Below, one piece after another: positions 1 to 32,589 of a DNA stretch of 32,589 nt; the stretch's first letter is position 1; each line of letters opens with the position of its first letter. The notes below the pieces were generated by a model. That model made no database searches and had not been told where the DNA came from. It worked only from the letters and a program-made list of their open reading frames with translations. Source of the DNA: an uncultured bacterium (GTDB lineage: Bacteria > Bacteroidota > Bacteroidia > Bacteroidales > CAIXTV01); assembly GCA_903922465.1 (NCBI GenBank), contig CAIXTV010000249.1:1-32589 (forward strand), given 5' to 3'. The position numbers and the translations under genes are program-made.

Positions 1-69
1 CCTCCAAATCTGTTCAGTCATCAATATTATGAAAAAGATTTTGAACAGCTTTTGATTGATTATATATAA
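1..69 (+). CDS. C-terminal end of an unidentified gene (partial)
   Basis: Frame 1 is open from the first base of the window and reads PPNLFSHQYYEKDFEQLLIDYI before a TAA stop at 67-69. The residue mix (charged and aromatic, helix-like ending) looks like a genuine protein C-terminus rather than random AT-rich DNA, but 22 residues are too few to name a family. The gene would run toward sucC, so the two converge. No clear T-tailed terminator follows; the nearest hairpin is GAGAAATAAA/TTTATTTCTC at 157-182. This call rests on reading-frame plausibility only. Confidence 0.4.
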   Translation, partial: PPNLFSHQYYEKDFEQLLIDYI

Positions 70-156
70 TATTCTGGCTGATAATCAGGAGTATAAATTA
101 CTAACTCGCCGAAATTTCTTTTTGTTCGGACACGTATGATTCTATATAAATAAAAC

Positions 157-182
157 GAGAAATAAATTTCAGTTTATTTCTC
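157..182. other. AT-rich perfect hairpin in the convergent gap
   Basis: Ten-base arms GAGAAATAAA (157-166) and TTTATTTCTC (173-182) are exact reverse complements around a six-base loop. It lies between the end of the partial + gene and the end of sucC. It may help terminate the leftward-entering + transcript, but no T-run follows on the + strand, so a terminator role is only possible. Confidence 0.3.
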
Positions 183-240
183 ATTGTTATGATGGGTAAT
201 ATTGCCGCGGAAAACGGATAAAGAGTATTGTAGGAGAAAA

Positions 241-295
241 CAAAGCCACCAATTTTCTGAATGATTATTATAATTCTAAAAAATCGGCGGCTTTG
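241..295 (-). terminator. Rho-independent terminator of sucC
   Basis: Read on the - strand, CAAAGCCGCCGATTTT (295-280) pairs along its whole length with AAAATTGGTGGCTTTG (256-241). Two G-U wobbles are tolerated, and the stem is followed by TTTTC. On the + strand the same two positions would be A-C mismatches, so the structure is oriented to end sucC, whose stop codon lies 16 bases upstream. It implies that sucC is transcribed without a downstream partner. Confidence 0.8.
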
Positions 296-311
296 CTTTT
301 TGTATTGAATA

Positions 312-1502
312 TTATGCAAGAACCTGTGTCACCAAGTTTGCAGCATCTTGCAATAATATTGCAGAATATACTTTTAGCCCTGACTCATCAATAATTTGTT
401 TTCCTAATTCGGCATTGGTTCCTTGCAGTCTGACAATGATAGGAACATTAATTTCGCCAATATTTTTAAAAGCATCAACCACACCCTGAGCAACGCGATC
501 GCAACGAACAATACCTCCAAAGATGTTAATGAGAATAGCTTTCACATTAGGGTCGGTCATGATGATGCGGAAGGCTTCTTCCACCCTTTTTGCGTTAGCT
601 GAACCACCAACATCAAGGAAATTAGCAGGTTCGCCACCCGATAGTTTTATGATATCCATGGTTGCCATGGCTAAACCAGCTCCGTTAACCATACATCCAA
701 CATTACCACTTAGCTTCACAAAGTTGAGGTCGTATTTTCCTGCTTCCACTTCGGTTGGGTCTTCTTCGTCAAAGTCGCGCATGGCTGCAATGTCGGGATG
801 ACGGAAAAGGGCATTATTGTCGATAACAACTTTTGCATCTACAGCAAAAATCTTATCGTCGGAAGTTTTTATAACGGGGTTGATTTCGAGTAGTGAAAAA
901 TCATTCTGAACATAGCAATGATACATTGCTTTAATAAAAGGTATCATTTCGCGGAAAGCTTTCCCGCTTAATCCAAGATTATAGGCAATTCTTCTAGCCT
1001 GAAAATCGAGCACTCCGGTTTTAGGGTCGATGATTTCGTTGTAAATTAACTCAGGTGTTTCAGCAGCGACGGCTTCAATGTCCATGCCTCCACGTGGCGA
1101 ATACATGATGAGGTTTTTCCCTTCCTGACGATTGAGAAGTATGCTCATATAAAACTCTTGAATGTCAGATTCACCAGGATAATAAATGTCTTCGGTAATT
1201 AAAACGCGTCTAACGAGTTTTCCTTCTGCTGTAGTCTGAGGAGTAACTAATTGCATGCCAATAATTTGATTGGTATAGCTTTTTACTTCATCAAAGCTTT
1301 TTGCGATTTTAACGCCGCCGCCTTTACCTCTTCCGCCCGCATGTATTTGTGCTTTCACTGCCCAAAACTTAGTGCCTGTTTTTGCTTGAAGCTCTTGGGC
1401 TGCAGCAATGGCATTTTCGGCTGATTCCACAACAATACCTTCGGGAATATTCACACCCGATTTTTTCAATAAAGATTTACCTTGAAATTCATGTAAGTTC
1501 AT
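312..1502 (-). CDS. sucC: Succinate-CoA ligase (ADP/GDP-forming) subunit beta
   Basis: Beta subunit of succinyl-CoA synthetase, which interconverts succinyl-CoA and succinate with substrate-level phosphorylation in the TCA cycle. The 396 residues match the usual family length of about 390. The N-terminal ATP-grasp domain starts [12 protein letters not shown] and carries the nucleotide-binding segment [12 protein letters not shown] (about residues 54-65). The C-terminal CoA-ligase half has [19 protein letters not shown] and the diagnostic [17 protein letters not shown]. The ATG at 1502 gives exactly the family N-terminus. The alpha subunit gene sucD is not adjacent, and a terminator follows at 241-295, so the gene appears monocistronic, an arrangement consistent with separated sucC and sucD. 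No clean TAnnTTTG promoter was found upstream; GTAATTTTAC near 1536-1545 is only a weak candidate. Confidence 0.97.
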
Positions 1503-1975
1503 AATGTGCTGATGTTATATTTTTTAAATTTAGCCGTAAAATTACAAAAAAAATGAGAACGAAGGGCATTTGATCAAATATTTCTTCGAGATGCTGTTTG
1601 ATTGAAGATTTAAAACACTGTTTTGCTTATTAAAGGCTATGGATTTATGCTCGCAATCATTAATAGGATATTCCATAGTTTCGACTTATCATTTGCCTTC
1701 GATGGATAGCAAATTATTTAATAGTACAAATTAATATCGATGTAGATATATTACTGAAATATTTTGTGTTGAAGATGTTAAATTGCTTTTTATTAAATTC
1801 AAAATAACCTGGAAAAATAAATTGAGGATTGTATTCAATATTGTATAGACTATCCCTTAAAGTGAGTAAGTTAGCAGTTTATTCGACATAAATATTTACA
1901 GATTTATTTGTACCAGCGGGACTTTTATTCCTTTCTTCCGGCTGCTTATTTGAATAGGCACTGCTTTTAACCTGG

Positions 1976-2007
1976 ATTAAGCAATAGCAAAAAATTTATT
2001 GCTTAAT
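1976..2007. other. Perfect 11-bp hairpin
   Basis: ATTAAGCAATA (1976-1986) is exactly complementary to TATTGCTTAAT (1997-2007) around a ten-base A-rich loop. It is the first of four hairpins leading up to the 21-bp array. No T-tract follows, so it does not look like an intrinsic terminator. Confidence 0.5.
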
Positions 2008-2079
2008 GACGAAAAAATATATGTTTTGACAGGTCTTGTGAATCCGATAATTGCATCAGATTCGCAGGAGGTTAGCTTT

Positions 2080-2157
2080 GATAAAACTGGCTATATATAA
2101 TCAGTTTTCATCAGCTCTGAGGCATAGCTCAGAGTATGACAAGCCTTGCTTGGTCAT
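2080..2157. other. Three consecutive hairpins (possible structured RNA or decayed element)
   Basis: Three stem-loops sit nearly end to end. AAAACTG (2083-2089) pairs with CAGTTTT (2102-2108). CTCTGAG (2115-2121) pairs with CTCAGAG (2128-2134). ATGAC-AAGC (2136-2144) pairs with GCTT-G-GTCAT (2148-2157), with one bulged G. The linkers are six bases and one base. The packing is tighter than expected by chance in AT-rich DNA, but the sequence matches no riboswitch or RNA family that I recognise. No promoter box was found just upstream. Confidence 0.4.
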
Positions 2158-2258
2158 CATCCTTTGGGCAAATTACTCAAATCCGCGATTTTATGACGCT
2201 TCTTTTTTGGTAAAGAAAGATGATAAGGGCAAAATGACAAAACTTCCGCTAAGTGAGT

Positions 2259-2447
2259 TCGATATGCCGCACTTCGGTCTCGATATGCCGCACTTCTGTC
2301 TCGACATGCCGCACTTCTGTCTCGATATGCCGCACTTCGGTCTCGATATGCTGCAAGTCGGTCTCGATATGCCGCAAGTCGGTCTCGATATGCTGCAAGT
2401 CGGTCTCGATATGCTGCAAGTCGGTCTCGATATGCCGCATTTTGGTC
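2259..2447. repeat. Nine-copy 21-bp tandem repeat (array 1)
   Basis: Nine head-to-tail units of exactly 21 bp begin at 2259, 2280, 2301, 2322, 2343, 2364, 2385, 2406 and 2427, with core CGATATGCCGCAC. Two sub-types occur: CCGCACTTC in units 1-4 and a CTGCAAGTC or CCGCAAGTC form in units 5-8. The last unit is divergent (CCGCATTTTGG). Because 21 is a multiple of three, several frames stay open on both strands. One - strand frame reads as heptads of the type RHIETDL/RHIETEV, starting at an ATG at 2440. Internal dyad symmetry is weak (CCG/CGG). No transposase or CRISPR-like spacers are present. Confidence 0.9.
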
Positions 2448-3136
2448 CAATTGAGCTGTTCTTAGCTTTATAATAGACACTATTTCGAATAGTATGTAAA
2501 CTAAAAAAGTAGATTGATTCAACATTTCAATCTGTTACCAAAATGCTAGGAAATTTTTCAACTCTAATCAGAAATTGTCAAAACCTAATCAGGAATTATA
2601 TAAAATACCAAAATATAGAATTTCTCTCTTCCTGAGCCCCCTTTAATGTTTCTCTCAAATTCAGAACATGCCTTAAAATACAGCCATTTCCGTGACATCT
2701 TCAGTGTTTGAAATATTAAAAAACATAAGTTGAATTGCGAGCTAAAAGATTGATATTGAAATTTCTGTGCCCTTTATTCACCATTCTTTAACCATAACTC
2801 TCAAGCCTATAATGATTTTTTACTCCTATATATAATTCATACCTCATAACTAAATCATTTCTTTAAATTTCCCTGCCATGATGATTATAAAAATTCATAT
2901 ATAAGTCAAATAAAAATAGTTGAAATTTATGAGGCTTAGCATAATTTTTGAAGCCGTATATTTCCTAAATTATAAGCCAACGTTTGTATGATATCTTCTT
3001 TTTAAATTTGTGTTTGAATTCTTGTTTAATCTTGATTTAAATCAATACTATTCTTAAGGTGAAATGGCTATTTGAAAGCAGGTTAGGCCCTTATTTATAT
3101 AAAGAAAAATAAAATAGTATTTCCACAAATAAACAG

Positions 3137-3144
3137 TATCTTTG
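3137..3144 (+). promoter_or_regulatory. Promoter -7 box of the first kinase operon
   Basis: TATCTTTG fits the Bacteroidota sigma-ABfrA -7 consensus TAnnTTTG. It lies about 96 bases upstream of the kinase ATG. No convincing TTG -33 element is seen at the usual distance, so the assignment rests on the -7 box and its position. Confidence 0.5.
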
Positions 3145-3240
3145 TTTCCATTTTCATCAATATTTATTTTCGTAATTGATAAGATTAATTTCATAATTTA
3201 AGGTGAATTTACAAGAACAAAACAAACTTTTTTGAAATCT

Positions 3241-6200
3241 ATGAATAAAAACAAAGCTGTCGAATCTTCCAAAGCACTTCGCCAAAAGGCAGAAGACTTG
3301 CTGAAAAGCAAATTGACAAAAGTTGCTCCGCTTATTTCTGATAATGATGCTGGATATCTAAAGCTTATTCATGAACTTGAGGTGCATCAGATAGAACTTG
3401 AGATGCAAAATCATGAATTGATGCAAGCAAATAGTCGTGCAGCGCAAGTATATGAGAAATATACTGATTTATATGACTTTGCACCTTCGGGTTATTTTAG
3501 TTTTTCGGAAGATGGCAGAATAGTGGAACTTAATTTATACGGAGCTAGAATGTTGCGCTCTGATAGATCGCAATTAATTGATAAGCGATTTGGTGTTTTT
3601 ATTTCCGATCGTTCAAAACCTATATTTAGCCAGTTTCTTACGAATGCATTTCTTTCGAAGAATAATGAAAGTTGTGAAATTGAACTATTACTCGATCGAA
3701 ATTCACCTCTTACTTTCCACCTCAATGGTATTGTCGCAAAAAAAGACAAACTCTGCATAGTAACTATGATAGACGTATCTGCTCAAAAACAAGCAGAAGA
3801 AAACTTACGTCAAAGTCAAGAATTGTACAAAACCTTATTTGTTTATAATCATTCTGCAATGCTCATTATTAATCCTGTTAGCGGAGAAATAACAAATGCA
3901 AATGCTAAAGCTTGCGATTTTTACGGTTGGACTTATAAAGAATTATGTGGAAGAAATATTTCAGAAATCAATACACTGAACCACGAAGAAGTGATATCTG
4001 AAATGGAACTTGCGAAAACTGAAACCCGAAAACATTTTAATTTTAAACATCGATTAGCAAATGGCGAAGAACGGCATGTGGAAGTGCATTCTGGACCTAT
4101 TAAATTAGGAAAAGAAACCTTGCTCTATTCAATCGTTCATGATGTTTCTAAACGCTATGAAGCAGATGAAAATTTAAGAATAAGTCAGGAACGTTGGAAG
4201 TATGCCTTAGAAGGGGCTTCCGATGGAGTTTGGGATTGGGATGTTGAATCGAACTCAGTTTTCTTTTCAACACAATGGAAAGAAATGTTGGGATATACTG
4301 ATGATGAAGTTGAAAACTCTTATAATGAATGGAGAAGAAGGATACATCCTGATGATTTAGAAGAAGTAATGATGACCTTGGATAAACATTTAAAAGGTGA
4401 GACCAGTCTTTACAAAAACCAACACCGATTGCTGTGTAAAGACGGAACTTATAAATGGATTCAGGATGAAGGAAAAGTTATTTTAAGAGATGAAAAGGGC
4501 AACCCATTAAGGGCAATTGGAACGCATAAAGATATTACTGCCAGTAAACTAAATGAAATAGCGCTTCGCGAAAGCGAACATAAATTCCGTATGCTATTCG
4601 AGCAAATGACACAAGGAGTTGTTTATCAAAATAATGTTGGAGAAATTATATCAGCAAATCCTGCTGCTCAAAAAATATTAGGATTAAGTCTCGACCAGAT
4701 GCAGGGTCGTTCCTCTATAAGCCCCGAATGGCAAGCAATACACTCTGATGGTTCTGAATTTAAAGGAGAAGATCATCCGGCAATGATTGCACTGCATACA
4801 GGGAAAGAAGTGCTTAATACAATAATGGGGATAAATAACCCCGAGGTAGAACGTCAAATATGGATTAATATTAATGCAACGCCTCAATTCAAACCAGGAG
4901 AGAAGAAACCCTCAAATGTATTTGCAACATTCGATGATGTAACTGATCGCAAATTAATATTAGATGCATTAACTGAAAGTGAACTACGTTATAAAACGCT
5001 CTTTAATACATCTCCCTCAGGAGTTATCGTTTCCGATGAAAATGGCATAATAATAGATGCAAATAATGAAGTGTCAAAAACAACTCTAATTCCTTACAAT
5101 AAATTAATTGGAAGTAAATTGCAATTGTTAACATCAACAGATGGCTCTAATCAGGTTTCTGAAAATATAAAACGACTACTTCAAGGAGAAAATCTGGAAC
5201 ATGAAGTTGTCAATAAGCGAGATGATGGTTCTCCATGTTATTTTATATTAAAAGAAACAGCCATCACCTTCCCAAGCGGTCAAAAGAGAATCATCACTAC
5301 TTCAATTGACATTACAGATAGGAAATTATCTGAAGAAAGGGCTGTAAAGATAGGAAAACATTATCAGGCTTTAATTCATAAAGCTCCCGATGGAATCGCA
5401 CTAATGAATGCCGATAAACATTTAAGATTTATAAATCCTTCGGCCTTAAAAATGTTTGGTTTTATTGACAATGATTTCGTCATTGAACAACCGAGAGATT
5501 CTGTTCATCCCGATGATTTGGAAATGGTGTTGGTTAATTTAAAACATCTGAATGAAGATCCTTCCTTCATCCCAACCCTTACTTTTCGTTTTGCAGATAA
5601 TAACAAAAATTGGAGATGGGTTGTATGCACATTTACCAATATGCTTTCTGATAAAAATATAGAAGCTATAGTAATTAACTTCAGGGATGTTACTTATCGT
5701 AAATTGGTTGATGAAGCCCTTCAGGAAAGTGAAGAGAGATATTCAAAAGCTTTTCAAACATCTCCCTATGCAATTCTAATTACTCATCCCGAAACCGGAA
5801 AAATCATTGAAGTGAATGATGCTTTTACCACAATAACAGGATATACCCTTGAAGAATCACTTACTGCCACAATAATTGGAATAAATCTTTGGGTAAATAT
5901 TAAAGATAGAGAGTTGGTTGTTGCTCAACTTCTTAAAGGAAAGAGTGTATCTTTAAAAGAATTTTTATTCAGAAAAAAGAATGGTGAAATAATGACAGGT
6001 TTGTTTTCTGCGCAAGTAATTTATTTGAATGGTACTCCTTGTATTCTTTCCAGTATTAATGACATTACTGAGCGAAAATTAATTGAAGAAGCCTTGCGAA
6101 GCTCTCAGGAACAATTAAAAAAATACACATCACATCTTCAAAATCTAAGAGAAGAAGATCGCATTTCATTAGCCCGCGAAATACACGATGAAATGGGCCA

Positions 6201-6774
6201 AATATTGATAGCCATTCGATTTGAAGTAGGCATGATTAAACAAAAAGTGATAAAAGGGGATGAGAAATCTACTCCTGAGAATTTGTTGCCAAATATTGAG
6301 CATCTGATGACTTTGGTCGACCAAACAATCAAAACAACCCGAAAAATAATGATTGACCTTCGATCAGAGGAAAATGAGAAATTTGAATTTATTGAAGCCG
6401 TGAATATTTATGCAGTAGAATTCGAAAAAAGATACAAAATTGAATGTGTTGTGATTTGTGATTTAGAGAAGCTTTCTGTAAACTCACAAAAATCAATTGC
6501 CCTTTTCAGGATATTTCAGGAAGCACTTTCTAATGTTGTGCGCCATGCAAAGGCCTCAAGAGTAGAAGTTCACATTCAGGTTATTAAAAAAATATTTCGA
6601 CTCGAAATTTCTGATAATGGAGTAGGATATAAGAGTGAACAAAAAGCCAAACCAAAATCTTTTGGAATACTCGGAATTAAAGAAAGAGTTTCGATGCTTG
6701 AAGGGGAATTTGACATTTCAAGTAGTATTGGAAAGGGGACAAAATTGAAAATTGAAATCCCATATTTAAATTAA
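3241..6774 (+). CDS. Soluble sensor histidine kinase with seven PAS domains (HisKA_3 family)
   Basis: Predicted cytoplasmic kinase of the NarX/DesK-like HisKA_3 class that phosphorylates a response regulator, very likely the LuxR-type regulator encoded next. No membrane segment is visible. After an N-terminal helical region (HELEVHQIELEMQNHEL) come seven PAS units, starting for example at YDFAPSGYFSF, LFVYNHSAMLI, ALEGASDGVWDWDV, LFEQMTQGVVY, LFNTSPSGVIV, LIHKAPDGIAL and AFQTSPYAILI. The dimerisation segment carries the phospho-acceptor His982 in LAREIHDEMGQ. The ATPase domain has the N box (FQEALSNVVRHA), G1 (SDNGVGY) and G2 (SFGILGIKERV) motifs, all intact. I place the start at ATG 3241 (1177 residues); an in-frame TTG at 3232 would add three residues. 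The ligands sensed by the PAS domains cannot be predicted. Confidence 0.93.
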   Translation: MNKNKAVESSKALRQKAEDLLKSKLTKVAPLISDNDAGYLKLIHELEVHQIELEMQNHELMQANSRAAQVYEKYTDLYDFAPSGYFSFSEDGRIVELNLYGARMLRSDRSQLIDKRFGVFISDRSKPIFSQFLTNAFLSKNNESCEIELLLDRNSPLTFHLNGIVAKKDKLCIVTMIDVSAQKQAEENLRQSQELYKTLFVYNHSAMLIINPVSGEITNANAKACDFYGWTYKELCGRNISEINTLNHEEVISEMELAKTETRKHFNFKHRLANGEERHVEVHSGPIKLGKETLLYSIVHDVSKRYEADENLRISQERWKYALEGASDGVWDWDVESNSVFFSTQWKEMLGYTDDEVENSYNEWRRRIHPDDLEEVMMTLDKHLKGETSLYKNQHRLLCKDGTYKWIQDEGKVILRDEKGNPLRAIGTHKDITASKLNEIALRESEHKFRMLFEQMTQGVVYQNNVGEIISANPAAQKILGLSLDQMQGRSSISPEWQAIHSDGSEFKGEDHPAMIALHTGKEVLNTIMGINNPEVERQIWININATPQFKPGEKKPSNVFATFDDVTDRKLILDALTESELRYKTLFNTSPSGVIVSDENGIIIDANNEVSKTTLIPYNKLIGSKLQLLTSTDGSNQVSENIKRLLQGENLEHEVVNKRDDGSPCYFILKETAITFPSGQKRIITTSIDITDRKLSEERAVKIGKHYQALIHKAPDGIALMNADKHLRFINPSALKMFGFIDNDFVIEQPRDSVHPDDLEMVLVNLKHLNEDPSFIPTLTFRFADNNKNWRWVVCTFTNMLSDKNIEAIVINFRDVTYRKLVDEALQESEERYSKAFQTSPYAILITHPETGKIIEVNDAFTTITGYTLEESLTATIIGINLWVNIKDRELVVAQLLKGKSVSLKEFLFRKKNGEIMTGLFSAQVIYLNGTPCILSSINDITERKLIEEALRSSQEQLKKYTSHLQNLREEDRISLAREIHDEMGQILIAIRFEVGMIKQKVIKGDEKSTPENLLPNIEHLMTLVDQTIKTTRKIMIDLRSEENEKFEFIEAVNIYAVEFEKRYKIECVVICDLEKLSVNSQKSIALFRIFQEALSNVVRHAKASRVEVHIQVIKKIFRLEISDNGVGYKSEQKAKPKSFGILGIKERVSMLEGEFDISSSIGKGTKLKIEIPYLN

Positions 6775-6845
6775 TTTGCATACTTTGTCGGTAGTTTAAA
6801 ATAAAAGTATATTTTCGCCGTTCATTAAACCTGAAAAAAAAACAT

Positions 6846-7481
6846 ATGATTAAATTGTTTATTGTTGACGATCATGAAATTATCCGAAAAGGATTAAAGA
6901 TGATTTTAAAAGAAGAAAAGGATATGATTATAGTTGGGGAAGCTCAGAATGGAGCACAGGCACTTGAAGCAATAAAAGATGTCTCCCTTGATGTTCTAAT
7001 ATTGGATATGACCATGCCTGGCATAAGCGGGCTTGAGTTAATCGCAAAAATGAGAAAATTAAAACCTAAACTTCAGATTCTGATATTAAGCATACATGCT
7101 GAAGATCAATTTGCATTACGTGCTCTTAAGGCAGGTGCTTCTGGTTATCTTTCAAAAGATGTTGTTATTGAGGAATTAGCAGAAGCCATTAGAAGAATTC
7201 ATACCAAGGGAAGGTACCTAAGCAATGCTTTAGCTGAGCATTTAGCTTTTGAAATTGTACAGGAGCCAAATCAAAGGCCTCATGATAAGCTCTCTAACAG
7301 GGAAATTGAAATTATGAGAATGATTGCTGCAGGTAAAAAAGTGAAAGATATTGCTATCGAGTTAGGGTTGAGTATTAATTCCATTTTCACTTTCCGCACT
7401 CGAATCTTTAAGAAAATGGATTTCAGCAGTAATGTTGAGCTTACTCATTACGTGATAAATAACAAGCTAATGTTATCCTAG
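6846..7481 (+). CDS. NarL/FixJ-family response regulator
   Basis: A 211-residue two-domain regulator. The receiver has the acidic pair Asp8/Asp9, phospho-acceptor Asp54 (LDMTMPG), Ser82 and conserved Lys104 (YLSKD). The C-terminal GerE/LuxR helix-turn-helix begins at LSNREIEIMRMIAAGKKVKDIA. It follows the seven-PAS kinase by 71 bases and is presumably its partner. That gap contains TTTG (6784-6787) and TATATTTT (6808-6815), a possible weak internal promoter. The recognition helix reads SINSIFTFRTRI, where family members usually have S-x-K-T-V-x-x-H, so DNA specificity may be unusual. A terminator begins at the stop codon. Confidence 0.93.
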   Translation: MIKLFIVDDHEIIRKGLKMILKEEKDMIIVGEAQNGAQALEAIKDVSLDVLILDMTMPGISGLELIAKMRKLKPKLQILILSIHAEDQFALRALKAGASGYLSKDVVIEELAEAIRRIHTKGRYLSNALAEHLAFEIVQEPNQRPHDKLSNREIEIMRMIAAGKKVKDIAIELGLSINSIFTFRTRIFKKMDFSSNVELTHYVINNKLMLS

Positions 7482-7506
7482 TACAAATTTATTTTTGTGC
7501 TTTTTT
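7481..7506 (+). terminator. Rho-independent terminator of the first two-component operon
   Basis: GTACAAA (7481-7487) pairs with TTTGTGC (7494-7500), including one U-G wobble, around a six-base loop, and is followed directly by TTTTTT. The first stem base is the last base of the regulator's TAG stop. On the - strand the wobble becomes an A-C mismatch and no T-run follows, so it serves the + operon. Confidence 0.65.
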
Positions 7507-7512
7507 ACTTGT

Positions 7513-8139
7513 TTAAATTAAACTGTTTTCCAAACAGTATTTTGTTATTTCTGAATTGGATGTAAATTCCATTTTAATCATAATGCGCTTGCGATAAGTG
7601 CTGACGGTTTTATGAGAAATTCTTAGCTCAGCACCAATTTCTAACAAAGACTTGCCGTTAGCAAGTTTTATTAGAATTTCGAATTCTCTTATTGAAAGAG
7701 CTTTATGAGATTGATCATGAGTGTTCTTGTCAAGATGACGAGCCATGGTTTCAGCAAGTGAATGTGAAAAGTAACTACCACCCTTTGCAACTCTGGTTAC
7801 TGCATCAAGCAATTCCCCAGAATCGGTATCTTTTGTCAAATACCCAGAAGCTCCATGTTTTATGGCGCGTATGGTGTATTGTTCCTGATCATGCATGCTT
7901 AGTATCATCACATTTGTTGTTGGATAGTTTTCTTTAATTAATTGAAGTACCTCCAAGCCACTCTTGTCAGGCAGCGAAATATCCATTAAAACTATATCGA
8001 AAATGCTATATGATAAAAGGTCAAGTGCATCTTTGCCATTCGATACATCCGTGATAGTTATATTTCCGGGTAGTTGGTTTAATATTTGTCTGAGACCATC
8101 TCTGACGATTTTGTGATCATCACAAATTAGTATATCCAT
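7513..8139 (-). CDS. NarL/FixJ-family response regulator
   Basis: A 208-residue regulator with receiver residues Asp7/Asp8, phospho-acceptor Asp53 (LMDISLPD), Ser81 and Lys103 (YLTKD). It ends in a canonical LuxR-type helix-turn-helix (LSIREFEILIKLANGKSLLEIG, then SHKTVSTYRKRI). I chose the ATG at 8139 because the protein then begins MDILICDDHK, the normal start of a receiver domain, and lies two bases after the stop of the upstream kinase. A longer start at 8187 would overlap that kinase and add 16 unrelated residues. It is the likely output of the kinase at 8142-11264 and is transcribed with it. Confidence 0.93.
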   Translation of the reverse strand: MDILICDDHKIVRDGLRQILNQLPGNITITDVSNGKDALDLLSYSIFDIVLMDISLPDKSGLEVLQLIKENYPTTNVMILSMHDQEQYTIRAIKHGASGYLTKDTDSGELLDAVTRVAKGGSYFSHSLAETMARHLDKNTHDQSHKALSIREFEILIKLANGKSLLEIGAELRISHKTVSTYRKRIMIKMEFTSNSEITKYCLENSLI

Positions 8140-8141
8140 AA

Positions 8142-11100
8142 TTATTTTAAATTTAAAGGTAATAAAAGTTGTAATATTGTTCCACATTCATTTCCCTTGC
8201 CAATATGTAATTCTCCTCCTAAAGAAGCAGCCCTTTCAGTCATGCTAATTAGGCCAAAAGAATCTTTAGCTTTTAAGTTTTTTTCAGAAATTCCAATTCC
8301 ATTATCAGTTATTTGTAATTTTAATTGATTATTGGTTTTTCTTAGCTTAATTTCAACATGTGATGCAGCTGCATGCCGAGCAACATTTGTTAGTGATTCC
8401 TGAATGATTCTAAAAACAACAAGTGAAATATCAGGAGAAATGTCTATTTTAGAAGCAATATTGAGATTAATTTCTATTTCTGATCTTTTTGCGAAATCTT
8501 TTGTGTACCATTGAATGGCTGCTTCAAGACCAAGGTCTTCAATTATTTGTGGTCTCAGTTGAGCTGTTAGTCGTTGAACTGTTTTAATGGTATCACTCAC
8601 TAATTCTGTTACTTTTATAATTTTCGATAATACTTCATTGTCAGTAACTGAATGTTTAATTGAGCTCAAATCCATTTTGACAGCGGTAAGAGATTGCCCT
8701 AAATCGTCATGCAGCTCTCTTGAAATGGCAATTCTTTCATTTTCCCGAACCTCTTCAATGTGTTGTGTTAACAGACGGAGTTTTTCATAGGAATATGTTA
8801 GCTCAATTTCTGCGCGCTTCCTGCGAATAAATAGAGCCGATAAATGAATAAAGTTTTCTAGTATTTCCATTGGCGGATCAGCTTGGTCTTTCCTCATTCC
8901 TAATAAAGAAGTTCCATATAATTCCCCTTCAATAAGATAAGCAATTCCTATAAATCGATCAACTTTGAGTAATTTCTGGATAGCTGCTCCCGATGAACGA
9001 GAAATGGCACCGAAGCTTGCTTCATGTAAACTTGATTGAATGCCTATGATGTTTTTATTTATTCTTTGGTAAATGGTGTCGTTAATAACCGTAGTCGTAT
9101 CTTTCAATTGCTTGCCAAGAAGATTCAGTACATCCTCGCGCATAGTTGCATCTACAACTATATGTTCTGTAGTTAATGTTCTTTTTAAGGGATTAAATTC
9201 TGAGAATATGGTTACTTCAGCTCCAGATATTTCTTTTATTCTTTTTGCAATGAGTAGTTCGAAGCTATCTTCGTTAGATATCATCGATAATTCAATTGAA
9301 AACTGGTTGAGTTTAGATAATAATTGATCATGCAGTGCCAGAGCCTCTTCTGCCAATTTTCTTTTTGAAACATCACGTATAGCGCCGTCAATATGGTTTG
9401 GTTTACCTTCATTGTCGAATATTAAACGGGCATTTATTGAAGTATGAAAAAGTTTAGCTGTTTGAGTCTTGATTGTTAATTCATAATCTCTAAGTTCTCC
9501 GTATTTATTTAAGGAATTAAGGAATATGTCCCTGTCTTCAATGTTGTTATAAAGGTTGAATACTGATGTGCCAATTAAATCTTCCCTTTTAATTTCTGTG
9601 AAATAACTAACCGAAGGACTTACGTCGATGAAATTTCCTTTAAGATCTATTTTGTAGAAAACATCCTGTACATTATTAAAAATTGTACGGTACTTTTCTT
9701 CACTTGCGATCAACTGACCAAGAATTCGTTTTTGCTCAGAAATATCTTCTTTGATGGCAACATAATGTGTAATTTCCCTAACTTCGTTAAAGATTGGAGA
9801 AATGGATGCTGATTCCCAATATTGTTCCCCTTTTATATTTAAATTACATAACTCACCATACCAAACTTCCCCTGATGATATGGTTTTCCATAAATCAGCA
9901 TATTTTTCTTTTGTGGTAACTTCTGATTTTAAAATACGAGGGTTTTTCCCTATTGATTCCTCGAATGAATAACCCGATTTCTCTGTATGTTTAGGATTAA
10001 CATATTCAATGATACCGTTTTTATCGGTAATGATAATTGAAGCTCCGCTATGTTCTACAGCTGTTGAAAGTTTTCTGAATTTTTCTTCCACCAATCTGCG
10101 TTCAGTAATATCGCGGAAATTAATAACAATTGCTTGAACACTTGTGTCGTTAAGTAAATTACTAAATGTGCTTTCTATCCATTTCCATTCTCCGTTTTTA
10201 TGTAAAAAACGATACTGAATAGTGGGGACAAAAGAAGGTTCTGCTATTAATCGACTCAAGATTGATAACACAAAATTTAAGTCGTCAGGATGTGTAAACT
10301 TAGAAGGATCCTGGTTAATTTCTTCATCTAAATTATATCCAAATATTTTTCTGGCAGAAGGACTTGCGTATATAAATTCAGCTTCGGGATTAATAAGGAC
10401 AATTCCATCAGGTGCATTTTCAATTAATGCCTGATAGTGTTTTCCAAGCTTTTGAATTGTTTCTTCAGCTTCTTTACGAGCTGAAATATCGGAGATAATT
10501 CCATACCAAAGGGTGCCACCATCTTCTGTGCGTTCGGGAAGGGCATCGCAATAGCGCCAACACATGCCTTGGGCTGGAAGTATTACGCGAAACTCTACAT
10601 ATAAATGTTGAAGTGTTGTTGCAGATTCCCTAATTAATTCGTGAACCCTGATTTTATCTTCGGGATGTAATCTTCCAAACATTGGAGTTGCATCTTCTTT
10701 AACTTCTTCGGGGGTAATTTCTAACATATCGAACATTCCTGAACTGGAATAAGGAAAATAAGAATGTCCGTCGGTGTTTTGTTTGTATTGATAAATAACA
10801 CCTGGTGCGCGATCGGTTAATTTGGAAAGCATTAATCTGTTTTCCTCTAAAGCTGTCTCTGCACGCCTTAATTTATTTTCACTTTCGATTTCGCGAGCAA
10901 GCTTAATGATGACAATAGAAATAGTGTCGAGTAGATGACCGTCTTTTATTATGTAATCTTTTGCACCCAGCTTCATCATGGCAACGGCTGTTCTTTCGTC
11001 GCCCTGACCAGTGGATACAATAAAAGGAGGTAAGGTGTATCCTTTGTTTTTTACTTCTGCAATGAACTCATTTCCATACATGTCGGGAAGACGATAGTCT

Positions 11101-11264
11101 AAAATCATCATGAAAGGGGTATGCTTACTTAAGCAATCGAGAGCGCAATTTGCTGTTTGAACACAGATGGCTTTATAGCCCAAATCTTCAATCTTTTCGC
11201 CTATAAGTTCATTTAAACCTGGATCATCTTCGATGATCAATATGGTGTTTTTATTTTCTTCCAT
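8142..11264 (-). CDS. Histidine kinase with N-terminal receiver, four PAS domains and HisKA_3 core
   Basis: A 1040-residue soluble sensor kinase. Residues 5-120 form a receiver domain with phospho-acceptor Asp56 (ILDYRLPD), Thr85 and Lys107. Four PAS units follow at about 142-265, 275-395, 396-510 and 520-640. A region at about 650-815 resembles a GAF-type domain, but this is less certain. The HisKA_3 segment holds His852 in ISRELHDDLGQ, and the ATPase has FRIIQESLTNVARHA, TDNGIGI and SFGLISMTERA. A receiver at the amino end suggests that another kinase can modulate this one. It is followed after two bases by its response regulator. The second PAS is strikingly similar to the sixth PAS of the convergent kinase (both contain GKHYQALI, HPDDL, EPSF or DPSF, and AIVINFRD). 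Confidence 0.93.
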   Translation of the reverse strand: MEENKNTILIIEDDPGLNELIGEKIEDLGYKAICVQTANCALDCLSKHTPFMMILDYRLPDMYGNEFIAEVKNKGYTLPPFIVSTGQGDERTAVAMMKLGAKDYIIKDGHLLDTISIVIIKLAREIESENKLRRAETALEENRLMLSKLTDRAPGVIYQYKQNTDGHSYFPYSSSGMFDMLEITPEEVKEDATPMFGRLHPEDKIRVHELIRESATTLQHLYVEFRVILPAQGMCWRYCDALPERTEDGGTLWYGIISDISARKEAEETIQKLGKHYQALIENAPDGIVLINPEAEFIYASPSARKIFGYNLDEEINQDPSKFTHPDDLNFVLSILSRLIAEPSFVPTIQYRFLHKNGEWKWIESTFSNLLNDTSVQAIVINFRDITERRLVEEKFRKLSTAVEHSGASIIITDKNGIIEYVNPKHTEKSGYSFEESIGKNPRILKSEVTTKEKYADLWKTISSGEVWYGELCNLNIKGEQYWESASISPIFNEVREITHYVAIKEDISEQKRILGQLIASEEKYRTIFNNVQDVFYKIDLKGNFIDVSPSVSYFTEIKREDLIGTSVFNLYNNIEDRDIFLNSLNKYGELRDYELTIKTQTAKLFHTSINARLIFDNEGKPNHIDGAIRDVSKRKLAEEALALHDQLLSKLNQFSIELSMISNEDSFELLIAKRIKEISGAEVTIFSEFNPLKRTLTTEHIVVDATMREDVLNLLGKQLKDTTTVINDTIYQRINKNIIGIQSSLHEASFGAISRSSGAAIQKLLKVDRFIGIAYLIEGELYGTSLLGMRKDQADPPMEILENFIHLSALFIRRKRAEIELTYSYEKLRLLTQHIEEVRENERIAISRELHDDLGQSLTAVKMDLSSIKHSVTDNEVLSKIIKVTELVSDTIKTVQRLTAQLRPQIIEDLGLEAAIQWYTKDFAKRSEIEINLNIASKIDISPDISLVVFRIIQESLTNVARHAAASHVEIKLRKTNNQLKLQITDNGIGISEKNLKAKDSFGLISMTERAASLGGELHIGKGNECGTILQLLLPLNLK

Positions 11265-11337
11265 CAGAACGATTTAGTTCATCATTGTTAAAGGTTTTAT
11301 CTCAGTTTTGATAATTTTGACATAGTTAGATATTTTA

Positions 11338-11345
11338 CAAAGTTA
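11338..11345 (-). promoter_or_regulatory. Promoter -7 box of the second kinase operon
   Basis: Read on the - strand the bases are TAACTTTG, matching TAnnTTTG. It lies 74 bases upstream of the kinase ATG. No clear -33 TTG was found, so confidence is moderate. Confidence 0.5.
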
Positions 11346-11472
11346 GGAAAATATTTTATACCTTCGTTCTATATTCTTTTATCTGAAAATTATTGCCTCA
11401 TTTTCCAGCAAATAATTTTTTAAAATAATTCAGAACAAGCCTCTTGTGCGTTAGGAGGAAGTAATGATTTTG

Positions 11473-11519
11473 GCCTTATGGCAAGGCTTCTAAAAGTAGT
11501 GGGCAAGGATTTACGCCCA
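11473..11519. other. Two short hairpins in the divergent intergenic region
   Basis: GCCTT (11473-11477) pairs with AAGGC (11483-11487), and TGGGC (11500-11504) pairs with GCCCA (11515-11519). They lie in the 354-bp gap between the divergent kinase operon and the DUF1697 gene, and are locally richer in G and C than their surroundings. The function is unknown. The rest of the gap is AT-rich and holds only promoter candidates. Confidence 0.25.
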
Positions 11520-11589
11520 TAAATCAACTCTTATTGGTAAGATATATGCATGTTTGAAGTTTTTTTTAAGGGTGGATTGATAAATTGCT

Positions 11590-11597
11590 TATATTTA
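11590..11597 (+). promoter_or_regulatory. Candidate promoter box for the DUF1697 gene
   Basis: TATATTTA lies 21 bases before the ATG and resembles the TAnnTTTG -7 element except for its last base. Its distance to the start is similar to that of the ftsK box in this window. No properly spaced -33 element is evident. Confidence 0.3.
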
Positions 11598-11618
11598 CAC
11601 CATATTTAAACTATATAC

Positions 11619-12164
11619 ATGACAACAAGTTATATTTCCATCTTAAGAGGCATCAACGTAAGTGGACACAAAATGATTAAGATGGATGCGTTAAGGCAAT
11701 TGTATGAGGAACTGGGTTTTAGCCATGTTCAAACCTACATTCAGAGTGGGAATGTGGTTTTTAGGGACACAACAACAGACCTTGTTGAATTGGAAAAGAA
11801 AATTAAGGACAAAATTTCGGAAGTTTTTGGCCTCGATGTGCCAATTATCGTTTTAGAATGCAGCGAATTAAAGAGGATAATCGAAAATAATCCTTTCGTA
11901 AACAGGACTGAAATTTCCCCCGATTTGCTTCACGTGAGTTTTTTAACCACTAAACCCCTACAAGTGGATTTAGACAAGCTTCATGGGCAGTTTACTCCCG
12001 AAGAATTTATTTTATCTGATAAGGTTATCTATCTTTATTGCCCTAATGGCTATGGAAATACAAAACTAAATAACAGTTTTTTCGAATATAAACTGAAAGT
12101 TGTGGCAACTACCAGAAATTGGAAAACCACTCAGGAATTGTGCAAAATGGCTGAAGAAAATTAA
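11619..12164 (+). CDS. DUF1697 family protein
   Basis: A 181-residue cytoplasmic protein with the hallmark DUF1697 start: YISILRGINVSGHKMIKM, then LRQLYEELGFSHVQTYIQSGNVVF. The C-terminal half carries LYCPNGYGNTKLNNSFFEYKLKVVATTRNWKT, also typical of the family. The biochemical function of the family is not established. Length and both ends match family members. It is transcribed divergently from the second kinase operon and ends in a terminator that overlaps its last codons, so it looks like a single-gene unit. Confidence 0.92.
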   Translation: MTTSYISILRGINVSGHKMIKMDALRQLYEELGFSHVQTYIQSGNVVFRDTTTDLVELEKKIKDKISEVFGLDVPIIVLECSELKRIIENNPFVNRTEISPDLLHVSFLTTKPLQVDLDKLHGQFTPEEFILSDKVIYLYCPNGYGNTKLNNSFFEYKLKVVATTRNWKTTQELCKMAEEN

Positions 12165-12180
12165 TTCTCCAGCCTTTTTT
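12149..12180 (+). terminator. Terminator overlapping the end of the DUF1697 gene
   Basis: GGCTG (12149-12153) pairs with CAGCC (12070+100, i.e. 12170-12174), with an inner GAA/TTC pairing, and is followed by six T bases at 12175-12180. The left arm is inside the last codons of the gene. The stem is short and interrupted, so efficiency is uncertain. Confidence 0.55.
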
Positions 12181-12302
12181 ATTCCTCAGCTTTTTGGAGC
12201 TTCCATTTATTTTAAAATATTTTTCAGGAAAGGGTTTTTGAAGCTGATTTAAATATAATTTTACGACTTAATATTTAAACCATAACTTCAAACAACTTTA
12301 AC

Positions 12303-12845
12303 ATGAAAAACTTCAAAATCAGCGTGCTTGCAACATTTGTTTTGCTAATTTTGAGTCAAATGGGCTATGCTCAAAAGACCGAAAAAATTAAATGTAAGTA
12401 TGATGTGAACAAAACCGATGAATTTACTGGAAAAATCATCAAAACTATCAACATTCCCTTGTATTATGGCAATATTGTGATTGCTTTTAGCAAGAGTGAT
12501 GCAGAAATTAAGTTAGCTATGACCATTAAAATTAATGGTAGTAAAGTTGAAAGTTTAAAAACAGGGGAGGAGTTTCAGTTTAAGTTCGAGAATGGTGAAA
12601 TTTTGACCCTCACTTCGGCAAAAGATGCAAGCCCTACGGCCCAGGCCTATGCTACCTCCTATACTGCTGCCATCATTTCCTATTATAACACCGAATATAA
12701 ACTGACTGCTGCCGACTTAAGCAAGCTCGAAAGCATGAAAGTGACCAATATTAAGGTGAATGTGGCGGGCCAACCTTATCAATTTGCAGTTGGTAAATCG
12801 GAATTTCCAAAAATCAATAAGGCTGCCTACTGTATTCAGCAATAA
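12303..12845 (+). CDS. Secreted protein of unknown function
   Basis: I do not recognise a family. The first 23 residues form a clear Sec signal peptide (MKNFKISVLATFVLLILSQMGYA, then QKTEK), so the mature 157-residue protein is exported, probably to the periplasm or surface. The mature part alternates short hydrophobic and polar stretches, as in a beta-rich domain, and has two cysteines (KCKYD near the start and AYCIQQ at the end) that could form a disulfide. No lipobox or membrane segment is present. It stands alone between the DUF1697 gene and the 42-bp repeat array. A hairpin GTTATA/TATAAC (12855-12869) follows the stop but has no T-tract. Confidence 0.8.
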   Translation: MKNFKISVLATFVLLILSQMGYAQKTEKIKCKYDVNKTDEFTGKIIKTINIPLYYGNIVIAFSKSDAEIKLAMTIKINGSKVESLKTGEEFQFKFENGEILTLTSAKDASPTAQAYATSYTAAIISYYNTEYKLTAADLSKLESMKVTNIKVNVAGQPYQFAVGKSEFPKINKAAYCIQQ

Positions 12846-13032
12846 GGTTTTATTGTTATAGCTTATAACTTTAAACCCATAGTTTATCGAAATGTTGAAA
12901 GTAGAACATTAATAGGTGATTTCGCTTTCGAAAATAGAAGCTATTCAATCATAAAAATTATTTTAAACATTATACTAACTACGTTTGAATTTTTAAAGTG
13001 ATAGGGAATTAACAGTAAATTTACAAAAGGCA

Positions 13033-13494
13033 ATTTCACGCGTAAAATCCATCCCGAAAAATTTTAAAGGGTCAATTTCACTCGTGCCAGCCCCATTGGG
13101 AAATTTCCGATTGCATATTTCACGAGTGCTAGCCCCATTGGGAAATTTCCGATTGTATATATCACTCATGCTAGCCCCATTGGGAAATTTCCGATTGCAT
13201 ATTTCACTCATGCTAGTCCCATTGGGAAATTTCCGATTGCATATTTCACTCGTGCTAGCCCCAATCGGAATTTTCCGATTGCATATTTCACGAGTGCTAG
13301 CCCCAATCGGAATTTTCCGATTGCATATTTCACGAGTGCTAGCCCCATTGGGAAATTTACCAACGTATATATCACGCATGAAATCGAAGCTTAAAAAATT
13401 TACAGGATCAATTTCACGCATGAAATCGGTGTCTGAAAATTTCAGATGGTCAATTTTACGCGTGAAATCCTTATTGGAAATTCAGCTTATAGCA
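13033..13494. repeat. 42-bp tandem repeat with internal palindromes (array 2)
   Basis: Seven well-conserved 42-bp units begin at 13075, 13117, 13159, 13201, 13243, 13285 and 13327. Degenerate units keep the same 42-bp register on both sides: 13033-13074 on the left, and 13369, 13411 and 13453 on the right. The conserved units contain a dyad around GGAAATTTCC. In units 13243 and 13285 this becomes a 9-bp perfect hairpin, CAATCGGAA-TT-TTCCGATTG. The flanking units instead carry palindromes such as ATTTCACGCATGAAAT and ATTTTACGCGTGAAAT. Since 42 is a multiple of three, long frames stay open on both strands; I do not regard them as genes. The array lies between convergent genes. Confidence 0.92.
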
Positions 13495-13693
13495 AATTGA
13501 AATGCCTTCCTTCCTTCTTGCCAAAAAACATAAGTAAAAAAGGGGTCGAAATGGCTGTATGTCGTATTTAATATGAAGAAATCAGATGCCGGATATTGCT
13601 TATTTAAGCTTGAGTTGAATAAAAAAGCAATTTCATCTTCAACTTGATTGTAATTTATTTGTAAAACATTCTTACCTAAAGCAAAGGCTTTTC

Positions 13694-14086
13694 TTAGATT
13701 AGATTTTCGATTACTCGTTTAAGTTTTTGTTGAACTTCGGTGGCAATTTCGCCCAACGATTCGTTAGCAACCGACATCATGGAGGCAATTGGATCGACTG
13801 CACTAACCTCTATTTCGCCGTTATCATGTTCTTCAACAATTACGTTGCAGGGCAGAAAAACACCTATCTTATCCTCCTTTTGTAATGATTTGAATGCAAA
13901 ATGTGGATTGCAGGCTCCCAGTATTCTATACTTCTTAAAGTCGGCATCAATCTTCTTTTTAAGCGTTTCTTTCACATCTATTTCGGTTAACACCCCAAAT
14001 CCTTCTTTCGAAAGCTCCTCTTTTACTTGCTCGATAGCCTTTTCAAAGTCTTTTGTCTTTAATATTTTATTGAAATAATATTTCAT
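13694..14086 (-). CDS. DUF302 domain protein
   Basis: A 130-residue protein covering one DUF302 domain. Family features include FEKAIEQVKEELSKEGFGVLTEIDVKETLKKKI, the YRILGACNPHFA segment, and KIGVFLPCNVIVEE followed by VSAVDP. The two cysteines in GACNPH and LPCNV are conserved in many members and might bind a ligand or metal, but the activity is not established. No signal peptide is present, so it is probably cytoplasmic. The ATG at 14086 gives the usual family start. It is transcribed divergently from yfhM and toward array 2. Confidence 0.92.
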   Translation of the reverse strand: MKYYFNKILKTKDFEKAIEQVKEELSKEGFGVLTEIDVKETLKKKIDADFKKYRILGACNPHFAFKSLQKEDKIGVFLPCNVIVEEHDNGEIEVSAVDPIASMMSVANESLGEIATEVQQKLKRVIENLI

Positions 14087-14147
14087 AATGCGTGTATTTT
14101 TAATGGAAATTATTTTCGCCTAAGTGGGAGTTCGTGTTTTTATCTTA

Positions 14148-14155
14148 CAAAATTA
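14148..14155 (-). promoter_or_regulatory. Promoter -7 box of the DUF302 gene
   Basis: On the - strand the bases are TAATTTTG (TAnnTTTG), 62 bases upstream of the ATG. A TTTG occurs on the same strand at 14183-14180, giving a 24-base spacer that is somewhat long. Confidence 0.45.
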
Positions 14156-14311
14156 AACAATTTAAAGCATCACTTAGTTCAAATGCTCCATCATGATTAA
14201 TATTGGGCAATTAAACCCTTGCCTAACTTGTTAATAATTAGCAGTATGAGCTTGGTGGAATGAGGTTAATAAAAAAAAGAAAAAAATCGCATAACGAGCG
14301 AACAATCTGTA

Positions 14312-14319
14312 TACATTTG
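14312..14319 (+). promoter_or_regulatory. Promoter -7 box of the yfhM-pbpC operon
   Basis: TACATTTG followed by C fits the Bacteroidota -7 consensus TAnnTTTGC and lies 62 bases upstream of the yfhM ATG. The -33 region is not recognisable. Confidence 0.55.
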
Positions 14320-14381
14320 CGTTTTCAAAACCACATTTAACAAACAAAATAATCATTGGTAAACCCTTAAATTTTAGCACC

Positions 14382-17300
14382 ATGAAAAAAAGGTCAATCG
14401 TCATTCTTTCGTTGGTGGTAGCAGCTTTGCTATCGGTCGTCATCATTTATGCCATCACAGGCAATAAGCACGTGTTTAAAAGAGTTAATCCTGCCTTTAA
14501 GCAATACGTACAAGGATTCACCTCGGGAGTTGTTTCAACTCATGCTTCCGTTAAAATTAGATTGAATGAAGATTTTGTCGACACCACTATGTTTAACACT
14601 CCTGTCGACAAGGAATTATTTGCCTTTTCTCCCGCCATTCGTGGCAAGGCTTTTTGGCTAGATGCACGCACTATTGAGTTTAAACCCGAAGTTGTGCTGC
14701 CTGCCAAGCAGTTCTACGATGTTAAATTTTATCTTTCTAAACTAATGAAGGTGCCCGATTCGCTTAAAACCATGGAGTTTCAGTTTCAAACCATGCAACA
14801 AGACTTCGATTTCAGGGTCGAAAATCATAAAGCCTATTCTCAAACCGATTTAAGTCGCGAAAGATTGTATGGATATGTGAAAACCGCCGATGTTGCCGAG
14901 GATGCTAAGTTTAACAATATGCTTATGGCTACTCAGGATGGCAAACGATTGCCTGTTACATGGATGCACGACGCCAAAAAGCTAATGCACTTTTTTCAGG
15001 TCGACTCGGTGATGAGAGGAAACAGCAAAACTTTTGTTAACCTCAAGTGGGACGGCAATGTTATTGATGCATCACAAGCAGACCAAAAGGATGTTGACAT
15101 TGCGCCCTTAGGCGATTTTTCGTATCAGGATCATCGCGTGGTTAATGCATCGGAACCTTATGTTTTGGTTCAGTTTAGCAACCCTTTGCTAAGCGATCAA
15201 AATCTTGACGGGCTAATAAAATTGGGTTCGAAAATCGATCTTCGTTATGTGATTGAAGATAATGAACTTAAAATCTATTTCAGCGAGTTTCCGGCCAACA
15301 ATCAACTGCTTACCATCGAGCCATCGCTAAAATCATCGGCAGGAGTGAGCCTCAATACCACCCTCACCAAAGATATCCGTTTCGATAACACCAAACCGAA
15401 TGTCCGTTTTGTGGGATCGGGCAATATAATGCCCAGTTCAAATGGCATGCTACTTCCTTTCGAGGCAGTAAATCTTAATGCTATCGACATCAAAATAATG
15501 AAGATTTATGAAAGCAACATTCTTCAGTTCTTTCAGGTAAATGACTATAATGGTCAAAGCGAATTAACCCGGGTTGGAAAAGTTGTGATGAAGAAAAGCA
15601 TCCCTCTTACCAAGCTTGCCGATTATAACAAATGGAATAAATTCACTCTCGACCTATCAGAACTTATTAAACCCGAGCCTGGCGCCATTTATTCAATACG
15701 CATCAGCTTTAAGAAGAAATATTCAACCTATCCTTGCGAAGGAGGCGAAGCTTCAACCGACGAACCCGAACTCACCACCTGGGAAGCTATTAATGAAAAC
15801 GAAGATGGCAGCGATTATTATTATAACGATTATTATGATGATGAATATGACGGCGAAGGTTATTACTATTACCGCTGGGAAGATCGCGAAAACCCCTGCA
15901 AAGGCACCTATTATAATAATAAGTTCATCGTTAAAAACGTTTTGGCCTCCGACCTTGGAATTATTGCCAAAGGAAGTACCGCCGGGACCTTTAACGCTTA
16001 TGTTACCGACCTAATAACCACCAAGCCCATATCGGGTGCCACCGTAGAGTTTTATGATTTTCAACAACAATTGCTCTCAACCTCACAAACCGATGCCGAT
16101 GGAATGGTTGTGGCTAAGCTCAATAGAAAACCTTTTATGCTTATCGCCAAGAAAGATAAGCAAAGAGCCTATCTGAAGCTTGCCGAAGGAGGTGCTTTGT
16201 CGCTCAGCATGTTTGAAGTTGGAGGCGAAGTGGTTCAAAAAGGGATTAAAGGTTTTATTTATGGAGAAAGAGGGGTTTGGCGCCCCGGCGATTCTCTTTA
16301 CCTTACCTTTATATTAGAAGATAAACTCAAGACCTTGCCCGAAACCCACCCTGTGACCTTTACGTTGACCAATCCCAGCGGGCAAATTGTACGTCATATT
16401 ATTAAAACCTCCTCGGTGAATGGTTTCTACGACTTCCGCACCAATACCGACCGCAGTGCCCCCACCGGAAACTGGATAGCCAAAGTTAAAGTAGGTGGCG
16501 TCGAATTTCAAAAGACGATTAAAATTGAAACCGTAAAGCCTAACCGCCTTAAGTTAAGCTTAAACTTCAATACCGATAAGCTTGTGAAAGATAAAATTCC
16601 GCCCGCAACCCTTGATGTAAAGTGGTTGACGGGTGCCACGGCCAAAAATTTAACAACCAGCATCTATCTTACACTAACCAAATCATCCACCACTTTCAAA
16701 AAATATCCCGACTATGTTTTCGACAACCCTTCCTCGGGTTTTAAAAGCGAATCGATAAATATTTTAAATGAAAACCTGGATGAAAACGGGAGAATTACTT
16801 TTACCCCCAAAATAAACATATCTTCCGTAGCCCCCGGGGTTCTTAAAGCCAATTTCGAAACTATGGTTTATGAGGATGGGGGAGAATTCAGCGTCGATCG
16901 CTTTTCTTTACCCTATTATCCTTTTCAATCCTATGTGGGAATAGCTGTTCCGAAAAACGATGGCAACGACCGCATGCTTTATACCGACAAGGTTTATAAC
17001 ATGAATTTGGTTAACCTCGATGCCAACGGCAATACTATCCCCTCCAACACTTTAAAAGTTCAGGTTTATAAGCTTGAATGGCGATGGTGGTGGGACGATT
17101 CAGGCGAAAGCTCATCTGCCGACTATGTATCTTCTTCCTACAGCCGATTAATCGACTCGGCAACTGTCAAGTCCAATAATGGTAGGGCAGTTTTTCCCTT
17201 CCAAGCAAGTCGCGATGAATGGGGCAGGTATTTCTTAAAGGTCACCGACTTGGCTTCGGGGCATGTCACCGGAAAAATCATCTATGCCGACTGGCCTGGC

Positions 17301-19946
17301 TATTCGCGGGGTTCAGGCGACGAGAAACAAGAAGCAACTATGTTAAGTTTCACGGCTGATAAAGAGAAATATTTAGTAGGCGATAAAGTTAAGTTATCGA
17401 TTCCATCCTCTTCGGGAGGTAGGGCATTGCTCACCATCGAATCGGGGACAAGAGTTTTAGAATCGCATTGGGTTGCTACTAGTGATAAAAACACCGAAAT
17501 AGAATTTAAAGTATCTGCCGAAATGGCTCCCAACTGTTTTGCCTACATTACCCTTATTCAACCTCATTCGCAAGCGATTAATGATTTGCCTGTGCGAATG
17601 TATGGAGTCATCCCCATCGCTGTCGAAGACCCCAACACCCATCTGAAACCCACTATCATCATGAAAGATGTGCTCCTTCCTGAACAGAATGCATCTATCA
17701 CCGTTAAAGAAGAAACGGGTAAAGCTATGACTTATACCCTGGCTGTTGTCGACGAAGGTTTGCTCGACCTCACCCGATATAAAACCCCCGACCCATGGTC
17801 AGTTTTTTATGCAAAGGAAGCTTTAGGAATTAAAACATGGGATATATTTGATTTGGTTATGGGAGCCTTTAGCGGAGAGTTGCAAAGAATACTTTCTATA
17901 GGAGGCGATGGAGAAGGCGATGGTAAAGGGAATTTAAAAGCCAATCGTTTTGTTCCTATGGTAAAGTTTCTAGGTCCTTTCAGCTTGGGAAAAGGCCAAT
18001 CGAAGACCCATACTTTTAAAATGCCTCAGTATATTGGCTCTGTTAGGGTGATGGTGGTTGCTGGCGAGAATGCTGCCTATGGTTCAACAGAGAAAACCGT
18101 AGCTGTGCGTAAACCTTTAATGGTTTTAGGCACCCTTCCCAGAGTTTTGGGCCCTGGCGAAACGGTTAAACTCCCTGTTAGCGTTTTTGCAATGGAGAAA
18201 AACATCAAAAATGTAAGTGTTCAGATTGTTCCCGACAATATGTTCACCTCTGTTGGCAAAACTTCACAACAAATCAGCTTTAAAAAACCTGGTGATGAAA
18301 TGCTTTTCTTCGAACTAAAGGTGAAAGAAGCCATTGGAATAGGTAGGGTTAAAATTATTGCCATATCTGGAAACGAAACAGCAACCCATAACATAGAAAT
18401 AGATGTACGTAACCCAAATCCAAAGGTTACCGATATTATTGAGACTGTAATTCAGGCCGGTAAAACATGGAATACTACTTATGCCCCAATAGGAATGACG
18501 GGTACCAATAAGGCTGTTTTGGAAATTTCTTCAATTCCTCCTTTAAATTTAGAAAGTCGCTTAAGTTATTTAATGGAATATCCTCACGGATGCATCGAGC
18601 AAACAACTTCTTCCGTATTTCCACAGCTTTATTTAAGCAGTGTTTTAGATTTAAATCAGAATCAAAAGCTTAGAACAGAGCAAAATATTAAAGCAGGAAT
18701 ACAACGTATTAAGCTTTTCCAACTTGGCAATGGTGGATTAGGATATTGGCAGGGTGCACAATATGCCGATGATTGGGGAAGCAATTACGCAGGTCATTTC
18801 ATGCTCGAAGCCGAACTTAAAGGCTATGCTTTGCCATTTGGTTTCGTTGCCAACTGGAAAAAATATCAGAAACAAAAAGCCGTTTCATGGTCTGTCAATG
18901 CTACTTATTATAACGACGACCTTGTTCAGTCGTATCGTTTATATACCCTTGCTCTTGCCAAGTCTCCTGAAATGGGTGCTATGAATAAATTGCTTGAATA
19001 TAAGGCTTTATCCCTTGCTGCCCGATGGCGTTTAGCAGCTGCCTACCAAATAGCAGGCAAACCTGAAGTTGCAAAACGACTCATTTCAACTGCCACAACC
19101 TTCATCAAACCTTATAGGGAAATGTACTTTACTTATGGTTCTGATGTCAGAGATAAGGCAATGATAATTGAAACTCTTTGTTTGATGGAACAAAAAGTAA
19201 AGGCAGCGCCATTAGTTAAAGAACTCTCATCACAACTTAGCAAGAATGATTGGTACAGTACACAAAGCACTGCCTATGCTTTATTGGCAATAAGCAAGTT
19301 TACTGGAGGGATTAACGGAAGTGGAATCAATGTTTCCTACAGTAATAATAAGGGTGCACTTCAGCAGAAAACTACCACCAAATCCATTTTTCGCGAAGAT
19401 TTAACTATTCCTGTAGGAAAAGGCAAAGTTGTATTAAATAATAATGGTAAGAATATATTATATGCTCGTATTATCCTGCAGGGAATTCCTGCCAAGGGCG
19501 ATAATAGTGCTTCGCAAAATAATCTGAATCTTACAGTTAACTATAAATCGATGAGTAATCAGAAAATTAATCCTGACAATATAGTTCAAGGAACTAATTT
19601 TATTGCAGAAGTTGTTATCAGTAACCCTGGGAGCAAAGGAATCTACCGTCAGTTGGCTTTAAGCCAGATTTTCCCTTCCGGTTGGGAAATCTTTAATGCT
19701 CGCATGAGTGAATTGGCAAAAGATGTAGCCACTTCCAATGGATTTACTTATCAGGATGTACGCGATGATAGGGTTTATACTTATTTCGACCTGAATCCTA
19801 ACCAATCGAAGACCTTCAAAATTATGCTGAACTCAAGTTACTTAGGTAAATTCTACCTTCCAACAATTTATTGTGAAGCAATGTACGACAATTCAGTTAA
19901 TGCGCGTTTTCCAGGCAAATGGATAGAGGTAAGTCAATCGAAATAA
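14382..19946 (+). CDS. yfhM: Bacterial alpha-2-macroglobulin with thioester motif (YfhM-like)
   Basis: A large (1854-residue) protease-trapping protein of the bacterial alpha-2-macroglobulin family. It is thought to entangle host or competitor proteases in the periplasm, and is commonly encoded with PBP1C, as here. The reactive thioester motif is intact: Cys1404-Ile-Glu-Gln1407 in YPHGCIEQTTSS. The MG2-type domain (FIYGERGVWRPGDSLYLTF) and the A2M domain segments (KFLGPFSLGKGQSKTHTFKMPQY, VMVVAGEN, then MVLGTLPRVLGPGE) are present. The N-terminus has an uncleaved-looking hydrophobic segment (about residues 6-24) with no lipobox cysteine, so it is probably anchored by a membrane helix rather than a lipid. 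A Tyr/Asp-rich insert lies at about residues 472-505 between two cysteines. The 3' end overlaps pbpC by 28 bases. Confidence 0.95.
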   Translation: MKKRSIVILSLVVAALLSVVIIYAITGNKHVFKRVNPAFKQYVQGFTSGVVSTHASVKIRLNEDFVDTTMFNTPVDKELFAFSPAIRGKAFWLDARTIEFKPEVVLPAKQFYDVKFYLSKLMKVPDSLKTMEFQFQTMQQDFDFRVENHKAYSQTDLSRERLYGYVKTADVAEDAKFNNMLMATQDGKRLPVTWMHDAKKLMHFFQVDSVMRGNSKTFVNLKWDGNVIDASQADQKDVDIAPLGDFSYQDHRVVNASEPYVLVQFSNPLLSDQNLDGLIKLGSKIDLRYVIEDNELKIYFSEFPANNQLLTIEPSLKSSAGVSLNTTLTKDIRFDNTKPNVRFVGSGNIMPSSNGMLLPFEAVNLNAIDIKIMKIYESNILQFFQVNDYNGQSELTRVGKVVMKKSIPLTKLADYNKWNKFTLDLSELIKPEPGAIYSIRISFKKKYSTYPCEGGEASTDEPELTTWEAINENEDGSDYYYNDYYDDEYDGEGYYYYRWEDRENPCKGTYYNNKFIVKNVLASDLGIIAKGSTAGTFNAYVTDLITTKPISGATVEFYDFQQQLLSTSQTDADGMVVAKLNRKPFMLIAKKDKQRAYLKLAEGGALSLSMFEVGGEVVQKGIKGFIYGERGVWRPGDSLYLTFILEDKLKTLPETHPVTFTLTNPSGQIVRHIIKTSSVNGFYDFRTNTDRSAPTGNWIAKVKVGGVEFQKTIKIETVKPNRLKLSLNFNTDKLVKDKIPPATLDVKWLTGATAKNLTTSIYLTLTKSSTTFKKYPDYVFDNPSSGFKSESINILNENLDENGRITFTPKINISSVAPGVLKANFETMVYEDGGEFSVDRFSLPYYPFQSYVGIAVPKNDGNDRMLYTDKVYNMNLVNLDANGNTIPSNTLKVQVYKLEWRWWWDDSGESSSADYVSSSYSRLIDSATVKSNNGRAVFPFQASRDEWGRYFLKVTDLASGHVTGKIIYADWPGYSRGSGDEKQEATMLSFTADKEKYLVGDKVKLSIPSSSGGRALLTIESGTRVLESHWVATSDKNTEIEFKVSAEMAPNCFAYITLIQPHSQAINDLPVRMYGVIPIAVEDPNTHLKPTIIMKDVLLPEQNASITVKEETGKAMTYTLAVVDEGLLDLTRYKTPDPWSVFYAKEALGIKTWDIFDLVMGAFSGELQRILSIGGDGEGDGKGNLKANRFVPMVKFLGPFSLGKGQSKTHTFKMPQYIGSVRVMVVAGENAAYGSTEKTVAVRKPLMVLGTLPRVLGPGETVKLPVSVFAMEKNIKNVSVQIVPDNMFTSVGKTSQQISFKKPGDEMLFFELKVKEAIGIGRVKIIAISGNETATHNIEIDVRNPNPKVTDIIETVIQAGKTWNTTYAPIGMTGTNKAVLEISSIPPLNLESRLSYLMEYPHGCIEQTTSSVFPQLYLSSVLDLNQNQKLRTEQNIKAGIQRIKLFQLGNGGLGYWQGAQYADDWGSNYAGHFMLEAELKGYALPFGFVANWKKYQKQKAVSWSVNATYYNDDLVQSYRLYTLALAKSPEMGAMNKLLEYKALSLAARWRLAAAYQIAGKPEVAKRLISTATTFIKPYREMYFTYGSDVRDKAMIIETLCLMEQKVKAAPLVKELSSQLSKNDWYSTQSTAYALLAISKFTGGINGSGINVSYSNNKGALQQKTTTKSIFREDLTIPVGKGKVVLNNNGKNILYARIILQGIPAKGDNSASQNNLNLTVNYKSMSNQKINPDNIVQGTNFIAEVVISNPGSKGIYRQLALSQIFPSGWEIFNARMSELAKDVATSNGFTYQDVRDDRVYTYFDLNPNQSKTFKIMLNSSYLGKFYLPTIYCEAMYDNSVNARFPGKWIEVSQSK

Positions 19947-22357
19947 ATATTTCCGATGGCAGCTTTGCAATTAAAGTTCTGAAGAAGAAAATAATTCAAT
20001 TTCTGGGTAAATACTGCTGGTATTTACCCGGAATTGTCTTTACAGTGTTTTTATATTTCATCCTTCCCCATCCTTTGTTCCACGACCCATATTCGAGTGT
20101 GTTGCTTGATAAGGATGGAGAATTATTGGGAGCTAAGATTTCAAAAGACGGTCAGTGGCGTTTCCCAGAGGGTTCTAAACTCCCCTATAAGTTTAAGGAA
20201 TCGGTAATAGCATTTGAGGATCAGCATTTTTATTATCATCCAGGAATCAACCCTGTATCAACTGCTAGGGCATTATATCAGAATATTAAAGAAGGAAGAA
20301 TCGTCAGTGGTGGAAGCACTCTTACGATGCAAGTCATTAGATTAGCGCGTAAAAACCCTGACAGAAGTTTTCTTGAGAAGTTTTACGAAATGTTTTTGGC
20401 CCTTCGCCTCGAAATTACTCATAGCAAAGAAGATATTTTAACTCTTTATGCTTCTCATGCTCCTTTTGGCAGCAATGTAGTAGGTCTTGATGCCGCATCA
20501 TGGCGCTATTTTGGGGTCAATCCTGAACATTTAAGCTGGGCTGAGAGTGCAACACTTGCTGTTTTACCCAATAGTCCTTCTCTTATTTATCCTGGGAAGA
20601 ACCAAATTAAGCTTTTAAATAAAAGAAATCGTTTACTCGATAAGCTTTTTATGAGAGGAATTATTGATGAAAACACTTTAGAACTCTCAAAAAACGAACC
20701 TTTGCCTGAAAAACCATTTCCTTTGCCTCAGTTTGCTCCTCATTTGCTTGAAAGGGCTGTTATGGAGGGTAATGCAGAAAAAAAAATAAATACCACTCTT
20801 TCTGTTCATCTTCAGGAAAAAGTTAATGAAATTCTGCTTAGCCATCACAGAGCACTTTCTGCTAATGGTGTTAATAATGTAGCAGCAATTGTGGTCAGTG
20901 TAAATTCGGGTAAAGTTCTTGCTTATGTTGGAAATATTGAAGAGGGTTCTAATAAGTCTAATGGCAATCAGGTTGATGTAATTGTATCTCCTAGAAGTAC
21001 AGGCAGTATATTAAAACCCTTTTTATATTGTGCTATGTTAAATGATGGTTTGATTCTTCCTACTACATTAATCCCTGATATTCCTATGCAAATAGGAGGA
21101 TTCATGCCCGAAAACTATAGTTTAACTTATGATGGGGCTGTCCCGGCAAAAAAAGCATTAGCAAGATCATTAAACATCCCTGCAGTGAAGATGCTTCAAA
21201 CTTATGGTTTCGAACAGTTTCATTCAGTGTTAAAGAAGTTGGGAGTTACTTCAATGACAAAGCCATCGGGTCATTATGGCTTATCTTTAATTTTAGGAGG
21301 AGCTGAAGCAGACCTTTGGGATTTGGTGGGGGTGTATGCTTCCTTGGGAAGAATTCTCAATCATTATTCTCAATTTAATGGGAAATATATTCAAACCGAT
21401 ATTCATCCTTTGACATATCTAAACACACCGAATATAGAGGAAAAGTACGTTTTAGAGAATCATTCTTTGTTGAGTGCTTCAAATATTTGGTTGATGTTTC
21501 AGGCAATGGTTGATGTTGCACGTCCTGATGAAGAAGCTTTCTGGCAACAATTTTCTTCTTCATCAAAAATTGCATGGAAAACAGGTACAAGTTTTGGAAA
21601 TCGAGATGCATGGTCTATTGGTATAACTCCTCAATATGTGGTAGGTGTTTGGGTAGGTAATGCATCAGGGGAGGGGCGACCTGGTTTAACAGGAATTGAT
21701 TGTGCGGCACCAATTTTATTCGATATTTTTAAATCGCTTCCTCCAACAGAATGGTTTCAACAACCCATTGATGAGATGGTTAAAGTGCCGGTTTGCAAGC
21801 ATAGTGGTTATAGGGTTTCTTCTATATGTAATGAAATTGATACCATTTGGGTTTCGAAAATTGGTTTACGCACCGCGGTTTGTCCTTATCATCAATGGGT
21901 GCATCTCGATAAAACTGAACAGTGGCAGGTGAATTCAAATTGCGAAGCCATCGAAAATATGATTCATACTTCATGGTTTGTGCTCCCCCCGGTAATGGAA
22001 TGGTATTTTCAAAATAAAAATCCTTTTTATAAAACCCTTCCTCCCTTCAGAAATGATTGTTTGACTTCAAGTGAACAAAAGTCGATGGATATGATTTACC
22101 CACATAGTAATAGCAAAATATACATCCCAGTTGATATTGACGGAAAGCAAGGAAGTGCAGTTTTTAAATTGGCACATCGAAATCCAAATCTTACTGTTTA
22201 TTGGCATCTTGACAATACTTTTATAGGTAGTACCAAGCTTTATCATCAAATGGAAATATCTCCGAAAAAAGGTTTTCATACCCTTACTTTAGTGGATGAA
22301 AAGGGAGAAACATTAAAAATTTCTTTCGAAATATTAAATAATTCGGGAAGAAACTAA
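19919..22357 (+). CDS. pbpC: Penicillin-binding protein 1C (bifunctional transglycosylase/transpeptidase)
   Basis: An inner-membrane peptidoglycan synthase of 812 residues. A membrane helix lies at about 34-50. The GT51 transglycosylase has catalytic Glu100 in IAFEDQHFYYHPGI, plus SGGSTLTMQVIRL and NSPSLIYPGKN. The transpeptidase has Ser363-x-x-Lys366 (STGSILKPF), the SLN motif (ARSLNIPAVKML) and Lys554-Thr-Gly (WKTGTS). The C-terminal region from about residue 620, with several cysteines (VPVCKHSGY, SICNE, AVCPYH), is the extension typical of PBP1C. The ATG at 19919 lies inside the end of yfhM and is the only start that keeps the cytoplasmic tail, so the two genes are probably translationally coupled. 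The pairing suggests repair of the wall where proteases or host attack breach the envelope. Confidence 0.95.
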   Translation: MDRGKSIEINISDGSFAIKVLKKKIIQFLGKYCWYLPGIVFTVFLYFILPHPLFHDPYSSVLLDKDGELLGAKISKDGQWRFPEGSKLPYKFKESVIAFEDQHFYYHPGINPVSTARALYQNIKEGRIVSGGSTLTMQVIRLARKNPDRSFLEKFYEMFLALRLEITHSKEDILTLYASHAPFGSNVVGLDAASWRYFGVNPEHLSWAESATLAVLPNSPSLIYPGKNQIKLLNKRNRLLDKLFMRGIIDENTLELSKNEPLPEKPFPLPQFAPHLLERAVMEGNAEKKINTTLSVHLQEKVNEILLSHHRALSANGVNNVAAIVVSVNSGKVLAYVGNIEEGSNKSNGNQVDVIVSPRSTGSILKPFLYCAMLNDGLILPTTLIPDIPMQIGGFMPENYSLTYDGAVPAKKALARSLNIPAVKMLQTYGFEQFHSVLKKLGVTSMTKPSGHYGLSLILGGAEADLWDLVGVYASLGRILNHYSQFNGKYIQTDIHPLTYLNTPNIEEKYVLENHSLLSASNIWLMFQAMVDVARPDEEAFWQQFSSSSKIAWKTGTSFGNRDAWSIGITPQYVVGVWVGNASGEGRPGLTGIDCAAPILFDIFKSLPPTEWFQQPIDEMVKVPVCKHSGYRVSSICNEIDTIWVSKIGLRTAVCPYHQWVHLDKTEQWQVNSNCEAIENMIHTSWFVLPPVMEWYFQNKNPFYKTLPPFRNDCLTSSEQKSMDMIYPHSNSKIYIPVDIDGKQGSAVFKLAHRNPNLTVYWHLDNTFIGSTKLYHQMEISPKKGFHTLTLVDEKGETLKISFEILNNSGRN

Positions 22358-22388
22358 AAAACGATTAATTTTGTGTAAAATAATTTAA

Positions 22389-23078
22389 GTGAAAACAGTT
22401 GTATTTTATCGAATATCCCTATTGCTATTAATGAATGCATTTGTATTTATTCCGAATAGCTTTGCCCAAAAAAACAGTGGAAATCAATCGAAATATTCAG
22501 AAAATAAAGCCCCAAGAAACAAAATTGCAAAAGGCGAAAATCAGAAAGATGAATTGGGCAGAAAGCAAGGAAACTGGAAATATCTGAATTATAATAAAGT
22601 TTTGGTTTATGAGGTTACTTATTTAAATGATGTTCGACATGGGGTAGCCCGCAGATATCATGCCGGAACAGGAACGCAAATTGAAGAATCCAATTATTTC
22701 AATGGAAAACTGGATGGGGAATATCGAAGCTATTTTGTTGCAGGTCAGGTGAAAGCTGAGGGCGCTTATTTGAATGGCAGAAGAACCGGCGAATGGATAA
22801 CCTATTATTCGGTAAATGGCGAAAAGAAATCGGAAGGTTCTTATATTCATGGCAAAAAGCAGGGCGAATGGCGTTATTATCATTCGAAAGGCTATATGAG
22901 ATGCAAAGGTGACCTCGTGAACGATATGCAGGAAGGTGTCTGGATTTATTATAACGAAGAAGGGAAAATAATTGAGCAAAAGACTTTTTCGAAAGGCTAT
23001 GAAATAGATACCAATGCAGTAAGAAATGTCAAGCCTGTAGATAATAAGAATAAAAAAGGCACGACTCCCAAAAAATAG
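22389..23078 (+). CDS. Secreted MORN/YwqK-repeat protein
   Basis: A 229-residue exported protein built of MORN_2-type repeats. The start is a GTG that gives a good signal peptide (MKTVVFYRISLLLLMNAFVFIPNSFA, then QKN). An ATG at 22430 would leave no basic n-region. From about residue 50 the repeats follow the pattern G-x-W-x-x-Y ... Y-x-N/H-G-x-x-x-G, for example QGNWKYLNY, GKLDGEYRSYF, GRRTGEWITYY, GKKQGEWRYYH and MQEGVWIYYN. Such repeats occur in surface and toxin-immunity proteins, but no specific role can be assigned. It starts 31 bases after pbpC; a TAATTTTG box at 22366-22373 could provide its own promoter with a very short leader, or it may be the last gene of the yfhM-pbpC operon. Confidence 0.85.
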   Translation: MKTVVFYRISLLLLMNAFVFIPNSFAQKNSGNQSKYSENKAPRNKIAKGENQKDELGRKQGNWKYLNYNKVLVYEVTYLNDVRHGVARRYHAGTGTQIEESNYFNGKLDGEYRSYFVAGQVKAEGAYLNGRRTGEWITYYSVNGEKKSEGSYIHGKKQGEWRYYHSKGYMRCKGDLVNDMQEGVWIYYNEEGKIIEQKTFSKGYEIDTNAVRNVKPVDNKNKKGTTPKK

Positions 23079-23278
23079 TAATATTAATTCTTTTTTTGCT
23101 GAAATTGTGATGTTTTCATGAGCTAGAAATCACCCAAATCATTTAGCATTGAATTTTATGTTGTAGGACGGTTTATAGTACATTTTAAATATTCAGCCAA
23201 TAGCCTTGTTGCAATTCCTTGAAAAGATATGCGGCTTCCCATGAGATTTTCTTTTTTTACGTCAAAAAATATTGCCTT

Positions 23279-23295
23279 TCCTAACATCCTTAGGA
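23279..23295. repeat. Isolated TCCTAA-N5-TTAGGA dyad
   Basis: The inverted repeat TCCTAA (23279-23284), five bases, TTAGGA (23290-23295) has the same arms and spacing as the units of array 3 about 130-210 bases downstream. It is not in phase with the 21-bp array, so it looks like an outlying member of the same family. Confidence 0.6.
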
Positions 23296-23356
23296 CGAAT
23301 GCCAACAATGTTTGTGTTAACGCAAATTCAATTAGGAAAGAAATCACGTATGCGGT

Positions 23357-23524
23357 GTTAACACAAATTCTCTTAGCGTTAACACAAATTCTATTAGCAT
23401 TAACGCAAGTTTGGTGGGATTGCTCCTAATTTAATTAGCATTGCTCCTAATTGTATTAGGAAAGGTCCTAAGAATGTTAGGACTGCTCCTAAAGACGTTA
23501 GGAAATGCCCTAATTATTGAATTC
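23357..23524. repeat. 21-bp-periodic repeat of two unit types (array 3)
   Basis: Eight consecutive units of 21 bp start at 23357, 23378, 23399, 23420, 23441, 23462, 23483 and 23504. The first three are of the type GTTAACACAAATTCT (with GTTAACGC also seen upstream at 23316). Units four to seven carry TCCTAA-N5-TTAGGA dyads (one arm imperfect in unit four) at 23424, 23445, 23466 and 23487, precisely 21 bases apart. The eighth is degenerate. The five-base dyad centres differ while the arms are kept. No stop-free gene spans the array, so coding pressure does not explain the period. Confidence 0.8.
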
Positions 23525-23757
23525 GCTTTGCGTGAGAGATGAATTTCTTTCCTTTAGTTATAAAATTTGCCGAATAAGATATTAGCGTAAGTCCTAATAA
23601 TTCAAATTGTTGTAAAATGATTTTAGATTTATATTCATGTTAAAACTAAATTAAGGTTTTGTTTTTAACAATCTATATTTTCTGGATTTTATGTGAAATG
23701 GATTGTTTTTTTGTCTAATAAAGGAAAATATTGCATGATTTTGACACATATAAATCG

Positions 23758-23765
23758 TATCTTTG
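23758..23765 (+). promoter_or_regulatory. Promoter -7 box of comEC
   Basis: TATCTTTG matches TAnnTTTG and is preceded by TTGC at 23731 and TTTTG at 23739-23743, either of which could act as the -33 element (spacers of 23 and 14 bases, both off the usual 19-21). It lies 55 bases upstream of the comEC ATG. Confidence 0.6.
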
Positions 23766-23820
23766 TAACTGAAAATTAAATAAAACATCAATAGATTGAA
23801 TAAATAGCAAAATCAAAATC

Positions 23821-25911
23821 ATGAACTGGCATCAATATCCATTGCTACGGCTTTTGATTCCTTATCTCACAGGAGTTTTAGTTGCGGTAAATCTAAATTT
23901 ACCAGCCAACACCGAACTTATTTGTTTGCTTTCAATATCAATTCTCTTCGCAATTTTTTTGGCTATTTCATTTCTTCCTCATGCCCTTGATCATTTTCTA
24001 GGAATTGCTGTTGGCTTATTATTTATTTCGCTAGGTGTTTTGAGAACATTTCAACATTGCGAAGTATATAGTGAAAATCACTTTAAGAAATATATCGACT
24101 CATCTAACATCATCATCGCAATTCTTAGTGAGCCTGTTTCAGAGAAGCCTAACTCTATAAAAGCCATCCTTGGCCTGAAAGCTATATTGCACGACAACAA
24201 ATGGATCAAATGTAGCGGAAGGCTAATGTGCTATTTTAAGAAAGACAGCCTTGCAGATCAGTTAAAAAGGGGAGATGAAATTATCCTGAGTTCTAATATC
24301 AAAAACATAGCGCATCCTTCGAATCCAGGGGAGTTCAACTATCAAAAATATTTGTTCAATCGCAATATATTTCAGCAAGTATATGTGAAAAGTACAAACT
24401 GGAAGAAGCTTACAGAAACAGAAAATGGTATTCTTACGTTTGCCGATAAGGCCAGAGATAAATTGCTTAGTATTTTTAAAGATAATCAACTTCAAGGCGA
24501 TGAATTTGCAGTGATATCAGCATTATTGTTGGGATATCAGGATAAAATAGACCAGGAAACTTTACGAAACTTTTCAGGTGCAGGGATAGTTCATATTTTA
24601 TCCGTTTCGGGCCTTCATGTTGGAATTATATTTATGGTGTTATCTTATTTGCTGAGTTTTTTAAACAAAACTTCAAGGGGGTCAAAATTCAGAATTGTCT
24701 TGATAATGCTGATCATTTGGCTTTATGCATTAATAACAGGCTTATCGCCTCCAATTTTAAGATCTGCATTTATGTTTAGCATGATTTTGTTTGCCGAATT
24801 ACTCGATAGAAAGTCAACTATCTATCAATCGATACTGATTTCACTATTTGTTTTGTTGTTGATAAATCCGTTTTTTCTTTTCGATACAGGCTTTCAATTA
24901 TCTTATCTGGCGGTAATTGGAATAGTTTTTTTTCAAAAACCCATTGTTAATTTATTCTCTCCAAAATATCGCATTCTTAAAATGGCATGGCAACTTACAG
25001 CTGTTTCAATAGCCGCACAACTAGCTACTTTGCCATTAACCTTACTTTATTTTCACCAATTCCCTACTTATTTTATCATTGCAAATCTCATCGCAATCCC
25101 CTACACCAATGTTTTGATGTTTATGGGTATAGCTGTTATTTGCTTCTCTCCTATGAGTCTTATTTCCAATTTTATGGGGGCGGTTTTAGCAAAATGCCTT
25201 ATGTGGTTTAACGATGTAATAAGTTACGTAAATCTTATTCCTTTTTCAAGCATACAAAACATACATTTTGATGTAGCCGATGCGCTTATATTAGCCATAA
25301 TCATTATGATAATGGCAATTGGTATTGAGAAAAGAAATCTGAAAGTAATCTTACCTCTTATTATTTTTATTTTCATCTTTAGCACAAAACAACTGATAGA
25401 AAAAATAAGCATATCCGATAATAAAAATATTACTGTTTACTGCATTAAAAATCATACAGCAATTGCATTTACAAATGGTTCGAAATGTAGTTTGATAACT
25501 GACAGCTCGATAAATCAGCAATCATCATTTTGGAAGATGAATATATCAAATAACCTTATCGATAGTCGAATTTCCGCGGTTTCATTTCTGAATAATAACA
25601 TGCTGATCAATGAGAACACTTTCCGATACAACAATTTAATTCAATTTTATGATACGAGAATTTGTATTGAAGATTCAAGCGTATCCTTGCAAAAACATGA
25701 TGCTATTATGCCTGTAGATTTATTAGTGATAACTCAGAAAACCAAAAAGAATATTGAAAGAATTCTTTACGAATTTCAACCTAAGCAAGTGGTAGCTGAT
25801 GCTTCAATAAGCCCCTTTTATACAAATAAATGGTTGCTTGCCTGCAAAAAAGCAAGCATTAAGTTTTTTGATGTTAAAACTGAAGGAGCTTTTAGAATGG
25901 ATATTAAATAG
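23821..25911 (+). CDS. comEC: ComEC/Rec2-family DNA uptake channel protein
   Basis: A polytopic inner-membrane protein (696 residues) thought to carry single-stranded DNA across the membrane during transformation. The N-terminus has membrane helices followed by the soluble DUF4131-type region (residues about 85-200). The competence domain shows the family signature FSGAGIVHILSVSGLHVGIIF (about 251-271), SPPILRSAFMFSMILFAELL and NPFFLFDTGFQLSYLAVIGIVFF. Residues from about 530 form a soluble tail without the HxHxDH motif of the metallo-beta-lactamase domain found in many ComEC proteins. A TAnnTTTG promoter lies at 23758. The gene converges on lolA with a gap of only six bases. Confidence 0.93.
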   Translation: MNWHQYPLLRLLIPYLTGVLVAVNLNLPANTELICLLSISILFAIFLAISFLPHALDHFLGIAVGLLFISLGVLRTFQHCEVYSENHFKKYIDSSNIIIAILSEPVSEKPNSIKAILGLKAILHDNKWIKCSGRLMCYFKKDSLADQLKRGDEIILSSNIKNIAHPSNPGEFNYQKYLFNRNIFQQVYVKSTNWKKLTETENGILTFADKARDKLLSIFKDNQLQGDEFAVISALLLGYQDKIDQETLRNFSGAGIVHILSVSGLHVGIIFMVLSYLLSFLNKTSRGSKFRIVLIMLIIWLYALITGLSPPILRSAFMFSMILFAELLDRKSTIYQSILISLFVLLLINPFFLFDTGFQLSYLAVIGIVFFQKPIVNLFSPKYRILKMAWQLTAVSIAAQLATLPLTLLYFHQFPTYFIIANLIAIPYTNVLMFMGIAVICFSPMSLISNFMGAVLAKCLMWFNDVISYVNLIPFSSIQNIHFDVADALILAIIIMIMAIGIEKRNLKVILPLIIFIFIFSTKQLIEKISISDNKNITVYCIKNHTAIAFTNGSKCSLITDSSINQQSSFWKMNISNNLIDSRISAVSFLNNNMLINENTFRYNNLIQFYDTRICIEDSSVSLQKHDAIMPVDLLVITQKTKKNIERILYEFQPKQVVADASISPFYTNKWLLACKKASIKFFDVKTEGAFRMDIK

Positions 25912-25917
25912 AATTCT

Positions 25918-26559
25918 CTATCTTAAATCGTTTATTTCAGCTTTAGGAAAATCAGACTTTCTAAATGTGAACTTTATTTCGTCAACAAGAGTGTTTGCCG
26001 TCATTTTGTTGATGGTGTAGGTAAAAGTGCTGCCATTTTTATCGAAAACAGTAGAAGATTCAATTTGCATACTATTCTTATCAATTTCAAGCCTTACTTT
26101 GTAATATGAATTAGATTTAATAGGAGTGAGGTCTATTATTTGTATGGTTTTTACTCCCTTTTTAATCTCTTTAATAAATTTAGGTTTGAAGTTTTTATTG
26201 TAATTGCTAAGTAAACTAGTAGGAGAAATTGATTCGGAATTTTCTTCAAAATTATTAATAGTGACTTCTTCGGCATCGGCTATGTAGGTCCAAACTGTTT
26301 TTCCATCGTTAATGATGATTTGTCCTGCCATCTCTAACCTGACCTTTTTGCCTTTCATGAATAAAATACCCTTTTTACTTTCGTTGGTTTTGGTCTTTGG
26401 GTTTTGCAACGAATAGGTGAAATCGATTTTTAATGAAGAGTAGGCTTTATTTTTAGCCGCAACTTTGTCGAGAATTCCTTTGGCTGTATTATCCGTAACT
26501 TGAGCCTGCGTTAATTGAATAATGAAAATGCTTAGAATTAAAATGAGGGTCTTTTTCAT
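25918..26559 (-). CDS. lolA: LolA-like outer-membrane lipoprotein carrier
   Basis: A periplasmic protein of 213 residues, predicted to ferry lipoproteins from the inner to the outer membrane. It has a signal peptide (MKKTLILILSIFIIQLTQA, then Q), an N-terminal AKGILDKVAAKNKAYSSLKIDFTYSL segment typical of LolA, the strand pattern KGILFMKGKKVRLEM and the conserved NDGKTVWTYIADAEEVTINNF. The C-terminal half is the usual beta-rich sheet (YKVRLEIDKNSMQIESSTVFDKNGSTFTYTI). It lies 21 bases downstream of ftsK in the same direction, a pairing common in Bacteroidota, and is probably co-transcribed. Confidence 0.92.
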   Translation of the reverse strand: MKKTLILILSIFIIQLTQAQVTDNTAKGILDKVAAKNKAYSSLKIDFTYSLQNPKTKTNESKKGILFMKGKKVRLEMAGQIIINDGKTVWTYIADAEEVTINNFEENSESISPTSLLSNYNKNFKPKFIKEIKKGVKTIQIIDLTPIKSNSYYKVRLEIDKNSMQIESSTVFDKNGSTFTYTINKMTANTLVDEIKFTFRKSDFPKAEINDLR

Positions 26560-26580
26560 ATAAGATTTTGTGTTGTTAAT

Positions 26581-29112
26581 CTAATTGTTGTTGTGCAAAA
26601 ACTGTTCCAATTCAAATTCGGTTTTAATTCTTACTTCACGGGCTTTGCTCCCTTCGAAAGGGCCGACAATTCCTGCCGATTCAAGTTGGTCGATTATCCT
26701 ACCTGCACGGTTATACCCCAACTTTAATTTTCTTTGCAACAGAGACGTAGATCCTTGCTGATGCTGAACAATAAGTCGGGCGGCTTCTTCAAACAGTTCG
26801 TCTTTATTATTAGGGTCGAACTCTTTAGTCTCTTCACCACCTTCTTCCGGGCAATCTGGAAGCATGTGAGCAGTAGGATACCCTCTTTGTGAGCCAATGA
26901 ACTCTGTGAGTACTTCGATTTCTGGAGTATCGATATACGCACATTGCAGTCGAAGCAATTCATTTCCTGTTGATAACAGCATGTCACCTCTTCCAATCAA
27001 CTGATCAGCACCCCCCTGATCTAGAATGGTGCGTGAATCGATTTTAGAAGTAACCCTAAAGGCCATACGCGCAGGGAAGTTAGCTTTAATGGTTCCTGTG
27101 ATAATATTTACAGATGGGCGTTGTGTCGCAATAACCAAATGTATACCAACGGCTCTTGCAAGCTGTGCTAAACGAGCAATAGGAAGTTCCACTTCTTTTC
27201 CTGCAGTCATAATTAAGTCTGCAAATTCATCAACAACCAAAACGATATAAGGCATATATCGATGGCCTTCATTAGGATTTAGTTTGCGCGCAATAAATTT
27301 GGTATTGTATTCCTTAATGTTTTTAACCTGAGCATCCTTTAGTAAATCGTAGCGTTGATCCATTTCAATGGTTAAGGAATGCAGTGTTCTAACTACTTTT
27401 TTTGTATCGGTGATGATAGCTTCATCAGTATCGGGAAGTTTTGCAAGGTAGTGACGTTCTATTTTAGAATATAAAGTAAGTTCAACCTTTTTGGGGTCAA
27501 TCATTACAAATTTCAGTTGTGAAGGGTGCTTTTTGTAGATAAGAGAGGCTATAATTGCATTTAAACCAACCGATTTCCCTTGTCCAGTTGCCCCAGCCAT
27601 GAGTAAGTGAGGCATTTTTGCTAAATCACAAACATAAGGTTCATTTTGTATCGTTTTCCCAAGGGCTATGGGTAAATCAAATTTCGATGAGCTGAAACGT
27701 TCGCTGTTAAGCAAAGTTTTCATTGCCACGATTTGTGGATTTTGATTTGGGACTTCTATTCCAATAGTTCCTTTGCCAGGAATAGGTGCAATGATTCTTA
27801 TTCCCAAGGCCGACAAACTTAATGCTATGTCATCTTCAAGATTCTTGATTTTTGATATTCTTACTCCTGGAGCAGGGACTATTTCATATAGCGTAACGGT
27901 TGGCCCTATGGTGGCTTTAATTTTATCAATCTGAATCTGATAATTATTTAAGGTCTTAACAATCCGATCTTTGTTCGATTCAATTTCTTCGATGGTTACT
28001 TCTGAACCTGATTCAGGATGGCTTTCTAATAGATCAGTGGTAGGGAATTTATATGAAGATAAATCAAGTGTAGGGTCATATGGAGTATCGATAGTATAAT
28101 GTGGCATTGATTCGTTTTCGGTAGTATCAATATCAACATCAGGATTTGTAAAAGTTTGGTTTTCGATGGTGTTTTCGATTTCCAATTCTATATTTTGAAA
28201 TTTGCCATTTGGTTTTACTTCTTTCTCAACATTTAGAACTGAAATAGTATTATAAAAGTCATCCACATCTTCAGTAAAAGTAACTTCTTGGATTGGTTCT
28301 TCTTTTATAGATACATTAGGGTTAAGTATGATGTTTCGTGAAGTTTTCTCTTTTACTTCAGGTTCTAAAATTGGTTCAGTTTCGACAATCTTTTCCTCTT
28401 GTACATTATTTTCAGTAATAGCTTCCTCAACTTCATTTTCTTTCTTTTTAAATTTGAAAGAAAAGTTATAAGCTATAATCAGAAAAGTAATTAATGAGAA
28501 GAGAATAAAAATAACACTCCCAATTTGGCCTGCGAATCCAACAAACCAAGTTGACATTTGATTTCCCCAAATACCCCCTAGTATTGATAAGTCAGTTTCT
28601 CTAGTGAAATAGCCTATGCTAAAGCTAAGCCATAAACAACAAAATAAAAGAATTTTTGTAGTTTTCCATAAGGGAAGTAAGCTAACTTTGAGTAAGAGTT
28701 TTATTCCATAAATAAAAACTAGAAAGATAAAAAGGAATGACCCAATTCCGAAGCCTTGCCTAATTAAAAAAAATGAAAAGAATGCACCTAATCGTCCCAT
28801 CCAGTTATGAATTTCTATTTCTGAATTAAACAATATTTTTTTTAGGTTAACATTGAAATTGAATAGTTCATCGGTTCCCCATTCAAAATAAAGGCTGTAG
28901 AAAAAAGAAATAAATGAAAACAATAGGAAGATAGAAAATAAACTCATGAAAAGCCCTAAGACCCGATGAAGTTTTTCGTCCTTAATAAACTCAAAGGAGA
29001 AACGTTTCCCAGTTTTGATTTTCTTTTTCTTTAGAGGCTTCAGATCGTCGTGTAAATCCTTTTCGGATTCTGAATCAACTTGTTTTGGCTTTTTAAGCAG
29101 GTTTTTTGGCAT
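26581..29112 (-). CDS. ftsK: DNA translocase FtsK
   Basis: An 843-residue septum-located motor that moves chromosomal DNA during division and aids dimer resolution. Four membrane segments lie at about 53-76, 109-141, 152-169 and 196-216. An acidic linker of about 170 residues (220-390) follows. The motor domain has Walker A GATGQGKS with Lys513, Walker B VVDE with Asp628/Glu629, and RPSVNIITGTIKANFPARMAFRV. The C-terminal gamma winged helix is present (QGSTSLLQRKLKLGYNRAGRIIDQLE). Length and domain order are normal. It heads an operon with lolA and has a strong promoter box at 29134-29141. Confidence 0.97.
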   Translation of the reverse strand: MPKNLLKKPKQVDSESEKDLHDDLKPLKKKKIKTGKRFSFEFIKDEKLHRVLGLFMSLFSIFLLFSFISFFYSLYFEWGTDELFNFNVNLKKILFNSEIEIHNWMGRLGAFFSFFLIRQGFGIGSFLFIFLVFIYGIKLLLKVSLLPLWKTTKILLFCCLWLSFSIGYFTRETDLSILGGIWGNQMSTWFVGFAGQIGSVIFILFSLITFLIIAYNFSFKFKKKENEVEEAITENNVQEEKIVETEPILEPEVKEKTSRNIILNPNVSIKEEPIQEVTFTEDVDDFYNTISVLNVEKEVKPNGKFQNIELEIENTIENQTFTNPDVDIDTTENESMPHYTIDTPYDPTLDLSSYKFPTTDLLESHPESGSEVTIEEIESNKDRIVKTLNNYQIQIDKIKATIGPTVTLYEIVPAPGVRISKIKNLEDDIALSLSALGIRIIAPIPGKGTIGIEVPNQNPQIVAMKTLLNSERFSSSKFDLPIALGKTIQNEPYVCDLAKMPHLLMAGATGQGKSVGLNAIIASLIYKKHPSQLKFVMIDPKKVELTLYSKIERHYLAKLPDTDEAIITDTKKVVRTLHSLTIEMDQRYDLLKDAQVKNIKEYNTKFIARKLNPNEGHRYMPYIVLVVDEFADLIMTAGKEVELPIARLAQLARAVGIHLVIATQRPSVNIITGTIKANFPARMAFRVTSKIDSRTILDQGGADQLIGRGDMLLSTGNELLRLQCAYIDTPEIEVLTEFIGSQRGYPTAHMLPDCPEEGGEETKEFDPNNKDELFEEAARLIVQHQQGSTSLLQRKLKLGYNRAGRIIDQLESAGIVGPFEGSKAREVRIKTEFELEQFLHNNN

Positions 29113-29133
29113 CTATGCTGAGTTATATCATTG

Positions 29134-29141
29134 CAAAGGTA
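29134..29141 (-). promoter_or_regulatory. Promoter -7 box of ftsK-lolA
   Basis: On the - strand the bases are TACCTTTG followed by C, an exact TAnnTTTGC box, 22 bases upstream of the ftsK ATG, so the leader would be under 20 bases. The -33 element is not clear. Confidence 0.6.
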
Positions 29142-29333
29142 TGAATTCTTGATTAATTAGTCCTTCCTTATGCATATTTTCAAACTTGATTAACGAATAA
29201 GGATTAATGATATTTGATTTTTGAAGTTTAAAAGAGTCTGCATAAAAAATCCTTAACCTTTGTGCTTTAATGACTTTCATGAATAATGTTTTAACTTTCG
29301 GGCTAACTTTTCTTGTATATACTCATGGTAATA

Positions 29334-29372
29334 AAAAAACAGGCTTGGATTTAGCATCCAAGCCTGTTTTTT
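29334..29372 (-). terminator. Strong rho-independent terminator
   Basis: A 17-bp perfect stem: AAAAAACAGGCTTGGAT (29334-29350) and its exact complement (29356-29372) around a five-base loop, with T-runs on either strand. It starts 15 bases beyond the stop of the - strand gene at 29387-30073, and separates it from ftsK-lolA. Confidence 0.95.
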
Positions 29373-29386
29373 ATTCCGTGACAAAT

Positions 29387-30073
29387 TTATTCGTCTTCGC
29401 CACCGCCACTAAACATTTTTTTCATTTCTTCTTTCGTCACTTCTTTGTAATCAGATGGAACTAAGAAATCGTTTTCTGAAACTTTTCCTTTTTTTATTTC
29501 TTTGGTTGTGGTAACAGTTTTAATGCCTTTTGCAGTCATTTCATATTCCAAAGCAAAGCCTTTCAAACCATGAAATTGACCACCATAATTTAATAAATCA
29601 CCGCCAAGTTCTTCGGTGTACCAAACGGGGATAATAGTTTCGGTATCATCGTCTTTGCTTTTTACTGTAAACACAGCTTTTTTGCATACAAAGCCTGCAA
29701 TAGTTTTGGTCGAATCAATATATTTGATATCATATTTTGTTTCTAAGAGGTCTTTTTCAACATCTTCTGTTTTCATGCGCATGGCATATTTTTGTCCCAT
29801 TACATCAATTAAGGTAACGGTGCTTTTTGAATCACCATTTGCAATGTTTACGATGGTAGCAGGGCCATAAGAAATTTCGGTACGGGCTTTATTCCCAAGT
29901 ATTTTAACAGTAATTTCTTTGGGTTGTTGAGCAATGGTGGCCGCATCTATGTCGCCCGAATAGGTTAAGGTAAAGGTAATTGAACCATTATAGGGTTTTG
30001 CTTTTTTCTGAGCAAAGCTTACTGATGTAAGGGCTATACATAAAAGGCTCATTAATACGATTGTTTTTTTCAT
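29387..30073 (-). CDS. Secreted protein of unknown function (DUF4412-like)
   Basis: A 228-residue exported protein. Residues 1-21 form a signal peptide (MKKTIVLMSLLCIALTSVSFA, then QKK). The mature part begins with a beta-strand pattern (YNGSITFTLTYSG), has KARTEISYGPATIVNIANGDSKSTVTLIDVMGQKYAMRM, and ends in an acidic Gly-rich tail (FSGGGEDE). The layout resembles periplasmic DUF4412 or GLPGLI-type proteins of Bacteroidota (a strand-rich body, a statement of IAGFVCKKAVF, then IPVWYTEEL), but I cannot assign it firmly. A promoter-like box lies at 30099-30106 and a strong terminator follows, so it is a single-gene unit. Confidence 0.85.
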   Translation of the reverse strand: MKKTIVLMSLLCIALTSVSFAQKKAKPYNGSITFTLTYSGDIDAATIAQQPKEITVKILGNKARTEISYGPATIVNIANGDSKSTVTLIDVMGQKYAMRMKTEDVEKDLLETKYDIKYIDSTKTIAGFVCKKAVFTVKSKDDDTETIIPVWYTEELGGDLLNYGGQFHGLKGFALEYEMTAKGIKTVTTTKEIKKGKVSENDFLVPSDYKEVTKEEMKKMFSGGGEDE

Positions 30074-30098
30074 AAGATTGTTTGGTTTTAATTTTTAG

Positions 30099-30106
30099 CA
30101 AAAATA
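30099..30106 (-). promoter_or_regulatory. Promoter -7 box of the secreted-protein gene
   Basis: On the - strand the bases are TATTTTTG followed by C, matching TAnnTTTG, 26 bases upstream of the ATG. No well-spaced -33 element is visible. Confidence 0.45.
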
Positions 30107-30306
30107 ATTATTTTTCGCAACGAAATTAGCTTTAATTGATTTTTTATCTTAATCAGTCTTCATTTTGCCTTTGTTGATAAGCCAATAGAACTGATAGTAT
30201 CAATTATGAAATGGATTTTATTTATGTGAAATCATTAGCATAATTAAATGATTGCAGGAATTTTCTCAGTATCAAGTTAGAGATATAGTAGTAAAGTAAA
30301 ATAATA

Positions 30307-30341
30307 AAAGCAGTCGCCAACAAATAATTGACGACTGCTTT
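30307..30341 (-). terminator. Rho-independent terminator of the blaI-M56 operon
   Basis: AAAGCAGTCG (30307-30316) is exactly complementary to CGACTGCTTT (30332-30341). The stem continues after one mismatch with CAA/TTG. On the - strand the stem is followed by a T-rich tract. It begins 26 bases past the stop of the M56 peptidase gene. Confidence 0.82.
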
Positions 30342-30366
30342 AGCAAATGAAATAATTTGAGCTTGA

Positions 30367-31587
30367 TTATTTCAGTTTGAAGGAAATGGGTAGAGTCATT
30401 TGAGCGTCAACGTTAGCGCCTTTGTTCTTACCCGCTATCCAATTAGGCATCGATTTCACTACCCTTAGAGCTTCAGCATCCAGCAGTGGATCAACTTTGT
30501 GAGTAACCTTTAATTTGTCAAGTTTGCCGGTTTTGGTGACAACAAACGAAACATACACTTTCCCTTCTTTGCCACTCTTTTTAGCGGCTTCGGGATACTT
30601 AATGTTAGACAAAATAAATTTGTTCATCGCTTCCTGACCACCAGGATACTCTGGTTGCTTTTCTGCAACAATTTGTGTTTTTTTGTTTTTCTGACTTGCA
30701 GAATTGTTTTGGGATTTCAACTCGGCAATGTTGAAAGTGCATGAAAATGCCATAATCAACATAAGGGCGAGTGGAAACACCGGTAAGGCTTTCAGCATTG
30801 AAGCCCAACCCGAACGAGGTTTTTTCATCATGTTTATTCTTTTTATTGTTAATGATTTGTTGAAGTTGTTGGCTAAACCCAGTTGCACACCAACAACATT
30901 ATTAATTAGGAGTAATACATATTCGGCCAAAGCAGAAGTTTGCTCTTTCACTGCGGCGTCGGCTAAATATTCGTGGGTTTCTTTAAGTGCAGCTTTTATC
31001 TTCCAGCCAATCGGATTAAACCAGATCAGCATACAAATAAGTTCTGAAAAAATTACATCAATACTATGCAACTGCCTGACGTGAACACTCTCGTGCATGA
31101 TTATCTTGTCAAACTGACCATTGTCATTGCTTTGACTACTAATGAAAATGGTGTTTAAAAAAGAAAAAGGAGCAAGGGGTTTCTTGCAAAGTGCAATATA
31201 ATGCCTGCCCTTTTTCTCAATTATACAATTTCTGCGAATAAGTAATATAGAAATGAATCTCGCCAGAAATCTAATAAAGAGAGTAAGTAGGACCGTAAAG
31301 TATATCAAACCTGCATAAAACATCCAGGACATACTGTTTTCGTAAGGAATAATATTTTCAGGTTTCACTTGCACTGTCTGAAGCAAGTAAGTCATACCTG
31401 CATCAACATTTGTAGCATTAATAGAAATTGAAAGCAATGGGATAACAAGAGAAGCGACTAAAGAAAACAACAAATAAAAGCGGTTGAATCGAAAATAGGT
31501 TTCTTTATGTAGCATCAGCGCATATAATGCATAAAGCAATAATGTGCATACCGATACTTTAATCAGGTATATTAATAGCTCAGTCAT
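30367..31587 (-). CDS. BlaR1/MecR1-like M56 metallopeptidase with TonB C-terminal domain
   Basis: A 406-residue membrane protein. Four membrane helices are visible (about 5-25, 36-56, 88-112 and 268-285). The cytoplasmic zinc protease has His165-Glu166-Ser-Val-His169 followed by KETHEYLADAAV, which supplies a further metal ligand. The periplasmic tail is a TonB C-terminal domain (YPEAAKKSGKEGKVYVSFVVTKTGKLDKLKV, then AEALRVVKSMPNW) instead of a penicillin-sensing domain. By analogy with BlaR1 it would relieve repression by the BlaI-type protein encoded just upstream, but the signal is probably not a beta-lactam. The start ATG lies within the end of blaI (ATGACTGA, eight-base overlap), indicating coupled translation. 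A terminator follows. Confidence 0.93.
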   Translation of the reverse strand: MTELLIYLIKVSVCTLLLYALYALMLHKETYFRFNRFYLLFSLVASLVIPLLSISINATNVDAGMTYLLQTVQVKPENIIPYENSMSWMFYAGLIYFTVLLTLFIRFLARFISILLIRRNCIIEKKGRHYIALCKKPLAPFSFLNTIFISSQSNDNGQFDKIIMHESVHVRQLHSIDVIFSELICMLIWFNPIGWKIKAALKETHEYLADAAVKEQTSALAEYVLLLINNVVGVQLGLANNFNKSLTIKRINMMKKPRSGWASMLKALPVFPLALMLIMAFSCTFNIAELKSQNNSASQKNKKTQIVAEKQPEYPGGQEAMNKFILSNIKYPEAAKKSGKEGKVYVSFVVTKTGKLDKLKVTHKVDPLLDAEALRVVKSMPNWIAGKNKGANVDAQMTLPISFKLK

Positions 31588-31969
31588 AGTTTTTCTTTTT
31601 AATGATTTCGTCTACCATGATTTTCATTTCTTCAAGTTCCTTAACGCTCACATCCTTGTCATGAGCAAAAAAGGACACCAATTGATGATAGGAGTTTTCA
31701 AAGTAGTTCTTTATAAAATTGCCAAGATATTGTTTGGAGTACTCATCTTTAGATATTAACGGAAAATATTCGTAAGTATTGCCATAACTCTTATAAGATA
31801 CAAACTCTTTCTTTTCGAGTATTCTAATTATGGTAGACACCGTATTATAAGCCGGTTTAGGTTCTTCAAATTGCTCAACAATGTCTTTCACAAAAGCCTT
31901 TTCGAGCTTCCATAGGATTTGCATTACTTGTTCCTCTGCTTTGGTCAATTCTTTAATTATTTTCTTCAT
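31580..31969 (-). CDS. blaI: BlaI/MecI-family transcriptional repressor
   Basis: A 129-residue winged-helix repressor (LTKAEEQVMQILWKLEKAFVKDIVEQF, then AYNTVSTIIRILEKKEFVSYKSYGNTYEYFPLI) with a C-terminal dimerisation region. I use the ATG at 31969. A longer frame from a TTG at 32005 runs through the promoter -7 box and is unlikely. It shares an eight-base overlap with the M56 peptidase gene, the classical repressor/antirepressor-protease pair. Two AACTA-N6-TAGTT operators lie upstream at its own promoter, implying autorepression. The regulated genes beyond this operon cannot be seen in the window. Confidence 0.95.
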   Translation of the reverse strand: MKKIIKELTKAEEQVMQILWKLEKAFVKDIVEQFEEPKPAYNTVSTIIRILEKKEFVSYKSYGNTYEYFPLISKDEYSKQYLGNFIKNYFENSYHQLVSFFAHDKDVSVKELEEMKIMVDEIIKKKNYD

Positions 31970-31994
31970 GGATAATACAATTTCAATTAGGGGG

Positions 31995-32025
31995 CAAAGA
32001 TACAACTAAAAACATAGTTACGCAA
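31995..32025 (-). promoter_or_regulatory. Promoter of the blaI-M56 operon
   Basis: On the - strand, TTGCG (32025-32021), an 18-base spacer and TATCTTTG (32002-31995) match the Bacteroidota -33/-7 arrangement better than any other promoter in this window. The -7 box is 26 bases upstream of the blaI ATG. Confidence 0.8.
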
Positions 32026-32039
32026 CTATATCTTTAGTT
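32004..32039. promoter_or_regulatory. Tandem BlaI/MecI-type operators
   Basis: Two dyads of identical design, AACTA-N6-TAGTT, lie at 32004-32019 and 32024-32039, 20 bp apart centre to centre. The inner halves also form ATAGTT-N4-AACTAT. The ACTA-N6-TAGT half-site and spacing are the same as in the staphylococcal mec/bla operators that I recall (ACTACATATGTAGT). The dyads flank the -33 TTGCG and abut the -7 box, so a bound repressor would block RNA polymerase. Confidence 0.8.
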
Positions 32040-32332
32040 ATTTATCAACAATTATATTATATCATTGAATTTCAGCGAGAATAATTTCAGACTGTATGCT
32101 GAGATAAGATAAAAAAATAGGTCGAAGGATGTTTTTCTGTGAAATATTTATGCCCACCAACCTCTTCTTGCGTCTTAAAAAGAGTACTCAACCTCAACCT
32201 CAACTGCCGATTTGACCTTGGGCTTGAGCCTTATGTTTTTGTCGGTGCAAACATACAAGACCCAAGACCCAAGGGGGTGTTTAGACTATTAGGCCTTTAG
32301 TCTTTTAGCTTTTTGGAATTTTATTTAATTGG

Positions 32333-32367
32333 AAAACCTACCAGGTTTTTATAACCTGTTAGGTTTT
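32333..32367. repeat. 15-bp inverted repeat (14 of 15 paired)
   Basis: AAAACCTACCAGGTT (32333-32347) and AACCTGTTAGGTTTT (32353-32367) are complementary except for one position, around a TTTAT loop. Each arm is itself nearly palindromic (AACCT...AGGTT). It belongs to the repeat field downstream of the blaI promoter. Confidence 0.75.
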
Positions 32368-32488
32368 GGTTCTAATTATGTCCTTAGTGAATATATAGGG
32401 TCGTATAGACCAGTAGACTTCTTGGAAGAAGACCCAAGACCCAAATTTCAAATCCCAAGACTCAAGAGGGGAAACAGCTAATTTGAAA

Positions 32489-32542
32489 CGTCATTGCGAG
32501 GAACTGACCTGCCTAACAGGCAGGGAAGGACGAAGCAATCTC
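32489..32542. repeat. CGTCATTGCGAG...CGAAGCAATCTC interspersed repeat
   Basis: The element begins CGTCATTGCGAGG and ends GACGAAGCAATCTC, with ATTGC and GCAAT as outer complementary arms. Its centre is a perfect CCTGCCT-AAC-AGGCAGG hairpin (32508-32524). The terminal sequences are those of a small repeat that I know from intergenic regions of many bacterial genomes. Here a second palindrome sits inside it, giving a nested dyad. Confidence 0.75.
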
Positions 32543-32589
32543 AAGACCAAAAGCTGTTTAGCTGTTTAGTAGTTTAGACATTTAGGAAG

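Follow-up and report, generated by a model that had tools for sequence, protein, structure and literature searches.

Chimeric dyads in a 42-bp satellite array and reverse-complement symmetry of 21n-bp satellites in a Bacteroidales genome

Satellite arrays with a period of 21 bp or a multiple of it (21n) are the dominant tandem repeats in the sampled genome of an uncultured Bacteroidales bacterium, and their symmetry under reverse complementation is real and unexplained. At one locus, four units with an imperfect dyad carry the left arm of one palindrome type and the right arm of another. Compensation of mismatches unit by unit is not a general rule in these arrays. Among the explanations that we weighed, turnover of the arrays with formation of chimeras comes first, and the cause of the symmetry is left open.

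Two palindrome types and their chimera at one locus

The window, i.e. the whole stretch of DNA that was analysed (32,589 nucleotides), is the entire contig CAIXTV010000249.1 of a Bacteroidota assembly of 5.02 Mb in 312 contigs. Two convergent genes, a short one with no Pfam match (12303-12845, + strand) and a DUF302 gene recognised by Pfam search (13694-14086, - strand), are separated by a non-coding satellite array of 6.8 copies of a 42-mer (13075-13358; TRF and listing of the units). Each copy splits into two dissimilar 21-bp halves, called A and B, and the dyads at their centres lie about 21 bp apart. Diverged older units were recognised by TRF, dyad listing, and alignment on both sides of the array: a 42-bp unit on the left (13031-13071; A dyad CAATTTCACGCGTAAAATCC, B dyad TCCCGAAAAATTTTAAAGGG), and on the right units that include the dyads ATTTCACGCATGAAAT and TCTGAAAATTTCAGA and hold the 21-bp register within about 1 bp (13367-13491). 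The halves differ in how well their dyads pair: B pairs well, while A pairs poorly within the array (3 or 4 pairs) and well in the flanking units (6 to 8 pairs). The aligned A halves (13073-13344) have the spacers CAC-TC-GTG and CAC-GA-GTG, which are mutually reverse complement and are each found with either B type, and CAC-TC-ATG in two units.

The region of the array folds far better than dinucleotide shuffles (z -6.6 and -9.0), which lose the repeat structure. There were no terminator-like sites at 12800-13750, the window had no Rfam match, and a search of viral contigs for the exact dyad of 20 bases gave nothing. A coding origin of the array was considered and rejected: open reading frames (ORFs) run across it on both strands since 42 is a multiple of 3, and the two ORFs in question had no Pfam match.

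In the units at 13075-13242, the B dyad is CATTGGGAAATTTCCGATTG (13094-13113, 13136-13155, 13178-13197, and 13220-13239), with 8 of 10 pairs and the T:T and G:G mismatches that the earlier note had read from the same letters. In the next two units, at 13243 and 13285, the B dyad is palindrome type 2, CAATCGGAATTTTCCGATTG (13262-13281, second copy at 13304-13323; 9 of 10 pairs), that is CAATCGGAA-TT-TTCCGATTG with nine paired bases per arm and an unaltered right arm, again as described in the note. It had further claimed that precisely two left-arm bases are changed in these units, restoring a perfect palindrome. The two changes (T>A and G>C) are there and both mismatches are paired, but a third change, the central A>T, had been missed; the innermost A:T pair is lost, so that the net gain is a single pair, from 8 of 10 to 9. 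The unit at 13327 holds palindrome type 1, CATTGGGAAATTTACCAACG (13346-13365; 8 of 10 pairs). Its left arm is that of the mismatched type, an A and a C in its right arm pair at both mismatch sites, and two further right-arm differences break pairs. The same two mismatches are resolved here from the side opposite to that in units 13243 and 13285. Three random changes among ten left-arm positions would mend both mismatches correctly with a probability of 0.0074, counting the two perfect units as one event since they adjoin and their dyads are identical; this is unusual, but not overwhelming for one event picked from a window that was scanned for oddities.

The locus thus holds at least two palindromic B types with a common centre, type 1 with the left arm CATTGGG and the right arm ACCAACG, and type 2 with the arms CAATCGG and CCGATTG. 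The four mismatched units consist of the left arm of type 1 and the right arm of type 2. The three left-arm bases that differ between units (columns 22, 24, and 29) behave as a block, co-segregating in 7 of 7 units, and their history conflicts with that of a neighbouring marker: together with the A-spacer columns 8 and 9, they display all four combinations. Since the four combinations occur within one 42-mer, there was either exchange or recurrent change inside it, and the co-segregation of the block together with this conflict makes exchange between units the simplest account. Of the 42 positions, units 13117 and 13327 agree at each of the first 32, and units 13075 and 13243 at each of the last 13.

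One exchange suffices for a chimera. Compensation would take two changes at just the right sites plus a third that reduces the symmetry, and this third change, at the central base, is accounted for by the chimera but not by compensation. Misaligned units may have exchanged sequence by unequal crossing-over, slippage, or short-tract conversion. The switch point would lie in the TTT that both types have in common, immediately to the right of the dyad centre, and the chimeric unit would then have been amplified. In that case, the perfect units need not descend from mismatched ones by repair. This direction of change and this mechanism are what we infer from the units of an array whose polarity is unrooted, as it has no relative in the genomes searched. 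Types 1 and 2 differ by two swapped pairs (T:A to A:T and G:C to C:G), which counts against the chimera, because one must assume either an older paired divergence or an independent origin of the two palindromes. The alternative raised in the earlier note, gene conversion between arms, survives in part: exchange is supported, but it is between units, and copying from arm to arm leaves the central base unexplained.

Covariation of the arms within the array is nominal. The locus has 11 B dyads, 7 of them distinct. In these, 68.3% of the cells are paired, compared with 59.5% after shuffling, and 6 of 500 shuffles reach the observed share; 21 of 500 reach the covariation score and 16 of 500 the number of cells changed on both sides, with the caveat that related rows can exceed shuffles without any structure. 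The same dyads give no signal in the pairs changed on both sides (101/500) or in further pair types (215/500), and covariation is absent from the A dyads of this array (380/500 shuffles). An earlier max-against-max arm test, in which the A and B axes were pooled, gave p 0.005 for this array.

The earlier note had suggested collecting copies of the 42-bp family in the genome and its relatives. The search of the family in its own genome returned the array itself as sole match. Among 59 genomes of the same order searched with a 1951-base query, 7 had any match, and none of these fell inside the array. One protein of the window is presumably FtsK-like; the best 80 of at least 567 loci with its relatives are all from Bacteroidota, the closest listed (63% identity) being from an uncultured Bacteroidales bacterium.

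Reverse-complement symmetry of the 21n arrays

We sampled 140 stretches of the genome that amount, with the window, to 1.84 Mb (1.80 Mb without N), or about 37% of the 5.02 Mb. The contigs were taken in numerical order, the long ones in part. The sample contains 134 TRF rows of period 21 (score at least 60), 60 of period 42, 24 of period 63, and 17 of period 84, while the next commonest periods, 16 and 24, account for 12 rows each. One period and its multiples therefore dominate the tandem repeats of the sampled genome. Rows were merged, and arrays shorter than 63 bp or holding N were excluded, leaving 100 arrays (23,080 bp) in a census from which TRF misses very diverged arrays. In other genomes, the best 80 of the at least 567 loci with FtsK-like relatives (1.47 Mb) yield, at the same score, 15 rows with a period of 21 and 3 with a period of 42, too few for the symmetry test described below.

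Most arrays are unrelated in sequence: 75 of the 100 match no other, and 13 sharing pairs (E<=1e-5) involve 25 arrays. The flanks were compared in 9 of the 13 pairs, and in several of them the similarity extends no more than tens of bases beyond the arrays. One 42-bp family is present at L058 14632-14935 and L201 8456-8981 (handles starting with L denote sampled stretches), with 78-87% identity over long alignments that stop within tens of bases of the array, and it looks as though the array spread and its flanks did not. Another pair, in L224, sits in a longer inverted duplication. According to simple ORF-based gene calls, which are crude (83% coding), 93 arrays are intergenic, 5 coding, and 2 partly coding. 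The intergenic arrays are flanked by tandem genes in 34 cases, by convergent genes in 15, and by divergent genes in 14, to be compared with 122370, 35201, and 50217 intergenic bases, respectively; this comparison of counts with intergenic length gives no clear preference of orientation. The other 30 of the 93 lack a called gene on one side within the sampled stretch. Some are at contig ends (e.g. L041, L063, L069, L203, and L214), and hence the assembly may break at arrays and the true arrays may be longer.

To quantify symmetry, the base profile of each array was compared with its own reverse complement in all rotations, against permutations of the columns. The resulting p-values keep the composition but not neighbour effects, for which natural intergenic windows are the control. 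The profile is symmetric at p<0.01 in 17 of the 100 arrays and at p<0.05 in 32, versus 1.0% (21 bp) and 3.3% (42 bp) of the natural intergenic windows at p<0.01 (400 windows each). Arrays of other periods, of which the consensus was tested, gave 0/70 at p<0.01 and 4/70 at p<0.05. The first 0.74 Mb, where the dyads were first noticed, has 7 of 38 arrays at p<0.01. Later fetches have 10 of 62 at p<0.01 and 20 of 62 at p<0.05, or 10 and 18 of 51 once coding arrays are removed and one array is kept per sharing pair; this later set was not blind, as part of it had been listed before the symmetry test was written.

Symmetry is strongest in the 42-bp arrays (10/32 at p<0.01), and mid-p values give 8/68 for the 21-bp arrays and 10/32 for the 42-bp ones. 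The control of mirror symmetry gave 1/68 and 0/32 at p<0.01, with a combined p of 0.0054 in the 21-bp arrays, and complement-only similarity gave 1/68 and 1/32. The weaker axis is significant by itself in 14 of the 32 42-bp arrays, the choice of the axis being partly selected. Stems of at least 6 bp number 93 in 63 arrays versus 23.7 after column permutation, and they are twice as dense in arrays (6.9 per kb) as outside (3.4 per kb). A column-permutation dyad test on the first 0.74 Mb (11/40 arrays at p<0.05) was superseded by the profile test.

A few arrays are worth describing separately. About 950 bp of diverged 21-bp units in L101 (4760-5717) have a symmetry p of 0.0005, and coupling within units is absent (p 0.30 and 0.45). 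In L002 (4-332) and L052 (8453-8727), different palindromes occur at about one register within an array: CTAATA..TATTAG and CTTAAC..GTTAAG, and ACGGGGGAAA-C-TTTCCCCCGT beside ACGGTT..AACCGT. These arrays are good-looking candidates for symmetry without sequence. L002 172-332 has a coupling p of 0.010 (max-against-max) and a profile symmetry p of 0.099; L052 8453-8624 has a profile symmetry p of 0.033 and no coupling in a within-against-between arm test. The window has a third array of nine 21-bp units (TCGATATGCCGCA..., 2259-2447), with ORFs across both strands and a symmetry that is not significant (p 0.11, column-permutation test).

Coupling of the arms within units

The earlier note suggested that symmetry, not the exact sequence, is being kept, and stated that an absence of covariation above background among many copies would refute this. 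We took the axis of each array from its profile and permuted the right arms as blocks among distinct dyads. The sample comprises 344 dyads in 45 blocks with at least 3 distinct dyads, from the 32 arrays at p<0.05; smaller sets were excluded. Pairing is 4.83 of 10 within units versus 4.79 between units (z 0.77, p 0.23), and the coupling z ranges from -0.15 to 0.58 in other settings and in all 100 arrays. We estimate that 2.8% of the broken consensus pairs are compensated, with an upper 95% limit of 10.6%; a simulated compensation of 10% was detected in 93% of trials. When the axis was slid to twelve other positions, z ranged from -2.66 to 0.51, and the true axis lies above all of them. Taking the slid-axis mean as baseline raises the compensated share to about 7% and its upper limit to about 15%, by an arithmetic estimate. 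As the true axis is the highest, weak coupling is possible, and we weighted the reading by selection slightly up and our best explanation slightly down. Compensating double changes number 42 versus 36.4 expected, other double changes 47 versus 45.2, and the compensating ones at nine slid axes combined 147 versus 156.5.

Single blocks vary both ways, with a z of 3.3 in the array at 23357 and of -2.1 in L080. The former (23357-23513) is the second dyad-bearing 21-bp array of the window, with TCCTAA...TTAGGA stems and varying loops, and its coupling (7 distinct dyads) is the highest among the blocks of symmetric arrays. The max-against-max arm test is weak, with a combined p of 0.036 to 0.14 over five settings. 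Two other approaches were set aside. A within-against-between test with the axis chosen by cross-unit pairing is biased against 42-bp arrays (mean difference -0.036; 28 positive and 50 negative of 80). Pooling the two kinds of axis gives a z of 4.34, which largely reflects the fact that the A palindrome differs from the B palindrome and is no sign of compensation. Compensation unit by unit thus fails as a general rule by the covariation that the note itself had named. What stands of its claim is the enrichment of reverse-complement symmetry across 100 mostly unrelated arrays; covariation of the arms is negative genome-wide and nominal at this locus.

Known repeats, competing explanations, and meaning

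Plasmid iterons are tandem repeats of about two helical turns and are thus alike in repeat length, but the arrays described here are mostly unrelated in sequence. Closer relatives are the constant-length satellites of 20-21 nt, which are already known. The available part of PMC8161180 describes bacterial repeats of constant length (20-21 nt) and variable sequence, notes that they span two helix turns, proposes nucleoid binding or small RNAs for them, and reports RNA folding of 52-nt repeats. Its table includes Bacillus simplex, muralis, and weihaiensis among the genomes with abundant 21-nt repeats. Like the 20-21/22 nt repeats of Subirana and Messeguer, as described in the available parts of PMC8161180 and PMC6749651, our arrays are non-coding and have a fixed period near two helical turns. 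As in the former paper, many families of unrelated sequence coexist in a genome, double-length forms occur, and a function is not established. The marks of constant-length satellites, i.e. a dominant period, array-specific sequences, and an intergenic location, are all found in our genome. Unlike in these parts of the two papers, the period here is 21 and its multiples and the symmetry is enriched. The terms palindrom and symmetr have 0 occurrences in the main text of PMC8161180, palindrom occurs twice in the part of PMC6749651 at hand, both times on CRISPR, and the accessible part of PMC13155455 holds nothing on such arrays. The literature searched contains no report of array symmetry; the search did not extend to the survey cited as reference 3 of PMC8161180.

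Other families of repeats share some traits with the arrays. BrickBuilt, a 23-nt minisatellite/MITE of Porphyromonas gingivalis, is likewise an intergenic satellite of short period in Bacteroidales, and the accessible part of PMC4596501 reports predicted long stem-loops and transcription at some loci. It is, from the same part of that paper, a single dispersed family with a leader, a tail, terminal inverted repeats, and a period of 23, whereas the array of the window matches only itself and most of the others match none. The extragenic palindromes of REP type are also short, intergenic, and palindromic, but in what is accessible of PMC3733652 they form large families with conserved end tags, unlike these tandem and mostly unrelated arrays in a 21-bp register.

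Our preferred explanation, held tentatively and at nearly even confidence, is that exchange between misaligned units made the chimera, and that the class consists of turnover-driven satellites with symmetric founders or survivors, the arms of which decay nearly independently. A symmetric consensus with nearly uncoupled arms is what one expects if symmetry belongs to the founders. These founders or survivors might be favoured for their dyad symmetry, e.g. if single-stranded DNA forms hairpins that make slippage by one unit more likely, and the near-independent decay would follow the founding. The data argue against such hairpin-promoted expansion in two respects. Symmetric arrays have a median of 10.7 units (n=32) versus 9.3 (n=41), with identities of 0.82 versus 0.83, and so small a difference in length argues against expansion being much favoured by symmetry. 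Hairpins would also be expected to make arrays of other periods symmetric, yet none of the 70 is at p<0.01. Small 21n arrays (at most 6 units) are symmetric at p<0.01 in 4 of 20 cases. In symmetric arrays (n=31), conservation is slightly higher in paired columns than in unpaired columns (by 0.040 on average, p 0.016), which hints at constraint, in a comparison biased by the choice of arrays.

Some observations at the locus resemble template switching (quasipalindrome correction), by which one arm is copied from the other in replication and both mismatches are mended together. The accessible parts of PMC8604942, PMC7202029, and PMC3820800 describe homogenisation of arms and inversion of spacers, similar to the differences in our B arms and A spacers: the two mended bases are a copy of the right arm and change together, the spacers CAC-TC-GTG and CAC-GA-GTG are exact inversions, the other signature named in PMC8604942, and reverse complements are the commonest of the three kinds counted among 168 two-base differences (22, versus 17 complement-only and 11 reverse-only). 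But a copied arm would be CAATCGGAAA and the centre is T, so that an extra change is needed (2 of the 3 changed bases fit the reverse complement of the other arm), and for the dyad at 13346, copying the opposite way fails to account for two bases. Over all lengths, the 980 clustered differences of the genome have no clear excess of inversions (30 reverse-complement, 23 reverse-only, and 21 complement-only), and spacer inversions in the accessible part of PMC8604942 occur only with arms longer than 9 bp, when the A arms here have 3 bp. We regard template switching as rather unlikely. Selection for a hairpin or cruciform in each unit, of DNA or RNA, would make the changes true compensations. It could draw on the nominal covariation of the 7 distinct B dyads in pairing and covariation score, on the max-against-max p of 0.005 in this array and 0.002 in that at 23357, on the high coupling of the latter, on the position of the true axis above the slid ones, and on the folding of the array region, although the shuffles lose the repeats. 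It is nevertheless quite improbable given how few breaks can be compensated in the 32 arrays (at most 10.6%, or about 15% on the slid-axis baseline), the 42 compensating double changes where 36.4 are expected, the weak combined p of the five earlier settings, and the lack of an Rfam match in the window and of a terminator-like site at 12800-13750.

The dyads might instead be paired half-sites for a putative dimeric DNA-binding protein, e.g. a nucleoid protein, bound every two helical turns, and Subirana and Messeguer do suggest, in the accessible part of PMC8161180, a protein polymerising on constant-length repeats. Symmetric half-sites predict a symmetric consensus without coupling inside the units, much as we see: there is little or no such coupling, the reverse-complement symmetry of 21n arrays exceeds that of arrays with other periods and that of intergenic windows, and 42-bp arrays hold two different dyads 21 bp apart, with the weaker one significant in 14/32. 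A symmetric consensus with near-independent decay of the arms is expected of dimer half-sites as it is of founders picked for symmetry. On the other hand, with 75 of the 100 arrays matching no other, no single sequence-specific protein fits, and 68 of the 100 miss p<0.05 for symmetry, which makes this explanation unlikely. We thus return to turnover with formation of chimeras, of which the locus offers a lesson: what looks like a neat case of compensation may, when it stands alone, be a chimera. The negative covariation speaks against a hairpin in each unit as the general explanation.

A broader possibility, to which we give a small though appreciable chance, is that the 21/42-bp satellites of this lineage, or constant-length ones generally, are trains of dyads spaced two helical turns apart, in which something that reads two-fold symmetry or shape sets both the 21-bp period and the symmetry. 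If so, the symmetry of the arrays, and not their sequence, would be kept, and the reader would be a dimeric packing protein or a copying process that depends on hairpins. Dyad symmetry is a second property that the arrays have in common, and it offers a handle on the question of why some bacteria have many arrays of a single period that are unrelated in sequence. The enriched symmetry argues against explanations based on length only and can be tested in any genome rich in satellites.
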